NCBI GenBank assembly: GCA_947474455.1
Contig: CANJIL010000001.1
Location: forward strand, 124,001-188,000
Reading direction: 5' to 3'
DNA: 64,000 nucleotides
Source of the DNA: Hyphomonadaceae bacterium
GTDB lineage: Bacteria > Pseudomonadota > Alphaproteobacteria > Caulobacterales > Hyphomonadaceae
Positions 1 through 64,000 of this stretch are shown here, one piece after another. Position numbers and translations under genes: made by a program. The first letter of the stretch is position 1. Each line of letters opens with the position of its first letter. The notes below the pieces were generated by a model. It was not told the DNA's origin. It worked only from the letters and a program-made list of their open reading frames with translations, and did no database searches.

Positions 1-805
1 CCCCGTCGGCAAACGGGGCGATCAGGCGGCCGCGCTCCAGATCGCCCGAGGCAATAGCGAACTTCGCGAGCGCCACGCCACGTCCTGCGGCCGCAGCTTC
101 GACCACAAGCGACGACTGCGTAAAACGCGGCCCCCGATTGCCATCGACCGTCGTCACACCGCGCGCCTTCAGCCAGGAATTCCAGTCCGGCCGCGAAGGG
201 TCGTTCTCGGGGCTTTCATCGTGCAGCAACACGTGGTGGCTGAGATCGGCCGGTCCGCGCAAAGGATGCGGTCCGCTCATGAGGTCGGGCGAGCAAACCG
301 GGAGCACCGATTCCGACATGATCTTGTCGGCCCGCAAGCCCTCATAAAGACCCTTGCCGTGGCGCAGGGCGAGATCGATGTCGGAGGAGTTGAAGTCCGT
401 CATCGCCATGTCGGCGGAGACCCACACCTCGGCTTCCGGATTCAGCTCCTGGAACTTCTCAAGCCGCGGCGCCAGCCATTTGGCGGCAAACGAGGGCGCC
501 GACGAGATCATCAGTCTGTCGCGGCGGGCCGGCGCGCGCATGTGGTGGACAGCCTCGGCCATCATCTCGAAGGCCGATGTCAGCAAGGGCAGGGCCGCCC
601 GGCCAGCATCGGTGAGCAGAACCTGCCGCCCGGTGCGTCGGAACAGGGGGGCGCCTGCGAACTCCTCAAGCTGCCGAATCTGCTGCGAAATGGCGCCCGG
701 GGTGACGTTCAGCTCCTCCGCCGCCCGGGTGAAAGACAGATGGCGCGCCGCGGCCTCGAAGGCGCGCAGGGCGTTGAGAGCGGGGAGACGGTCTTCCTGG
801 GCCAT
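1..805 (-). CDS. LysR family transcriptional regulator, GcvA-like (3' end outside window)
   Basis: Reading from an ATG at 805 toward position 1, the frame stays open to the window edge (about 268 codons). The N-terminus has a winged-helix HTH (residues about 5-65; FTRAAEELNVTPGAISQQIR) typical of LysR proteins. The following substrate-binding region contains the GcvA/AmpR-subfamily style segment LALRHGKGLYEGL. The C-terminus lies beyond the window. It is transcribed divergently from the siroheme/sulfite-reductase operon that starts at 998, so it may regulate that operon in a CysB-like way. This is inferred from position only, because the sequence looks GcvA-like rather than CysB-like. Confidence 0.88.
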   Translation of the reverse strand, partial: MAQEDRLPALNALRAFEAAARHLSFTRAAEELNVTPGAISQQIRQLEEFAGAPLFRRTGRQVLLTDAGRAALPLLTSAFEMMAEAVHHMRAPARRDRLMISSAPSFAAKWLAPRLEKFQELNPEAEVWVSADMAMTDFNSSDIDLALRHGKGLYEGLRADKIMSESVLPVCSPDLMSGPHPLRGPADLSHHVLLHDESPENDPSRPDWNSWLKARGVTTVDGNRGPRFTQSSLVVEAAAAGRGVALAKFAIASGDLERGRLIAPFADG

Positions 806-997
806 TTTGCTTCAGGTTTTCTCTAGGCTTGAGGCGGGTAAGGTTGGCTAATCGAGCGGCTTAGGAATGGTTCATTGCTTCTGGCGACCCATCCGGCCAT
901 CTGCCGGATTTAGGACGATCATTGAGTGCGCTTGGCTCGTCGCCTGGCGCGCGTCGTGTTATACGCGTATTCGTAAGAAAAACTAAAGGGCCAAGGC
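806..997. promoter_or_regulatory. divergent promoter region, LysR / siroheme operon
   Basis: A 192-bp gap separates the LysR start from the cobA start, so both promoters must lie here. It holds a perfect 10-bp palindrome, ATACGCGTAT, at 961-970, about 28 bp upstream of the cobA ATG. An AAAGGG Shine-Dalgarno-like stretch lies close before the start. No specific regulator site can be named from sequence alone. Confidence 0.4.
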
Positions 998-1825
998 ATG
1001 GACGGCGTGTCCGCGGCAATGAAAAAAGCTCCTGTGGGGCATGTCGCCCTCGTGGGCGCAGGACCGGGTGACCCGGACCTGCTGACGATTCGAGCCGGCC
1101 GTTTGCTCGAGCAGGCGGAGGTCGTGTTCGTTGACCGGTTGGTAGGGCAGGGCGTGATGGAGTTGATTCCGGCGTCGACCGAAATGGTCCACGTCGGCAA
1201 GTCCAAGGGCGAGCACTCCGTCCCGCAGGACGAAATCCATCGCCGCATGATCGCGGCGGCGAAAGCAGGCAAACGTGTCGTGAGGCTCAAGGGCGGCGAC
1301 CCCTTCATCTTCGGACGCGGCGGCGAAGAGCTGGAAGCCCTGCGCGCGGCCGGGATAGAAGTCGAGATTGTGCCCGGGATTTCCTCCGCGCTCGGCTGCG
1401 CGGCCGCGGCGCAGATCCCGCTGACCCATCGCGACCTGGCGCAGGCGGTGACCTTCGTCGCTGGTCATGCGGCGCTCGGCAAGGAGCCCGATCTCGACTG
1501 GAACGCACTGGCGCGTCCGAACCAGACCGTTGTTGTATTCATGGGCGTCGGCACGGCGGGCACGATCGCAGCGCGGCTGATCGCAGCCGGCCGCGATCCC
1601 GAAACTCCAGTCGCGGTCATCGAGAACGGTACTCGCAAGAACGAGATCAGCGCCTTCGGCGTGCTCGGCGATGTGGCGGATGTTATCTCCGCCACAGGCA
1701 TCAATGGCCCGGCGCTGCTGATCATCGGCGAGGTCGTGTCGCTGGCGCCGCGCAGTCAAGCCGCTTCCAACTCTGGCAATGTCGCAAAGCCGAACCTCGC
1801 CACACTGTGGGAGATGCTGACGTGA
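998..1825 (+). CDS. cobA: uroporphyrinogen-III C-methyltransferase (SUMT)
   Basis: This enzyme methylates uroporphyrinogen III twice with SAM to precorrin-2, the branch point to siroheme and cobalamin. Visible family motifs are the N-terminal GAGPGDPDLLT (residues 20-30), GGDPFIFGRG (99-108) and VPGISS (125-130). The length, 275 aa, suits a stand-alone CobA without the CysG dehydrogenase/chelatase domain. It opens an operon whose later genes need siroheme (cysI), so its role here is probably siroheme supply for sulfite reductase. The downstream gene starts inside its stop codon (GTGA overlap). An internal ATG at codon 8 is an alternative start. Confidence 0.93.
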   Translation: MDGVSAAMKKAPVGHVALVGAGPGDPDLLTIRAGRLLEQAEVVFVDRLVGQGVMELIPASTEMVHVGKSKGEHSVPQDEIHRRMIAAAKAGKRVVRLKGGDPFIFGRGGEELEALRAAGIEVEIVPGISSALGCAAAAQIPLTHRDLAQAVTFVAGHAALGKEPDLDWNALARPNQTVVVFMGVGTAGTIAARLIAAGRDPETPVAVIENGTRKNEISAFGVLGDVADVISATGINGPALLIIGEVVSLAPRSQAASNSGNVAKPNLATLWEMLT

Positions 1826-2142
1826 GCTCCGAACGTCCAAAGCTCGGCCCCGATATTCCGAAAGTCATCACCGCCTGGGTTTCGGCGACCGGACGCGTCG
1901 TCTACCTCACCAAGGATCGCAACTGGTCCGAAGACCTCGCCGACGCCGAAGTGCTCACGGGCGCGGGCGCGACAGATATTCTCGCTTGGGCGTCCAAGGA
2001 TCAGACACGCGTCGCCGATCCGTACTTCATGCAGGTCACGCCCGACGGAAAAGTTGCAGGTCGTGAAACGATCCGCGAGACAATTCGCGCGAAGGGACCT
2101 ACCAACCATCCGATGTTCGGCAAGCAGGCGGGGAACAACTGA
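1822..2142 (+). CDS. DUF2849 domain protein of the sulfite-reductase operon
   Basis: A small protein (106 aa from the preferred start) of the DUF2849 family, which in alphaproteobacteria is commonly found between cobA and cysI. The GTG start at 1822 is chosen because it overlaps the cobA stop by 4 bp (GTGA) and has GGGAG at 1809-1813 with 8-bp spacing. A GTG at 1807 is possible but less likely. No catalytic motif, signal peptide or membrane segment is visible. Conserved operon position suggests an accessory role in sulfite reduction or siroheme handling; its biochemical function is unknown. Its stop overlaps the next start (TGATG). Confidence 0.82.
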   Translation: MSSERPKLGPDIPKVITAWVSATGRVVYLTKDRNWSEDLADAEVLTGAGATDILAWASKDQTRVADPYFMQVTPDGKVAGRETIRETIRAKGPTNHPMFGKQAGNN

Positions 2143-2774
2143 TGCCAAATCGTCCGATCAGCAAGCTTACCCTCTACGGCGACTCGATCTCCGGCAATTG
2201 CCTCAAGACCAAATGGACGGCCGACTATCTCGACATCGACTATGAATGGGTGGAGGTCAGCGTCTTCGAAGGCGGCACGCGTTCCGATGCCTTCATGCAG
2301 ATGAACCCGTCGGGCCAGGTGCCCGTGATGCGACTGCCAGACGGTCGCATCCTGCCGCAGTCGAACGCCATCATGCTCTATCTGGCGGAAACCCAGCGCG
2401 GGCAGGACCTCATCCCCGTTGATCCGTTTGAGCGCGCCAAGATGATGAGCTGGCTGTTCTGGGAACAGTATAGCCACGAGCCCTACATCTCCGTGCGCCG
2501 CTTCCGGAAGAAGTTCATGAACATGACGGACGACGATCTCGATCCGCAGCTGCTAGCCCGCGGCCGCCGCGCGCTCGGCGTCATGGAGATGCAGCTAACC
2601 TTCTCCGATTACTTCGTGGGTCAGAGCCTCACGCTCGCCGATATCGGACTCGTCGCCTACACGCGGGTCGCGCACGAAGGCGGGTTTGACCTATCCGAAT
2701 TCCCGTCCGTTCAACGCTGGGTCGCGCGTGTCGAGACCGATCTCGGAATCGAGCATTCCAGGAAAGCCGCCTGA
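2142..2774 (+). CDS. glutathione S-transferase family protein
   Basis: A 210-aa soluble protein with a GST N-terminal thioredoxin-like fold (KLTLYGDSISGNCLK, then NPSGQVPVMRLPDGRILPQSNAIMLYL across residues about 50-80, including the QSNAI glutathione-binding segment) and an all-helical C-terminal domain (FVGQSLTLADIGLVAY). It is embedded between DUF2849 and cysI with 1-bp TGATG overlaps on both sides, so it is almost certainly cotranscribed and translationally coupled with sulfate-assimilation genes. GST placement here is uncommon in textbook cys operons. A role in thiol, sulfite or persulfide chemistry is inference. Confidence 0.88.
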   Translation: MPNRPISKLTLYGDSISGNCLKTKWTADYLDIDYEWVEVSVFEGGTRSDAFMQMNPSGQVPVMRLPDGRILPQSNAIMLYLAETQRGQDLIPVDPFERAKMMSWLFWEQYSHEPYISVRRFRKKFMNMTDDDLDPQLLARGRRALGVMEMQLTFSDYFVGQSLTLADIGLVAYTRVAHEGGFDLSEFPSVQRWVARVETDLGIEHSRKAA

Positions 2775-4435
2775 TGTATCGCTATGACGAGTTCGACGAG
2801 ACCCTGGTCCGGGAGCGCGCCAAGCAGTTCCGCGGGCAGGTGGAGCGTCGTCTCAAGGGCGAGCTGAAGGAAGAAAACTTCAAGCCCCTGCGCCTGCAGA
2901 ACGGCGTTTATCTTCAGCTGCATGCCTACATGCTGCGCGTGGCCATCCCGTATGGCCAGCTGAGCGCGAAAAAACTCCGCCAGCTCGCGATGATTGCGGA
3001 CAAGTACGACAAGGGTTACGGCCACTTCACGACACGCCAGAACATTCAGTTCAACTGGATCAAGCTGGCGGAAATCCCCGACGCGCTCGAAGCGCTCGCC
3101 GATGTCGAGATGCACGCAATCCAGACCTCCGGCAACTGCATCCGCAACGTGACGTCCGATCATCTCGCCGGCGCCGCGTTCGATGAACTGGAAGACCCGC
3201 GCCCGTGGTGCGAGATCATCCGCCAGTGGTCGACCTTCCACCCGGAATTCTCGGCCCTGCCGCGCAAGTTCAAGATCGCTGTCACGGCCGCAACCCCGGA
3301 TCGCGCGGCCGTGAAAGTCCACGACATCGGCCTGGTGATGAAGCGTAACACGCAAGGCAAGACTGGTTTCGAAGTCATGGTCGGCGGCGGCCTCGGCCGC
3401 ACGCCCTATATCGGCCCCACCGTGCGCGAATGGGTTAGCAAGCAGGATCTGCTCAGCTATCTCGAAGCCATCATGCGCGTCTACAACCGCTATGGACGCC
3501 GCGACAACAAGTACAAGGCGCGCGTGAAGATCCTGGTCCACGAGCTCGGCGTTCCCGAATTCGCCCGCCAGGTCGAGGAGGAGTTCGCGAACCAAAACGC
3601 CCGGGAGAAGGTCCTCCTCCCGCAAGAAGAAGTCGATCGCATCACGGCCTATTTCGCCCCGCCGAAATTTGAAACATTGTCGACGAAGTCGGCGACGCTC
3701 GACGCCGCCATCGCCGCCGAGCACCACTTCGCGCGCTGGTGCAGGAACAACCTCCGCGCCCACAAGATCCCGGGCTACACCTGCGTGCACATCGCGCTGA
3801 AGCCGCAAGGCGTGGCGCCTGGCGACGCTTCCTCCGCCCAGATGCGCGCTGCCGCCGACATCGCGGAAAAATACGCCTTCGACGACATCCGCGTCGCCCA
3901 CGAGCAGGATCTCGTCCTCCCACACGTGAAGCTCGACGATGTGCCTGCCGTCTACGCCGCGCTCAAGGCCAACGATATGCATGCATCCAACGCCGGTCTC
4001 GGCTCGGATATCATCGCGTGCCCTGGCCTAGATTACTGCAACCTCTCCAACGCCCGCTCGATCTCGGTCGCCAACGAAATCCAGGCGCTCTTTGCCGATC
4101 CGGAGTTCGAAGACGAAGTCGGCGCCCTGCACATCAATGTGTCGGGCTGCATCAATGCCTGCGGCCACCACCATGTTGGCCACATCGGCATTCTAGGCGT
4201 CGACAAGAAGGGCGAGGAATTTTACCAGATCCTCTTCGGCGGTCGCGCCGATGAGAAGGCTGCGATCGGCGAGATCCAGGGCCCTGGCCTTCGTCATGAA
4301 GAAGTCGCGCCCGCGCTGAAGCGGGTCATCTCGAAATACCTCGAACTGCGCACGTCAAAGACGGAAAAGCTGGCCGATGCGATGACGCGCCTCGGCCAGG
4401 CGCCGTTCAAGGAGGCGCTCTATGCCGCTGCTTAA
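2774..4435 (+). CDS. cysI: siroheme nitrite/sulfite reductase, hemoprotein subunit
   Basis: This 553-aa member of the nitrite/sulfite reductase family performs six-electron reduction, here most likely sulfite to sulfide. Two ferredoxin-like half domains are followed by siroheme/4Fe-4S ligands: C416-x5-C422 (CPGLDYCN) and C459-x3-C463 (SGCINACGHHH). The sulfite assignment comes from neighbours: siroheme methylase upstream, DUF934 and APS/PAPS reductase downstream. The next gene begins inside its 3' end (14-bp overlap). No CysJ flavoprotein is in the window, so the electron donor is probably ferredoxin; a ferredoxin-NADP reductase occurs far away at 36567-37382. Confidence 0.93.
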   Translation: MYRYDEFDETLVRERAKQFRGQVERRLKGELKEENFKPLRLQNGVYLQLHAYMLRVAIPYGQLSAKKLRQLAMIADKYDKGYGHFTTRQNIQFNWIKLAEIPDALEALADVEMHAIQTSGNCIRNVTSDHLAGAAFDELEDPRPWCEIIRQWSTFHPEFSALPRKFKIAVTAATPDRAAVKVHDIGLVMKRNTQGKTGFEVMVGGGLGRTPYIGPTVREWVSKQDLLSYLEAIMRVYNRYGRRDNKYKARVKILVHELGVPEFARQVEEEFANQNAREKVLLPQEEVDRITAYFAPPKFETLSTKSATLDAAIAAEHHFARWCRNNLRAHKIPGYTCVHIALKPQGVAPGDASSAQMRAAADIAEKYAFDDIRVAHEQDLVLPHVKLDDVPAVYAALKANDMHASNAGLGSDIIACPGLDYCNLSNARSISVANEIQALFADPEFEDEVGALHINVSGCINACGHHHVGHIGILGVDKKGEEFYQILFGGRADEKAAIGEIQGPGLRHEEVAPALKRVISKYLELRTSKTEKLADAMTRLGQAPFKEALYAAA

Positions 4436-4934
4436 GGACGGAAAGACCGTCGACGACGTGTGGGCGTTCGTCGAAGACGGCCACGAGCTGTCGCCCGGAG
4501 GCTGCATCATCGTCTCGCTCGGCCGCTTCCTGTCGGAGCATGACCAACTGCTCGCCCGCAACCGCTCTATCGGCGTGCGGCTGGCGGTCAGCGACGATCC
4601 CGCTTTGCTAGCGCGTTTCCTCGACCAGCTCCACCTGATCGAACTGCAATTCCCGAAATACACCGACGGCCGCGCCTTCAGCCAGGCCCAGCTGCTTCGC
4701 CGCCGCTATGGCTACAAGGGCGAAATCCGCGCGACGGGACAAGTGCTGCGCGACCAGCTGCGCCTTATGATCCGCTCGGGCTTTGACGCCATGATCATCG
4801 ACGAGGCCAACGCAGAAGGCGTCTATGATTACTCCGCACACGAGTTTTCAGAATTCTACCAGGCGGCGTCGGACACCACCGACACCATCTTCATAAAGCG
4901 CCAGAAGAAGCGTGAAGAAAAGGCTGCCGAATGA
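4422..4934 (+). CDS. DUF934 family protein of the sulfite-reductase operon
   Basis: A 170-aa DUF934 protein, a family that nearly always accompanies cysI and cysH in alpha- and betaproteobacteria. The C-terminal part carries the family hallmark around YGYKGEIRATGQVLRDQL and the conserved RSGFDAMII segment. There is no signal peptide or membrane segment. It overlaps cysI by 14 bp and cysH by 4 bp (ATGA), so expression is coupled. The molecular role is not established; an accessory function for sulfite reductase is inferred from conserved neighbourhood. The C-terminus is Lys/Glu-rich (RQKKREEKAAE). Confidence 0.87.
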   Translation: MPLLKDGKTVDDVWAFVEDGHELSPGGCIIVSLGRFLSEHDQLLARNRSIGVRLAVSDDPALLARFLDQLHLIELQFPKYTDGRAFSQAQLLRRRYGYKGEIRATGQVLRDQLRLMIRSGFDAMIIDEANAEGVYDYSAHEFSEFYQAASDTTDTIFIKRQKKREEKAAE

Positions 4935-5662
4935 GTGTCACTGTATCCGCGAACGAAACAACCGAGCAGAGGGTCGAACGTCTTAACGCCGAGCTGCGCG
5001 GAAAATCGGCGCAGGAAGTCATCGCCGCCGCCGTGCGTGAGTTCGGCCGCAAGATCACCTATGTCTCCTCCTTCGGCGCCGAAAGCGCGGCCATGCTCGG
5101 CCTGATTGCGGAGGTTGATCCCGGCATGCCAATCGTCTTCATCGACACCGGCATGCATTTCCATCAGACGCTGCAATACCGTGACACGCTGCAGGAATTT
5201 CTGAAGCTCAGCGACATTCGCACATTCCATGCCGTCAAGGACGAGGTGAAAGCCATCGATCCCAGGGGCGTGCTCAATAAGACCGACCCCGACGCCTGCT
5301 GCGAAGTGCGCAAGGTGCGGCCGCTCGCCCCCGCGCTCGAAGGGTTCGATGCCTGGATCACCGGCCGCAAGCGCTTCCATGGCGGGGGCAGGGCCCACTT
5401 GCCGGTCGTCGAGTTTTCCGAAGGCCGGTTCAAGTTCAACCCTCTCGCGGAATGGACGCATGAACATGTCGACCGATATTTCGCCGACAGAAAGCTGCCG
5501 CCTCATCCGCTGGTGGCAGATGGCTATCCCTCCATCGGCTGCTGGCCGTGCACAGTGCGCCCGACTGATCCGAACGACGTCCGTTCGGGCCGGTGGGTTG
5601 GCTTCAAGAAGGAAGAGTGCGGTCTGCACCTCGAACGCAAGGATCGGCCCCGGGTGTTCTAA
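4931..5662 (+). CDS. cysH: assimilatory adenylyl-sulfate / phosphoadenylyl-sulfate reductase
   Basis: This 243-aa PAPS reductase family enzyme reduces activated sulfate to sulfite. The PP-loop motif is SSFGAESA (around residues 43-50). Four cysteines, C123-C124 and C204-x2-C207 (GCWPC), match the 4Fe-4S ligand pattern of assimilatory APS reductases, suggesting APS rather than PAPS as substrate. GRKRFHGGGR lies in the substrate-binding region. The classical C-terminal catalytic KxECGLH is present (KKEECGLH). It is the last gene of the operon; ATP sulfurylase genes are not in the window. The start overlaps DUF934 by ATGA. Confidence 0.92.
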   Translation: MSVTVSANETTEQRVERLNAELRGKSAQEVIAAAVREFGRKITYVSSFGAESAAMLGLIAEVDPGMPIVFIDTGMHFHQTLQYRDTLQEFLKLSDIRTFHAVKDEVKAIDPRGVLNKTDPDACCEVRKVRPLAPALEGFDAWITGRKRFHGGGRAHLPVVEFSEGRFKFNPLAEWTHEHVDRYFADRKLPPHPLVADGYPSIGCWPCTVRPTDPNDVRSGRWVGFKKEECGLHLERKDRPRVF

Positions 5663-5790
5663 CCCGCGGATTTCGCGCCGCAGTCTGCGGGTCGCCACGG
5701 CGCGATCCTTTTGGTAAACAGCACACTGGAAGCGGGAACGGACGCCCTCGAAGAGGCGTAGACCTCGTGTCGGGTGAAGGGTCGTAAGAC

Positions 5791-6648
5791 ATGTCCATTT
5801 GGTGCCTGATTCCGACGTTCGTGGGCCTTGTAGGGGTCCTGATGCTGGTTGGCGGCATCATTGCCGTGTTCAAGGCCAAGCTCGGCTCGGGCCTGCTGCG
5901 CGTTCTGTTTGGCGGCCTTACGCTGGCTGGCGCCATGATTGTCGGCCTTATTGGCCTGAACCTGCAGACCTACGCTGCATTGTCGAAAGAGCGGCTGGCG
6001 GGGCAGGTGGTGCTCAAGAAGGTGGGCGACCACAATTACACAGCGTCCATAGACATGGCCGACGATGGCAAGCTGCGCGGCAAACCTGTAGACTATCAGA
6101 TCACCGGCGAACGCGTGCACATCTCAGGCCCGGTGGTGAAGTTCAAGCCGTGGGCCAACGTCATCGGAATGGATTCGCTGTTCAAGGTCAGCGAAGTCTA
6201 CGGCACCTATGTCGATCCCAACTGCACCAACACTTACAAGCCGCGCCGCGAAACCACGGAAGAATGCGACAGCAGCGACTTCTTCGGTTGCCTTGGAACG
6301 AGCTGGAAACTGCTCAACCTCGCTGATTTCTCGCATACGTCTGACTCAGGTCAGCTGATGGCCGACGGCGCGGTCTACGACATATATGCGAGCCAGGATG
6401 CGTTCGAGCTCAAGCCGAACCCGGACAACACGATAGCGCTCGACCTGCAGTCGCAACAGGTGCCCGGCGGCGCCCAGATCTGCTCGCCTGTCACCGGCGC
6501 CGTGCAGACGCCGAAAGGGGCCGTCGAGTATGCGCCGCCCGCGCCGGCGACAGCGCCGCAAACTCAACCCGCAGCGCCTGCTCCACAAGCGCCAGCCCCC
6601 GCTGCAGCCGTACCGGCCCCGACGCCTCCGGCCACGCCGCCCGGCTGA
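5791..6648 (+). CDS. membrane-anchored protein of unknown function with Pro/Ala-rich tail
   Basis: This 285-aa protein is not assigned to a known family. Two hydrophobic helices span residues about 5-30 and 35-60. A soluble region of about 180 residues follows, containing a cysteine-bearing stretch (NCTNTYKPRRETTEECDSSD) that could form disulfides in the periplasm. The last 50 residues are a low-complexity Pro/Ala tail (PAPATAPQTQPAAPAPQ), which may span the wall or be a linker. It lies 129 bp after cysH and convergent with gmhB, with no spacer at the 3' end (6648/6649). Confidence 0.8.
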   Translation: MSIWCLIPTFVGLVGVLMLVGGIIAVFKAKLGSGLLRVLFGGLTLAGAMIVGLIGLNLQTYAALSKERLAGQVVLKKVGDHNYTASIDMADDGKLRGKPVDYQITGERVHISGPVVKFKPWANVIGMDSLFKVSEVYGTYVDPNCTNTYKPRRETTEECDSSDFFGCLGTSWKLLNLADFSHTSDSGQLMADGAVYDIYASQDAFELKPNPDNTIALDLQSQQVPGGAQICSPVTGAVQTPKGAVEYAPPAPATAPQTQPAAPAPQAPAPAAAVPAPTPPATPPG

Positions 6649-7179
6649 TCAGCGTCCTTCGCCGAGGTCGGCAAGCGCCCAGTCCGCGAACTGCGAGAGA
6701 TTGCCGCCAGAGAAGAGGAAGCCACGCACGCCGGCCGCCGTCGCGGCATCTAGGTCTGCCTGCTTGTCCCCGATCAGGAATGACCGCTCCTTGATCACCG
6801 GGAAATCCGTCATCGCCCGGATCAGCATGCCGGGCTTTGGCTTGCGGTCGTAGCTGTCCTTCTTGAAGCGGTCGATCGTGCCGTCTTCGTGGAAGGGACA
6901 GTGATAGAAGCGGTCGATCGTGGCACCGCGCTTCCCGAGCTCCTCCTGAAGCCACGCATGAAGCGTTTCCATCTGCTCTTCGGTGTAATAGCCGCGCGCG
7001 ATGCCGGACTGGTTCGTGACGACAAACACCCACCAGCCTTTGTCGTTGAAAGCACGGATCACATCCGCCGCGCCCTCGACCCATTCGAAGTCCTCGACGC
7101 GGTAGACGTAGTTGCGGTCGATGTTGATCACGCCGTCGCGGTCGAGGAAGAGAGCGGGGCGGGGCTGTAGCGCGCTCAT
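6649..7179 (-). CDS. gmhB: D-glycero-D-manno-heptose 1,7-bisphosphate 7-phosphatase (HAD family)
   Basis: A 176-aa HAD phosphatase of the GmhB/histidinol-phosphatase type. The catalytic motif DRDGVIN has D13 (nucleophile) and D15. TNQSG and a zinc-site-like segment (YHCPFHEDG) are present, and the DRKPKPGM lysine and GDKQADLDAA acidic motif follow. It would dephosphorylate heptose bisphosphate in LPS core precursor synthesis. No other heptose genes (hldE, gmhA) are in the window, so the pathway link rests on family. It starts 2 bp after the MFS gene stop, implying cotranscription with it. Confidence 0.88.
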   Translation of the reverse strand: MSALQPRPALFLDRDGVINIDRNYVYRVEDFEWVEGAADVIRAFNDKGWWVFVVTNQSGIARGYYTEEQMETLHAWLQEELGKRGATIDRFYHCPFHEDGTIDRFKKDSYDRKPKPGMLIRAMTDFPVIKERSFLIGDKQADLDAATAAGVRGFLFSGGNLSQFADWALADLGEGR

Positions 7180-7181
7180 CG

Positions 7182-8588
7182 TCAGGCCGTCTGCGCTGAA
7201 GCTTCGGGCGTCACCCCAGCTTCAACAGCTTCCTCAGGTACGGACTCGCCCGGCGGATCGGACGGCTGTTCCTCGACCTTCGGCGCAATGCTCAGGCCAC
7301 GCATCAGCGGTAGCAGCGAGATGGCGCAGAAGACGGACGCCACGGTGAAGGCCGCGCCTGGAAAATAGACCGGCGCGTTTGCGGACGTGAAATAGTGGAA
7401 TGTCTGCGTCATCATCAGGGGCGAGAATATGTTGGTCAGCGACTGCACGCTCGCGATGGCGCCCTGGAGTTCGCCCTGCGCGTTCTTGGGCGTACGCGAA
7501 GTCATGATCTGATTGAGCGCGGGCCCCAGCACGCCGGCGAAGGCGCCGAACGGAATGATGAGGTAGACCATCCATCCTTGCGTCGCGGCGGCGTAGGCGG
7601 CGAACGTCACGACACAGACAAGGAAGCCGAACACCGTCGTATTCGTTGCGCCGAAGCGCTTGATGATCGGGCCGACAAGGCCACCCTGCACAACGGCGGA
7701 TCCCACGCCGACAGCGGCCAGAGACCAGCCGAGCATTCCCGGATCCCATCCATAACGGACGGCTCCGAAATAGGCGAAGGTTGCTGGATAGACCCAGTGT
7801 GCGAAATTGAAGAGGCCGAGCGCCAGCATGAACCAGGCGAGGTAGGGCACCTTGATCAGATGTGCGAACGTGCCAAAGGCGTTGGCGCGTTTCCAGTCGA
7901 ACTTGCGCCGATGCTCCTTCTCCAGCGACTCCGGCAGGACGAATAGGCCATAGCAGAAATTGATCGAAGCGAGCGCCGCCGAAGCGAAGAACGGAAAACG
8001 CGGATCGAACTGGCCGAGGAATCCGCCGATGGCGGGCCCCAGAATGAAGCCGAGACCGAAGGCGGCGCCCAGCATTCCGTAGGCTTGTCCACGCTGATGC
8101 GGTTCTGTGACGTCTGCGATGTAGGCGGCCGCGGTGGAGTGGGTCGCACCGGAAATGCCAGACATGACGCGGCCAAGAAAAAGCAGCCAGACCGAATGGG
8201 CGAGGCCCATGATCACAAAGTCGATTGCAAGCGTGCCGATCGAAATCAGCAGAATCGGGCGGCGCCCGAAGCGATCGGAAAGTCCGCCGAGGATCGGGGC
8301 CACCAGGAAGTTCATGATCGCATAGACGACTGTGATGTATCCGCCCCATGGGGATGCATCCGACAGCATGGATTCAATCGGCAACTTGTTGCCGGCTTCG
8401 GCCAGGGCCTTGGCGCCCAAGAGAGCATCCTTGCCGTTCAGGAGTTCGGCCATCAGCTCCGGCATGGAAGGCATGATGACGGCGAAGCCCATCATGTCGA
8501 TGAAGACCGTTACGATGATGAAGAAGAACGCATTTTTTCCGAGCCGGCGCGATCCGGGCGGCGAAGGCGATGCGGCTGGGGCGGCCAT
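7182..8588 (-). CDS. MFS transporter, TetA/MdtG-like drug:H+ antiporter family
   Basis: A 468-aa transporter with about 12 hydrophobic segments. The cytoplasmic loop motif GGLSDRFGRRPILL between TM2 and TM3 and a central loop around KEHRRKFDWKRA are typical of the DHA1/TetA group. A large periplasmic insertion follows TM1 (about residues 45-80). The C-terminal tail is acidic and Pro/Glu-rich. It sits immediately upstream of gmhB with a 2-bp gap. Substrate unknown; resistance should not be assumed. The ATG at 8588 is preceded by GGAG about 8 bp away. Confidence 0.88.
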   Translation of the reverse strand: MAAPAASPSPPGSRRLGKNAFFFIIVTVFIDMMGFAVIMPSMPELMAELLNGKDALLGAKALAEAGNKLPIESMLSDASPWGGYITVVYAIMNFLVAPILGGLSDRFGRRPILLISIGTLAIDFVIMGLAHSVWLLFLGRVMSGISGATHSTAAAYIADVTEPHQRGQAYGMLGAAFGLGFILGPAIGGFLGQFDPRFPFFASAALASINFCYGLFVLPESLEKEHRRKFDWKRANAFGTFAHLIKVPYLAWFMLALGLFNFAHWVYPATFAYFGAVRYGWDPGMLGWSLAAVGVGSAVVQGGLVGPIIKRFGATNTTVFGFLVCVVTFAAYAAATQGWMVYLIIPFGAFAGVLGPALNQIMTSRTPKNAQGELQGAIASVQSLTNIFSPLMMTQTFHYFTSANAPVYFPGAAFTVASVFCAISLLPLMRGLSIAPKVEEQPSDPPGESVPEEAVEAGVTPEASAQTA

Positions 8589-9475
8589 GTCTGGCTCCGG
8601 GGATCGAGCGACCTGCGCGGATACGCTGGCCGGACGTGATCAGTCAATCTTCATGCGGTCACGATCCCGCAGCACAGTCCGCAGGCCACATATCCCAGGG
8701 AAAGCAAACAGGCGCGCATGTCCGGGCGCGATCAGGTACGCCTGCCAGGCGGCGAGCTCACGCTCGGCCAGCGGCGTGGCGAGCTTCATCCCGTCACGCA
8801 CGGCGAACATGTGTTTGCTGGAGCGCCAGGCATGGAAGTCCCACGGTCAGCGCGCACGACCCTGTCATTGGCGCTGGCGTTGTGCGCCCTGCGCCGCGCT
8901 CGCGTGCGGGCGAAGCGCAACGCATAGCTTTCCGAATACCTGATTGCGCGGCGCAGCGCCTCGATCCGCAGCGTCAGGCCATAGGGCGGCCAGCGGATTT
9001 GGAGGCGCGGCGATACCGGCCGTTCGCGCACTCGCGCGGTAGGGCCGGCAATATGCGGAAGACGGCATTCCATGTATCCGCCTGCGCCTGGTGTGACCGC
9101 GATCGGCGCGTTTTGGGCTCAGGCTGCGGTGATGCCCGCACGGGCGCGGGCTTGAGCGACAGCGCGAGAACGACGATGAAGCCCCGTGGCATCATCTCGA
9201 GACTGCGCACGCAGTCGAGTGCGGGTGCATGAAGTCGCGCGGCGCCCTTATCCGTTCGACAAGATGCTTCGAGGCGCCGACCAGGCCGCACATCTCGCCC
9301 CGCACCATGGCCGCAAAGCGGGGTAGCTCCGGCACCATGCTGACCCCGTCATCCGACGACGTCACCGGCTCGGGCCGGCAACGCAGGTAATCATATTCGT
9401 CGAAGGCTTTCTTCCTGCGCGCCGTGCATCGGTTAGCGTACAGACACTAGCCCTCGCGCAGGATATGATTCATCC
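8589..9475. other. 887-bp gene-poor stretch, possibly a decayed gene
   Basis: No convincing intact gene is seen between the MFS start and the Crp/Fnr gene. On the minus strand, short open segments in different frames look protein-like: one around 9230-9430 (FDEYDYLRCRPEPVTSS) and one around 8650-8850 (FAVRDGMKLATPLAERELAA). They are separated by stops and frame changes, as expected for a decayed gene. I could not name a family. The promoter of the MFS/gmhB pair should lie near 8589-8700. Confidence 0.35.
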
Positions 9476-10201
9476 GTGAAACATCCAGCGCCAAGCGAAA
9501 CACCGTTTCGGAAGGGGCTGCCTTCGCAAGTCACGCGTAAGCTTTCTCTCGTTCGAGGCGGGCAAGCACGGTTGCTGAAGACGGGCGACACGCTTTTCCA
9601 TGAGGGCGATGAACGCGAACGCATCTTTGTGGTCGAGTCAGGCTGGCTCAAGCTCTCGCGGACGCTGAGCGAAGGCCAACGCCAGATTGTGGGTTTCCCG
9701 ACTCGAGGCGCCATCCTCGGCTTCGAGGGGCCGTTGGATCATGTCAATCACTGTGAGGCGCTGACGGCTACGGTTGTGCATGCGTTTCCCGTCAGCGCGC
9801 TAATCCAATTATGTCATGATCCCCGCTTCGGTGGAACTCTCCTGCGCCAGCTCGGCATGCAGCTTGGAGCTGCGCAGACGCAACTGACTTCACTTGGCGC
9901 GCAATCGGCGGCGCAGAGAACGGCAGCGTTCCTGATCTTTATCGCTGATTCATGCTTTGACGATGAGCGCGAGTTCACACTGCCGATGCGCAGAATTGAC
10001 GTTGCTGAGTTTCTAGGACTTCGCCTCGAGACTGTCTCGCGCATGTTCGGGTCTTTTCAGCAGCGTGGCTGGATTTCCATGCAGGCTCTCTATCAGTGCC
10101 GAATAACCAATCGAAGAGCGCTGGCTGCGCTGGCCAGCGGATCCAGGACCATGAAATCCTTCCCTTTGCCGAGCCGACGAATTGCCGCGAATGAGTATTG
10201 A
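9476..10201 (+). CDS. Crp/Fnr family transcriptional regulator (FixK-like)
   Basis: A 241-aa regulator with an N-terminal cyclic-nucleotide-binding-like beta-roll (LKTGDTLFHEGDERERIFVVESGWLKL, residues about 35-62), a dimerisation helix and a C-terminal HTH (RRIDVAEFLGLRLETVSRMF, about 176-195) with the E-VSR recognition pattern of Fnr/FixK proteins. The N-terminal cysteine cluster of true Fnr is absent, so direct Fe-S oxygen sensing is unlikely. It begins with GTG at 9476; the upstream ATG at 9464 is closed at once by a stop. An FNR-type box lies 44 bp after its stop, before the next gene. Confidence 0.88.
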   Translation: MKHPAPSETPFRKGLPSQVTRKLSLVRGGQARLLKTGDTLFHEGDERERIFVVESGWLKLSRTLSEGQRQIVGFPTRGAILGFEGPLDHVNHCEALTATVVHAFPVSALIQLCHDPRFGGTLLRQLGMQLGAAQTQLTSLGAQSAAQRTAAFLIFIADSCFDDEREFTLPMRRIDVAEFLGLRLETVSRMFGSFQQRGWISMQALYQCRITNRRALAALASGSRTMKSFPLPSRRIAANEY

Positions 10202-10244
10202 AATCGCCGGCGACGCGTGCGGGCAGAACACCTAGATCGTCGCT

Positions 10245-10258
10245 ATGATATGAATCAA
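10245..10258. promoter_or_regulatory. FNR/FixK-type box
   Basis: The sequence ATGAT-ATGA-ATCAA matches the consensus TTGAT-N4-ATCAA at 9 of 10 defined positions. It sits 71 bp upstream of the ATG at 10330, a plausible activator position, and directly downstream of the Crp/Fnr gene. That gene's recognition helix (E-VSR) is the type that binds this sequence. Confidence 0.6.
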
Positions 10259-10329
10259 ACCTAGCGTCCCGTCGCGGGCGCACACTGGCGCAGGCGGGAT
10301 TTTCATCCCCCTCGTTTGGAAGGACATTC

Positions 10330-10713
10330 ATGCCGCACACTCACGCCGTCGTCTGGCTCGACCACCATACCGCGTCAATTCACGAGTTTGGCGCTGATGC
10401 GGTTCAGACGCGAACGTTCAAAGCGCACCATCATTCAACACGTCAGCATAACAGCGATGTCCGGGCCGTGCATGAGTTCTTCGGCGAGGTCTGCGATGCG
10501 CTGGCGTCCGATAAGGAGGTGCTGGTGACTGGCTCCCACACCGCTCTGGCCGACTTCAAGCACTACGTCATCAAACACCGAGCCGCGCTTGGGCCCCGGA
10601 TTTCCGGCTGGGAGATTGTTGATCATCCCACGGACGGTCAACTCGTCGCCTTCGCGCGTGAGTTTTTCGTCAAGTACGACAACTTGAAGGGTACGCGTCC
10701 GCTCCCACAATGA
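10330..10713 (+). CDS. small eRF1-like / 'translational machinery' family protein
   Basis: This 127-aa protein begins HAVVWLDHHTASIHEFG, contains the DKEVLVTGSHTALADFKHYV segment and ends DHPTDGQLVAFAREFF. The pattern resembles small proteins annotated as translational machinery or eRF1-domain-like in Bradyrhizobium and Burkholderia, often found among microoxic stress genes. Function is not established. It is His-rich near residues 36-45 (AHHHSTRQH). It follows an FNR-type box and has a GGAAGGA Shine-Dalgarno at the expected distance. Induction under low oxygen by the adjacent Crp/Fnr regulator is inferred. Confidence 0.65.
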   Translation: MPHTHAVVWLDHHTASIHEFGADAVQTRTFKAHHHSTRQHNSDVRAVHEFFGEVCDALASDKEVLVTGSHTALADFKHYVIKHRAALGPRISGWEIVDHPTDGQLVAFAREFFVKYDNLKGTRPLPQ

Positions 10714-10915
10714 GGCGTCTCTCCGCGTTAATGAAGGACCATCTTTTGCGATTAACCGCCGGTTGAACGTCCGTATCTCATCAACCAGGTTGGCGCATTC
10801 GGGCCTTCCACTTCGGCGCGGGCCTGGCCCCAGTCACGAAATCAAACAGGAACGTAGTCAACCTGACCGCGTTCTCGCCAATCCTGTCGCTGGCCACAAA
10901 GCCGGCAAGTTGGAC

Positions 10916-11413
10916 CTACGAATTGCGCGCGGCCAGGTGGGCGGCGAGCTTGTCGAGCGTCTGACCGCCGAATTGGACAGCGCCGAAGCCGACGCCCGCG
11001 TCGCGGTGCGCGCTTGTTGGGTGCATCTGGCGTAAGGTGAGAACCGTCTTCCCGTCCGTTTGCGCATCGAAGGTAACCAGCATGCGAAACTTGCCTGGAT
11101 CGTCATCCTTGTCAGAACCGTGATCGACCTCGATCAGGCGCGGTCGGTCGATGCGGAGAAAGGTCATGCGATTGTCGTAGCGCGTGCCCCAGCCGACCAT
11201 ATCAAACCGCCATACACGGCCCTCTCGAACGTCGATCTCGTGCGTCTCGATTGTGAGGCCCTTGGGGCCGAACCACATCACGAGCTGTTCGGGGTCGGTC
11301 CACGCGTCGAAGACGCTCTCGCGGGGCGCATCAATGACGCGGGTAATGACGATCTCGCGGTCGAGCGGCCACGCGGCCCATGCGGATTCTGTCTGCGCGG
11401 AGCTGTTGGTCAT
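10916..11413 (-). CDS. SRPBCC family protein (AHSA1/START-like) of an ArsR pair
   Basis: A 165-aa protein of the AHSA1-like SRPBCC fold. Family signatures are ITRVIDAPRESVFDAWTDPEQLVMWFGPKG near the N-terminus and a C-terminal helix ending GGQTLDKLAAHLA. Such proteins have a hydrophobic cavity, but this protein's ligand is unknown. The start at 11413 (MTNSSAQ) is chosen because it overlaps the stop of the upstream ArsR gene by 1 bp (TAATG); longer starts run into that gene. The ArsR-AHSA1 gene pair is a widespread two-gene arrangement. Confidence 0.87.
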   Translation of the reverse strand: MTNSSAQTESAWAAWPLDREIVITRVIDAPRESVFDAWTDPEQLVMWFGPKGLTIETHEIDVREGRVWRFDMVGWGTRYDNRMTFLRIDRPRLIEVDHGSDKDDDPGKFRMLVTFDAQTDGKTVLTLRQMHPTSAHRDAGVGFGAVQFGGQTLDKLAAHLAARNS

Positions 11414-11751
11414 TACGTCACGTCCTTCTTCTTGCGGGCCAGGTGAGCCTCCAACCGATCGAGGCGGCTTTCCCACGTCGCGATATGTGCGCGAAGCCAG
11501 TCGTCGGCGCCCAGAAGAGCACCAGGGGTGAGAGAGCATGTTCGCACGCGCCCGGATTTTTCCGACGAGACCAGGCCGCCGCTTTCGAGCACGCGGATGT
11601 GCTTCAACAGTGTCGGCAGGCCAATCTCGAATGGCCTAGCGAGTTCGCCGACCGTGGCGTCTCCGCTGCACAGGCGAGCGACGATGGCGCGCCGGGTCGG
11701 ATCGGCCAGGGCCGCGAAGGCAAGGTTCAGGCGATGATCAAAGTTTGCCAT
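11413..11751 (-). CDS. ArsR family winged-helix regulator
   Basis: A 112-aa HTH protein beginning MANFDHRLNLAFAALADPTRRAIVARL, the classic ArsR/SmtB opening, with recognition region ELARPFEIGLPTLLKHIRVLESGGLV. No obvious metal-binding cysteine pair (CVC) is present, as is usual for the AHSA1-linked subgroup. A longer in-frame extension to 11913 exists but lacks family similarity, so the ATG at 11751 is preferred. It is translationally coupled to the AHSA1 protein downstream. Confidence 0.88.
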   Translation of the reverse strand: MANFDHRLNLAFAALADPTRRAIVARLCSGDATVGELARPFEIGLPTLLKHIRVLESGGLVSSEKSGRVRTCSLTPGALLGADDWLRAHIATWESRLDRLEAHLARKKKDVT

Positions 11752-12020
11752 ATGGCGAACTAATTCGAGAAGCCCTTGAAAGTCAAGATTAGTTTGCCGG
11801 GCGGCGAACTTATTCTCAGGACCTTCATCGATGTGCTGTAGGTCGGGAAAGGCGAGCCGGGCCTGGAGCGCACGCTGGTCAGTTTGGAGCGGGTGGAGTT
11901 TGGCGATAGGCAAGTTCTCGTCGTCGCTTAGTTGGCGGACGCCGCGTTTTGAGCAATGATCTGGAACAGTGGCTTTGCTCTGCGTACCTGAGACGGGCCT
12001 AGAGCCGAGGACATTTTGCG

Positions 12021-12791
12021 ATGATGTCAGCGCGTCAGTCAGCTTTTCGAGCCGAATACCGCAGGCGGATCGAACGTTGGTACAATCCTGCCCTGCACGT
12101 CCTGTCGATTTATGTTCTCGGCGGGTTGGCGCTCTGGTTCTTCATTTCGAATCTGCGTGCGCCGATCGGCTGGTGGCAGTGGGCGGTTGTTCCGGTCGTC
12201 TTGCTGGTCAGCAACATGCTGGAATGGGCGATGCACCTCTATGTGATGCATAGGCCGCGGCGCAATCCGATTGCGCGGGCGATTTACAGCCGGCACACGC
12301 TGATGCATCACCAGTTCTTCACCGAGCACAACTACACGATCGAAGGGCCGCGTGATTTCCGCATCGTGCTGTTTCCACCGTATACGCAGATCGCTGCACT
12401 CGTCCTCGCCGCCCCCGGATCATTCGTGCTGGGTCTGGTGCTTGGGGCCAATGCCGGATGGCTGTCGATGATCATGGTGGTCAGCCACTACATGATCTAC
12501 GAGTTCTTCCACTTCTGCTGCCATGTGCCCGACAACTGGTTCGTGCGGAACGCGCCGTTTGTGAACACCATCCGCCGTCACCATGTGGCGCATCACGAGC
12601 AGGCGATCATGATGCACTACAACATGAATCTGACGTTTCCGATCTCGGACTGGCTGTTTGGCACAAGCGACCTCAGGCGCGGACTGCTTGGCACGCTGTT
12701 CAACGGCTATTCGCAAAAGCATGTGAAACAGGAGTTGCGGCGCGCCCGGCCTTTTGCAGCCGCTGCGTCCGCCGAACACGATCCGACATGA
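12021..12791 (+). CDS. fatty acid hydroxylase / sterol desaturase family membrane enzyme
   Basis: A 256-aa integral membrane di-iron oxygenase. Histidine boxes are visible: EWAMHLYVMHR, HTLMHHQFFTEH and HHVAHHE. Hydrophobic segments occupy residues about 25-45, 50-70, 115-140 and 145-165. The family hydroxylates or desaturates lipids or sterols; the substrate here is unknown. The preferred start is ATG 12021 or the adjacent ATG 12024. Its stop overlaps the next gene's start (ATGA), indicating cotranscription with the DUF6166 gene. Confidence 0.88.
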   Translation: MMSARQSAFRAEYRRRIERWYNPALHVLSIYVLGGLALWFFISNLRAPIGWWQWAVVPVVLLVSNMLEWAMHLYVMHRPRRNPIARAIYSRHTLMHHQFFTEHNYTIEGPRDFRIVLFPPYTQIAALVLAAPGSFVLGLVLGANAGWLSMIMVVSHYMIYEFFHFCCHVPDNWFVRNAPFVNTIRRHHVAHHEQAIMMHYNMNLTFPISDWLFGTSDLRRGLLGTLFNGYSQKHVKQELRRARPFAAAASAEHDPT

Positions 12792-13099
12792 CGCTGTATG
12801 CGGGAGAGCGCACCATGGACGGCGCGATCGTAACGCGCGATGGCGCGCCATTGAATCCACGCCATGATGTGGCGAACTTTTCGCGCGTTGGCCTGGAATG
12901 GGGCTTTGACGGCGGACCTGCGAGGCAGCTCGCGCTGGCGCTGCTTTGCGATTATCTGGGCGATGCTGCGCGCGCCATTCGCCTGGCGCCGCTTTTGGCC
13001 GAACAGGCGACGGCGCGGCTGCCCAATGAATGGAGCTTTGATGACGTCGCGCTTGGGCGGCTGGTCGCCGAGCTCGACCCTGGCGGGTCGCGAAGCTAG
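12788..13099 (+). CDS. DUF6166-like protein
   Basis: A 103-aa soluble protein starting with ATG inside the hydroxylase stop (ATGA). It contains the pattern YAGERTMDGA ... VGLEWGFDGGPARQLALALLCDYLGD, which resembles the DUF6166 family (a TGFEWGYGGSGP-type core). Function unknown. Its stop codon lies within a CTAG shared with the stop of the convergent gene at 13096. Confidence 0.7.
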   Translation: MTLYAGERTMDGAIVTRDGAPLNPRHDVANFSRVGLEWGFDGGPARQLALALLCDYLGDAARAIRLAPLLAEQATARLPNEWSFDDVALGRLVAELDPGGSRS

Positions 13100-13323
13100 A
13101 TCAAATAGATGTCGCTGAAGGAGACTTGGCGGCCGCCGGCGTCTGCGATGCGGCCGACGTCGGCGCAGCTGCGGCCCTTAAGATTGAAGATGATAAGGCG
13201 GGCCTGCTCGGCATTCGCGAAAGCGGCGGCGGCTTCGAGTTCGTCAACCGAGAACTGTCCCGCGTCGATGCGAAGTATGCCTTCGTTGCGGAGAAGCTGA
13301 GTACATTCCTGGAACGACATCAT
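13096..13323 (-). CDS. small hypothetical protein
   Basis: A 75-aa protein (MMSFQECTQLLRNEG...) with an amphipathic helical pattern, FSVDELEAAAAFANAEQARLIIFNL. It lacks a signal peptide or membrane segment and I cannot assign a family. The start at 13323 has GAAAGGG about 9 bp upstream; an in-frame start at 13341 is possible. It ends in the same CTAG tetranucleotide as the convergent DUF6166 gene, so the two stop codons overlap by 3 bp on opposite strands. Confidence 0.55.
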   Translation of the reverse strand: MMSFQECTQLLRNEGILRIDAGQFSVDELEAAAAFANAEQARLIIFNLKGRSCADVGRIADAGGRQVSFSDIYLI

Positions 13324-13891
13324 GCGGCCGGACCCTTTCAACGCCGCGAATCTGCGGCTGCATGATCATCAACGCTTGAGAATATGGCCGAATGAGTCCG
13401 GCGCGCATTACGATGCAGTCACCTGTTGAAACAGTAATGCGATGTGGCGCCTCTGCGACGCCCTGACTCAGGAGCAGGCGCCGGGGGATGAACGTCTGTT
13501 AAGACGGGCTGCTTCTCGGGGCGATGACTTTTCCGGAGCAGGGGTAGCCCGCGCCGGTGGGCCCGATCTCGCATCTGGCGATCGCAGCGTCGGAGCCGAT
13601 GGTTTTCTTGGGGGCCAGTCGTCATCCTTGAAATACGCGGCGACGCGGAGGATAGGGTTGTGCGCCATCGCGTCGTTGGGATCGGGCACTGCGTCGGGAT
13701 GCAGCGCGGACGGTGTGTAGCTCAGCTCCGCGGCATGGGCGCCTCCTGTGTTGAGCCGGCGGGGTGAAGGCGGGGATGAGATAGCAGGCAGGGGCGGCGC
13801 GATGGTGCATTCTTTGGCGTGCGAAGAGCCAGCGCCTACTTCGGTGGATTGAAACCCGAAACGAAGCTCGTAGCGAAGTCGGCTCGCAGGC
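13324..13891. other. 568-bp gap without a confident gene
   Basis: Open frames occur here on both strands (a minus-strand frame around 13468-13800 is open for over 100 codons without a clear start), but none shows a family motif, good ribosome binding site or hydrophobic pattern. The 3' end of the thiC operon lies at the right edge; I see no strong hairpin with a T run for it. Confidence 0.4.
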
Positions 13892-16394
<2,503 letters not shown>

Positions 16395-16400
16395 TGTCTC

Positions 16401-16510
16401 ACCCTGTCCCTTCGCCGGCATGATCCGGATCAGGTTCTAAGGGTGCTCGGCCGCTCCATCGAAAAACAATGGTGGCCCGATCTCAGCAGGCATGCGCCCG
16501 CGCCCCTCGG
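16401..16510 (-). promoter_or_regulatory. TPP riboswitch (THI element)
   Basis: Read on the minus strand, the region contains the conserved THI-element blocks in order: a GGGGCGC 5' stem strand (about 16500-16507), GCTGAGAT at 16479-16486, ACCCTTAGAACCTGATC at 16429-16445 and ATGCCGGCGAAGGGA at 16407-16421. It precedes the membrane protein gene and thiC. Its 3' stem ends 7-10 bp before the likely ribosome binding site, which would suit translational control, though transcriptional control cannot be excluded. Confidence 0.95.
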
Positions 16511-16573
16511 ATGGCGGCAACATACGTCAGGCGTGGGGGGATACAAGCGGGTCGTGCGAGCCCGGAGGAGCGC

Positions 16574-17191
16574 CTATTTGGTCCGGTCCTGGATTGGCTG
16601 GTCGATCTTCAGCGTTCGCTTGATCTTTTCCGCGAGTTCGACGGGGCGTTCGGCGTTGAAGAGGACGAAGGGGGGGTAGACGCGGACCTTGCGGGTGGTG
16701 GTGTTGAGTTTGATGTGGCCGCGTTCCTTCGTGCCCGTGACGATGATGGGGTGGGGCTCGAGATGAGCGCCTTCGGCGCGGCCCTCACCACCCTTCTCGA
16801 TGCTCCACCTTATTTCCGGGCGCGTTACGTCAACGGAGAAGAGGCGTTGCGTCGTTAGCATCGCGACCTGGCGTGAGGGCGTCTTCGAGGTCAGCCAGAC
16901 GAACAACACAAGCCGCACAACGAGGAGGGCGATAAGGATCCAGGCGACCCAGTTGTAGGACGGGTTGCGGTTGTCGAAGAGCAGGTAGCCCAAGGCCAAG
17001 GCAGCGACAGCCAGGAGACCGGCGCGGACAAGCATGCCGCGATGGAGCGCGTTGAAGGCGCGGCCGGAGCCGCGACCCTGCCAGATCACATGCTCATTCT
17101 TCTGAAGCTCAGTGCGCAGGCCCGTCAGCAACTTCTCTGCCGGAATGGATCCGGCCAGCGAAGCCGTTTCGGGTGTTTCTGTCGTCGTCAC
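16574..17191 (-). CDS. membrane protein of unknown function, paralogue of the thiC-linked protein
   Basis: A 205-aa protein beginning at GTG 17191. After a polar N-terminus it has NEHVIWQGRGSGRAFN, then two hydrophobic helices (about residues 55-75 and 82-105), then a beta-rich soluble domain (RQVAMLTTQRLFSVDVT). The arrangement (E-x-V/I-W near the N-terminus, paired helices, bPH-like C-terminal domain) matches the 15834-16394 protein, suggesting duplication. It lies upstream of the riboswitch, so it is outside TPP control unless cotranscribed through it. It is divergent from nitronate monooxygenase. Confidence 0.75.
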   Translation of the reverse strand: MTTTETPETASLAGSIPAEKLLTGLRTELQKNEHVIWQGRGSGRAFNALHRGMLVRAGLLAVAALALGYLLFDNRNPSYNWVAWILIALLVVRLVLFVWLTSKTPSRQVAMLTTQRLFSVDVTRPEIRWSIEKGGEGRAEGAHLEPHPIIVTGTKERGHIKLNTTTRKVRVYPPFVLFNAERPVELAEKIKRTLKIDQPIQDRTK

Positions 17192-17364
17192 CGGCGTCTC
17201 TTTTCTCTGGCTTGTGGCTGTTCGGCTGGCGCCGATCCAGCGAACGTCCGTTCGCGCCTCTCGAAAGCTGGCAAATTAGGCCGCGTGGCCAGCCATTTCA
17301 ACCGGGTTTCGTGAAACCATGCCCGGCGCCATCATGCGCCCGTACACAAAGATGGGAAGCTGCG

Positions 17365-18426
17365 ATGTGGCCGACGGATCGTTTGCAGAAGTTGCTCGGT
17401 ATTGAGCACCCGGTGTTGCAGGCGCCGATGGCGGGGGCTTCTACGCCGGCGATGGCGATTGCGGTGGCCAATGCGGGCGGCATGGGTGCATTGGGGTGCG
17501 CGATGATGTCGGCCGAACAGCTGCGGGCGGCGGCCGTAGAAGTTGCGGCGGGGACCACCCGCGCGGTGAACTTCAACTTCTTCGTGCATGAGGAGCCGGA
17601 TCTGGCGAAGCACGCGGCGGAGCCGATGCATGAGGCGCTGAAGCCTTACTACGCCGATTACGGTTTGGGCGAGCCGGTCGCGCCGAAGGCCGGCGCGCCG
17701 TCGTTCGATGACGAGATACTGGAGGCATTGCTGGCGTGCGCGCCGAAAGTGGCGAGCTTTCATTTCGGGTTGCCGAAGGCGCATGTCGTGGAGGCGCTGA
17801 AGCGGGCAGGCGCCAAGCTGATCGGCAATGCGACCAACGTGACGGAGGCGAAGGCGCTGGAAGTCGGCGGGATGAATGCGATCGTGGCGCAGGGCGCGGA
17901 GGCGGGCGGGCATCGTGGGGCGTTCTTCGGCGCGCCGCACGAGAATGACATGGGGACGATGGCGCTGGTTCCGCTGGTCGTAGATGCAGTGCGCGTGCCG
18001 GTGATTGCAGCGGGCGGGATATTCGATGGGCGTGGCGTGGCGGCGGCTTTCATGCTGGGCGCGTCGGGCGTACAGATCGGAACCGCCTTCCTGCGCTCAC
18101 CGGAGAGCGCGGCGGCGGTGCTGCACAAGCAGGCGCTGGCGGGGACGCCTGACAACGCGACAAAGCTGACGCGGCTATTCTCCGGGCGGCCGGCGCGCTC
18201 GATCAGCAACCGGTTGGTGCGGGAGCTGGCGGCGCATGAGGCAGACGCCGCGCCGTTTCCCACGCAGCGCGCCGTGATTGCACCGTTGGCAAAGGCGGCG
18301 GAGACGCAAGGGTCAGCGGACTTCATGCAGCTGTGGAGCGGGCAGGCGGGCTTGCGCGCCGAGGCAGCGCCAAGCGCTGAGATATTCCGGCGCATCTGCG
18401 ATGAAGCGCTGGCATTGTTGCGGTAA
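17365..18426 (+). CDS. nitronate monooxygenase family flavoprotein
   Basis: A 353-aa FMN-dependent TIM-barrel protein of the NMO/2-nitropropane dioxygenase family. Motifs are LQAPMAGASTPAMAIAVANAGGMG near the N-terminus, AQGAEAGGHRG and AAGGIFDGRGVAAAFMLGASGVQIGTAFL (FMN phosphate site). The usual role is oxidation of toxic nitronates such as propionate-3-nitronate. The ATG at 17365 with GGGAAG upstream is preferred; a long in-frame extension to 17173 overlaps the divergent gene's start and lacks family similarity. Confidence 0.92.
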   Translation: MWPTDRLQKLLGIEHPVLQAPMAGASTPAMAIAVANAGGMGALGCAMMSAEQLRAAAVEVAAGTTRAVNFNFFVHEEPDLAKHAAEPMHEALKPYYADYGLGEPVAPKAGAPSFDDEILEALLACAPKVASFHFGLPKAHVVEALKRAGAKLIGNATNVTEAKALEVGGMNAIVAQGAEAGGHRGAFFGAPHENDMGTMALVPLVVDAVRVPVIAAGGIFDGRGVAAAFMLGASGVQIGTAFLRSPESAAAVLHKQALAGTPDNATKLTRLFSGRPARSISNRLVRELAAHEADAAPFPTQRAVIAPLAKAAETQGSADFMQLWSGQAGLRAEAAPSAEIFRRICDEALALLR

Positions 18427-18483
18427 ACAGCTGCCGAAAAGCTAACAGCATTTGCGCAGTTCTTGACGGAAGAAGGCGACAGA

Positions 18484-18525
18484 ATTATATATCCGATACG
18501 CTATATAACATGAATGCTATATAAT
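18484..18525. promoter_or_regulatory. AT-rich repeat/operator-like region before ArsR gene
   Basis: GCTATATAA occurs twice, at 18500-18508 and 18516-18524 (16-bp period), and ATTATATA at 18484-18491 forms an inverted match to TATATAAT at 18518-18525. The region is strikingly AT-rich against the GC-rich surroundings and ends at the ArsR start. It could be a promoter with an autoregulatory operator; this is inferred from position. Confidence 0.45.
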
Positions 18526-18898
18526 GCCGCAGAAGCTCGACATTGTTTTTCAGGCGCTGGCTGACCAGACCAGGCGGGCGATTCTTGCGCGGCTCGCGCA
18601 GGGCGAGGCGACGGTGAATGAGTTGGCGGCGCCGTTTGACATGAGCCAGCCGTCGATCTCGCGGCATCTGAAGGTGCTTGAGGAGGCGGGACTGATCGAG
18701 GTGGGCGCGCGGACGGCGCAGTTCAGGCCGCGGCGATTGAAGACAGAAGCGCTGGCGCGGGCACGGAGCTGGATGGACCAGCTCTGGGGCGAGAGCTTCG
18801 ACAGGCTCGACGCATTTCTCGCAGAGACATCGGCGGACAAGCCCAGAGCCAGAGCGAAGAACAAAGCGAAAGGAAAATCCCATCGCAAGTGCAGTTGA
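18524..18898 (+). CDS. ArsR family winged-helix regulator (second copy type)
   Basis: A 124-aa ArsR regulator (LDIVFQALADQTRRAILARLAQGEATVNEL, recognition segment DMSQPSISRHLKVLEEAGLI). The C-terminal 20 residues are Lys/Arg-rich (KPRARAKNKAKGKSH), an unusual basic tail. No CVC metal site is visible. It is 1 bp upstream of an AHSA1-type gene, repeating the gene pair seen at 10916-11751 in a more diverged form. The start overlaps the AT-rich repeat region. Confidence 0.9.
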   Translation: MPQKLDIVFQALADQTRRAILARLAQGEATVNELAAPFDMSQPSISRHLKVLEEAGLIEVGARTAQFRPRRLKTEALARARSWMDQLWGESFDRLDAFLAETSADKPRARAKNKAKGKSHRKCS

Positions 18899-18899
18899 G

Positions 18900-19391
18900 A
18901 TGCTTCCCGTTTTCAAGCTGAAGCGCACGTTTGCCGCGCCGCTTGAGCAGGTGTGGGCGGCTTGGACGCAGCCGGGCAAGTTTGAGAAATGGTTCGGGCC
19001 GAAGGGCTGCACGGCGGAGTCGATGAAGTTCGACCTGAGGCCGGGCGGGATGGCGCTGACGAAGCTGACTTTCCCGGGCGCGGAGCCAATGTACGCGAGG
19101 TTCATCTATCGCGAGATTTCGGCGCCGCGGCGGCTGGTGTGGCTGCATGCAGTGGCCGACGAGAATGGAAATGCAACGCGGCATCCGATGGCGCAGGCCA
19201 TGCCCGCGCAGATGCTTGTGGTGCTGGAACTGGCGGCGGACGGGGATCAGACGCGCATGACGCTGACTAAGACGCCGTTCGAGGCGACGGCTGATGAAGT
19301 CGACGCCTTCCGCGGCATGATCGAGAGCATGATGTGGGGCTGGGGCGGCAATCTCGATGTGCTGGATGAGCACCTTGCGGGCAAGCGCTAG
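18900..19391 (+). CDS. SRPBCC family protein (AHSA1-like)
   Basis: This 163-aa protein has the AHSA1-type pattern FKLKRTFAAPLEQVWAAWTQPGKFEKWFGPKGC at the N-terminus and GMIESMMWGWGGNLDVLDEHLAG at the C-terminus. It is probably cotranscribed with the ArsR gene 1 bp upstream. The ligand is unknown. Its stop codon shares a CTAG tetranucleotide with the stop of the convergent gene at 19388. Confidence 0.9.
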   Translation: MLPVFKLKRTFAAPLEQVWAAWTQPGKFEKWFGPKGCTAESMKFDLRPGGMALTKLTFPGAEPMYARFIYREISAPRRLVWLHAVADENGNATRHPMAQAMPAQMLVVLELAADGDQTRMTLTKTPFEATADEVDAFRGMIESMMWGWGGNLDVLDEHLAGKR

Positions 19392-20449
19392 GCGGGATCC
19401 GCAGGGCAGTCTTTCCAGTGGGCGGCTATGGCCTCGCGCCAGGTCTGGTTGCCGGCGCGGCCTTCGGCGACGCTGGTGAGCTTCAGCAGGAAGTTGTCGT
19501 AGCCCGAATGGTTGGGGCGGCCAAAGCGGGCTTCGATGACGTGGCCGAATTTTGCGTCCGTGATCATTTCGCCGCCGCGGCTGCCGATGGCGGGGTCGGT
19601 GAAGGCAGGGCCGGATATATGGAAGTGTTGTCGCGCGCCGCTGTCTGAGCTGTAGAGGAATTTCGCATTGGCCGCGCCGAGGATGCGGACGATCGGCGGC
19701 GCGCCGTCCGGCCATGCCATGGCGAGGCCGAAGCTGAAACTTTTCGGTTCGCGCGGGCCGAGCAGGGCGAACTCGGCGAGATCGAAATCATACATGCGCC
19801 AGGGGGCGGGCGGTGCATCCGGCGTTTCAGCGGGCGCGGCGGTGGGATCGCCGAGGCGGACGATGAGCTTGCGCGCGGGGTCGAGCGTGAAGAAAGCTTG
19901 CGGGAGTTGGGTGGCGTCTCTTCGGAGACGGCCGCCGGTAAGGGTCTTGGCCTCGTCTGTTGCCGGGTCGATGATGGCGGTGACGTAGGCCGCGTCCGTG
20001 CAGGGGGCGGCCAATTTCGCGACGTGGATCTCGTTGGGCGAGGGGATGTGGACGAGGATGCGCTCGGGCTTTGCGCCGCTCTGGTTGGAGCGGATGTAGG
20101 AGAGCGTTGTGCCCACGGCGTGGAAGACGGGCGCGGCCGGCGGCGCGACCTTGGTCGTGTCGCGAGGGAGCAAGGGCAGGGCGAAGCTGAGCGCGGCCAT
20201 GACAAGCAGGCAGCCGAGCGCAGCAGACAGGCGCACCCGCATCTGTTGCTGCACCTTCTTATCTTCGGGTGCGGCGGCTGGCGGCGACCAGAAGGCGGTG
20301 AAGAAGATGTTGGTGTAGACGAGGCGCGGATTTCGCAGATCCGGCTTACGCAGGCGCTCAACGCGATAGGACAGTCGGATCGCAAGAATCCAGAACGCCA
20401 GCGCCGCGACGCCCAGCAAGCCGAGGATTAGGGAGAACGCGGTGGCCAT
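19388..20449 (-). CDS. hypothetical membrane protein
   Basis: A 353-aa protein I cannot assign to a family. It has one N-terminal hydrophobic segment (residues about 4-26), a cytoplasmic basic stretch (SYRVERLRKPDLRNP), a second hydrophobic segment (about 75-95) and a large soluble domain, likely periplasmic, with a Pro/Ala-rich linker (VAPPAAPVF). There are no catalytic motifs. It ends by sharing CTAG with the convergent AHSA1 gene. It could form a unit with the small membrane protein upstream at 20495-20914 (45-bp gap). Confidence 0.75.
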   Translation of the reverse strand: MATAFSLILGLLGVAALAFWILAIRLSYRVERLRKPDLRNPRLVYTNIFFTAFWSPPAAAPEDKKVQQQMRVRLSAALGCLLVMAALSFALPLLPRDTTKVAPPAAPVFHAVGTTLSYIRSNQSGAKPERILVHIPSPNEIHVAKLAAPCTDAAYVTAIIDPATDEAKTLTGGRLRRDATQLPQAFFTLDPARKLIVRLGDPTAAPAETPDAPPAPWRMYDFDLAEFALLGPREPKSFSFGLAMAWPDGAPPIVRILGAANAKFLYSSDSGARQHFHISGPAFTDPAIGSRGGEMITDAKFGHVIEARFGRPNHSGYDNFLLKLTSVAEGRAGNQTWREAIAAHWKDCPADPA

Positions 20450-20494
20450 GTCTGATTTGGCGCAAATGGCGGGCGCCAGTCCAGAGCCTGTTTG

Positions 20495-20914
20495 TCAGGA
20501 CCCGACTGTGGCTAGGCCGGTGAGGGCCGCGACCAATAGGAGCAGGCCCGCGATGATGGCGAAGATCGCCCGGAGGCGGACGCGGGAGGTCGAGGCGACG
20601 GATGCGCCGCCTAACTTGAGCAGCGCTTCGGACGGGGCCATCAACAGAATGCCGTCGACCAGGACGATCCGGCCGATCAGCGAGACGATGGTCCCAGGGG
20701 GACCGGTCCACGTGTTGTGAAGCGAGACCAGCATGAGACCGAGGCCCACGACAAGCGTGGCGGTGAGATAGGTGAGGCCGGGCGACTTCGCTTGCTCGTC
20801 CATCGCCAGCTTCCACCGGTCCGGCGCGAACAGCCCAACGAGCCCGGTGATGAGAATGTAGACGCCGCAGACCTTCGCGAAGGCGAGCGTGATGACGGCG
20901 AACGTATCTAGTAC
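20495..20914 (-). CDS. small four-helix membrane protein, start codon unclear
   Basis: About 140 residues with four hydrophobic segments (FAVITLAFAKVCGVYILITGLVGLF, YLTATLVVGLGLMLVSL, IVSLIGRIVLVDGILLM, AIFAIIAGLLLLVAALTGL). I cannot name the family. The first helix is needed for a sensible protein, yet no ATG, GTG or TTG occurs in frame between this helix and the upstream thioesterase gene. The first in-frame ATG comes after the helix (MDEQAKSPG). The true start may be non-canonical, far upstream inside the neighbouring gene, or affected by a frameshift. The coordinate given marks the first plausible residue only. Confidence 0.55.
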   Translation of the reverse strand, partial: VLDTFAVITLAFAKVCGVYILITGLVGLFAPDRWKLAMDEQAKSPGLTYLTATLVVGLGLMLVSLHNTWTGPPGTIVSLIGRIVLVDGILLMAPSEALLKLGGASVASTSRVRLRAIFAIIAGLLLLVAALTGLATVGS

Positions 20915-20948
20915 GATATGAGCGTGCGATAGCCGGTGGAGTTCCCGC

Positions 20949-21707
20949 CTAGAGTTCCTTCGGCGGGGCGTGTTGATCGATTTCGACCCATGTCTGCTCG
21001 GAGAAGGCGAGGAGTTCGCCGACTTCGCTGAACAGGGCGGAGCCAGCGAAGTGTTTCTGGCGCTCCTGGCCTCTCGGCCATGCGACGGCAACCAGCGGAA
21101 CATTGGGCGTGGGGCGCTTGATGATCTTCACGGCGATGCGGCCGAGGACGATCGGCTCGCTGTCGATCGCGAAAGCGCCGGGGCAGTCGAGCGCCGCCCA
21201 TATGAATTCGGGCGCGATGAAGCCGGACGGGTCCGCGAGATCCTCCGTGGGCCACCACGGCGCCGCGACGATCGGAAAGAGGTTTGGATTGTCGAGACCG
21301 GACGGTTCCTTCAGCCAGTCGGCGAAGATGCGAAGGCCGTCACCGGACGCGCGCGCGGGGCCACAGACGAAGCAATGCGGAAGTACGTGATCCGCCACGC
21401 CGGGATAGGTTGCGGCGGCGACGGTTGCGGCTTCGAGGCCGGGCGATCTCACATCCGGCGCCGCGATCCGCGTAGGCGCCAGCGACATGATCAAGATGCG
21501 GGTGGCGGCATCATCGGTCATGATGTCGACACCGGCGCCGGTGAAGTGGGCGCGGAGTGTCGTGTCGAGTGGAATCGGCGCGCGGAGCGTGGCCTCGACG
21601 GCGTCAGCGTTAGGGAGGAATTGTGACGCTAGGCCGGCCGAGTAGCCGCCATTGCCAGAGTCGTGGGGGCCGTTGAAGCGTCGTGCGATTCGCAGTGTTT
21701 TGGTCAT
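20949..21707 (-). CDS. thioesterase-like (hotdog fold) protein
   Basis: A 252-aa protein with a likely tandem hotdog architecture. The N-terminal half begins with an RIARRFNGPHDSGNGGYSAG segment, and the centre has HVLPHCFVCGPARASGDGLRI, a pattern shared with PaaI-like thioesterases (HCFVCGP). No membrane segment or signal peptide is present. The substrate is presumably an acyl thioester, unknown in detail. Confidence 0.7.
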   Translation of the reverse strand: MTKTLRIARRFNGPHDSGNGGYSAGLASQFLPNADAVEATLRAPIPLDTTLRAHFTGAGVDIMTDDAATRILIMSLAPTRIAAPDVRSPGLEAATVAAATYPGVADHVLPHCFVCGPARASGDGLRIFADWLKEPSGLDNPNLFPIVAAPWWPTEDLADPSGFIAPEFIWAALDCPGAFAIDSEPIVLGRIAVKIIKRPTPNVPLVAVAWPRGQERQKHFAGSALFSEVGELLAFSEQTWVEIDQHAPPKEL

Positions 21708-21860
21708 GTGACGAGTCTAGCATCGGCAACGCGCGGTGTAACGCCATCGAGCGGCGCGAGGGTCAGGCAAAACTGGCCACCAGGTCCCGGGCTTCAGGCG
21801 TGCGCGCGCAAAGGTTCCTGCCAGTGTGGGGGAAGGTAATGCGCGCGATTTTTCCAGGCT

Positions 21861-22057
21861 CTAGCCGAGGATCACAATCGCTTCGACGCGGCGGCTTTTG
21901 ACCATGGTCGTGAGGTCGGCGATGCCTGTCGCCTCCTGTGCGATCGAAGAGCCGCTGGTTGTCGATGTTCCGGGGGCAAATGAGACGACTTCGTCTGCGA
22001 ATCAGAGGTCGCCCATGGGCCGCTTCATCTCGCCGCCGCGGCCGGTTGGAATAGGTA
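21861..22057 (-). pseudogene. possible decayed OmpA-like fragment
   Basis: The minus strand reads MKRPMGDL, a stop, then FADEVVSFAPGTSTTSG and finally TTMVKSRRVEAIVILG before another stop. The last part resembles the start of an OmpA peptidoglycan-binding domain (LLKSKRVEAVRIVG). The internal stop, short length and abrupt end suggest a remnant. The rest of the 21708-22062 gap shows nothing recognisable. The family link is tentative. Confidence 0.25.
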
Positions 22058-22062
22058 GTCTC

Positions 22063-22122
22063 CTAGGTGTGCGCGATGGCGGGCATGACGAGAAGCAGGC
22101 AAAGCGCAAGAATTCCGAGCAT
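22063..22122 (-). CDS. putative 19-residue hydrophobic peptide
   Basis: MLGILALCLLLVMPAIAHT is a single hydrophobic helix with AGGA five bases before its ATG. It could be a tiny membrane peptide or the remnant of a signal peptide. No supporting evidence beyond the ribosome binding site and hydrophobicity. Confidence 0.25.
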   Translation of the reverse strand: MLGILALCLLLVMPAIAHT

Positions 22123-22208
22123 GGAAATCCTCGCAGAGCCAAAGAGCACCCCATCATGTGATGGATCGATGCGGTTGTGCGAGGGGTGGCTCCGATTCCG
22201 CTGCGCGG

Positions 22209-22448
22209 TTAGTTCTGGTCGTGATGGTGGCCAGTGCCATCCTGATGCCACTTGTCGTCACGGATCGAACAGTGGTGGTGGCCTTCGCGGTCATAGTATT
22301 TGTGCAGGCCGAAGGCGCAGTCGCCGTCGAGATATTCGAGGTCGCTGTAGAGCGAGAGGGCCGTGCCGAAGAGGTCGAGCTCGTCCGTCGTACAGCCGCC
22401 GAGGGCGGGCGCGGCGAGCAGGGCGACGAGCGTGAGTTTGAGTTTCAT
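22209..22448 (-). CDS. small His-rich lipoprotein
   Basis: This 79-aa protein has a lipoprotein signal peptide (MKLKLTLVALLAAPALGGC; lipobox LGGC, Cys at residue 19). The mature part is acidic and ends with two histidine clusters (REGHHHCS and GTGHHHDQN) plus two further cysteines. Metal binding at the cell envelope is plausible but unproven. I do not recognise a family. It is monocistronic, about 80 bp upstream (in genome order) of the persulfide dioxygenase gene on the same strand. Confidence 0.65.
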   Translation of the reverse strand: MKLKLTLVALLAAPALGGCTTDELDLFGTALSLYSDLEYLDGDCAFGLHKYYDREGHHHCSIRDDKWHQDGTGHHHDQN

Positions 22449-22528
22449 GGCGAACCCCGATCAGCCCCCAGCAATCAGCCATACGATCATGAAGGATCGG
22501 TGAGCGGAAGGCGAGGGGCGTTTGCTGC

Positions 22529-23569
22529 CTATTTTTCCACGGCGAGACCGGCTTCGCGCCAGGCCTGCATGCCGCCGTCGAGTGCGGCAGCGTGCATGTA
22601 TCCCAGCGCGCGAAGGGTGGCGGCGGCGAGCGTGGAAATCTTGCCGAAATCGCAGATAGTCACGATACGGATGGTGGGATCTGGGAAGGCGTCGTTGACG
22701 CGGAGTTCGAGCTGGCCGCGCGGCATCAAGGTGGCGCCCGGCAGATGGCCGGCGTCGAACTGCGCGCGCTCGCGCACGTCGAGGACGATCAGATCGTTCT
22801 GGCGGGCGGCGAGACGCGCGGACAGCTCGGTCATGGACATGAAGGGTGTGGCGGCGCTGGCTTCGGCCAGAAGTTGGGCGACGGATTTCTTGCCGCTCAT
22901 GTTCACGCGCAGGGCTTCCGTGAGGTGGGTCGGCGCTTTGATGTCGAGCGCGCGCATCATGGCGACGAACTCGGCGCGCTCGGTCTTCTGAAGGCGGGGA
23001 TTGGACGCGATCTCCTCGCCAAGGGTGGAGCCAGTGCGGCCCTTGTACTCGTGTGCGGGATGAATCTGCGTGGCAGGATCCAGCTTCAGCAGCTTGCCGA
23101 AGAGGCTTTGGTAGAGACGGTCGGGATCGCCGGTCGGTAGGTCGGTGCGGCCTGTGCCGCCGATGAGAAGCGTGTCGCCAGTGAAGACATGTTTCTCCTC
23201 GGCGCTTTCGAGAACGTAACAGGTGGAATCAGCAGTGTGCCCGGGCGTCGCCATGGCCTTGAGGCGCAGGTCGCCGATCATGATCATGTCACCATCGTCG
23301 AGCCGTAGGTCTACGAAAGGCGCGGCAGAGAGATGGTTCATCACCACCTGGGCATTGAGCGCCCTGGCGATCTCGCGGGCGGCCGAGAAATGATCCGCGT
23401 GCGTGTGCGTGTCAATCGCGTAGCGGATGGCGAGGCCGCGCTTCGAGGCGAGGCCGCGATAGCGTTCGACGGCGCTGATCTCTGGATCTATTATGGCGGC
23501 GATATGCGTTTTCGCGCAGCCAAGGATGTACGATCGGCAGGCCCCCACTTCGATGGTTTCGAGGATCAT
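22529..23569 (-). CDS. MBL-fold persulfide dioxygenase-like protein fused to rhodanese
   Basis: A 346-aa two-domain protein. The N-terminal metallo-beta-lactamase domain is of the ETHE1/BlhA type (THTHADH at residues 54-60, GHTADSTCYV, FTGDTLLIGGTGRTDL, HPAHEYKG). The C-terminal rhodanese domain (about 245-340) has a catalytic Cys in TICDFGKIS. ETHE1 enzymes oxidise glutathione persulfide to sulfite, and the rhodanese moves sulfane sulfur. The start at 23569 is chosen for the strong GGGAGGGA upstream; an 8-codon longer start is less likely. The GKIS in place of the common R-S-G-x-R active loop is atypical. Confidence 0.9.
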   Translation of the reverse strand: MILETIEVGACRSYILGCAKTHIAAIIDPEISAVERYRGLASKRGLAIRYAIDTHTHADHFSAAREIARALNAQVVMNHLSAAPFVDLRLDDGDMIMIGDLRLKAMATPGHTADSTCYVLESAEEKHVFTGDTLLIGGTGRTDLPTGDPDRLYQSLFGKLLKLDPATQIHPAHEYKGRTGSTLGEEIASNPRLQKTERAEFVAMMRALDIKAPTHLTEALRVNMSGKKSVAQLLAEASAATPFMSMTELSARLAARQNDLIVLDVRERAQFDAGHLPGATLMPRGQLELRVNDAFPDPTIRIVTICDFGKISTLAAATLRALGYMHAAALDGGMQAWREAGLAVEK

Positions 23570-23617
23570 GCGCGTCCCTCCCGACCCATGCATTCTAGCG
23601 GGGGTAGTCGTGCTACG

Positions 23618-24149
23618 CTAGTCGCTGATCATGTCCTGCAGCTTCAGCACCGTGTTCCAGTTGCGGGCTGTGCCCGTGCAGAACTTTTTCGGCAGGATCA
23701 GTTTGGATTGGCCGATGCTGTCGCCGTAGTCGATGTAGATCTCCCGGCCGACGACCTTGAATTGTTCGCTCTTGTCGTATTTTTCCCGGAAGGTCTTAAG
23801 CTATTCGTCTATGACCTTGGTGTCGGGCTTTTCCTTGCAGACCAGGCAGGCGAGTTGGGACGGATCTTCTTTTGCTTTCTTTGGGAAGGGGGTGGCCTTG
23901 ATGATGGCGCCCGTTTGTCCTGGTTGCGCACCATGACTTCGGAGAAGACGCCGAAGGTTTACTCGATGGCCGCCCCGAACGCCGATTCGAGTTTCGTGTC
24001 GGTCGCCTTTTTCGTGTCAAAGACGAGATTGCCGCTGGCGACCAGTGCGCGGACATTGTCATAGCCTAGCGCCTCGGCAGCTTCGCGCAACTCCTTCATC
24101 GTGACCTTGCGGCCGCCGACATTCACGGCGCGGAGGAGGGCGACATATC
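23618..24149 (-). pseudogene. DUF1697 gene, inactivated
   Basis: The minus strand encodes a recognisable DUF1697 protein: RYVALLRAVNVGGRKVTMKE through the SAFGAAIE segment, then a TAA stop, then FGVFSEVMVRN. A frame change follows, after which another frame continues sensibly (PKKAKEDPSQLACLVCKEKP), hits a TAG, and resumes (REIYIDYGDSIGQSK, then RNWNTVLKLQDMISD) to a final stop at 23618. There is also no usable start codon before RYVALL. At least two in-frame stops, one frameshift and start loss mark it as a pseudogene. It abuts the GNAT gene's stop. Confidence 0.85.
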
Positions 24150-24725
24150 TTACGCTAGATCCTTGCGCATCTCTACGAGATGGAAGTCGCGTGTCGTCTC
24201 GCCCGAGGTTTCCGAGAAGGGGAAAGGAAGGGTGGCGCCAGTTACACGGTAGCCGCGGCGTTCGTACCACGCGATGAGTGCGGTGCGCACGCTGATGACG
24301 GTCATCACCATCTGGTTGGCGCCCCAGAGGTCCTGCACACGGAGCTCGGCTTCAGCGATGACGAGCTTGCCGAGGCCCGCGCCATGCGTGTTCGGTTCGA
24401 TGGCGAACATGCCGAAATAGGCGGCGTTGAGGCTGGTCACTTTCGGAGCGCACGGCGTGGCCGGAGCCGACGCAGGTTCGGGGTTAAGGCCCTGGAGGAG
24501 GCAGCAGCCGGTGATGCGGCCGTCGATGTCGGCGATGAGGAAGCGCGAGTCCTCGCGGCCGATGAGGTTGGAGATTTCCTCGTTGCTGGTGCGCGGGCCG
24601 GTGAGGAGGTGGGCTTCGGAGACCCAGCTTCCAGCAGTTTCGGGGCTGCGATAGGCGCGCTCGATCAGCGATACCAGCGCAGGCGTATCGGCCTGCCGTG
24701 CATAGCGGAAAGTAGGTTCGGTCAT
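24150..24725 (-). CDS. GNAT family N-acetyltransferase
   Basis: A 191-aa acetyltransferase with a GNAT core: FRYARQADTPALVSLIERAYR at the N-terminus, GMFAIEPNTHGAGLGKLVI (acetyl-CoA pyrophosphate loop Q/G-x-x-G-x-G/A variant HGAGLG) and the C-terminal IAWYERRGYRVTG. The substrate is unknown. The ATG at 24725 is favoured. It lies directly upstream of the dead DUF1697 gene, with which it may once have formed an operon. Confidence 0.88.
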   Translation of the reverse strand: MTEPTFRYARQADTPALVSLIERAYRSPETAGSWVSEAHLLTGPRTSNEEISNLIGREDSRFLIADIDGRITGCCLLQGLNPEPASAPATPCAPKVTSLNAAYFGMFAIEPNTHGAGLGKLVIAEAELRVQDLWGANQMVMTVISVRTALIAWYERRGYRVTGATLPFPFSETSGETTRDFHLVEMRKDLA

Positions 24726-24882
24726 TACTGGCTCGCGAGGGAGACTGTCGTATTGCCTAATCCATGGCGGCGGGTGGAGGTCAAGCTCGGCTTTTTTCTG
24801 ACGAGCGCGATCTGTCGGAGCGGCTTGCGCAAACGCTGAGGGACGCGCTTAGTTCGTGACGGTTTGGCGGATGGAGGCTGGC

Positions 24883-25338
24883 ATGAAGATGAGGATTTTT
24901 GCGGCGCTTGTGCTCGCAGCGCCGATGGCGTCCGCACAACAAAACCCGGCGCCGGATCAGACGTTTTGCGACCCTGACAGCTATCCATATGACGCCGTCG
25001 CGGCGGCGCCCTATTCGCACCGGGTGGTGTTCGAGGACGCTCACGTGCGGGTGCTGGAGATCAACCTGCCGGCGCTGGCGACGGAGCCGATCCATATCCA
25101 TGCGCTGCCGAGCGTTCTCATGGGCGAGGGCGGCGGTAAAGACGCGAAGTTTCGCTACACGACCTATCGGATGGAGGCCGGCAACTTCGTGGAAGTCGAG
25201 CACCACGACATCCAGCCGACCGACGGATACCGTGCAATCTGGGCGCCGCCCGAGGGACCGCATTCGATCACGAATATCGGGCAGGTCAGCGTGAAGTTCA
25301 CCCGCATCGAAATAAAGCCGGAGAACTGCGCGCGCTGA
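24883..25338 (+). CDS. secreted cupin-like protein
   Basis: A 151-aa protein with a signal peptide (MKMRIFAALVLAAPMASA, cleavage near AQQ). The mature part reads like a small beta-barrel (RVVFEDAHVRVLEINLPA, EPIHIHALPSVLMG, HHDIQPTDGYRAIW, GPHSITNIG), consistent with a cupin with His residues at the expected metal positions. The ATG at 24883 is preferred because GGAGG lies 5 bp upstream; earlier GTG/ATG starts at 24856 and 24871 would bury the signal peptide. Function unknown. Confidence 0.75.
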   Translation: MKMRIFAALVLAAPMASAQQNPAPDQTFCDPDSYPYDAVAAAPYSHRVVFEDAHVRVLEINLPALATEPIHIHALPSVLMGEGGGKDAKFRYTTYRMEAGNFVEVEHHDIQPTDGYRAIWAPPEGPHSITNIGQVSVKFTRIEIKPENCAR

Positions 25339-25482
25339 GGCGTGGAAGGGGATTTTCTGTTCACAGGGTGGGTCGGGCGCGGGCGCATGCCTACATATTG
25401 CGCCATCAACGTGACCTTAATGGCATGCGTGTAGTTCTTAATTATCCTGCGACTTTCCTGAAAACCGTACCGGTCCAGCCAC

Positions 25483-27273
25483 ATGAATCTGATCGACGGC
25501 ATCAAGAGCGACTGGATCTATATCACCGGCTTCCGCCGTATCATCGGCGCGATCGGCAAGTTTGATCCGGAAGAGGAATATACCGTCGCGGACGCCATCG
25601 AGGATGCGGTGGACGATCATGACGATCGTGTCTTCATCTCGTTCGAGGGCCAAGAGATAAGCTATGCAGAGTTTGACCTGCGGGCGAACCAGTTTGCCCA
25701 CTGGGGAAAGGCCGTTGGGCTGAATAAGGGCGACTGCGTTGCGCTCTTCATGGAGAACAGGCCGGACTATATCGCCTTCTGGGCGGGCATGGCGAAGATC
25801 GCAGTCAAGACCGCGCTGATCAACTACAACCTGTCGGGCGCGGGTCTGGCGCATTGCGTGAAGATCACGAACGCGCGGGCCATCGTGATGAACCCGGAAC
25901 TGGCGCCGCAGTTCGAATCGGCGCGCGCGCAGACGCCGCTGGAGCTTGGCGCGTTCGTGCTGGGCGGGCCAGTGGCGGGACTGACGCAGATCGACGAGGC
26001 CGTGAGTAAGTCCTGGACCGAGCGCCCGAATAAGTCGGTGCGGGCAGGCGTAAAAGGTGGCGATATCGCGCTCTACATCTATACATCCGGCACGACGGGG
26101 CTGCCGAAGGCGGCGAAGATATCCGGCGTGCGGGCGCGCGGTCTCATGCGGGTGTTCAAGGACGCTACCGAGGCGCATGCCAACGACCGCATCCTGCTGG
26201 CGCTGCCGCTGTATCACGCAACAGGCGGGATGTGCGGCGTCGGCACGGCGCTGAACGCGGGCGCATGCGTTGTGCTGCGCCGGAAGTTTTCGGCCTCGCA
26301 TTTCTGGCAAGAGGCGATCGACAATGAAGCGACCATGCTGGTCTATATCGGCGAGTTGGGGCGCTATCTGATGAACCAGCCGGCGAGTGATCTGGAGAAG
26401 AAGCACAAGATCAAGAAGGGCTTCGGCAATGGGCTGCGCGCCGATGTTTGGGCGCAGTTCGTGGAGCGGACGGGGATCAGCCATCTGGTCGAGTTCTATG
26501 GCTCCACCGAGGGTAATGTGAACTTCTTCAATCTCGACGGAAAGATCGGAGCGGTCGGGAGAATTCCGCGTCTTCTGCGGGCGCGGCTGCCGGCGCGGAT
26601 TCTGAAGTTCGACGTCGAGACTGAAGAGCCCGTTCGCGGGCCGGACGGGCTGTGCATCGAGGCAGGGCCGGACGAGCCGGGCGAGGCTGTGGGGCCGATC
26701 ACGCACGAGCCGCGGCAGCGTTTCGATGGCTACAATGACGAGTCGCAATCAAAGAAGAAGTTGCTGCACGATGTGTTCGCAAAGGGCGATCTGTGGTTCC
26801 GCACTGGCGACCTGATGAAGATGGATGCGGACGGATATATCTATTTCGTGGACCGCGTTGGCGATACGTTCCGCTGGAAGGGCGAGAACGTGTCGACCAG
26901 CGAGGTTGAGATTGCGGCTTCGTCCATGCCGGGCGTCAAACATGCCATCGTCTTTGGTGTTGCGGTGCCAGGACATGACGGGCGCGCGGGAATGGCAGCG
27001 TTGACTCCGCGCGACGGGGTCGATCTGGTCGGTCTGTACGCGCATCTCGCTGAACAGTTGCCCGCCTATGCGCGCCCGATCTTCCTGCGCCTGCAGGGCG
27101 AGGTGGAGACCACGGGCACACTGAAATACCGCAAGGTCGATCTTGTGACCGAAGGCTTCGACCCGAATAAGACGAGCGATCCGCTGTTCGTGATGGATGC
27201 CGAGAAGGGCGCCTATGTGCCAATCGACGCGCCGATGTTTGCAAAGCTGATGAGCGGCGCTCACCGCTTCTAG
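25483..27273 (+). CDS. long-chain acyl-CoA synthetase, FATP-type
   Basis: A 596-aa adenylate-forming enzyme. The P-loop YIYTSGTTGLPKA (about residues 198-210), EFYGSTEGN and DRVGDTFRWKGENVSTSEVE motifs match fatty-acid-transport-protein (SLC27-like) very-long-chain acyl-CoA synthetases. A C-terminal TGTLKYRKVDL segment contains the catalytic lysine region. It would activate exogenous or unusual fatty acids with ATP and CoA. It is monocistronic, with an AT-rich leader. A perfect 9-bp hairpin follows the stop (27329-27352). Confidence 0.92.
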   Translation: MNLIDGIKSDWIYITGFRRIIGAIGKFDPEEEYTVADAIEDAVDDHDDRVFISFEGQEISYAEFDLRANQFAHWGKAVGLNKGDCVALFMENRPDYIAFWAGMAKIAVKTALINYNLSGAGLAHCVKITNARAIVMNPELAPQFESARAQTPLELGAFVLGGPVAGLTQIDEAVSKSWTERPNKSVRAGVKGGDIALYIYTSGTTGLPKAAKISGVRARGLMRVFKDATEAHANDRILLALPLYHATGGMCGVGTALNAGACVVLRRKFSASHFWQEAIDNEATMLVYIGELGRYLMNQPASDLEKKHKIKKGFGNGLRADVWAQFVERTGISHLVEFYGSTEGNVNFFNLDGKIGAVGRIPRLLRARLPARILKFDVETEEPVRGPDGLCIEAGPDEPGEAVGPITHEPRQRFDGYNDESQSKKKLLHDVFAKGDLWFRTGDLMKMDADGYIYFVDRVGDTFRWKGENVSTSEVEIAASSMPGVKHAIVFGVAVPGHDGRAGMAALTPRDGVDLVGLYAHLAEQLPAYARPIFLRLQGEVETTGTLKYRKVDLVTEGFDPNKTSDPLFVMDAEKGAYVPIDAPMFAKLMSGAHRF

Positions 27274-27695
27274 ATCAACCCTTTTTTTCGGCTGAGCGTT
27301 TTGCGTCGGGTTGCGCAGGGCGCATCGGGTTCGCCCCCCTGTCGGGGCGAACGGAAGCAGGCCGAGCGGACCGGCCATCGAAGCGAGCAGGGCGCCGTTG
27401 GTGGAACGCAGGCCGACTTTACCATTGGCTGATCGCGCCGCGGCGGCGAGGTAGGCGAAGTCGAGGCGAGCGTTGGGGATGAGGCGAGCGAACCGGTATG
27501 GGTTGCGCACGCGATCGCGCGTTTTTACAGCGAACTTCGCCATGCCCGACTTGACCTTTGTCCAAGGCTTGGAACACCTCGCCACGCGCTAGTCCACTGC
27601 GTGAAGCTGGAATCGTGGGAGCGGCCAATGTTCGAAAAGACTTGCTCCGCAGGGGCTTTGCCCGGCGGCGAGCACGTCGTTGAAGCGAAATTGGT
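27274..27695. other. 422-bp gap with a perfect hairpin
   Basis: The only clear structure is an inverted repeat, GTTCGCCCC (27329-27337) and GGGGCGAAC (27344-27352) with a 6-base loop. It follows the acyl-CoA synthetase by 56 bp but no T run follows on the plus strand, so simple intrinsic termination is doubtful. A minus-strand frame (MAKFAVKTRDRVRN, near 27543) is open but not recognisable. Confidence 0.4.
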
Positions 27696-28745
27696 TCAGC
27701 TCCAGAGATCGCCGAGCATTAGTTGCTCGCCGAAACTGTTACCGATCGGATGGCAGTAGCTCGTGCTGTTCGCCCAGTCGTCCAGGCGCGCAACAAGTGT
27801 CTGGACGGAAGGGCCGGCACGAGCGCCGGCCAGCTCGAGGCGGTGGACCAACTCGCGGAGCAGGCCATCATCGAGATCGACATTGTGGGCCGCCTTGGCC
27901 TCGGCCAGACGCCAGCCGGCTGCGTCCCAGTTGAGGGCGACCGCAGCGGAAGGATCGACGCGCCAGGCGTAAACGGCCATGCGTCCATCGGCGATGCGCA
28001 CGGCGTGATCCGCAAGGCAGTTGTGGAATTCGAGCGCAAGAGACTCGAGCTGTTTGCGGCTGGTCACGCGCACGAAAGGAGCGGGGAGGGCTGGAGCTGG
28101 ATCCGCGGTGCGGAAAGCGTCTGGCGTCAGATCCTGTTGTGCGCGCACGAACAGCGCGCGGGTGTCGCCTCCGGCGCTCCAGCGCCGGGCGATGCGGCCG
28201 GCCGCATCGGGCTGGCGCATGCGAACCGCGAGATGGTAGGCGCGGGCGAGATCCGCTGCAGCCGCCTGCGCCGGCAGTGCGCGGACGATCGCGGCTGAAC
28301 GAAGCGCGGGCGGCAACCCGGCGATCGGTGCGAATGCGGTTGGGCGGACGAGATCGAGGTGGCGCAGCACTTCGTTGGCCATCGGCTCCGCCAGAAGGCG
28401 GAGGAAGACCGCATAGTCATCCGGCGTCCACAGCGTCTCGCCCGCTTTCGCCAGGGCGCGCATCAGACCTTGCGGCTGCTCGCCGGCGAGGGCTTCGGCG
28501 ACGACGGCGTCGCGCTGATACTCGACCAGACGGCGAAGTTCGTCCGGGCCGATCTGGCGCCGGGTCTGCCCAGCGAGCGCGATCGCCGTTGCGTGACGGC
28601 GCGCGGCGGGAAGGGCGAAGAATTCCGCATGCGGCGCAGGCCAGAGCTGGGCCACTGCATCGGCGAACTGGCCGGCGATGAACGCCAGAAGCGGCGTTGC
28701 GGTGCGAGCACGCGTGGGCGTGCGCATGAAAAACTGCGCGGTCAT
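27696..28745 (-). CDS. PcfJ-like domain protein of unknown function
   Basis: A 349-aa Ala/Arg-rich soluble protein. Most of the N-terminal 220 residues form helical repeats (AVAQLWPAPHAEFFALPA, LAKAGETLWTPDDYAVFLRLL). The C-terminal part has TSRKQLESLALEFHNCLADHAVRIADGRMAVY, reminiscent of the PcfJ-like motif (H-x-C-L/V ... R ... G). PcfJ proteins are known from conjugative plasmids, yet no conjugation gene lies nearby. The start at 28745 is chosen for AAAGGAG at good spacing; a longer start at 28766 exists. Family assignment is tentative. Confidence 0.65.
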   Translation of the reverse strand: MTAQFFMRTPTRARTATPLLAFIAGQFADAVAQLWPAPHAEFFALPAARRHATAIALAGQTRRQIGPDELRRLVEYQRDAVVAEALAGEQPQGLMRALAKAGETLWTPDDYAVFLRLLAEPMANEVLRHLDLVRPTAFAPIAGLPPALRSAAIVRALPAQAAAADLARAYHLAVRMRQPDAAGRIARRWSAGGDTRALFVRAQQDLTPDAFRTADPAPALPAPFVRVTSRKQLESLALEFHNCLADHAVRIADGRMAVYAWRVDPSAAVALNWDAAGWRLAEAKAAHNVDLDDGLLRELVHRLELAGARAGPSVQTLVARLDDWANSTSYCHPIGNSFGEQLMLGDLWS

Positions 28746-29105
28746 GGCCGCGTCTCCTTTCGACATGCGCCCGCGATCCCGTCGGCGACGGGCTCAGAGG
28801 CGCGGCTCCGCGCGCGCGGAAGTGCGCGGCGTGGCCAGGGTCAGGTTCGAAAGGTCAGACGCCGCCGAGCGAGGCCCGGAGGCGCTGACCGCCCCCTGGG
28901 ATTGGGGGCAAACTGATTGGGTTCAGTCGCCTCATCGGCTCGTGGCTCCGTTGGCTCGGGAGAGTGTCCCCCGACCCGTGACCGTCTGACGCAAGATTTG
29001 GGCGGGATTTGGGCGGCGCGAATTTTTGGTCTACGTCATCGGCGCCTGCCGACGGTCGCTTGCGGAGCTGGTCTGCGTGTGCGGCGTCGGACGATGGAGG
29101 GACTG
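28746..29105. other. 360-bp gap, no gene seen
   Basis: Nothing is recognised apart from the expected divergent promoters for the PcfJ-like gene and the Gmad2-selO pair. A short AT-rich island (AATTTTTGG) lies at about 29020-29029. Confidence 0.4.
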
Positions 29106-29462
29106 ATGATCCGTTACGCCGCATTTGCCAGCCTTGCGCCTGACGCGCGCGTGACGAGTCCGCTGATCGTTAAAGGCGCGGCAATCAACACCTGGATGTT
29201 CACAGGCGCATTCCCGGCAGAGCAGGCTGTCGATGGCGAAGTGATCGCTGAAGGGCCGGCGCAACAGCGAGCGCCAGATACCTGGACCAACCCCGGTCCG
29301 GTGCGTTTCAAGGCTGAGATGACGTTTGATGTGACCGAAAAGAAGAATGCGGTGCTGATCCTCAGGGAAGACATGGCGCGTCCTTCAAGTCCCGCCGGTG
29401 ACGAGCCGGGACCGGCGCGCACCTTGCGGATTCCGGTTGTTCTGGCGCCGCCCGCCAAGTGA
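29106..29462 (+). CDS. Gmad2 immunoglobulin-like domain protein
   Basis: A 118-aa protein with the Gmad2 pattern: RVTSPLIVKGAAINTWMFTGAFPAEQAVDGEV, then a beta-rich segment ending RTLRIPVVLAPPAK. Gmad2 domains occur in secreted or periplasmic binding modules, but no signal peptide is visible here (MIRYAAFASLAPDARV), which is odd. GGAGGGA upstream supports the start at 29106. It overlaps the selO start by 4 bp (GTGA), so the pair is translationally coupled. Confidence 0.75.
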   Translation: MIRYAAFASLAPDARVTSPLIVKGAAINTWMFTGAFPAEQAVDGEVIAEGPAQQRAPDTWTNPGPVRFKAEMTFDVTEKKNAVLILREDMARPSSPAGDEPGPARTLRIPVVLAPPAK

Positions 29463-30883
29463 GCGCGATCTTTCAGCCGGAAAAAGCCATCCTCGAACTC
29501 GATGGCCGGTTTCACTCGCCGGTCGAACCTGCGGATTTTCCGCAACATATCACCCGGTGGCGCAATCAGCGCTGGGCGGAGAATGTGGGGCTCGGTGCGC
29601 TGAGCGATGCGGAGTGGATCGAGCACTTCGGGAAGTTTACCCCGTTGAAGAACTCGCTCGAGACGCCTCTGGCGCTGGCTTATCACGGTCATCAGTTCCA
29701 GGTTTACAATCCGCAGATCGGCGACGGACGCGGCTTCCTGTTTGCGCAACTGCGCGACGGGCAGGGCAGGCTGCTGGATTTCGGAACCAAGGGTTCGGGC
29801 CAGACGCCGTGGTCGCGCACAGGCGATGGGCGGCTGACACTGAAGGGCGGTGTGCGCGAGATTATGGCCGCCGGCATGCTTGAGGCGCTGGGCGTCTACA
29901 CGTCCAAAGCGTTCTCGCTGATCGAGACCGGCGAACAGCTGCATCGCCATGACGAGCCTTCGCCGACACGGTCATCGGTTCTGGTGAGGCTGTCACACAG
30001 CCATATGCGTTTCGGCACTTTCCAGCGCCAAGCTTACGCGGGCGATGCGGATGCGATCGGCAAGCTGGTCGAGTACTGCATCCGCCACTATCACCCCGCC
30101 GCGGCGGGAGCAGACATGGCGTTGTCGGCTGCCGGGCTGCTGCGTGAGACTGTCGTTGCGACCGCTGAGCTGGCGGCTTCTTGGATGTCTGCAGGGTTCG
30201 TGCATGGCGTGTTGAACACCGACAACATGGTGGTCACCGGCGAGAGCTTCGACTATGGCCCGTGGCGTTTCCTGCCCTACTCCTATCCCGGCTTTACGGC
30301 AGCGTATTTCGACGAGCGGGGTCTTTACGCTTTCGGCCGGCAGCCGGCAGCTGCTCTGTGGAATCTGAGGCAGCTGGCGTCGTGCCTGACGCTGGTCGCC
30401 GAGGTTCCCGCGCTCGAGAAGGAGCTGGCGCGGTTCGAGGGGGAATATCGGGCGGCTTTCCGGACGCGGATGCTGGCGGTGTTGGGCCTCAAGCCGATGA
30501 GTGAGGACAAGGACCTTGAACTGCTGAAAGCGCTCTTCGCTTGGATGGGCGAAACGCGTGCGTCGTGGCCCCAGGTGTTTTTCGACTGGTTCGGCGGCCC
30601 GGCCAGCGGCGCGCGCGCAGCTCGTAGCCCGTTGGCGAAGGACTACGCTGCGCCAGGCTTCGAGCCGGTGCGGCGGTCGCTGATGGAGCATGAGACGGAC
30701 AGGCCGGAGCGGCTTGCTCATGCTTACTTCGGTGAGTGCCGGCCGGCGAGCGCCGTGATTGAAGACGTCGAGGCGCTGTGGGCGCATATTGCCGAGCGCG
30801 ATGACTGGGGCCCGTTCAATGAACACATGGCCCGGACCGAAGATGCGCGTCAGGCGCTGAGGTTGTCACAGGCTAAGACGTGA
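29459..30883 (+). CDS. selO: protein adenylyltransferase SelO (YdiU/UPF0061)
   Basis: A 474-aa pseudokinase-fold enzyme. Family motifs are AYHGHQFQVYNPQIGDGRGFLFAQL, FGTKGSGQTPWSRTGDGRLTLKGG, and the catalytic-loop-like VHGVLNTDNMVVTGESFDYGP. SelO transfers AMP from ATP to target proteins in oxidative stress; many homologues have a C-terminal selenocysteine or cysteine. Here the C-terminus (LRLSQAKT) has neither, as in some bacterial members. It starts with GTG overlapping the Gmad2 stop. Confidence 0.93.
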   Translation: MSAIFQPEKAILELDGRFHSPVEPADFPQHITRWRNQRWAENVGLGALSDAEWIEHFGKFTPLKNSLETPLALAYHGHQFQVYNPQIGDGRGFLFAQLRDGQGRLLDFGTKGSGQTPWSRTGDGRLTLKGGVREIMAAGMLEALGVYTSKAFSLIETGEQLHRHDEPSPTRSSVLVRLSHSHMRFGTFQRQAYAGDADAIGKLVEYCIRHYHPAAAGADMALSAAGLLRETVVATAELAASWMSAGFVHGVLNTDNMVVTGESFDYGPWRFLPYSYPGFTAAYFDERGLYAFGRQPAAALWNLRQLASCLTLVAEVPALEKELARFEGEYRAAFRTRMLAVLGLKPMSEDKDLELLKALFAWMGETRASWPQVFFDWFGGPASGARAARSPLAKDYAAPGFEPVRRSLMEHETDRPERLAHAYFGECRPASAVIEDVEALWAHIAERDDWGPFNEHMARTEDARQALRLSQAKT

Positions 30884-31006
30884 AAACCCGGGGACTCCTG
30901 CGCTTTTCGCGATGGATTTTCGCTTAAAACCCTTCGCGGAATACAGGTTTGTTAATCGTTATCACGCGAGATAACGCAATCATCTGTTTGTCCCGGTCGC
31001 CGCTTC

Positions 31007-33787
31007 ATGACGTCCGCCCCACTTCCATTGGGTTCAGCATCGCCTCCCGAGGTGATCGAGAAGTCGTTCACGGCGGCCATCGAGCATTTCCTCAACTCGG
31101 TCTCGGAAGCCTTCGCGCTTATCGACCAGGATGGTCGCGTCGTTCGCGCCAACATCGCCTATCGCCGCCTGACCGGCCCGGCGGGAGGCGCGCATGACGC
31201 CTCCATACTTTCCTATCTCGACGCGGATCGGCGTGAGGCGGTGCGCGAAGCGCTGCGCACGTTGAACGATAAGTCGCCGACCCGCTCGGTTCAGTTGCGC
31301 TTCAAGATCGGCCGCGAGCTGAAGCTGATCGACGCTGAATTCTCGTGGCTTGGACCCGAAGGCCTGATTTCGTTCGTCGGCCATGACGTCACGCGGCAGG
31401 ACACGCTGGAGCGCGAACGGCTGGAGACGGCGACGGCGCGCGACGCGGTGGAGCAGGTCGGCGATATCGGCCACTGGCGTGCGGGACGCGATTTCAAGCT
31501 GCAATGTTCGCCGGGCGCGTCGCGCATCCTGGGCCTTGATCCGGCAGCGCCGCCGCTGGTGCTGACCGACTTTGTCGAAATGATCCTGCCGGAGGAGCGC
31601 CAGGCGGTGGTCGCCGCCGCGCGCGAGGCGTTCGAGAAGCGCAAGCCGGTACAGCAAACCTTCCGCATCCGCCGCGCCGATGGAACGACACGGATGATCA
31701 AGGTCGCCGGTTCGCCGTCGATCGATTCGCGCGGCCAGATCGACGCCATGCATGGGGTCGTGGTAGACAAGACCGATGGTCATGCTGCGTTGCAGGCCGC
31801 GCTGAACGCCGATTCGACCGTCCGCCGGTTTGTTCATGCAGCGCCTATGCCGATCGCAATGTACGACAAAGAGATGCGCGTGATGATGGCCAGCGAAAGC
31901 TGGATCGCCGAGCGCGGGATGAAGGAAGAGGATGTCCTCGGCCGCTCTGTCTACGACCTGATGCCGTGGACGCCCGAGAAGTGGCGTTCGATTCACCGCC
32001 AGGTGCTGCGTGGCGAATCCATGAATTGCGAGCGCGACCAGTTCGAGCGGGACGGCAAGCAGGGCTGGATGCAATGGTCGGCGGCGCCTTGGCGCGACGG
32101 CGAAGGCAATATCGGCGGCATTGTGGTCATGCACGAGGACGTGACCGGCATCGTCCACGCCCAGCACGAAGTTGAGTCGTCCAAGGAGCGGATGTCCTTC
32201 GGGATGAGCATCACCCAGATGATGATCTGGGAACTCGACTTCGAGATGCGCGAAACCTATCTCGAAGGCGACTGGAAACACTTCTTCCCGCAGCGACCGA
32301 CATTCGATTCGCTCACCGGCGGGGACAGCTGGATCCACCCGTCCGATCGCGAGCTTCTCGCCGGCAAGTGGCGCACGCATCTTGCGGGTGGTCCGCCCTA
32401 TACGGCGGAGTATCGCGTGGGCTTCGCTGATGGCCGCGAGATCTGGCATGCGGCCTCCATCCGGATCCTCAAGACCGTGAAAGGCTCGCCCGCGCGCGCC
32501 TTCGCCGTGATCCAAGACATCACGGCCCGCAAGAATATCGAACTCAAGGCGATGGAGGCCGAACAGCGCGCGCTGGTCGCGGCGGCGGCAAAGTCGGATT
32601 TCCTGTCCAACATGAGTCACGAGATCCGCACGCCGCTCAATGGCGTGCTGGCTGTATCGGAAATTCTCCAGCGCACGCAGCTCGACGAGCGGCAGGGCGA
32701 GATGGTGCGTCTCATTACCACGTCAGGTCGGACGCTGTTGCGCGTGATGGACGATCTCGTCGAATTCTCGCGCCTTGAAGGCGACGAGATCCAGTTCGAC
32801 GTGCGCCCGTTCGAGCTCGAGGATGCCCTGCGCACGACCTGCGAGGCGGCGCGGACGCGCGCCGAGGCGAAAGGTGTGCGGTTCGATACGTTCATCTCGG
32901 CGAGCTGTGACGGCGTATTCCGCGGTGACCCTGTGCGCATCGGGCAGGTGCTTGGCAATCTGCTGAACAACGCGGTGAAGTTTACCGAAGAAGGCCATAT
33001 CAGCGTCTTCGCAACGGTGGAGGAACTGTCGGAAGGCAGAACGCAGCTGCGCCTGACTGTGACGGACACCGGGATTGGTTTTGCGCCTGAAATCGCCGAG
33101 CGCATATTCGAGCGCTTCGAACAGGCCGACATTTCCACCTCCCGCAAGTTCGGAGGGCTCGGTCTTGGCCTCTCCATCGTCAAGCGGCTGGTCGAGCTGA
33201 TGAAAGGCCGCGTCAGCGCGCAATCGCGTGAAGGCGAGGGCTCGACATTCGAAGTCATTTGCCCGATCTCGCTCGATCGCATTGCGACGCTGGGTGCGAT
33301 AACGGCTGTTGCGATCGAGGATTTTGACGCCGAGACGAAGATCGAGAACCTCCGCCTGCTGGTGGCGGAAGACAATCCGATGAATCGCCGTGTGGTCGAG
33401 CTTCTGTTGGCTCAGTCGGGCCTGCACATCACCTTCGCCGAGAATGGGCGCGAAGCCGTCGAGAAATTCTCCGTCGGCCGCTTCGATCTCGTGATGATGG
33501 ACCTGCAGATGCCGATCATGGGCGGCCTTGCAGCCATGCGCGCGATCCGTCAGTGGGAAGGCGAGAACGGTCGCGTACATACGCCCATGCTCGCCGTTTC
33601 CGCCAACGCCACCGATGAACACGTGTTGGAGGCCAAGCAGGCGGGCGCTGACGACCACGTCGCCAAGCCGATCGTGCGCGAAACGCTGTTCGAGGCAATC
33701 GCCCGTTACGCCAGGCCTACAGGCAGTGACGTCGTCGGACTGGACGACAGCGAATTCGATCTCGACGAGTTCGATATAGCGGTGTGA
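31007..33787 (+). CDS. hybrid sensor histidine kinase / response regulator with multiple PAS domains
   Basis: A 926-aa, apparently soluble multi-sensor kinase. Three or four PAS domains (about residues 20-120, 135-255, 265-390 and 400-515) precede a HisKA domain with phospho-acceptor H538 (SNMSHEIRTPLNG), an HATPase (NLLNNAVKF, DTGIGF, GGLGLGLSI) and a receiver with D832 (MMDLQMPIMGG). There are no membrane spans, so the signal is cytoplasmic or ligand-bound to PAS. No partner regulator or phosphotransferase lies next to it. Signal and output are unknown. The C-terminus is highly acidic (DDSEFDLDEFDI). Confidence 0.94.
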   Translation: MTSAPLPLGSASPPEVIEKSFTAAIEHFLNSVSEAFALIDQDGRVVRANIAYRRLTGPAGGAHDASILSYLDADRREAVREALRTLNDKSPTRSVQLRFKIGRELKLIDAEFSWLGPEGLISFVGHDVTRQDTLERERLETATARDAVEQVGDIGHWRAGRDFKLQCSPGASRILGLDPAAPPLVLTDFVEMILPEERQAVVAAAREAFEKRKPVQQTFRIRRADGTTRMIKVAGSPSIDSRGQIDAMHGVVVDKTDGHAALQAALNADSTVRRFVHAAPMPIAMYDKEMRVMMASESWIAERGMKEEDVLGRSVYDLMPWTPEKWRSIHRQVLRGESMNCERDQFERDGKQGWMQWSAAPWRDGEGNIGGIVVMHEDVTGIVHAQHEVESSKERMSFGMSITQMMIWELDFEMRETYLEGDWKHFFPQRPTFDSLTGGDSWIHPSDRELLAGKWRTHLAGGPPYTAEYRVGFADGREIWHAASIRILKTVKGSPARAFAVIQDITARKNIELKAMEAEQRALVAAAAKSDFLSNMSHEIRTPLNGVLAVSEILQRTQLDERQGEMVRLITTSGRTLLRVMDDLVEFSRLEGDEIQFDVRPFELEDALRTTCEAARTRAEAKGVRFDTFISASCDGVFRGDPVRIGQVLGNLLNNAVKFTEEGHISVFATVEELSEGRTQLRLTVTDTGIGFAPEIAERIFERFEQADISTSRKFGGLGLGLSIVKRLVELMKGRVSAQSREGEGSTFEVICPISLDRIATLGAITAVAIEDFDAETKIENLRLLVAEDNPMNRRVVELLLAQSGLHITFAENGREAVEKFSVGRFDLVMMDLQMPIMGGLAAMRAIRQWEGENGRVHTPMLAVSANATDEHVLEAKQAGADDHVAKPIVRETLFEAIARYARPTGSDVVGLDDSEFDLDEFDIAV

Positions 33788-33793
33788 CCGGGT

Positions 33794-34498
33794 CTAACCG
33801 GGAAGCCAGCTCCGGAACAGGTCGCCAATCGAGCCCGGGGCGTAGACGCCGAACATGATGAGGCCGAGCATCAGCACGTGCAGAGCGGTGATCAGCGCGG
33901 TCACCATCACGAAGCCGGGCTTGTAGGTCTTGTGGCGAAGCAAGTGTTGGGCGAGCAGGCCGCCGACAATGCCAAACGTCAGATCGAGGAGGTGGAGGCG
34001 GCGTTCTGGCTCGCGCCATTCGCGGCGCGCGGCTGCGCGCTTGTCCGCTTGATAGAACAAGAAGGAGGCGACGCCCGCGATCAGGTAGAGCAGGCCCACC
34101 CACACCGGAAAGCGGCCCAGGATGATGTTGTTCGTCAGCATGGCAAGAATCACCGCGGCGCCGGCAACGCGTGTGGAGATGCTGATCATGCCGGCGTCGC
34201 CACCGCCTGCCAGTCTCCTTCCGCGCGGCTCGACTGCGGACGCCTTGACCGTCGGCGCAGCCGCAGGCGGCTTTGGCGGAGGCGGAGCGCCGAGATTTTG
34301 TACGTTGATCGCAACGAGTCTGCCGCCCGACCCTTCGGCGATGTCGTAGGTAAGAATGTCGCCGGGCTTCGGCCGGTCGACGCTCTTACCGATCGACTTC
34401 ATGTGCACATATATTTTGCCGGCGTTACCGGGACGGCGGATGAAGCCAAACCCCCGAGCGTCATGCCAGTCCTCAAGTATGCCCTTTTCGTGCGTCAC
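33794..34498 (-). CDS. cold-shock domain - DUF1294 membrane fusion protein
   Basis: A 234-aa protein. The N-terminal CSD-like fold (KGILEDWHDARGFGFIRRP, then KIYVHMKSIGK; residues about 4-65) is followed by a Pro/Ala linker (APPPPKPPAAAP), then four hydrophobic segments with the DUF1294 hallmarks (FYQADKRAARREW and LHLLDLTFGIVGGLLAQHLLRHKTYK). A GTG start at 34498 with GGAG upstream is preferred because it begins directly at the CSD. The arrangement links nucleic-acid binding to the membrane; function is unknown. It converges with the hybrid kinase 6 bp away. Confidence 0.87.
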   Translation of the reverse strand: MTHEKGILEDWHDARGFGFIRRPGNAGKIYVHMKSIGKSVDRPKPGDILTYDIAEGSGGRLVAINVQNLGAPPPPKPPAAAPTVKASAVEPRGRRLAGGGDAGMISISTRVAGAAVILAMLTNNIILGRFPVWVGLLYLIAGVASFLFYQADKRAAARREWREPERRLHLLDLTFGIVGGLLAQHLLRHKTYKPGFVMVTALITALHVLMLGLIMFGVYAPGSIGDLFRSWLPG

Positions 34499-34514
34499 GC
34501 CGCTCCAGATAGAG

Positions 34515-36482
34515 CTATTTGTTGGTCCTATTCTTAACGAGGTCATCAACCACGGCAGGATCAGCAAGTGTTGATGTGTCGCCAAGGTTGGAGAAGTCGT
34601 TCTCAGCGATCTTGCGCAGGATGCGGCGCATGATCTTGCCGGAGCGCGTCTTGGGCAGGCCCGGTGCGAACTGGATCAGGTCGGGCGAGGCGATCGGGCC
34701 GATCTCCTTGCGGACATGATTGACGAGTTCCTTGCGGAGGTCCTCGCTCGGCGCCTCGCCCGCCATCAGCGAGACATAGGCATAGATGCCCTGGCCCTTG
34801 ATGGGATGCGGATAGCCGACAACGGCGGACTCAGCCACTTTCGGATGCGAAACGAGTGCGCTTTCGACTTCGGCCGTGCCCATGCGGTGGCCCGAGACGT
34901 TGATGACGTCATCGACCCGGCCGGTGATCCAGTAATAGCCATCTTCGTCGCGCCGGCAGCCATCGCCCGTGAAGTACTTGCCTGGATAGGTGCGGAAATA
35001 GGTGTCCACGAAGCGGGAGTGGTCGCCATAGACCGTGCGCATCTGGCCGGGCCAGGAGTCAGTGATGCAAAGATTGCCGGTCGTGGCGCCTTCAAGCACG
35101 TTGCCCTTGTCATCGAGCAGTTGCGGCAGAATCGAGAAGAACGGCTTAGCGGCCGAGCCGGGCTTCAGAGCGTGGGCGCCGGGCAACGGCGTCATCAGCA
35201 CGCCGCCGGTTTCCGTCTGCCACCACGTATCGACGATCGGGCAGCGCTGCTCGCCGACGACGCGGTAATACCACTCCCAGGCCTCCGGGTTGATCGGTTC
35301 ACCAACCGAGCCGATCACGCGCAAGGACTTGCGCGACGATCCGGTGACGAAGTCGTCGCCCGCGCCCATGAGCGCGCGCAGTGCGGTGGGCGCGGTGTAG
35401 AAGATGGAGACGTTATGCTTGTCGACGGTCTTCCAGAAGCGTGATGCATCCGGGTAGGTCGGTACGCCCTCGAACATCAGCGTGGTCGCGCCGTTCGCCA
35501 GCGGACCATAGACCACGTAGGAGTGACCCGTGACCCAGCCGACATCAGCCGTGCACCAGAAGACTTCGCCCGGCTTATAGTCGAAGACGATCTCATGGGT
35601 CATCGACGCCCAGACTAGATAGCCGCCCGTTGTGTGCAGCACGCCCTTTGGCTGTCCGGTGGAGCCGGAGGTGTAGAGGATGAACAGCGGATCTTCCGCG
35701 CTCATCTCTTCAGGCTCGCACTCGTCGGACACATCCTTTGCCAGCACGACGTAATAATGGTCCCGGCCATGCTCCAGCTTCACGTTGGCGCCAGTGCGCT
35801 TGATCACGATCACTGACTGTACGGTCGATTTCTCGCCGAGCCTGTCGAGTGCTTCATCGACATTTGCTTTGAGCGGAACCGGCTTGCCGCCGCGCAGGCC
35901 CTCATCGGCCGTGATGACGCAGGTCGAGCCGCAATCCTGGATGCGGCCGGCCAGTGAGTCGGGCGAAAAACCGCCGAAGACGATGGAGTGGATCGCGCCG
36001 ATGCGCGCGCAGGCGAGCATCGCGTAGGCCGTCTCGGGGATCATCGGCATGTAGATGGTGACGCGGTCGCCTTTCTTGACACCCTGGGCCTTGAGCACGT
36101 TGGCGAAGCGACAGACCTGCGAATACAGCTCGGCATAGGTGACGCGCCTCGAGACGTTCGGGTCGTCGCCTTCGAAGAGGATCGCTGTGACATCGGCCTT
36201 GTGCGGCAGGTGGCGGTCGATGCAGTTGACCGACACGTTGAGCGTGCCGTCCTCGAACCATTTGATGTGGAGGTCTTTGGGATCGTTCGTCTTCGAGATG
36301 TCCCAATTGACGTTCTTGACCTTGGAGTAAGGCCGCATCCAGTTCAGACGCTTGCCATGCTCGCGCCAGAACGTCTCCGGGTCGGCCACCGACGCCGCGT
36401 ACATCTCCTCGTATTTCGCGGCATTAACCAGCGCCTTGGCGGCGAAGTCTGGCTGAACTGGATAAACGTGGCCCTCGGACAT
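34515..36482 (-). CDS. acs: acetate--CoA ligase (acetyl-CoA synthetase)
   Basis: A 655-aa acyl-adenylate enzyme making acetyl-CoA from acetate, ATP and CoA. Motifs are [55 protein letters not shown], and the regulatory lysine K616 in TRSGKIMRR, a known acetylation site in Acs proteins. The ATG at 36482 with GGGAGGGA upstream is preferred over the TTG one codon earlier. Length is standard. It stands alone, with the ferredoxin-NADP reductase gene upstream on the same strand. Confidence 0.96.
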
Positions 36483-36566
36483 CAATTCCCTCCCGGCTGT
36501 GACAGCACTTTTGTGAGTGCTTCCTGCCCCATTTTGACGGGAAGTTGAAGCCGTAGAGAGCGGAGT

Positions 36567-37382
36567 TTAGCCCACGAAGGCCTTCTCGATTACGAATTCG
36601 GCGGGATGGGCGTTCGAGCCCTCCTTTAGCCCGGCTTTCTCGACGAGGGCCTTGATGTCGTTGATCATGTCCATCGAGCCGCAGACCATGACCCGATCAA
36701 CGGCAGGGTCGAGAGGCGGAACCCCGAGGTCGACGAACAGGAGGCCTTTCTCGATACAGGTCGTGATGCGGTTCTGGTTGGGCCAAGGCTCGCGCGTCAC
36801 AGTTGTATAGTGGACCAATCGTTGAAAATGCTCGCCCACCAGCGGGTCCTCGCGCAGGTTTTCGACCAGCTCCTGACCATATTTCAGTTCGCCGACTTCC
36901 CGGCAGGTATGGGTCAGTATCACCTGCTCGAAGCGCTCAAATGTTTCTGGATCGCGAATTACCGAGGCAAAGGGCGCCAAACCGGTCCCGGTAGAGAAGC
37001 AGTATAGACGTTTGCCAAGGGTGAGGGCGTCGTGGACCAGCGTGCCGGTTGATTTGCGGCCCAGCAGAACCTTGTCGCCCGGCTGGATAAGCTGGAGCCT
37101 GGAAGTCAGCGGTCCATCGGCCACCTTGATCGAGAAGAATTCCAGTTCCTCGTCCCAGGACGGACTGGCGATCGAATAGGCGCGCAGCAACGGCTTTCCC
37201 GTGGGGCTTTCCAGCCCGATCATCACGAACTCGCCGGAGCGGAAACGGAAGGCGGGCGGCCGCGTGATCCGGAAGGAAAACATGCGGTCCGTATAGTGCT
37301 TCACCGACAGGACGGTTTCTTCCGTCGGCGCATTGGGTGACTTGGCAGGCTTTTCTGCGGGCTTGTCGGCGGCTTCCGTCAT
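36567..37382 (-). CDS. fpr: ferredoxin--NADP+ reductase
   Basis: A 271-aa FAD flavoprotein of the bacterial Fpr type. The FAD-binding motif RAYSIASP and the NADP(H)-binding region LYCFSTGTGLAPFASVIRDP are clear, as is the C-terminal CGSMDMINDIK ... VEKAFVG. The N-terminal 25 residues are Lys/Pro/Ala-rich (DKPAEKPAKSPNAPTE), longer than in typical Fpr. It supplies or accepts electrons with ferredoxin or flavodoxin, possibly for the siroheme sulfite reductase here or stress responses. It is divergent from the RND adaptor gene. Confidence 0.92.
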   Translation of the reverse strand: MTEAADKPAEKPAKSPNAPTEETVLSVKHYTDRMFSFRITRPPAFRFRSGEFVMIGLESPTGKPLLRAYSIASPSWDEELEFFSIKVADGPLTSRLQLIQPGDKVLLGRKSTGTLVHDALTLGKRLYCFSTGTGLAPFASVIRDPETFERFEQVILTHTCREVGELKYGQELVENLREDPLVGEHFQRLVHYTTVTREPWPNQNRITTCIEKGLLFVDLGVPPLDPAVDRVMVCGSMDMINDIKALVEKAGLKEGSNAHPAEFVIEKAFVG

Positions 37383-37619
37383 GGGGTCCTGGGCTTCGGC
37401 GGAGCCCCCGTCCGGGCCCGTTCGCGCAGGCTCGACCTAGGGGTTACGCCCGGCAAATGCAACTAATGCCAATGTTTAGCCCGGAAACGCAGGAGTCCCG
37501 TCAAAGCACGCTGTCGCCGCCATAATCTCGCCTGCTACGCCATTTTGATACCTTGGCAATGCGAAGGCGCTTATGCTTGCTGGCCTTAACTTCTGTTACG
37601 ACCGGAGGAACCGGGACAT

Positions 37620-38726
37620 TTGCCACGTCTCCTGACCATCATGCTTGGAGCGATCGCCCTGATCGGCGCGGTTGTCGGCATCCGCTCGCTGATGCCGAGC
37701 GGGGATTCGATCCAGGTCAAAGCGGACAAGATCCCCACGCTGGACAAGGCGCTGCCTGACGCCAGCCAGGGTCGCAATGGCATGCCCGTAGTTGTGATCC
37801 GGTCGCAGGCGGTGGAGCGGTCGCTTTTCCTCTCGATCGGGGGGCGCACCGAAGCTCGCATCCTCGACGTGAAAGCGCAGTCGGCCGGAACGGTCACGTC
37901 AGCGCCAGTGATCGAAGGGGCGCTTGTGGAGAAGGACGAATTGCTGTGCGGTCTCGATGTCGATGGCGCCAGCGCCAAGGTGCGCGAGGCGGAGGCGTCT
38001 ATCGCTGGCAAGCGTCAGGCCTATGAGGCTGCGGTGAAGCTGGTCGCGAACGGCTGGGCGACCCAGGGCCGGCTGACCTCGGCCAAGGCCGCGCTCGAAG
38101 GCGCGCAAGCCTCGCTCGACGTCGCGCGATCGGAACTGAGGAAGATGCAGGTCCGGGCGCCTTTCCGGGGCGTGTTCGAGAAGCGCAATGCGGATGTGGG
38201 GCAGTTCCTGAACCCGGGCGCTTCATGCGGCGTCGTGGTGCAACTCGATCCCATCATCTTCGCTGCCCAGGCGACAGAGAAACAGGCGGGTCAGATCATC
38301 GTCGATGGCCGCGCCCGCGTGCGGTTGTCGGACGGGGCGGAAGTCGATGGCAAGGTTACTTACCTCGCGCGCGTTGCCGATGCCTCGACGCGGCAGTTCC
38401 GGGTCGAGGTTTCAGTGCCCAATTCCGGCAACGCCATCACGGTTGGCCGCACGGCGGAGATCAAGGTCGAGACGGGCAGGGGCTACGCGCACCGTGTCAG
38501 TCCGGCGTTGCTGCTGCCCGATGATCAGGGTCGCATCGGGGTCCGGTTTGTCGACGTCGGCGGCGTGGTCAGTTTTGTTCCAGCCGACATCGTGGATGAA
38601 ACGTCGGAAGGCATCTGGGTTGGCGGCCTGCCGCGCAATGCACTGCTGGTGGCGGAAGGGCAGGACAATGTGAAAGCCGGCCTGCGCGTTACGCCTGACG
38701 TTCGCGAAGAAACCGCGGCGCCCTGA
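37620..38726 (+). CDS. RND efflux periplasmic adaptor subunit, without neighbouring pump
   Basis: A 368-aa membrane fusion protein. The N-terminal anchor (TIMLGAIALIGAVVGI) is followed by a biotinyl-lipoyl-like half (VKAQSAGTVTSAPVIEGALVEKDELLCGLD), a coiled-coil hairpin (about residues 120-180), the other lipoyl half (VRAPFRGVFEKRNADVGQFLNPG) and a beta-barrel. It likely starts at TTG 37620; ATG 37641 would still keep the anchor. No RND pump or TolC-type gene follows: the next gene is a glycosyltransferase on the other strand with 6 bp between stops. Its inner-membrane partner must be elsewhere, or lost. Confidence 0.88.
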   Translation: MPRLLTIMLGAIALIGAVVGIRSLMPSGDSIQVKADKIPTLDKALPDASQGRNGMPVVVIRSQAVERSLFLSIGGRTEARILDVKAQSAGTVTSAPVIEGALVEKDELLCGLDVDGASAKVREAEASIAGKRQAYEAAVKLVANGWATQGRLTSAKAALEGAQASLDVARSELRKMQVRAPFRGVFEKRNADVGQFLNPGASCGVVVQLDPIIFAAQATEKQAGQIIVDGRARVRLSDGAEVDGKVTYLARVADASTRQFRVEVSVPNSGNAITVGRTAEIKVETGRGYAHRVSPALLLPDDQGRIGVRFVDVGGVVSFVPADIVDETSEGIWVGGLPRNALLVAEGQDNVKAGLRVTPDVREETAAP

Positions 38727-38732
38727 CGGACG

Positions 38733-40286
38733 CTATTCTTCTTCCTGATCGTGGAATCTCGCTTCGAATTCGGGCGTGCGCGGCGCGTGTTGATAGCCGG
38801 ACGCCGAGTAGAGCTTGAACTTGCGGTCCCGCGTTGGGCCGAGCGGAATCGTCAGGTAGCCCGCATCCTCGATCCTGGCGAAGTCGGCGCGGATCATTGG
38901 ACGGTTGCCGGCCGCACCGCTGACGATGAGGATTTTGGCGTCCTCTCCCGGCTGGAGCGCGCCCGCTTCCTCGGCATGGCTGCGGGCATGATCACCACGA
39001 AACCAGATGCGCACCGGAGCGATGTCCGCGTTGCGCCCGTGATAGTCCATTCCGTGCCAGATCTCGCGATCATCGACGAGGATCGCCGTGGCGCCGATCT
39101 CCTTTGCCTTGGTGTCCAGCTGTGCGACCGTTTCCTTCCAGCCGCGCACGCCCTTCATGCCATTGGAGGCGCGGGCGGCGTCCGCCAGGGATGGCGACAC
39201 CCAGAACACGGTGAAAATCACGCCGATGATGAGGTTGAGCGCAACGCCGCCCTTGAGAATGGGGGCTACCTTGACGCGGCTGGTCTCCGATCCGAATGCG
39301 CGGTCGATCCAGGACGCCAGCAGCACGCACGCGGCGGGATAGGCCGTCGCCGCCCAGTTCGCGTGGGCGCGGGAGATGATCTCCTGTCCCATGATCACGA
39401 GGAGCGGCGGAACGATGAAGGTCAGCAGCCAGATCTCGCGCGTGGCGCTCCACTTGTCCTTGCGCCCCACAACCAGCCCAAAACCGGCGAGCAGCGCCAG
39501 CAGCGTGACCGGGCCAAACACGGCGGCCTGATCGCCGAGGAAGGTGAAGATATGCAGCGGGTTGAAACCGGCCTGGCCGAGATTGGCGTTGTCGGCCGTA
39601 TGGCTCACCGTCGCGAAATCGTTGGCGACATTCCACAGGAGGTTCGGCCCAAGCGTCACGAACGAGGCGACCACCAGCACGGCCCCGGCAGGCGACAGCA
39701 TGGCCTTACGCATGTCCCGGTCGAATACCGCGGCGAGGGCAGCGCCCGAGTAAAGGTAAAGCGCCGCATATTTGCCAAGCATGGCCAGGCCGATGGCAAA
39801 GCCAGCCAGGACGGCGTTGATCATGGTCGGGCTGTCGCGGAACCGCCACAGGAAATAAAGGGCGGCCGCCCACGCCGGCAACAGCACCGCATCCGTCGAC
39901 ATGATGGTCGAGGACAGCCAGACGCCCGGCATCAGCAGGTAGATCGCCGCGGACCACGCGCCGATTCTCGAATCGAACGCTTTCTGCCCGAGCAGGAAAA
40001 GGAAATAGGCGGCGACGCCATGCAGCACCGGCGAAAAAAACCGGATTGCCCATTCGCCATCGCCGAAAATAGCTGTCGAAGCGGCGATCACCCAGGCGAT
40101 CAGCGGCGGCTTGGAATAATAGCCAAAATCCAGTGTACGTGACCAACGCCAGTATTGCGCCTCATCCGGCCCGATCTCGAGCGGCGTCGCGATGACCACG
40201 GCAATGCGAACCAGCACCAACACCGCAATCACCAACGCCGCGCAGCTCGCCGGATTGCGCCGCCAGAGATCTTTCAAGACATTCAT
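38733..40286 (-). CDS. ArnT/PMT-like glycosyltransferase (GT39 family), integral membrane
   Basis: A 517-aa protein with about 11-12 hydrophobic segments. The catalytic acidic motif D41-E42 (IGPDEAQYWRWSRTLDFGYYSKPPLIAW) lies in the first periplasmic loop, as in ArnT and PMT family enzymes. These transfer sugars from polyprenyl phosphate donors to lipid A, polymers or proteins. The C-terminal soluble region (about residues 390-517) is of modest length. No other arn genes are present, so the donor and acceptor are unknown. Confidence 0.88.
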   Translation of the reverse strand: MNVLKDLWRRNPASCAALVIAVLVLVRIAVVIATPLEIGPDEAQYWRWSRTLDFGYYSKPPLIAWVIAASTAIFGDGEWAIRFFSPVLHGVAAYFLFLLGQKAFDSRIGAWSAAIYLLMPGVWLSSTIMSTDAVLLPAWAAALYFLWRFRDSPTMINAVLAGFAIGLAMLGKYAALYLYSGAALAAVFDRDMRKAMLSPAGAVLVVASFVTLGPNLLWNVANDFATVSHTADNANLGQAGFNPLHIFTFLGDQAAVFGPVTLLALLAGFGLVVGRKDKWSATREIWLLTFIVPPLLVIMGQEIISRAHANWAATAYPAACVLLASWIDRAFGSETSRVKVAPILKGGVALNLIIGVIFTVFWVSPSLADAARASNGMKGVRGWKETVAQLDTKAKEIGATAILVDDREIWHGMDYHGRNADIAPVRIWFRGDHARSHAEEAGALQPGEDAKILIVSGAAGNRPMIRADFARIEDAGYLTIPLGPTRDRKFKLYSASGYQHAPRTPEFEARFHDQEEE

Positions 40287-40740
40287 GCGTTCGGGCGTCC
40301 CGGATAAGTTGGGCGGACCCTACAGGGTCGGGGCGGCGGCAAGAAGCCCTGGGGAGAGGTCGGAACCACCAGCTCTTTCAATGCGACGTTCGGCAAGCGG
40401 CGGCACAAATGAGGTGGCGCCGAGGCCACATCTGGCAACGAAACGTGGACTTCATTTTGGTCTTCCCAGCCTCAAACTCGGGCGGCGTTTCTTGGCGGGC
40501 AAGCTGTTGCGCATTTGCGCGTCTGGCCGGGTAATTTTTTCGCGCCTGGCCCGCATCTGCACTGACGATTGCTGCGCCGCGAAAATTTCTGGGATTGCCA
40601 AAGCAACGGGATCGTTTGTTACAGATCTGTGGCTGTGGACAACTCAGAGCGCATATCGACCGCCCGTCACCGCGCCTCCGTAGCCCCACGAAAAGGCCTC
40701 TGAAAAGCGGGTGTCTCCCCCGTCAAGAAACATTCATACG
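40287..40740. other. leader region before the truncated TonB receptor
   Basis: About 420 bp lie between the glycosyltransferase start and the recognisable part of the TonB receptor. No signal peptide, TonB box or plug sequence is found in any frame, although an intact gene would have about 1 kb of such coding sequence. The receptor frame is closed by a TAG at 40681-40683. An AT-rich patch (GTAATTTTTTCGC) lies near 40531. Confidence 0.5.
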
Positions 40741-42891
40741 CCGGTCATCGAGGAGCCGTGCATTCTCGACTGGACGATCAACGACCGCCATCGTGCTGCG
40801 CTCACCTACAATTATAACGACGGCTTCAACTTCTCGTCGTCGGATGACTCCTCAACCCAGATCGTCGATGGCAATCAATATTACGAGCGCGGCGCCACGC
40901 TTGAATCCTACACCGGCCAGCTGTTCTCGGATTGGACCGACAATCTGTCGACTGAGTTCGGTATCTCGAACCTGAAGCTCGACAACCGCCAGAACCCGAT
41001 CGCCGGCTCGGACTTCGGCAAGATCCAGGTCGACGTTCCGCGCACCATTGGCGGGACGGCGCGGATCTATCTCGGTTCGGATGACTCGCGTCATCGCAAC
41101 AAGCTCAGCTACGAAGTCATGAGCTACAAAGCGGCGTTGAATTACGCGGTTGACAATCACCTGTTCACGGCTGGCGTCGAGCGTGAAGAGCTCGACGTGT
41201 TCAACCTCTTCCTGCAGGAAGAGGAAGGCGAATGGCGCTTCAGCAGCCTCGCCAACTTCCAGGCCGGCAATTTCAGCTGCTTCGAATACTCCAACTCGGT
41301 TGGCTCAAACGATCCAAACGACTCGGCCGCTTCCTTTGGCTTTGAGACGACGACGCTGTACCTGCAGGACGACTGGCAGGTCACCGATGACCTGAACATC
41401 GTCGCCGGCCTCCGCCTCGACGTCTACAGCTCTGACGACAAGCCGGCTTACAACGCCGCGTTCAACACGCGTTACGGTTTCCGCAACGATGAGACCTTCG
41501 ATGGCCTCCGCCTGCTGCAGCCGCGTCTAGGCTTCACGTATGATTTCAGCAGCGACATCACTATCCGTGGCGGCGTCGGCCTCTATTCGGGTGGCAACCC
41601 GAACGTGTGGCTGTCGAACAGCTACTCGAACACTGGCGTGCTCTCGAGCGACTTCATCTGTCAGAGCGCCGCCTCCGGCTCGACCACGTCGCGTTGCATC
41701 TTCCCGGGCCTGACCCTGGCCAACCCGCTGCAGCCGAACCTGTCTGATTTCACTTACGCCGGCGGCGCCGGCGACCCGTTCTACGATGTTCCGGATCAAG
41801 GCGTGAATTTCATCGCGGCGGCCGCGCCACGTGGAGGCGTCAACGCCATCGACCCGGACTTCGAATTGCCGTCCAGCTGGCGTTATGCGCTGGGCGCGAC
41901 CTTGAATCTCGATCCCGGCGCCTTCCTTGGCGATGGATACCGGATCGACGCTGACGTGCTCTACGCTCAAACGGACAACGCGCCCGTGATCCTGCCGCTT
42001 GGCTATACCCGCGCAGCCATTATCATCGACGGCCGTCCCCGCTACACCGGCAACACGAACGACATGCTGCTGTCCAATTCGGACCGCAAGTCAGACAACT
42101 GGGTCTACTCGCTGTCGCTGCACAAGGCCTACGATTTCGGCCTCGACTGGACGGTTGGCTATGCCCACGTCTACGCCAACGAGACCAACCCGATGACATC
42201 GTCGGTCGCATTCTCGAACTTCGAGAACGCCGCCCGCTACGACATCATCAACATGCCGCTCGACCGGTCGGATTATGTCGTGCCTGACCGCTTCTCGTTC
42301 AACGTGAACTACGCGCTGGAGCTGCTGGAGAATGTCCCGACCAAATTCTCGCTGGGTGGATATGCCCAGGAAGGCCTGCCCTACAGCTACACGATGGGCA
42401 CGAACACGACCGCTTTCGAGCCCTACACCAACGCGATCAACCGCTCGTTGGTCTACATCCCGACCGGCGTGAGCGACCCCTTCATCTCTCCGCCGTCCAA
42501 CGCCACGGCGGTTGCGGCGCTTAACGCATACATTGCGAGCAACGATCGCCTGTCCGACTATCGTGGCGGTATCGCGCCACGCAACATCGCCAGCGATGAC
42601 TGGATCACGCGCCTTGACTTCAAGGTTTCGCAAGCGATCCCGGGAATTTTGGAAGACCACAAGGCGGAAGCCTTCCTGGTCATCCAGAACCTCGGCAACC
42701 TGATCAACAGCGATTGGGGCATCGTGCGCGAGCACGGCTTCCCGACGCTCGCGAACCTGTACACGGTAACGGGCGTGGACGCGCAGAACCGCTATATCAT
42801 CAGCGCCGCCCAGACCAATCCGGACGCCGACACGGTCAACGTCGACGCTTCGCTCTGGCAGGTTCGCATAGGCGCCTGCTACAGCTTCTAG
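40711..42891 (+). pseudogene. TonB-dependent receptor (Oar-like), 5'-truncated
   Basis: 726 codons encode the beta-barrel of a large Oar/OmpA-related TonB-dependent receptor (ILDWTINDRHRAALTYNYNDG, GLRLDVYSSDDKPAYN, RGGVGLYSGGNPNVWLSNSYSNTG, ending GACYSF with a C-terminal Phe). There is no signal peptide, carboxypeptidase-like domain, TonB box or plug. Intact members are around 1000 residues, so roughly 300 N-terminal residues are missing. The first 17 residues (MSPPSRNIHTPVIEEP) look like chance extension. The barrel frame itself is intact, suggesting a recent deletion. A strong terminator follows. Confidence 0.8.
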
Positions 42892-42913
42892 TCGCCGGAC
42901 TCTTGAAGACCGG

Positions 42914-42947
42914 AAGAGGCGGCCTTGCAGGCCGCCTCTTTTCTTTT
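42914..42947 (+). terminator. intrinsic terminator after TonB receptor
   Basis: Perfect 12-bp inverted repeat AAGAGGCGGCCT / AGGCCGCCTCTT with loop TGC, followed by TTCTTTT. It lies 23 bp after the receptor stop. Confidence 0.92.
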
Positions 42948-43022
42948 GGGCGGGGAAGGCCATATGCGCACGCTTGTGTCCCGCTCTTGTACCCCGGGCC
43001 ACAGATGATAGAGCGGCGAACC

Positions 43023-44036
43023 ATGAGCGACATCACACTTCACCCTCCTGCCGAATGGATGCCGCACGCGGCGATCTGGACCGCCTGGCCGGCCGACGAG
43101 GAGTTGTGGCTGGAGAACCTGGCGCCTGCGCAGGCGGAAGTTGCAGCTATGATCCGGGCGCTGGCCGCGCCGGGACCGGATGGTCGTCCGGGCGACAAGG
43201 TGAAGCTGCTGATCGACGGGCCAGCGGCGCTGCTCTCGGCCGAGAAGGCCGTGGGCGATCACGCCGAGCTGATCGAGGCGAGGTACGGCGATATCTGGCT
43301 GCGTGACACCGGCCCTATCTTCTATTCCAATGACCGCTGCGCCCTGTTCACCTTCAATGGCTGGGGCGGAAAATACGTGCTCGACCATGACGACACCGTG
43401 GGCGCCTTCGTGGCGATCGAGGCCGGGGCGGATGCGACCCGCTGGGACCGCGTGCTGGAAGGCGGCGCGATCGACTGGGACGGCGAGGGCACGATCCTGA
43501 CGACGCGCGAATGCCTGCTCAATCCCAACCGTAACCCGCTGATGAGCGAAATTGATGTGAAGGCCCTGCTGCACGAAGCGCTAGGTTCGCGGACGACGAT
43601 CTGGATCGAGCGCGGCTTGCTCAACGATCACACAGACGGCCATGTCGACAACATCGCCCGCTTTCTGGCGCCAGGCGTGGCGGCCTGCCAGTCGGCGGCA
43701 GATGCTGATGATCCCAACGCCGCGCGTCTCGACGAAATTGCGGCCCAGCTCGCCAACCAGCGGGATGCGCGCGGCCGCATGCTGCAGGTGGTCCGCATTC
43801 CCTCGCCCGGCCTGGTCGAGAACGAGGATGGCGAGGTCGTGCCCGCCAGCCACATGAACTTCCTGATCGGCAACGCAACTGTTGTCGTGCCGACCTATGG
43901 CACGCCCAGCGCCAAGCGCGCCGTGGAAGCGCTGAAACCGTTTTTCCCCGGCCGCAATGTGGTGGGCCTGCCATCGCGCCATATCCTGTCAGGCGGCGGC
44001 TCGTTCCACTGCATCACACAGCAACAGCCCGCTTGA
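43023..44036 (+). CDS. aguA: agmatine deiminase
   Basis: A 337-aa guanidino-modifying enzyme (PAD fold) converting agmatine to N-carbamoylputrescine. Motifs are MPHAAIWTAWP, DIWLRDTGPIFY, NDHTDGHVDNIARFL, and the catalytic C330 in GGGSFHCITQQ. The ATG at 43023 is preferred; the open frame extends upstream into the terminator and lacks similarity. aguB follows 10 bp after the stop, completing the arginine-decarboxylase branch of putrescine synthesis. No arginine decarboxylase (speA) is in the window. Confidence 0.95.
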   Translation: MSDITLHPPAEWMPHAAIWTAWPADEELWLENLAPAQAEVAAMIRALAAPGPDGRPGDKVKLLIDGPAALLSAEKAVGDHAELIEARYGDIWLRDTGPIFYSNDRCALFTFNGWGGKYVLDHDDTVGAFVAIEAGADATRWDRVLEGGAIDWDGEGTILTTRECLLNPNRNPLMSEIDVKALLHEALGSRTTIWIERGLLNDHTDGHVDNIARFLAPGVAACQSAADADDPNAARLDEIAAQLANQRDARGRMLQVVRIPSPGLVENEDGEVVPASHMNFLIGNATVVVPTYGTPSAKRAVEALKPFFPGRNVVGLPSRHILSGGGSFHCITQQQPA

Positions 44037-44046
44037 GGAGGCGGTG

Positions 44047-44910
44047 ATGTCCCGCAAGATCACACTCGCCGTCCTCCAGTCCGCGCTGACCGACGATCCC
44101 GCAAAGAACATAAAACGGGTCAGCGACCTCGTGCGCGAAGCCGCGTCCAAAGGCGCGGATGTGATTCTCCCATCCGAACTGTTCGAGGGCCACTATTTCT
44201 GTACAGCGCAGGAAGAGGCGAATTTCGCGCGCGCCCATCCATGGAAGTCCGATCCGGGCGTGATTGCCATGGCTAAGCTCGCCGGCGAGCTCGGCGTCGT
44301 CATTCCGGTGTCGATCTTCGAGAAGGCAGGCCCTGCCTACTACAATTCCGTGGTTATGGCGGACGCGGATGGCTCGCTGCTGGGCGTCTATCGCAAGTCC
44401 CACATCCCCGACGGCCCCGGCTATCAGGAGAAGTACTATTTCCGGCCGGGTGACACGGGTTTTCGCGTCTGGGACACGAAGAAGGGCAAGGTCGGCGTCG
44501 GCATCTGTTGGGACCAGTGGTTTCCGGAGACTGCCCGCGCCATGGCGCTGATGGGCGCGGACGTGCTGCTCTATCCGACCGCCATCGGCTCCGAACCGCA
44601 TGACTCCAGTCTCGACACCGCCGCGCGCTGGCGCCGCGCCATGCTGGGTCATGCCGTTTCCAATGTGACGCCTGTCGCCGCCGCCAACCGTGTGGGCGAC
44701 GAGAACGGGCAGTTGTTCTACGGCACCTCTTTCATCTCCGATCACACCGGCGAAATCCTTGCCGACTTTGACCGCAAGCAGGAAGGCGTCCTACTCGCCA
44801 CTGTCGATATGGATGAGGTTGACCGCGCCCGCGCCGCATGGGGTTTCTTTCGCGACCGCCGCACGGATCTCTATGGCCCGCTGGTCGGACCGCAGTCCGA
44901 GAAGGGCTGA
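44047..44910 (+). CDS. aguB: N-carbamoylputrescine amidase
   Basis: A 287-aa carbon-nitrogen hydrolase (nitrilase superfamily) that releases putrescine from N-carbamoylputrescine. The catalytic triad E-K-C is visible: the Glu in LPSELFEGHYF, the Lys in YRKSHIPDGPGYQEKYYF, and C154 in GICWDQWFPE. The ATG at 44047 has GGAGG upstream. It forms an operon with aguA (10-bp gap) and possibly murI (9-bp gap). Confidence 0.95.
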   Translation: MSRKITLAVLQSALTDDPAKNIKRVSDLVREAASKGADVILPSELFEGHYFCTAQEEANFARAHPWKSDPGVIAMAKLAGELGVVIPVSIFEKAGPAYYNSVVMADADGSLLGVYRKSHIPDGPGYQEKYYFRPGDTGFRVWDTKKGKVGVGICWDQWFPETARAMALMGADVLLYPTAIGSEPHDSSLDTAARWRRAMLGHAVSNVTPVAAANRVGDENGQLFYGTSFISDHTGEILADFDRKQEGVLLATVDMDEVDRARAAWGFFRDRRTDLYGPLVGPQSEKG

Positions 44911-44919
44911 CGCCGTTTC

Positions 44920-45708
44920 ATGACCCGTGCATTGGTGTTTGATTCAGGCGTCGGCGGCCTCACCATTGCGGCAGAGCTGCGCAAGGCGGCGCCGGAGTGG
45001 ATTGTCGACTACGCGGCCGACAGCGGGTTTTTCCCCTATGGCGTAAAGACGGACGAGGAATTGCGGGCGCGGCTGCCGTCGCTTTGCGCAGCGCTGGTCG
45101 ATATGGCGAAGCCAGACGTGCTGGTGATCGCTTGCAATACGGCTTCGACGCTGTCGCTGGCCGATATTCGTGAGCGGGTGACTGTGCCCGTCGTCGGCAC
45201 CGTCCCCGCCATTAAGCCTGCGGCTGAACAGACAAAGACCGGCGTGATCGGTATTCTTGCGACGCCGGGCACGGTCAGACGGGCGTATCTCGATGATCTT
45301 GAAAGGCAGTTTGCCTCGGGCGTTCGCGTCATCCGCCGCGGCACGGCCGGCCTCGTCGATATGGCCGAGCGCGCCGTGCGTGGGCAGCCGATCGAACAGG
45401 AACAAGTCACCTACGCCGTAAAGCCCATGTTCGACCCCCCCTACGGGCCAAGGATCGACATCGTTGTACTTGCTTGCACTCACTTTCCATTGATCCGGGA
45501 CGCCATTGCGGCGGCTTGCCCGCCCGGCGTACGGCTGATCGACACGGGGGAGGCGGTGGCGCGGCAGGCCATCCGCGTTGCGCCACAGACCTCGCGCCCG
45601 CCCGGTGACGCGGTAGCTTATGTGACAGGCGGCGCCGCCAATCGCGCCGCCATGCAGCCAGCTTTGGCGCGATTTGGGTTTCACACCATCGAAGTCATTG
45701 ACGTGTAG
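44920..45708 (+). CDS. murI: glutamate racemase
   Basis: A 262-aa cofactor-independent racemase giving D-glutamate for peptidoglycan. The paired catalytic cysteines C72 (ACNTAST) and C186 (LACTHFP) and the N-terminal FDSGVGGLTI motif are present. It follows aguB by 9 bp and is probably cotranscribed with it. The operon therefore mixes polyamine synthesis with D-glutamate supply. It lies about 3 kb from the ATP-grasp/Mur-ligase-like pair, an association noted but not proven. Confidence 0.95.
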   Translation: MTRALVFDSGVGGLTIAAELRKAAPEWIVDYAADSGFFPYGVKTDEELRARLPSLCAALVDMAKPDVLVIACNTASTLSLADIRERVTVPVVGTVPAIKPAAEQTKTGVIGILATPGTVRRAYLDDLERQFASGVRVIRRGTAGLVDMAERAVRGQPIEQEQVTYAVKPMFDPPYGPRIDIVVLACTHFPLIRDAIAAACPPGVRLIDTGEAVARQAIRVAPQTSRPPGDAVAYVTGGAANRAAMQPALARFGFHTIEVIDV

Positions 45709-45739
45709 GCCTCCCGTGCCTCTCTAATCGGCAAGGGAC

Positions 45740-46837
45740 ATGCCCATGGCCGCCAAGAGCGATTCGCCGAAGCTCATCAACCTCGCCCTGCAAGGTGGCG
45801 GCGCGCATGGCGCGTTTTCGTGGGGTGTCCTCGACCGGCTGCTGGAAGATCCGCGTGTTGAGATCGAGGCGATCACGGGCGCTTCCGCTGGCGCGATGAA
45901 CGCCGTGGCGCTGGCCGCAGGCTTCGCCGAGGGCGACCGCGACGAGGCGAGAGCGTCCCTGCGGCGCTTCTGGAATGGCGTGCTCCACGAAGCGCGCAAC
46001 AGCCCTCTACGCCGCTCGCCCATCGAGGCCATGCTCGGCGGCTGGAATCTCGACGCCTCGCCCGCCTACGTGATGTTTGATCTCGTGACGCGGATCGCGA
46101 GCCCCTATGACTTCAACCCGTTCAACCTCAATCCGCTGAAGGATCTCGTCGTCCAGCTGGTCGATTTCGACCGCGTGCGTAAGTCGAAGGTGAAGGTTTA
46201 TATCTCCGCCACCAATGTGGAGACCGGCCGCGCCCATGTGTGGGAGAAGAAGGATCTGACCGCCGACCATGTGATGGCGTCGGCCTGTCTGCCCTGGCTG
46301 TTCCAGGCCGTCGAGATTGATGGCGTGCCCTATTGGGACGGCGGTTTCACCGGAAACCCCGCCATGTGGCCGCTGTTCGACAACTGCCATTCCGACGATG
46401 TGGTGCTCGTGCAGATAAACCCGATCCGCCGCGAAGGTGCGCCGACGACGGCGCGCGACATCATCAACCGTTTGAACGAGATCACCTTCAACTCCTCGTT
46501 GCTGCATGACCTTCGCTCGGTTGACTTCGTGGCGCGGCTGATCGAGGCCGGCAGGCTGGACGGCACAGGCTATCGCCGCATGCTGATGCACGCGATCGCA
46601 GACGAGGCGGAGCTCTCCAAACTTGGCGCTTCGTCGAAGTTCAATGTCGAGCCGGAATTCATCGACCTCTTGTTTGAACGCGGGCGCGAGGCGTCGGAAA
46701 ACTGGCTACGCACCAGCTTCCGTCACGTCGGGACCCGTTCAACCGTGAACGTCCGCAGAATGTTCCAGGGCGAAGACGACGCCCTCGACGGCGACCAGCT
46801 GAAGCCGCCACGCAGGCGGCCAAAGGCGGCGGGATAG
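45740..46837 (+). CDS. patatin-like phospholipase
   Basis: A 365-aa protein with the patatin catalytic dyad. It has the oxyanion loop GGGAHGAFSWG (residues 19-29), nucleophile S49 in GASAG, and an Asp in YWDGGFTGNP. There is no signal peptide, so it acts in the cytoplasm or at the inner membrane. The C-terminal region after about residue 250 is helical, with a basic end (KPPRRRPKAAG). The stop abuts the stop of the convergent ligase gene with no intervening base (46837/46838). Confidence 0.92.
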   Translation: MPMAAKSDSPKLINLALQGGGAHGAFSWGVLDRLLEDPRVEIEAITGASAGAMNAVALAAGFAEGDRDEARASLRRFWNGVLHEARNSPLRRSPIEAMLGGWNLDASPAYVMFDLVTRIASPYDFNPFNLNPLKDLVVQLVDFDRVRKSKVKVYISATNVETGRAHVWEKKDLTADHVMASACLPWLFQAVEIDGVPYWDGGFTGNPAMWPLFDNCHSDDVVLVQINPIRREGAPTTARDIINRLNEITFNSSLLHDLRSVDFVARLIEAGRLDGTGYRRMLMHAIADEAELSKLGASSKFNVEPEFIDLLFERGREASENWLRTSFRHVGTRSTVNVRRMFQGEDDALDGDQLKPPRRRPKAAG

Positions 46838-48148
46838 CTAGAAGAAGTCGATCTGCCGTGGGTCGCCGCCGTCCCAGGCGCGCTGGACTTCGGCTGACAG
46901 GAACAGGCCGCCAAGGACCAGCACGGTCATCCCGTCACGCTCCGCGCGCCGCTTCGCCATCGCCGCCGCCTCCGATGTGTTTGTTGCGACGGTCACATCC
47001 GTCGAGCGTTTCCGGAAAGTTTCCGCAAACAGCGCGACATCGGCGCCAGACTTGTAAGCTCGCGTCAAGATAAAATGCTCGAAGCGCTCTGCGACGCGCT
47101 CGGCGATGGCGGCGACTTCCTTCGATGCGGATACGCCGAACACGACTAGTGTTTTCTTACGCGGCGTGAACTCTAGGAAGGTGCGCGTGACGGCTTCGAG
47201 CGCCCGGGGCGTGTGGCCGACGTCGATCCAAAGATCCGGCGCCGACGCCACCTTTTCCAGTCGCCCCGGCCAGCGTGTGCGACCCAGCGCCGCCAGCATG
47301 GCGAAATGTCGATCGGCGTTTTCCTCCGGCTTGAGTCCCAGCCAGACCTCCGCAGCCCGCAGCGCCGTAACGGCGTTGTCCGCCTGATGCTTACCCGCTA
47401 GCTTCAGCCTTACCTCCTGGTCCGCGACCGAGGGTGCCGCCGTGAAGCCATAGGTGAAGCGTGCGCCCTCTTGGGTGTTGATCACAGGACCCACTCGGCG
47501 GCTGGCCGTCGCCGGCAGTGTCGCCTTTCCCGAAAGGTCCGCGTAAGCCGCAATGCGCCGGCCGAGCGCTTCGCTGATGGAAGGCGATAGGACCAAGCAT
47601 CCGCCCGGCGCCAGGGCGTCGACCTTGTCATAGGCGATCAGCTCTTCGGTCGCGCCAAGCAATTCGGTGTGTTCCAGCTCGATCGAGGTGAGGGCGGAAA
47701 CGTTGGCGCGGACGGAACGAATGGGGTCGTAGCGGCCGCCAATGCCAGCTTCCCACACAATGGCGTCCGGCTTTTCCTGCTGGAACCAGAGGATTGCGAG
47801 CATGAAGAGGAACTCGAACGACCCCATCCGGTCGCCTTCCGGCAGCGCGCGGTTGAAGGCGAGCACGGTCTCCGCATGGCGCTCGAAATCCGCCTGCGAG
47901 ATCATGTCGTCCCCGAGCATGAAGCGCTCGCAAACATCAAACAGATGTGGGGAGGTAAAACAGCCGACACGCAGGCCAGCCGCTTCCAAGGCCGATGTGA
48001 TGAAGCGTGCAGTCGAGCCTTTGCCATTCGTGCCGGTGACGGCGATCGAACAGCGCGCCAACCCTGCCCGGTCGATCCGGTGCGCCTGGTAGAAAAGCTC
48101 GATGCGATGAAGCCCGATGCCATCGCCGAATTTCGGAAGACCAAACAT
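46838..48148 (-). CDS. FolC/Mur-ligase-family ATP-dependent amide ligase
   Basis: A 436-aa ligase with the folylpolyglutamate synthase layout: P-loop GTNGKGST (residues 39-46), CFTSPHLF, WEAGIGGRYDPIRS, SIELEHTELLG and IDVGHTPRALEA. FolC normally reads GLGGRLDATN and DGAHNP here; both are altered, so the substrate is probably not simple folate. It overlaps the upstream CphA-like ATP-grasp gene by 1 bp (TGATG), so the two ligases are translationally coupled. Together they resemble a split, FolC-based version of cyanophycin synthetase. A housekeeping FolC role cannot be excluded without searching the rest of the genome. Confidence 0.8.
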   Translation of the reverse strand: MFGLPKFGDGIGLHRIELFYQAHRIDRAGLARCSIAVTGTNGKGSTARFITSALEAAGLRVGCFTSPHLFDVCERFMLGDDMISQADFERHAETVLAFNRALPEGDRMGSFEFLFMLAILWFQQEKPDAIVWEAGIGGRYDPIRSVRANVSALTSIELEHTELLGATEELIAYDKVDALAPGGCLVLSPSISEALGRRIAAYADLSGKATLPATASRRVGPVINTQEGARFTYGFTAAPSVADQEVRLKLAGKHQADNAVTALRAAEVWLGLKPEENADRHFAMLAALGRTRWPGRLEKVASAPDLWIDVGHTPRALEAVTRTFLEFTPRKKTLVVFGVSASKEVAAIAERVAERFEHFILTRAYKSGADVALFAETFRKRSTDVTVATNTSEAAAMAKRRAERDGMTVLVLGGLFLSAEVQRAWDGGDPRQIDFF

Positions 48149-49116
48149 CAGTTACTCAGGCACGCGTTCAGCATTCTTGTCCAGATGGCGCGGATCAGAT
48201 CGGATCGGCCAGCGTCTTCCAGCGTGCGCAGGCCCGGATTGCCGTTGGCCTCTATCACGACGAGCTCGGAAAGGTCGCGACTTGCAGAAATATCAAACAT
48301 GTCGACGGCGCCGATTCGCAAGCTCAACGCCTCTGTGGCCGCGATGGCCAGCGTCGCCAGTGGGGTCGGCACGGTCTCGGACACCTGCTCGATAGCGCCG
48401 GCCGCGCTAAGATTGCGCCGGCCCGGTAGGCGCACGCGCTCGCCGGACAGCGGCACGCGGGACGCATCGCCGCTGATGGCGGAGAGGGGAAGCGGGGAAA
48501 CGCCGCTGGCGACGACGCGCTGGTTCAAGTTGGTGAGAAGTTCTCCAAGCGTCGATCGGCCATTTCCGACCAGCGCGGGCTCGCCCTTGATAGAATGGAA
48601 GACAGCGCGGCCATCCTGTACCAGTACACGATGCTCGGCCCCCTCCAGCAGGGGCTCGATCAAGAACGCCTCGAACTCAACCGCCACGCGAGCGACGTAG
48701 TCGTGCAGCGCAGCTTCATTCCTGACTATTTCCGCAAACGTCCCGCCCGATCCGAGATTGGGCTTGCAGAACACCGGATAACCGAGGCGCGCAGCGAACG
48801 CCGCTGCATCCATCGCCTCCCGGCCCGGCGCCCGCATCGCGATCCGGCGCGCCTGGGCGAAGAACAACCCGCCGGGGATCACGGCCAGCCCCCGCGATTG
48901 CAGCACAGATTTGGTATGCGCCTTGTCGCGGGAGACAGTGTAGGCGCCGGCGCTGTTGATCGCGTAGGCGCAGATATTCCCCCCTCCACCGAGCACGAAG
49001 CGCTCGCCCTTCGAAATGCGGAAGAGATAGCCTTCGCCCGCATCGAGATCCTCGAAACGCGCGCCGATCGCTTCGGCGGCGTCCTTCGCATAGCGGGCTG
49101 AATCTGGAACCGGCAT
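48148..49116 (-). CDS. ATP-grasp ligase, CphA (cyanophycin synthetase)-like domain
   Basis: A 322-aa stand-alone ATP-grasp protein. YTVSRDKAHTKSVLQSRGLAV, YPVFCKPNLGSGGTFAEIV (glycine-rich loop), EHRVLVQDGRAVFHSIKGEP, GNGRSTLGELL, RRNLSAAGAIEQ and VVIEANGNPGL match in order the ATP-grasp domain of cyanophycin synthetases (V-x-DGR, GDG..TI.EL, NLSTGG, E-x-N-x-GPG). It lacks CphA's N-terminal domain and its fused Mur domain; instead a separate FolC-like ligase gene follows. Substrates are unknown; carboxylate-amine ligation with ATP is expected from the fold. Confidence 0.82.
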   Translation of the reverse strand: MPVPDSARYAKDAAEAIGARFEDLDAGEGYLFRISKGERFVLGGGGNICAYAINSAGAYTVSRDKAHTKSVLQSRGLAVIPGGLFFAQARRIAMRAPGREAMDAAAFAARLGYPVFCKPNLGSGGTFAEIVRNEAALHDYVARVAVEFEAFLIEPLLEGAEHRVLVQDGRAVFHSIKGEPALVGNGRSTLGELLTNLNQRVVASGVSPLPLSAISGDASRVPLSGERVRLPGRRNLSAAGAIEQVSETVPTPLATLAIAATEALSLRIGAVDMFDISASRDLSELVVIEANGNPGLRTLEDAGRSDLIRAIWTRMLNACLSN

Positions 49117-49268
49117 CGCGGCGCTCTAGCAGGCGCACGTGATCGGGGAAACAGGCGCAGTCGCAGCACGATTCTATGCACGTAGCAGGGAAGCTAAAAA
49201 CAGCGCTTCTCCAGAGCAAGCCAAGAAATCACGATGTCCTGCGGCCACCCACGTATGTTCGCGCTGCC

Positions 49269-49945
49269 TCCGGCGAGGAACGGCTCCCAAACCTGTCGCC
49301 TCGCGGACAAACTGGCGATGGCGATCCAGATTGGCCACCTGCTCCCCGGGCGCTCCGTTAGGCGAGATCGCCGGCGCTAACAATGTCAGCCGCACCATCG
49401 TGCGCGCTGCGCTTCAGCGTCTCGAGGCGCAGGTGCTGGCCGAGATCATTCTCAACAAGGTCGCCCGCGTGCGCGGAGCCGACCCACCCGCGGCCAGCGA
49501 TATGATCAAATTGCACGTGCAGCTGACCGTCCTTCCGGCCCGCAAGGCGGCGCGGGCAACCCCGGCAAGGATCGCGCGCCTCCGTCAGTTCGTCGATATG
49601 CTGGAGCGAGTGGCCGAGGAAGACGGCCCAGCGGAGGAATTCCAGCATCTCCGCATCGGCGACTCCCGCGAGCTGTTCGAGGCGGCGAGGCCGGTTTTGG
49701 CCGAGCGATTGGATCTGGCCGCCCCGGTCACGCCGTATCATTCGCGCGCGATGGATGATGTCCGCTCCGCAACCGGTCAAGCCGAGACGGCAAAGTTCAG
49801 CCGCGACATCCTGGAAGCCATTCAGTCGAAATCACAGGACGCGGCCGCGAAAGTTGCCGAACGCCTGCTGCGCCGTCATGCCGAGCTGACATTGACGCTC
49901 GCTATCAAGCCCAGGGCGTCACGGAACACCGCTTCTCACGGTTGA
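49269..49945 (+). pseudogene. GntR/FCD family regulator, frameshifted
   Basis: The start of a GntR HTH is read in one frame (RLADKLAMAIQIGHLLPG, about 49296-49350). The rest continues in another frame (GEIAGANNVSRTIVRAALQRLEAQVLAEI from about 49366), ending in an FCD-like C-terminus (FSRDILEAIQSKSQDAAAKVAERLLRRHAEL). The frames join at about 49350-49365, implying a one-base indel. The FCD core also looks shortened. The 49139 start sometimes predicted for this frame has no family similarity. Either a true pseudogene or a sequencing error in a G/C run. Confidence 0.75.
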
Positions 49946-49956
49946 CGGTGAGCCCG

Positions 49957-52083
49957 CTACCAGAGCCGGACGCGCTCGTCAGGCGACAGATAGAGTTTGT
50001 CGGTCGGACTGATCCTGAAGGCCGCGTACCATGCGTCCATGTTGCGCACCACGCCGTTAACGCGATAGCGGTTGGGAGCATGGCTGTCGCCATCCAGCAT
50101 GGAGCGTGCAAGCTCATCGCGCATCTTGCCGCGGTATGAGCGCGCATAGGCCAGGAAAAAACGCTGGTCTCCGGTGAGGCCGTCGATCACCGGCGCCTGC
50201 TTGCCGTTGAGCGACAGCTTCCATGCGGCATAGGCGATCTCAAGCCCGGCAAGGTCGCCGATATTCTCGCCGAGCGTGCCCAGCCCGTTCACGCATTTGC
50301 CGACCCACGGACAATACCCGTCATACTGCTCGATCAGGGCCTCGGCCTTGGTCATGAACCGCGCGTCGGTCTGCTTGGTCCACCAGTTGCGGTTGCGGCC
50401 GGCGCCGTCGAACTGGCGGCCGCGATCGTCAAAACCATGGCTGATCTCGTGGCCGATGACGGCGCCGATCCCGCCATAGTTCACGGCGGGGTCGGCGGCG
50501 GGATCGAAATACGGAGCCTGCAGAATGCCCGCCGGCATGGTGAAAGTGTTGGACAGCGGATTGTAGAACGCATTGACCACATGGGCTGGCGTGGGCCAGC
50601 GGTCGCGATCAACCGAACTGCGCAGATCCACGCGCTGCTCATTCCAGCCATATTCAAAGACGGAATAAAGATCCTCGAACAGCTTGCCCGGCGCGACGTC
50701 CAGCGAGGAATAGTCCTTCCACATCTCCGGATGTCCGATCTGGGGCTTGAGCGCCCGCAATTTTTCCAGCGCCTCGGCGCGCGTGGCGTCGTCCATCCAG
50801 TCGAGCGACTGCATGCGCGCTGCGAAGGCCATGCGGATGTTGGCGACTATCGCGTCGACACGGGCCTTCTGGCCGGGCGGGAAGTGCTTCTTCACATAGA
50901 GTTCGCCCACGCCATCGCCCAGATAGGCGTTGACGATGCCGATGGCCCATTGCCAGCGGGCGGGCTTCTCCTCAAGGCCGGCGAGGCGTCGCGAGAAGAA
51001 CTCGAAATGGCTGTCTGCAAAAACCTTCGGCAGATAGTCCGCGAAGCTGTTGGCGAAGTGGAACTCCATCCAGAGCTTCCAGTCCTCCACAGACTCGGAA
51101 GGAATGAGCTTCGCGATATCCGCAACGGCCGTCTGGTCAGTCACGACAAAACGGTCGGACTTGTCGAACCCGGCTTCGTTCAGAAAGGCATCCCAGCCGA
51201 AATCCGGTGCGAACGCCTTCAGCTGCGAGAGCGACATGCTGCGAAGCGCCTGGTCAGCGCTGATCGAGCGGTCTTCATCCGTGTGCGCCCGCGCGATCTT
51301 GCGTTCGAGATTGTAGATGCGCAAGGCGCCGCCTTCCGGGTCGGGATTGCCCAGAAGACGCAGGATGATGACGACATAGGCGCGATAAGCGAACCGCGCC
51401 GACTCATCCTCCATCCCCGGCGTGATGTAATAGCCCCGATGCGGCATGCCAAGTCCAGCCTGCGACAGCCACACGGCGTTGGCGTCCGGGTCGGCTGGGC
51501 TGGAGGCGACGCTTATGCCGATCGGAGAGTTGTAGCCGATGACGCCCATCAGCCGCACGAGCTCTTCGTGTGTTTTCACCGCGCGAATACGGTCGAGATG
51601 TGGCTGCAGCGGCGCGATCCCGCGCGCTTCGATCGTCTTCTCGTCCATCGCGGCGGAGTAGAGATCCGCGATCTTCCGCTCCAGCGTGCCATGCGCCGGG
51701 TTCGAGGCGATGATCTCCTCGATCATCTGGCGCACCACGGCGTCGGACTTGTCCATCAGCTCTTCAGCAGCGCCAATCGACATCTTGTCCGGCGGCAACT
51801 GATAGGAAGCGAGCCAGTCGCTGTTCACATAGTTGAAGAAGTCTTCCCCCGGCGTCGTCATCTCGCCCGGCGCCGGCTCGTTGGATTTCAGCCGCGGGGC
51901 GGAGGAGAAAACCTGATCGCTGTTCTGCAGCAGCCGGTCGACAGCCCGCTCGTCGAGCCCGTTCTGCGCCGTCTGATCCCGTGCCGCCGGCGGCGATACG
52001 CACGCCGCAAGCAATGTCGCTACGGCGGCGGCCGCCTGCGCGAGGCGGTGGAGCAGGCGTGCGGCCAAGGGGCGTTTCCTCAT
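49957..52083 (-). CDS. M13 family zinc metallopeptidase, lipoprotein (copy 2)
   Basis: A 708-aa neprilysin/PepO-like endopeptidase. The N-terminus is a lipoprotein signal (AAAVATLLAACVSP; lipobox LAAC), so it is anchored at the envelope. The zinc motif H545-E-x-x-H549 (VIGHEISHGFDDRG) and downstream ENIGDLAGLEIAY Glu ligand are intact. The C-terminal RVNGVVRNMDAWYAAF ... DKLYLSPDERVRLW matches the family end. The start at 52083 is chosen because an in-frame extension to 52395 runs into the upstream paralogue. It is paralogous to the gene 120 bp upstream. Confidence 0.93.
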   Translation of the reverse strand: MRKRPLAARLLHRLAQAAAAVATLLAACVSPPAARDQTAQNGLDERAVDRLLQNSDQVFSSAPRLKSNEPAPGEMTTPGEDFFNYVNSDWLASYQLPPDKMSIGAAEELMDKSDAVVRQMIEEIIASNPAHGTLERKIADLYSAAMDEKTIEARGIAPLQPHLDRIRAVKTHEELVRLMGVIGYNSPIGISVASSPADPDANAVWLSQAGLGMPHRGYYITPGMEDESARFAYRAYVVIILRLLGNPDPEGGALRIYNLERKIARAHTDEDRSISADQALRSMSLSQLKAFAPDFGWDAFLNEAGFDKSDRFVVTDQTAVADIAKLIPSESVEDWKLWMEFHFANSFADYLPKVFADSHFEFFSRRLAGLEEKPARWQWAIGIVNAYLGDGVGELYVKKHFPPGQKARVDAIVANIRMAFAARMQSLDWMDDATRAEALEKLRALKPQIGHPEMWKDYSSLDVAPGKLFEDLYSVFEYGWNEQRVDLRSSVDRDRWPTPAHVVNAFYNPLSNTFTMPAGILQAPYFDPAADPAVNYGGIGAVIGHEISHGFDDRGRQFDGAGRNRNWWTKQTDARFMTKAEALIEQYDGYCPWVGKCVNGLGTLGENIGDLAGLEIAYAAWKLSLNGKQAPVIDGLTGDQRFFLAYARSYRGKMRDELARSMLDGDSHAPNRYRVNGVVRNMDAWYAAFRISPTDKLYLSPDERVRLW

Positions 52084-52141
52084 ATCCCGTTGAGGCCAGT
52101 GTTTCGCGCAGGTTTGCGAAGTCAAGCGCGCGGCGCCGATC

Positions 52142-52177
52142 AAAAGGAAAAGCCCGCAGTTCCTGAGAAATGCGGGC
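52142..52177 (-). terminator. intrinsic terminator after first M13 gene
   Basis: On the minus strand a 7-bp stem GCCCGCA / TGCGGGC (52171-52177 and 52152-52158) is followed by TTTTCCTTTT. It lies just after the stop of the 52203-54257 gene, so the second M13 gene probably has its own promoter or depends on read-through. Confidence 0.85.
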
Positions 52178-52202
52178 CCCTGCCTCTCATAACGTAACAA
52201 GC

Positions 52203-54257
52203 CTACCAGATACGAACGCGTTGTTCCGGCGGAATGTACATCTTGTCGCCCGGCTGGACGTTGAACGCTGCATACCATTCGTCGATGTTCGGCACGACGC
52301 CATTGACGCGGTACATCGGCGGCGAGTGCGGATCGATGGTCAGCAGCTGCCGCGCCATGTCTTCGCGCGCCATCGCCCGCCACACCTGGCCCCATGACAG
52401 GAAGAAGCGCTGGTCGCCGGTGTATTTCACGCCGTTCACCTCGATGACCGGGGCTTCCTTCTCGCCAAGCGACTGCTTGTAGGCGGTATAGGCCATGATC
52501 ATGCCGCCAAGGTCGCCGATGTTCTCACCCGTGGTGAGCGCGCCCTTGATGCACGCGTCGGGGAAGGGGCAGTATTTGTCGTACTGCGCATTCAGCGCTT
52601 CTGTTTTGCTCTTGAACTTGGCCTTTGTCTCGGCGGTCCACCAGTCGCGCTGCACGCCCATGTCGTCGAAGGCCGCGCCCTGATCGTCGAAGCCGTGGCC
52701 AATTTCGTGGCCGATCACGGCGCCGATGGCGCCGTAGTTCACCGCCGGGTCCGCGTTCACGTCGAAGAATGGCGGCTGCAGGATGCCGGCCGGGAAGGTG
52801 ATCTGGTTCATCAGCGGGTTGTAGGACGCGTTCACGGTCTGCGCGTTCATGCCCCACTCCTCGCGGTCGACCGGACCGCCGAGGCGTGAGACCTGACGGT
52901 TCCACTCGAACTGCCGCGCCGCCATCACGTTCTCGAACAGCTTACGCTTGTCGACCTGCATGGCCGCATAGTCCCGCCACTTGTTGGGATAGCCCACACG
53001 CACCTCGAAGTTGCCCAGCTTCTTCAGCGCCTCCGCGCGCGTCGGCTCATCCATCCAGTCGAGCTTTTCGAGGCGCGATTTCAGAGCAGAGTTCAGGTTG
53101 CCGACGAGGGCTTCCATCTTGGTCTTGTTACCCGACGGGAAGAACTTGGCCGCATAAGCCTCGCCCAGCGCCTCGCCAATGTTCTGGTCGAGCAGCTGCA
53201 CGCCGCGCTTCCAGCGGTCGCGTTTGGCGGTCACACCCGACAGGGTCTTGTTGAAGAACTCGAAGCGCGCATCATCGAATGCCTTGGTCAGGTAGGCTGC
53301 GTTGTCCGAAGCGACCTGGAAGGTGAGGTACTTCTTCCACACCGCGATCGGTTGGCTGTCGACAAGCCTGGCGCCCGCCGTGATCGATGTGTCGCCATAC
53401 GCCACCATGTTCTCCAGCTTGCCGATGCCGGCATCGGCGGCGAACGTGTCGAGATCAATGTTGGGAACCAGTTTGCGGAAGTCCGCGGCGCTCATCGCCT
53501 TGAATGCCTTGTCGGTGACGCGGAGTTCTTGCTGCGACCAATGCCCCTTGGCGATCTCGGTCTCGAATTTGATCACCGTATCTGCAGACGCGGCAGGGGC
53601 GGCATCACCCAGCAGTTCGAAGATCTTGGTCACATAAGCTTTGTAGGCGGTGCGATAGACGTCGTACTTCTCGCCCTTCGCGAGATAGTAGTCGCGGTCC
53701 GGCATGCCGAGACCGTCCTGCGCGCCCCAGACAGCATAGCGCTTGGGATCAGCCGTATCGGCCTCGACGCCGAGGCCGAATGGCGAGGAATAGCCGACCT
53801 TGGCGATTACCTTCAGAAGACCCGCCTTGTTCGTGATACTGTTGATCTCGTCAAGATAGGGCTTCAGCGGATCGACCCCTCGCGTCTCCAGCGCCTCTTC
53901 ATCCATCCAGCTGGCGTAGAAGTCCGCCGCCTTGGCGACGTTGGAGCCGGCAGCCGGCGGCGTCGCGGCAAAGCCGTCGATGATGGTTTTCACATCGTTC
54001 TCGGACTTCTCACCCAGCGCGTCGAACGCGCCATAGCGCGGCCTGTCAGTCGGCATCTGGAAGGTACTGAGCCATGTGCCGTTGGCGTAGTGAAAGAAAT
54101 CGTCGCCCGGTTTCACCGTCGTGTCCGCGTTCGTGAGATCGATGCCGAACGCGCCGATTGCCGCCTTGGGCGTTTCCGCAGCCGGGGCAGGTTTCTCGGG
54201 AGAGCACGCGGCAAGCAATGCAGCCGCAGACGCGGCCAGGAGAAGAGTCATTCGCAT
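52203..54257 (-). CDS. M13 family zinc metallopeptidase, lipoprotein (copy 1)
   Basis: A 684-aa member with lipoprotein signal MRMTLLLAASAAALLAAC (Cys 18), a Pro/Ala linker, and intact zinc motif H517-E-x-x-H521 (VIGHEIGHGFDDQG) with the GENIGDLGGM Glu ligand. The end, MYIPPEQRVRIW, is family-typical. It acts on peptides in the periplasm; targets are unknown. It is paralogous to the downstream gene and separated from it by a terminator. It is divergent from phoR. Confidence 0.94.
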   Translation of the reverse strand: MRMTLLLAASAAALLAACSPEKPAPAAETPKAAIGAFGIDLTNADTTVKPGDDFFHYANGTWLSTFQMPTDRPRYGAFDALGEKSENDVKTIIDGFAATPPAAGSNVAKAADFYASWMDEEALETRGVDPLKPYLDEINSITNKAGLLKVIAKVGYSSPFGLGVEADTADPKRYAVWGAQDGLGMPDRDYYLAKGEKYDVYRTAYKAYVTKIFELLGDAAPAASADTVIKFETEIAKGHWSQQELRVTDKAFKAMSAADFRKLVPNIDLDTFAADAGIGKLENMVAYGDTSITAGARLVDSQPIAVWKKYLTFQVASDNAAYLTKAFDDARFEFFNKTLSGVTAKRDRWKRGVQLLDQNIGEALGEAYAAKFFPSGNKTKMEALVGNLNSALKSRLEKLDWMDEPTRAEALKKLGNFEVRVGYPNKWRDYAAMQVDKRKLFENVMAARQFEWNRQVSRLGGPVDREEWGMNAQTVNASYNPLMNQITFPAGILQPPFFDVNADPAVNYGAIGAVIGHEIGHGFDDQGAAFDDMGVQRDWWTAETKAKFKSKTEALNAQYDKYCPFPDACIKGALTTGENIGDLGGMIMAYTAYKQSLGEKEAPVIEVNGVKYTGDQRFFLSWGQVWRAMAREDMARQLLTIDPHSPPMYRVNGVVPNIDEWYAAFNVQPGDKMYIPPEQRVRIW

Positions 54258-54413
54258 GAAAGCACCTCTGTAGATCGATCTTCGCCGGCGCGAGCGGCGG
54301 TCGGCACGATTTGTCCCGGCGCTTATGTTGTGTCAATCATTCTTATCGCAAAGCAATAAGCGGTCGCCATCTGTCCGCAACAAAAAACCACGACAATTCA
54401 GACGCATCAGAAT

Positions 54414-55787
54414 ATGGCTGAACCCATGGATCAAAGCGGCATCGAGACCAAACGCGACCTTCGCAAGCGAGGGCGCGATTTCCGCGTCATCGGCGGGGTT
54501 GCGGTTGCGGTTCTGCTGGCGCTGGCGCTGATCGGACAGACCACCTGGATTTCCGCATGCCTAGGCGCCGTGGTCATTGTGGCGGCGTGCATCGGCTGGT
54601 TTTTCGGCACGGTCGATCCAGCGCTCGTGCTGGAAGTGGCCGAGGACGACGCTGTCGCGGCAGAGGCCGCGCGGCGGGCCGAGGCCGAGCGCAAGTTCCG
54701 CATCTCGCTGGTTGAAGCGCTTCCCGAAGCGGCGATGTATATCGATGCTCAGGACAAGGTGGAAGCCGCCAACCAGATAGCGCGTTCGCAGTTCCGCTTT
54801 ACTGCATCGGGACCCATGTTGGCGGCCGTGGTGCGGCGCCCGGAATTGCTCGACGCCGTGGATGCGGCGCGCAGCACCGGTGAAGCGCAGCGCTTCGAGA
54901 TCGTGCAGCGTGACGAGACTGACCGCCACTTTGCCTGCATTGCCTCGCCGCTCGGCCAGGGCGTGCTCATCAGCCTGCACGATTTCACCGACATCAAGCG
55001 CATGGAACTCGCGCGGGTCGATTTTCTCGCGAACGCCAGCCACGAACTGCGTACGCCGCTCACATCGTTGTCGGGCTTCATCGAAACGATGCGTGGGCCG
55101 GCGCGCGACGATTCCGATGCGCGCGACCGCTTCCTGGAAATCATGCAGGGACAGGCGGACCGTATGCGCCGGCTGATCAGTGATCTTCTCTCGCTGTCGC
55201 GCATCGAGCTGGTCGAACACCGTCCGCCGGAAGGGAAAGCCGACCTTGCCGCCGTGGTCACCGAAGCGCACGAAGCCCTCGCCCCGGTGGCGAAGGCACG
55301 CGGCGTGGAGCTGCGCGTGACCGGCGCCACCGGCGCGGTGAACGTCACCGGCGCGCGCGACGAACTCGCGCAGGTTGTCCAGAACCTGATCGACAACGCG
55401 ATCAAGTACTCCGAGAAAGGCGACGCGGTCGACATCGAAGTGCGCGCGGGCGTCGGCGCCAGCGAAGCCTCGGCCATCGCTGGCCGCCGTTGGGATGACG
55501 CCGGCCGGATGTCGATCGTAGCGGCGCCCGCCTCAAGCAATGCGCGCTCTTTTGCCGTGCTGCGAGTCAGCGACGCCGGCCCCGGCATCGAGCGTCAGTA
55601 TCTGCCCCGCCTGTCGGAGCGTTTCTATCGCGTCGACCAGGGCCGGGGCCTCAAGCCCGGCACCGGTCTTGGCCTCGCCATCGTGAAGCACGTCGTCCAG
55701 CGCCATCGTGGCGCGTTCGTCGTCGAGAGCGAACCCGGCCGCGGCTCGGCCTTCGGCGTCGTGCTGCCGATGTCGGAAACGCCCTAA
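54414..55787 (+). CDS. phoR: phosphate regulon sensor histidine kinase
   Basis: A 457-aa kinase with one or two N-terminal membrane helices (about residues 25-65), a PAS-like domain (about 95-195), HisKA with H210 (NASHELRTPLTSLSGFIETMRG, a signature shared by PhoR proteins) and an HATPase (QNLIDNAIKYSEKGD, DAGPGI, GTGLGLAIVKHV). An unusual insertion of about 25 residues (GASEASAIAGRRWDDAGRM...) lies in the ATPase domain. Its partner phoB lies about 7 kb away (62896), separated by DUF6607, a TonB receptor, an IDO-like gene, pstB and phoU. Assignment rests on similarity and on phoB/pstB being close. Confidence 0.85.
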   Translation: MAEPMDQSGIETKRDLRKRGRDFRVIGGVAVAVLLALALIGQTTWISACLGAVVIVAACIGWFFGTVDPALVLEVAEDDAVAAEAARRAEAERKFRISLVEALPEAAMYIDAQDKVEAANQIARSQFRFTASGPMLAAVVRRPELLDAVDAARSTGEAQRFEIVQRDETDRHFACIASPLGQGVLISLHDFTDIKRMELARVDFLANASHELRTPLTSLSGFIETMRGPARDDSDARDRFLEIMQGQADRMRRLISDLLSLSRIELVEHRPPEGKADLAAVVTEAHEALAPVAKARGVELRVTGATGAVNVTGARDELAQVVQNLIDNAIKYSEKGDAVDIEVRAGVGASEASAIAGRRWDDAGRMSIVAAPASSNARSFAVLRVSDAGPGIERQYLPRLSERFYRVDQGRGLKPGTGLGLAIVKHVVQRHRGAFVVESEPGRGSAFGVVLPMSETP

Positions 55788-55913
55788 AGCGTTCCCGCAT
55801 CCTGACGTCACAGCAAAGACGATCGTGATGTTCGCCTTGGCGCCGGCGCGGCCGACGCTTGCAAGGCATTCGCAACGAGAGTAGCGAATTGCCGGGTTTC
55901 GGGGAGAATTGAG

Positions 55914-56999
55914 ATGCGGTCAGCCCTCGGATTCTCGCGCGCGTTGAGTGCGGCGGCCATTCTCGGCGCCTCTATGCTGGTCTTCGCGTGCGCCTCAATC
56001 AAGCCTTCGGGCCCCGCCGCAGTCGCCGCAATGCCCGCCGCCGAGAGTGCGAAGTTCGAGCAGGACCGCAAGGCCATTCTCGCCATGGCCGGCGATTTCG
56101 CCGTGACGTTCGACTTCCGCGAAACCGTGATCCTCAAGCCCGGCTACGAACTGAAGAAGCCCAAGCTCTCCGGCGCCGACGAGATTGTGCGCGTGATCGA
56201 AGACCGCGGCGACTTCATTTCGCTCCAGCAGATCCTCGTCATGAAGATGGGTGATCAGATGTACGTCACGAAGCACTGGCGCCAGGACTGGCAATACGAG
56301 CCGGCCAGCGTACTCGTCTTCATCGGCGGCAATGCATGGGCAACGCGCCCCGTTCCGGCATCTGAGCGGAAAGGGAAGTGGGCGCAGATCGTTTATCAGG
56401 TCGAGGACTGTCCGCGCTACGGCGCCGTAGGCGCATGGGCGCACGACAATGGCGTCTCGCAATGGACGCCGCGGGCCGAAATGCGCCCGCTGCCCCGCCG
56501 CGACATGACCACCCGCAACGACTACGACGCGGTGCTCGCTGTGAATCGTCACACCATCACGCCATTCGGCTGGGTGCAGGAGGAAGAGAATTCCAAGCTC
56601 GTTCTGCGCGGTGAGGCGCACGTTCTCGCACGCGAGATCGGGGTTAACACCTACATTCGCAGCAGCGCGATGCCGAAGGATGGCGACGACTACTGGAACG
56701 CCACGAAGGAATTCTGGTCGCAAGTGCGCGCCGACTGGAAAAGGCTCGAGACGAGCGCCAGCCGTTTCGGCCTGACGGTGCAGGGAGAGCCAGAGCCGCT
56801 CTACGTGCCGATCCTCGAACTCGCGGACAACATCCAGGCCGGCAAGATCAACACCGCTGCGGCCGTGGTTGAGGCGAAGAAGGTCATCGCGCAATTCACC
56901 ACGACCAACGTGGGCGCTCTCGCGGAAAGAATCGCCAAGGCGGCAAACGCGGCTCAATCGGGGAACGCGGCGCCCGGCGCAGCGACTGCTCCGCGTTAA
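55914..56999 (+). CDS. DUF6607 lipoprotein-like protein, partner of TonB receptor
   Basis: A 361-aa protein with a signal sequence (residues 1-26; ILGASMLVFACASIKP, possible lipobox VFAC). The mature part has the DUF6607 pattern (AMAGDFAVTFDFRETVIL, HWRQDWQYEP, QVEDCPRYGAVGAW, WVQEEENSKLVL, YWNATKEFWSQVRADW). DUF6607 genes commonly sit beside TonB-dependent receptors in Proteobacteria. The receptor here begins 340 bp downstream on the same strand. A role in uptake or processing of the same ligand is inferred. The C-terminus is Ala-rich. Confidence 0.8.
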   Translation: MRSALGFSRALSAAAILGASMLVFACASIKPSGPAAVAAMPAAESAKFEQDRKAILAMAGDFAVTFDFRETVILKPGYELKKPKLSGADEIVRVIEDRGDFISLQQILVMKMGDQMYVTKHWRQDWQYEPASVLVFIGGNAWATRPVPASERKGKWAQIVYQVEDCPRYGAVGAWAHDNGVSQWTPRAEMRPLPRRDMTTRNDYDAVLAVNRHTITPFGWVQEEENSKLVLRGEAHVLAREIGVNTYIRSSAMPKDGDDYWNATKEFWSQVRADWKRLETSASRFGLTVQGEPEPLYVPILELADNIQAGKINTAAAVVEAKKVIAQFTTTNVGALAERIAKAANAAQSGNAAPGAATAPR

Positions 57000-57339
57000 C
57001 TCACCGGCCTCTCCAGCAGCCATTGACGCAACGGCACTCAGCAAAGCGTTGCGCTATGCATCTGCTCCGACCTGGTTGACGCAATTTCGTTTCGCGCAAG
57101 TCAGCAAATTGCTCCGCGCATGTCGCAGAAACGCACTGTGCTGCATCCGACACGCTCGCGCAGATGTGGCATGATGTGGCTCGAATTTCATCGCCGCCGC
57201 AATGCAGCATAGCTTTGCTATACCGCAAGCTGGTCTACCTTGCTTGAGCGCTCCATTGCCTGGGCGCTCCCGGCGGCCGCGCAGAACACGGCAAGCCGCT
57301 TTGGCAGAACACCGATAAAACCGTGTGGAGGATTCCCCA
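57000..57339. promoter_or_regulatory. leader of the intact TonB-dependent receptor
   Basis: A 340-bp non-coding stretch. TTGACGCAA occurs twice (57023-57031 and 57076-57084, 53 bp apart), each carrying a -35-like TTGAC. A GAGCGC / GCGCTC inverted repeat lies at about 57245-57268. GGAGG at 57327-57331 is the ribosome binding site. No gene is seen. Confidence 0.4.
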
Positions 57340-59847
57340 GTGACCCTTAACCGTCTTTACGGATCAATCTCGTTTCTTGCCGTTGCAGCATCGACACTAA
57401 TTGCGCCCGCTTACGCGCAGCAGACCCGGCCGGCGCCAGAGGCGAGCGATGACCGCGACATCATCATCATCACCGCAACGAAGCGCGAGGAAGATCTGCA
57501 GGATGTGCCTGTGGTCGTCACCGCGGTTGGCCAGCAGCTCCTGCAGGACGCTGGCGTCGACGACATCAAGGAACTTCAGATCCTGACCCCCGGGCTCACG
57601 GTCACCTCTACGTCCAGCGAAGCCTCCACCACGGCGCGTATCCGTGGCGTCGGCACTGTGGGCGACAACATCGGCCTTGAATCCTCGGTGCTGGTGAACG
57701 TCGACGGCGTCTACCGCCCCCGCAACGGCGTCGGCTTCGGCGACCTCGGCGAACTCGAGCGTGTCGAAGTGCTGAAAGGTCCGCAGGGCACGCTGTTCGG
57801 CAAGAACGCGTCCGCCGGGGTCATCAACGTCATCACGGCTGCGCCGGACTTTGACGGATTCCACACCATGGCGGAATTCACCGGCGGCAATTACGGCGCC
57901 CTCGGCGGCTCGGTCTCGGTCAACACCCCGATCATCGACGACGTGCTCGCCGGCCGCCTGTTCGCGGCCAAGCGCACCCGCGACGGCTTTATGGATGTCG
58001 GCGTCGGCCCCGGTCCGCGCACCAAGCGGGACGACAACGATCTCGACTACTACACGATCCGCGGTCAGCTCCTCGCCGAGCCGACGCAGAATCTTACCGC
58101 CCGCTTCATTCTCGACTACACCAGCCGCGAGGAGACCTGCTGCTCCGCGACGCAGCTTTTTGTCGGCCAGTCGGCAAGTTCGCGCGCCGCTTTTGTCAAT
58201 CAGGTGCGCCCGGGCTCGATCGATACCACCGCGACGCCGTTTGATCGTCAGGCGCTGTCCAACCGTTCGACGCGTCAGGACATCGTTGATGAAGGCATGT
58301 CACTGCAGCTCGACTACGATCTCAACGACGACGTCCAGCTCACCTCGATCACAGCCATGCGCAACTGGCGCTCGATCAACGGACAGGACTCAGACTTCAC
58401 GGCCGCCGATCTCGTCTACCGTCCCGACGACGGCACGAACCTGTCGAAGTTCGGCCAGTTCTCGCAGGAACTGCGCGCGGCTGGCGAAGCGGGCCGGCTG
58501 TCCTGGCTCATCGGCGGCTTCTACTCGCAGGAAGATGTCGTGTCCGGCTCGACGCTTCTGTCGGGCCAGGACTTCTACGATTACTTCGCCACGCGTGTGC
58601 TCGGCGGCGCGCCGGGTCAGATCGGGCTTGTGAAAGGCGCGGTCATGCAACCCGGCACTGGCCAGCGCGACATGTATGACCAGGACGGCGAAAGCTACGC
58701 CATCTTCACAGAGAACACCTGGAACTTCACGGACGATCTCGGCCTCACGCTCGGCCTGCGCTGGACGCGCGATGAGAAGACGCTGAAGTCGCTTTACACC
58801 ACGACGGGTTCCTCTTGCGACCAGGGCGAGGCCGCCTACCCCGCCGTTGTCGCCCAACTTGTGGGTCTTGGTCTTACGCTGGCGCAGGCTCAGGCCCGGG
58901 CCGGTCAGGCGGTCGGCGGCATGTGCCTCAACCAGCTCAACAACGACTTCGATGCGCTGGGCGTGACGACACAGAACCGGAGCGAGGAGGCGATCACCGG
59001 CACTGCGCGCATCAAGTACAACGTCTCGCCCGACACCATGGTCTATGCGGGCTATGCGCGCGGCTTCAAGTCAGGCGGCTTCAACCTCGACCGCGAAGGC
59101 GTCACTATCATCACCCAGACCGGGCCGAACTTCGCAGCCGACCCCGACACCTCGTTCCGCGGCGAATATGTTGACGCGTTCGAGATCGGCTCCAAGAATA
59201 CTCTTTTCAACAACGACGTTACGCTGAACTTTGCCGTTTTCCACCAGACCTACGAGGACTTCCAGCTCAACACGTTCGCGGGCACCGCCTTCGTGGTGGA
59301 AACGCTGCCTGAAGTTGTCTCGAAAGGCGTCGACGCAGACTTTGCCTGGTACACGCCATTGAGCGGGCTGACCCTGCAAGGCGGCGTCACCTATGCCGAC
59401 ACGAAGATCAGCAACTTCACCGCTGCTGACTTGAACAACCCCGGCCGCTTCAACAGTGTGCGCCGTCTGCCTGGAGCGACACTGTCGTTCGCGCCGGAAT
59501 GGTCCGGCTCTATCGCCGCAACCTACGAACAGCCGGTTGGCGACACCCTGATGATGCGCGCCAATCTCTCGGCGAAGTACATGTCCGAATACAACACGGG
59601 TTCGGACCTGCATCCATCGAAGCTGCAGGAAGCCTACACGGTCGTCAACGGCCGCATCGGCCTGGGCGCCGTGAACAATCTCTGGAACGTCGAGCTCTGG
59701 GGCCAGAACCTGTTCGACGAGGACTATCTACAGGTCGGCTTCAACGGCCCGTTCCAGATCGACGAGAACAACGACTCGGTCAGCGTCTACGACGCCTTCC
59801 TCGGCGCGCCGCGCACCTACGGCGTCACGCTGCGTACGGGCTTCTAG
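57340..59847 (+). CDS. TonB-dependent receptor
   Basis: A complete 835-aa outer-membrane receptor: signal peptide (SISFLAVAASTLIAPAYAQ), TonB-box-like DIIIITATKREEDLQDVPVVV, plug domain (about residues 40-150: IRGVGTVGDNIGLESSVLVNVDGVYRP, ERVEVLKGPQGTLFGKNASAG) and beta-barrel ending GVTLRTGF (C-terminal Phe). The GTG at 57340 is preferred because GGAGG lies 8 bp upstream. It belongs to the iron-siderophore/vitamin-type TonB family; ligand unknown. It pairs with the DUF6607 protein and is followed by a strong terminator. Confidence 0.93.
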   Translation: MTLNRLYGSISFLAVAASTLIAPAYAQQTRPAPEASDDRDIIIITATKREEDLQDVPVVVTAVGQQLLQDAGVDDIKELQILTPGLTVTSTSSEASTTARIRGVGTVGDNIGLESSVLVNVDGVYRPRNGVGFGDLGELERVEVLKGPQGTLFGKNASAGVINVITAAPDFDGFHTMAEFTGGNYGALGGSVSVNTPIIDDVLAGRLFAAKRTRDGFMDVGVGPGPRTKRDDNDLDYYTIRGQLLAEPTQNLTARFILDYTSREETCCSATQLFVGQSASSRAAFVNQVRPGSIDTTATPFDRQALSNRSTRQDIVDEGMSLQLDYDLNDDVQLTSITAMRNWRSINGQDSDFTAADLVYRPDDGTNLSKFGQFSQELRAAGEAGRLSWLIGGFYSQEDVVSGSTLLSGQDFYDYFATRVLGGAPGQIGLVKGAVMQPGTGQRDMYDQDGESYAIFTENTWNFTDDLGLTLGLRWTRDEKTLKSLYTTTGSSCDQGEAAYPAVVAQLVGLGLTLAQAQARAGQAVGGMCLNQLNNDFDALGVTTQNRSEEAITGTARIKYNVSPDTMVYAGYARGFKSGGFNLDREGVTIITQTGPNFAADPDTSFRGEYVDAFEIGSKNTLFNNDVTLNFAVFHQTYEDFQLNTFAGTAFVVETLPEVVSKGVDADFAWYTPLSGLTLQGGVTYADTKISNFTAADLNNPGRFNSVRRLPGATLSFAPEWSGSIAATYEQPVGDTLMMRANLSAKYMSEYNTGSDLHPSKLQEAYTVVNGRIGLGAVNNLWNVELWGQNLFDEDYLQVGFNGPFQIDENNDSVSVYDAFLGAPRTYGVTLRTGF

Positions 59848-59872
59848 GACTGCATCGATGGGAAGATGCTCA

Positions 59873-59905
59873 GGGCCGGAGAGCAATCTCCGGCCCGCTT
59901 TCTTT
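59873..59905 (+). terminator. intrinsic terminator after TonB receptor
   Basis: Perfect 10-bp stem GGGCCGGAGA / TCTCCGGCCC with loop GCAA, followed by GCTTTCTTT. It lies between convergent genes and may also end transcription of the IDO-like gene from the other strand, whose stop is at 59904. Confidence 0.9.
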
Positions 59906-61076
59906 ACAGCAGATGCTGCTCCGCCTCGTCGCGGTGCTTCTTCAGATATTTAATGAATGGCGTGCCGCCCGTGCCGATATCGGTGTCGTTGCCCGCCGAG
60001 TCCTTGTGCTGTTTGGCGATGTAGCTTGCGGCATATTCCAGATGGCGCGTGCGGAACCGCGCGAGACTGGTCAAGCACGTGTTGTAGAGCTCTCGCAGCA
60101 CCTGTGATCCAGCCTTCTGAATGAAGCCACGCAGCCCCGATCGAGCTCGCACCTCGTCCACGAACGTCCGGTGCGCCGGCGGCCGATAGATATGCAGCTC
60201 GTCGAGGAATGTCCGCAGCGGGTCCGCCGCATGCCCGATCCCGAGCAGTGCATCCATCGACGGCACGATGGACGATTGCGATCCAGTCTGCCCGCGAAAC
60301 GCGTGCGGCCTGCCGCCCGTCTCGGCCACACCCTCGTAGATCAGCCCCTGCGCCAGCGCCGGGTTGTCCTTCAAGCCATGGATGTATGGCTGCACGCGAT
60401 GGAAATAGACATAAGGATCGCACCGCTCCGGCATCCGTTCGAAGATGGCGTTCACATCGTTCCATACCCGGTTGCAGATCGCGAGCCCGGCCTCGACGGC
60501 ATTTTCATCGCCCCGGTCCGCCGCCTCGATCACTTGGGGTATCTGCGCCAGCATCTCCCCCGCGCGTGCTTCGATCACGACGTGCACCAGCACGAACCAC
60601 GCCTCGTCCTGCCCGGCGAGGAAGTTCTGGATCATCCCGATATTGTCGAGCGCTATCGGCCCGCTCCGGTCCAGCCTGTCCCAGTTGTCCAGCACATAGG
60701 CCGAATAGGGCAGCAGCGGCTGCTGCCCCAGCCGCCGGGCAAGCTGCCAGATGGACGCGGCCAGCTGCGCCGGCAGCACGGCAGGCGCGTGTGGCTCGCC
60801 CCACACATAGGCCTGCACCAGGAAGGAGTAGCGCACCATCGCCGTACGGATCTCCACCTCCGGCGCCTCCGCGCAGAACCTAGCCAGGTCCAGCACGGGC
60901 AGGGCCTCCAGATGCTTCCTAATCCGCCCGGTCAGCAGCGTACGCGGCAGGTCCCGAGCCGCCGCCGCTGGGGCCGCCAAGTCGGAGGGCAAGCTCACAT
61001 TTGCGGCATCATACGAGCAAAGAAATCCCCGATCTGCGCTCATATCGTGGTCGTAAAGTCCCATTGAGGCAGCCAT
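59904..61076 (-). CDS. indoleamine 2,3-dioxygenase family heme protein
   Basis: A 390-aa IDO-type protein. The proximal heme ligand is H345 (RFRTRHLEYAASYI), and the family C-terminal TGGTPFIKYLKKHRDEA is present, as are YVYFHRVQPYIHGLKDNP and FRGQTGSQSSIVPSMDALLGI. The fold oxidatively opens indole rings, e.g. tryptophan to N-formylkynurenine; specificity here is not known. The start at 61076 is chosen because AGGA precedes it at about 10 bp; an alternative ATG is at 61064. Longer extensions to 61229 lack similarity. It is divergent from pstB. Confidence 0.9.
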   Translation of the reverse strand: MAASMGLYDHDMSADRGFLCSYDAANVSLPSDLAAPAAAARDLPRTLLTGRIRKHLEALPVLDLARFCAEAPEVEIRTAMVRYSFLVQAYVWGEPHAPAVLPAQLAASIWQLARRLGQQPLLPYSAYVLDNWDRLDRSGPIALDNIGMIQNFLAGQDEAWFVLVHVVIEARAGEMLAQIPQVIEAADRGDENAVEAGLAICNRVWNDVNAIFERMPERCDPYVYFHRVQPYIHGLKDNPALAQGLIYEGVAETGGRPHAFRGQTGSQSSIVPSMDALLGIGHAADPLRTFLDELHIYRPPAHRTFVDEVRARSGLRGFIQKAGSQVLRELYNTCLTSLARFRTRHLEYAASYIAKQHKDSAGNDTDIGTGGTPFIKYLKKHRDEAEQHLL

Positions 61077-61253
61077 CCAGGTGATTCCTGTCCGCAGCTG
61101 GCGAACTCCAGGAGAAAACATACCAAAGTTGTCGTGTAAGTGAGCCGCACGAGCGGCGCCGTCGGGTGAGACGAGCGAGTATTCACAGCTTGTCGGGCTG
61201 TTTTTGCCTGGTATTAGGCTGCCGCGCACGGCAAATTGCCGATATTCGCGCGA

Positions 61254-61270
61254 CTGTCACAATAGGGCAG
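61254..61270 (+). promoter_or_regulatory. possible half Pho box upstream of pstB
   Basis: CTGTCAC at 61254-61260 matches a Pho-box half site (CTGTCAT) at 6 of 7 positions. The second half (GGGCAGT) is poor. The location, about 100 bp before pstB, is right for a PhoB site, but the match is weak. Confidence 0.3.
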
Positions 61271-61359
61271 TATGGAAACCTCGCGGGACCAGAGCCGTCG
61301 GTCGGCCCTTTGGCGTTGCGAAGTTGCGGCACGTCCCAAAGGGCGGAGCGGAGAGGGTG

Positions 61360-62184
61360 ATGAGCCGTATGGAGACCATAGCCCCCCCTAGGCCGCAGGT
61401 TTCGGCCTCGGCAAGGGTGGAATCAGGCTCCGTGAAGGTGCGCGCGCGTGCTGTTTCGGTGTTCTACGGCGAAAAACAGGCCCTTTTCGACGTGTCGCTT
61501 GACATGCCGGAGAAGTCCGTCAGCGCGCTGATCGGCCCTTCGGGTTGCGGCAAGTCCACCTTTTTGCGCTCGATCAACCGGATGAATGACACCATCCCCG
61601 GTTGCCGCGTCACCGGCGAGATCGCTATCGACGGGGACAACATCAACGACAAGTCGGTTGACCCGGTTCTCCTGCGCGCACAGGTCGGCATGGTGTTCCA
61701 GAAGCCGAATCCCTTCCCGAAATCCATCTTCGACAACGTCGCCTACGGCGTGCGGCTGCATGGACTCGCGGAGTCCAAGCGCGACCTCGACCAGATCGTC
61801 GAGACCTCGCTGATCAAGGCCGGCCTATGGGACGAGGTCAAAGACCGTTTGTCCGCCTCGGGCATGAGCCTTTCGGGCGGTCAGCAGCAGCGCCTCGTCA
61901 TCGCCCGCGCGATTGCCATCAACCCCGAGATCATCCTGATGGACGAGCCGTGCTCGGCGCTCGACCCCATCGCTACAGCGAAGATCGAGGAGCTGATCGA
62001 CGAGTTGAAGACCAATTTCTGCATTATCATAGTCACTCACTCGATGGCCCAGGCGGCCCGCGTCTCGCAGCAGACCGCATTCTTCCACCTGGGTAAGCTG
62101 ATCGAGTTCGGGCCGACCGAACAGGTTTTCACCAATCCGCGCGATACACGCACACAGGACTACATCACCGGCCGTTTCGGCTAG
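61360..62184 (+). CDS. pstB: phosphate ABC transporter ATP-binding protein
   Basis: A 274-aa ATPase with Walker [10 protein letters not shown] (59-67), the PstB-specific [20 protein letters not shown], signature [15 protein letters not shown] and Walker [13 protein letters not shown]. It energises phosphate uptake by PstSCAB. The ATG at 61360 with GGAG/AGGG upstream is preferred; the longer frame from about 61204 has no similarity. PstS, PstC and PstA genes are absent from the upstream region, where they usually lie, so they must be elsewhere. phoU follows 38 bp downstream. Confidence 0.95.
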
Positions 62185-62222
62185 TATTTCTCGCCTGCAA
62201 GCGCAGGCGAAAGGACAGGGAC

Positions 62223-62912
62223 ATGACGGAACATACAGTCCGCTCGTTCTCGCAGGACCTTGAGGAGCTGACCGGCGACATCGCGCGCATGGGCGGGCTC
62301 GCCGAGGACCTGCTGTCCGACGCCATCCAGGCCGTCGCCACACGCGATCTTGTACTGGCCGAAACCGTGGTCGTACGCGATCCGCAGATCGACAATCTGC
62401 AGGTCGAGGTCGAGAAGAAAATCCTGCGCCTGCTGGCCCTCCGGCAACCGCTCGCCCGCGACCTGCGCCAGACGATTTCCGCGCTCAAGATCGCCTCCGA
62501 GCTTGAGCGGATCGGAGACCTCGCCAAGAATATCGCTAAGCGCGCCAAGGTGCTCGACTCGATCGAGCCCACAGCCGCGCTGAAAGGCGTCGCCCGCATG
62601 GGCCGTCTCGTGAACGCCCAGCTCAAGCGCGTGCTCGACGCCTATTCGGCGCTCGAGACCGACGCCGCCAACAAGGTGTGGTCGCGCGATGAGGAAGTGG
62701 ACGAGCACTACCAGTCGCTCTTCCGCGAGGTCGTCACCTACATGATCGAAGACCCGCGCACCATCTCAGCGTGCGCGCATCTGCTGTTTGTCGCAAAGAA
62801 TCTGGAACGGATCGGCGACCACTGCACCAACATTGCCGAGGAAGTACACTTCCTGGTGACCGGCGAACAACTCCCAACCGACAGGCCAAAAGTCGATGAC
62901 CTCAACAGCTGA
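62223..62912 (+). CDS. phoU: phosphate-specific transport system accessory protein PhoU
   Basis: A 229-aa helical protein with two PhoU repeats (e.g. TGDIARMGGLAEDLLSDAIQAV in the first and VNAQLKRVLDAYSALET in the second) and the metal-binding-type ERIGDLAKNIAKR and ERIGDHCTNIAEE segments. PhoU links PstSCAB activity to PhoR and represses the Pho regulon when phosphate is high. It overlaps phoB by 17 bp, so the two are coupled. Confidence 0.95.
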   Translation: MTEHTVRSFSQDLEELTGDIARMGGLAEDLLSDAIQAVATRDLVLAETVVVRDPQIDNLQVEVEKKILRLLALRQPLARDLRQTISALKIASELERIGDLAKNIAKRAKVLDSIEPTAALKGVARMGRLVNAQLKRVLDAYSALETDAANKVWSRDEEVDEHYQSLFREVVTYMIEDPRTISACAHLLFVAKNLERIGDHCTNIAEEVHFLVTGEQLPTDRPKVDDLNS

Positions 62913-63639
62913 ACTTGAACGTCCCACCACCAGCATGCGCCCGGCCGCGGCGACGAGGCCCTATGCGCTGATCGTCGAGGACGAGCCATCGCTTGTGGAG
63001 CTGATCCGCTACAACCTCATCAAAGAGGGCTATGAAGTTGCGGTCGCGACCGACGGCGAGGAAGCCCTTCTCACGATCGAGGAGCGCCAGCCCGACATCG
63101 TCCTGCTGGACTGGATGCTGCCCAAGCTGGCCGGCATCGAGGTGGCCCGCCGCCTTCGCTCGAAGGCAGCGACGCGCAACCTGCCGATCATCATGCTCAC
63201 GGCGCGCACCGAGGAATCGGATCGCATCCGCGGTCTCGATGTTGGCGCCGATGACTACATGACCAAGCCCTTCTCGATGTCGGAACTCACCGCCCGCATC
63301 CGCGCCGTGATGCGCCGCATCCGTCCCGCACTGGCCGAGGATGTGGTCGTGGTCGGCGACATCTCGATCGACCGCGCCGCCCACCGCGTGACCCGCAACG
63401 ACCTGGAGGTCCACCTCGGCCCGACCGAGTTCCGCCTGCTGGACTATTTCATCCAGCATCCGGGCCGCGTGTTCAGCCGTGAGCAGCTGCTCGACGCCGT
63501 CTGGGGTTCGGACGTATATGTCGAAACGCGCACGGTCGACGTCCACATCGGCCGTTTGCGCAAGGCGCTCAGCAAGGGCGGCGGCGAAGACCCGATCCGC
63601 ACTGTCCGCTCCGCCGGGTACGCCCTGAACCCGGGTTAG
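62896..63639 (+). CDS. phoB: phosphate regulon response regulator PhoB
   Basis: A 247-aa OmpR-family regulator: N-terminal extension of about 20 residues beyond usual PhoB, receiver with D72 as phosphorylation site (IVLLDWMLPKLAG) and K in MTKPFSM, and a C-terminal winged-helix domain (HLGPTEFRLLDYFIQHPGRVFSREQLLDAVWG ... TVDVHIGRLRKALSKGG). The internal ATG at about codon 15 (MRPAAATRPYALIVEDE) is a plausible alternative start. It overlaps phoU. It is expected to work with PhoR at 54414. Confidence 0.93.
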   Translation: MTSTAELERPTTSMRPAAATRPYALIVEDEPSLVELIRYNLIKEGYEVAVATDGEEALLTIEERQPDIVLLDWMLPKLAGIEVARRLRSKAATRNLPIIMLTARTEESDRIRGLDVGADDYMTKPFSMSELTARIRAVMRRIRPALAEDVVVVGDISIDRAAHRVTRNDLEVHLGPTEFRLLDYFIQHPGRVFSREQLLDAVWGSDVYVETRTVDVHIGRLRKALSKGGGEDPIRTVRSAGYALNPG

Positions 63640-63963
63640 CCATCTCGGAACGCGCACAAGCCGCGCCTGAAAGCGTACCGCGTGCACGCGGCCCCCCTGC
63701 GAAGGCGGGTCCAGCTCTCGCGATTCGCCGGGCGCGGCATCGCTTGGCGGAGCAGCACCGCTGCTCGCCATGGGGGCCACCTGTAGCAGCCTTGGCTTAG
63801 CCTTCATGCTGAGCTGTGAGTGGAGCAAGCGTCTCTCGAACCATAGGGGCGGGCTGGCGACAGCTCCCACGTCGCCTTTGTGTCCCAAAGCGCAGGCGTT
63901 CCCAAAAAGATGACAAACCCCCGGATTGCGGCTTAAAGCCTGCGCGACACATCGGAGCCACGC
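63640..63963. other. 324-bp gap between phoB and purB
   Basis: No gene or named site is seen. Several GC-rich imperfect hairpins are present, including the GAGCAGCACCGCTGCTC inverted repeat at about 63750-63766 (GAGCAGC / GCTGCTC). The purB promoter should lie near its right end. Confidence 0.4.
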
Positions 63964-64000
63964 ATGATCCCCCGCTATTCCCGCCCAGAGATGATGGCGA
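63964..64000 (+). CDS. purB: adenylosuccinate lyase, 5' end only
   Basis: The last 37 bases encode MIPRYSRPEMMA, the distinctive beginning of bacterial PurB proteins (usually MIPRYSRPEM-x-x-IW). The enzyme acts twice in purine synthesis. The remainder lies outside the window. Identification rests on these 12 residues only. Confidence 0.8.
   Translation, partial: MIPRYSRPEMMA

Follow-up and report, generated by a model that had tools for sequence, protein, structure and literature searches.

An ATP-grasp ligase and a FolC-like Mur ligase encoded as a recurrent gene pair: a candidate two-protein amide-forming system in alphaproteobacteria

Cyanophycin synthetases are a close reference for enzymes that combine an ATP-grasp and a Mur ligase activity. 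CphA1 consists of an ATP-grasp G domain plus a MurE-like M domain (PMC9427784, PMC9262961), with residues K220, K261, R309, N394, D431 and E450 used here for comparison (PMC9427784), and CphA2 joins beta-Asp-Arg dipeptides (PMC9262961). In this work, we analyzed a window of 64,000 nucleotides from a Hyphomonadaceae bacterium, in which an ATP-grasp gene lies upstream of a gene for a FolC-like Mur ligase, hereafter FolC2 (Table 1). We see about an even chance that the two proteins constitute a hitherto undescribed system. In it, a Mur-ligase family beside FolC and a distinct ATP-grasp family would produce a new small metabolite, either peptide-like or a conjugate, and would follow the logic of cyanophycin synthetase through a different Mur-ligase lineage; the carriers would be diverse alphaproteobacteria together with at least one gammaproteobacterium. 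The pair was not recognisably described in the accessible portions of the literature searched, which covered journals outside subscription and included PMC10861534, PMC2922099 and PMC11915815.

The gene pair and the ATP-grasp protein

The first-pass annotation had reported two translationally coupled ligase frames at 46838-49116, and both exist there, on the minus strand, which it had omitted. All the motifs that it quoted are present, namely VQDGR (residue 166), GNGRSTLGEL (184), NLSAAG (235) and EANGNPG (289) in the ATP-grasp, and GIGGRYDP (135) and GHTPRALE (311) in FolC2. The FolC2 start overlaps the ATP-grasp stop by one base (TGATG), as the junction reads AACTGATGTTT and stop and start thus share one A. 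Frame length alone is weak evidence for the two genes, because the longest open frames in 20 shuffles of this GC-rich window spanned 260-351 codons; it is homology that argues for both.

Table 1. Features of the locus (positions within the window)
Feature	Position	Strand	Remarks
ATP-grasp amide ligase gene, 322 aa, first of the pair	48148-49116	minus	kin of the cyanophycin synthetase G domain
FolC2, FolC-like Mur ligase, 436 aa, second gene	46838-48148	minus	clade apart from housekeeping FolC
GntR-type regulator gene, divergent, apparently frameshifted here	49139-49945	plus	relatives beside the pair or a variant of it elsewhere

In profile searches, the cyanophycin synthetase model (TIGR02068) matched the ATP-grasp protein at 2.1e-23, with 77.6 bits lying far under the cut-off of 850, and the nearest solved relatives of its predicted structure (mean pLDDT 88.3) are CphA1 G domains, RimK being also among the fold matches. 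Residues K65, K118, R163, D272 and E289 align with K220, K261, R309, D431 and E450 of CphA1 and are invariant in 14 rows, the ATP-binding and acyl-phosphate positions being kept in all 14 aligned ATP-grasps; Asn235, likewise invariant, aligns with the substrate-binding Asn394. Both the kinship with CphA1 G domains and the shared asparagine would fit a split cyanophycin synthetase that makes a storage polymer resembling cyanophycin, a reading that we nevertheless regard as very improbable, as Glu215 of CphA1, which contacts the primer arginine, corresponds to Thr60 in the window protein and is variable in the family, and His267 and Arg458 are not conserved. Further, residue 55 of 322 aligns with position 205 of the model, and since only 54 residues precede it, the protein lacks the N domain of about 160 residues. 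The Mur ligase, in turn, is encoded by a separate gene and branches with FolC in the tree, unlike the MurE/MurF-like M domain, and cyanophycinase (TIGR02069) was found above its cut-off in 0/24 genomes, with one weaker match in G005 (94 vs 126.6 bits, E 1.5e-26). Cyanophycin is therefore unlikely as the product, both the anchor domain and cyanophycinase matches above cut-off being absent. Thus, the likeness to CphA put forward in the first-pass annotation extends to the ATP-grasp core, and not to the N domain, a MurE-type M domain or cyanophycinase.

The ATP-grasp family forms one clade of 26 rows apart from CphA (SH-aLRT 99). The tree was a quick one in which several branches are long, leaving the sister group unsure; with this caveat, the separate clade speaks against a fragment of a split CphA. 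Mobile carriage was also considered and found no support, relatives of the ATP-grasp being absent from viral contigs (exact-pattern search) and from plasmids at E <= 1e-15.

FolC2 and the housekeeping FolC

FolC2 passes the folC model TIGR01499 (244.3 bits, cut-off 162.65), and the closest fold to its predicted structure (mean pLDDT 91.6) is FolC (Foldseek 2vor, E 5.3e-27). It does not pass the cyanophycin synthetase model (39.3 bits, cut-off 850), and its C-terminal part also matches murE models under their cut-offs. Residues Lys43, Glu133, His160, Lys175, Arg296, Asp309 and His312 are kept in 24/24 FolC2. Conversely, substitutions are seen at several positions that are fixed or nearly fixed among 39 housekeeping FolC rows and that probably serve to bind pterin and glutamate: Thr/Ser109 is replaced by Gly, Asn144 (the Asn of DATN) by Arg in 23/24 proteins and by Lys in one, Asn313 (the Asn of HNP) by Thr or Ser in 24/24, and Ser414 (the Ser of GSLYL) by Gly in 23/23. 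The earlier description of a FolC-like ligase with altered motifs is thereby borne out; the GHTP of the ligase resembles the HTP motif of MurE.

The genome carries a second folC (G000:C22:18299-19492, 316.7 bits), located beside trpB, trpA and accD. In the FolC tree, FolC2 proteins form one clade of 24 rows (97/98) and the 39 housekeeping rows another (97/82). Not entered in this tree were two partial housekeeping frames (L208 of G001 and L223 of G023), the FolC2 of G003, G006 and G012, redundant rows for one and the same gene, and the CphA loci L148, L149 and L157, where the search motif was not found. FolC2 falls also outside 23 FolC rows from wider taxa. The second folC and the tree rule out FolC2 as the housekeeping enzyme. 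A recent duplication of an alphaproteobacterial folC is only borderline rejected (p-AU 0.041, Methylorubrum included), and joining FolC2 with all 19 proteobacterial rows is not rejected (p-AU 0.174), so that descent from proteobacterial FolC is compatible with the data. The first-pass annotation had named, as evidence against its proposal, a placement within housekeeping FolC, the lack of a second folC and the lack of a conserved pairing; we found instead a distinct clade, another folC and, as described below, a recurrent pair.

This relatedness bears on a further reading, according to which the two enzymes of the pair lengthen the tail of folate glutamates or cap it, e.g., with alpha-linked or non-glutamate residues. 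FolC is the closest relative of FolC2, with descent from proteobacterial FolC unrejected, and RimK-like ATP-grasps, represented among the fold matches, can add alpha-glutamates. Furthermore, genome G162 shows the order accD-folC-ATP-grasp-FolC2, its first three frames being spaced by 14 and 15 nt; with gaps this short, the pair and the housekeeping folC appear to share a transcript. However, this arrangement was seen in G162 only; in G265, of the same genus, folC and the pair are found on separate contigs, and an operon may be concealed by the contig ends. Taking also into account the four changed positions and the absence of the pair from most searched relatives outside the genus, we consider a role in folate tails unlikely, although it is the best placed of the alternatives weighed here.

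Joint inheritance and neighboring genes

The pair recurs in several families. Both genes are present at 24/26 loci, always on the same strand with the ATP-grasp first, and the distance between them, measured to the start codon nearest the stop, is at most 8 nt in 21/24 loci and 13, 17 and 73 nt in the others. Within one large genus, the same 21/60 genomes carry FolC2 and the family ATP-grasp (Fisher p 1e-16), the latter detected at E <= 2.1e-90 in 20 of them and as a fragment beside FolC2 in G810; at the same level, the remaining 39 yielded neither. The genes are adjacent in 20 of these 21 genomes. In the exception, G784, which its coordinates identify with the record also listed as G778 and L091, FolC2 has the neighbors that it has in relatives, while the ATP-grasp lies on another contig and groups with L092 rather than with its own genus; the two genes are thus unlinked there, and the ATP-grasp looks foreign. 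Distances within the two families correlate (r 0.82, 22 genomes; 0/2000 permutations reach this value), with a partial r of 0.63 given housekeeping FolC (16 genomes). Among the 16 genomes having all three proteins, FolC2 follows housekeeping FolC slightly better (r 0.80) than the ATP-grasp (r 0.73), and therefore much of the correlation reflects shared descent. The conserved pairing postulated earlier holds far beyond local synteny, and from this faithful joint inheritance the two proteins very probably work as a team on one compound.

Each gene is also found without the other. In four places (G106, G145, G044 and L098), divergent members of the ATP-grasp clade have no adjacent FolC2, and FolC2 stands without the ATP-grasp in G007 and G011, beside a different Mur-ligase-like gene. 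Since no FolC of any kind was found in G106, and the only FolC of G145 and G044 falls in the housekeeping clade, the ATP-grasp may act alone in these three genomes. Such cases would suit a model with one true enzyme only, the ATP-grasp, FolC2 serving as a scaffold or being a regulatory paralogue, or the reverse; yet the Mur-type catalytic positions of FolC2 and the nucleotide-binding and acyl-phosphate positions of the ATP-grasp are preserved throughout the rows aligned, and we deem a single active enzyme improbable.

The genes aguA-aguB-murI, noted previously as adjoining the pair, are indeed its neighbors: AguB and MurI (TIGR00067) pass curated cut-offs, and the AguA-like protein scores 250.9 bits against 381.8 for agmatine deiminase (TIGR03380). 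They remain near the pair, wholly or partly, in several relatives (e.g., G003, G004, G011, G013, G014, G020 and G023), which could suggest that the pair uses their putrescine or D-glutamate. Nevertheless, they are convergent with the pair, not co-directional, and in the genus with 21 pair carriers AguB was found at E <= 1e-60 in 0/60 genomes, by a search that matched in 4/14 control genomes. The suggested link thus fails outside the family, we give it hardly any probability, and the neighborhood is most simply explained as family-level synteny.

In G005, G007, G009 and G011, relatives of the GntR-type regulator lie next to the pair or to a variant of it, and the regulator may belong to the system; frame c21 is antisense to its gene. 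Separately, only some members of the genus have M13 peptidase genes next to the pair on the same strand; c12 seems to be an M13 gene of this set, and c17, with no family match, is a direct neighbor of the pair in G002 and in G014. No neighbor recurs across families in a way that would point to a pathway.

Proposed reactions and comparison with known systems

We consider it rather probable that both enzymes of the cassette form amide bonds at the expense of ATP, on one and the same molecule, and thereby yield a small amide. Both would be active, in sequence, on a non-folate substrate; the formation of amide bonds by the pair, already suggested in the first-pass annotation, is consistent with the kept catalytic residues and the changed FolC-fixed positions, from which we infer it. 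By Mur-ligase chemistry, suggested by the P-loop GTNGKGS, Lys175 at the position corresponding to the carbamylated lysine, His160 and Asp309-x-x-His312, FolC2 would activate a carboxylate of its substrate as the acyl phosphate and then join it to a building block with an amine group, which is probably an amino acid. By chemistry of the cyanophycin synthetase and glutathione synthetase type (Lys65, Lys118, Arg163, Asp272 and Glu289), the ATP-grasp would activate a C-terminal carboxylate, probably on a peptide-like intermediate, to which a further amino acid would be added. The division of labor would be that of the M and G domains of CphA, split over separate proteins. As the proteins are separate, the Mur ligase is of another lineage and the polymer-anchoring N domain is missing, a storage polymer is less likely as the product than a short, soluble metabolite of peptide-like or conjugated nature.

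Two consequences follow for genomes carrying the pair. FolC2 passes the folC model, yet the tree sets it apart as a family of its own, which has a constant companion, and its annotation as folate synthase is therefore likely wrong. Furthermore, should the product of the pair prove to be a new metabolite, the presence or absence of the pair (21/60) in one genus offers a ready strain set for comparative metabolomics.

Regarding known systems, FolC (TIGR01499) shares with FolC2 the fold and the catalytic residues, whereas FolC2 stands as a separate clade alongside the housekeeping folC and differs at several FolC-fixed positions. MurE resembles FolC2 in the C-terminal domain, at 56.4 bits against the 257.3 required by TIGR01085, and the genome has its own murE. 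Glutamylation of tetrahydromethanopterin was unsupported, Mch, of the methanopterin one-carbon pathway, being found in 0/24 genomes and in 3/14 controls. N-acetylglutaminylglutamine synthetase (TIGR03103) is a related ATP-grasp making a small amide, but the window protein scores 61.4 bits (cut-off 569), is shorter and lacks the other part of that model; it would also fall in a different clade, if the clade of about 600-aa proteins is that family. CphA2 (e.g., 7ta5, 8fxi) has a related ATP-grasp domain, but is one long chain, and no cyanophycin source is evident here. Finally, CphA1 draws on the same two enzyme superfamilies, and the ATP-binding and acyl-phosphate residues of its G domain are retained in our ATP-grasp, whereas here the activities reside in two proteins and the Mur ligase comes from the FolC side of the tree; if the proposed system is real, it would represent an independent pairing of an ATP-grasp with a Mur ligase, and a test case for the origin of two-ligase peptide builders such as cyanophycin synthetase.

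The two ligase genes and their surroundings

The pair comprises an ATP-grasp gene and a gene for a FolC-like Mur ligase (FolC2), the frames of which have one base in common at a TGATG junction. The motifs cited for both proteins in the first-pass annotation were all found in the window sequence, and the nearby opposite-strand genes that it listed were confirmed, with murI, aguB and an aguA-like gene lying on the plus strand past the patatin-like gene. Because this GC-rich DNA gives long open frames by chance (longest 260-351 codons in 20 shuffles), the case for both genes rests on homology. The best matches of the ATP-grasp protein correspond to cyanophycin synthetase (CphA), among models and structures alike, and the C-terminal part of FolC2 also matched murE models, with scores below their cut-offs. 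Both AlphaFold models were confident (mean pLDDT 88.3 for ATP-grasp and 91.6 for FolC2), the best Foldseek matches being TeCphA1, a solved CphA1 (E 4.9e-19), and Mycobacterium tuberculosis folylpolyglutamate synthase (E 5.3e-27), respectively.

The GntR-type gene listed in the table has relatives next to the pair, or next to the variant of the pair, in the searched genomes G005, G007, G009 and G011, with pieces in G001 and G006, and the M13-type peptidase genes are co-directional with and close to the pair in part of the window's genus.

Features of the pair and of related loci (window positions unless a locus is named)
Feature	Location	Strand	Remarks
ATP-grasp gene	48148-49116	minus	322 aa; best model matches, cyanophycin synthetase
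FolC2, FolC-like Mur ligase	46838-48148	minus	436 aa; TIGR01499 folC 244.3 bits (cut-off 162.65)
Patatin-like gene	45740-46837	convergent	end directly abuts FolC2 stop
GntR-type regulator gene	49139-49945	plus	divergent; two frames match its relative, so looks frameshifted here
Two adjacent M13-type peptidase genes	49957-54257	minus	upstream of pair
Mur-ligase-like genes in ATP-grasp's place	L065:1904-3112 and L069:3513-4715		G007 and G011

Two protein families and their active sites

The ligase had been proposed to stand apart from housekeeping FolC (dihydrofolate/folylpolyglutamate synthase), and both gene content and phylogeny agree. The window's genome carries a second folC on contig C22 (316.7 bits), beside trpB, trpA and accD, and a separate FolC above cut-off was detected in 24 of the 27 FolC2-bearing genomes searched, with none over cut-off in G775 and in two drafts of at least 100 contigs each (G004 and G010). 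In G023, the housekeeping folC (C1:3184337-3185561) is divided between two frames, of which the first alone exceeds cut-off, by a frameshift or a sequencing error. In a tree of 24 FolC2, 39 housekeeping FolC and 5 MurE/CphA rows, the FolC2 clade received support of 97/98 and the housekeeping clade 97/82; in a wider tree with added FolC of Haloarcula, Nonomuraea, Paenibacillus, Thermomicrobium, Burkholderia, Azoarcus and Methylorubrum, FolC2 still fell outside every FolC (97/96 against 91/81). FolC2 as the housekeeping folC is ruled out by the second folC and by its own clade. A tree joining FolC2 to the 17 alphaproteobacterial FolC rows was only borderline rejected (p-AU 0.041), and one joining it to the full set of 19 proteobacterial rows was not rejected (p-AU 0.174). 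FolC2 constitutes a separate family, the deep position of which relative to proteobacterial FolC is not firm. A role of the pair in folate metabolism keeps some weight, as the latter tree would allow descent of FolC2 from FolC, and in G162 accD and folC are followed directly by the pair.

The Mur-type residues Gly39, Gly42, Lys43, Gly44, Ser45, Glu133, His160, Lys175, Arg296, Asp309 and His312 are identical in 24/24 FolC2 and 39/39 housekeeping rows. Other housekeeping residues are replaced in FolC2: Thr/Ser109 by Gly, Asp159 (38/39 housekeeping rows) by Glu, Gly177 (36/39) by Asp and Asn313 by Thr or Ser, each in 24/24 rows, Asn144 by Arg in 23 of 24 and Lys in one, and Ser414 by Gly in 23/23. 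Some of these changed positions probably belong to the sites at which FolC binds pterin and glutamate.

The 26 family ATP-grasp rows, chosen by score beforehand, came out of a quick 85-row tree as a single clade (SH-aLRT 99), distinct both from CphA and from another clade whose members, about 600 aa long, are probably N-acetylglutaminylglutamine synthetases; the exact sister of the ATP-grasp clade is unsure because this tree has long branches. TeCphA1 residues named in an excerpt of PMC9427784 were transferred by alignment: Lys220, Lys261, Arg309, Asn394, Asp431 and Glu450 correspond to ATP-grasp Lys65, Lys118, Arg163, Asn235, Asp272 and Glu289, invariant in a 14-row alignment. That alignment shows no conservation of Glu215 (which contacts the primer arginine), His267 or Arg458.

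Distribution and co-inheritance of the pair

Within the window's genus, FolC2 occurs in 15/15 genomes and ATP-grasp in 13/15 (split across two contigs in G003), and both genes in 2 (G020 and G023) of the 10 genomes from other genera of the family (G015-G024). The pair was also found in L092, L095, L097, G080, G162, G265, G612, G596 and G680, L095 belonging to the gammaproteobacterium Achromatium palustre and L092 to a metagenome bin filed under Nitrospirota, possibly contamination. It is uncommon in even samples of the class and phylum, with ATP-grasp matches above 200 bits in 7/385 and 4/398 genomes, own genome included. An ATP-grasp-ligase-like protein (L095:5988-6926, minus strand) adjoins the Achromatium pair.

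Both genes were present at 24 of 26 spacing-checked loci, always on the same strand with ATP-grasp leading, and the nearest FolC2 start codon lay at most 8 nt from the ATP-grasp stop in 21 of the 24 (13, 17 and 73 nt in the others). At the G162 locus (L168, about 7882-12541), 14 and 15 nt separate the first three frames (accD, folC and ATP-grasp).

In the large genus of G612 (60 genomes sampled), family ATP-grasp was found in 20 genomes (E <= 2.1e-90) plus a fragment in G810, counted as present since it adjoins FolC2, and FolC2 in 21 (E <= 2.0e-129). These are the same 21 genomes (Fisher p 1.3e-16, or 5.0e-15 without the fragment, values overstated since related genomes are not independent), all with a housekeeping-type FolC as well. 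The conserved pairing anticipated in the first-pass annotation is observed across several families. Seven weaker ATP-grasp matches had been set apart, namely the G810 fragment and six frames of 316-323 aa, all in pair-less genomes, which look like a different ATP-grasp family (e.g., G782:C1:8686434-8687144). In G808, a partial extra FolC2 (C1:8557885-8558511; positions 229-433, 179.7 bits) lies some 3 kb away from the complete pair.

FolC2 and ATP-grasp distances were correlated (r 0.82, 22 genomes; 0/2000 permutations as high). In the subset of 16 genomes for which a housekeeping FolC row was available, FolC2 correlated with ATP-grasp at r 0.73 (partial correlation given housekeeping FolC, 0.63) and with housekeeping FolC at r 0.80; the latter exceeds the former, and much of the correlation therefore reflects shared descent.

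Strong as it is, the pairing has exceptions. In Bradyrhizobiaceae bacterium Ga0074131 (G784; judging by coordinates, the same record as G778 and L091), the FolC2 neighbours are kept, ATP-grasp does not adjoin, and a family ATP-grasp on another contig groups with L092 and not with the genus of G612. A faint genus-type match 5' of FolC2 (34%, residues 10-92; E 8e-4 against that one locus only, partly overlapping the FolC2 frame) may be a remnant, and it looks as if a lost partner was replaced by a foreign one. FolC2 is present in G007 and G011, in which ATP-grasp was not found; a Mur-ligase-like gene, with a P-loop and lacking the C-terminal Asp-x-x-His, occupies its position and overlaps FolC2. 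Detected only in these two of 61 genomes (E <= 1e-25), this gene is a possible alternative partner. Divergent ATP-grasp genes with no adjoining FolC2 occur in G106, G145, G044 and, at locus level, L098; the search of G106 returned no FolC of any kind, and all FolC found in G145 and G044 fall in the housekeeping clade. The solo gene of L098 (1739-2731), from a Methylococcaceae bin, is flanked by rtcB-like and rtcR-like genes, so named by sequence appearance.

Possible product and comparison with cyanophycin synthetase

A functional tie to the agmatine genes, entertained earlier, was not sustained: a search at E <= 1e-60 found AguB in none of the 60 genomes of the genus of G612, 21 of them with the pair, so the pair does not depend on agmatine metabolism. 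Mch, an enzyme of the methanopterin pathway, was detected in 0/24 genomes, and cyanophycinase in 0/24 over cut-off (one match below it in G005, 94 against 126.6 bits). We consider a two-ligase mechanism for ATP-grasp and FolC2 somewhat favoured, in which a two-step amide-ligase pathway would convert common metabolites into a short soluble product. No publication recognisable as describing the pair appeared in open-access literature listings. According to excerpts of the cited sources, the N domain of CphA binds cyanophycin (PMC9262961), whereas the present ATP-grasp protein has no N domain; further, the CphA Mur domain appears near MurE and MurF (PMC11915815), while FolC2 sits beside FolC, and a FolC-side Mur ligase with an ATP-grasp partner therefore constitutes a different combination.
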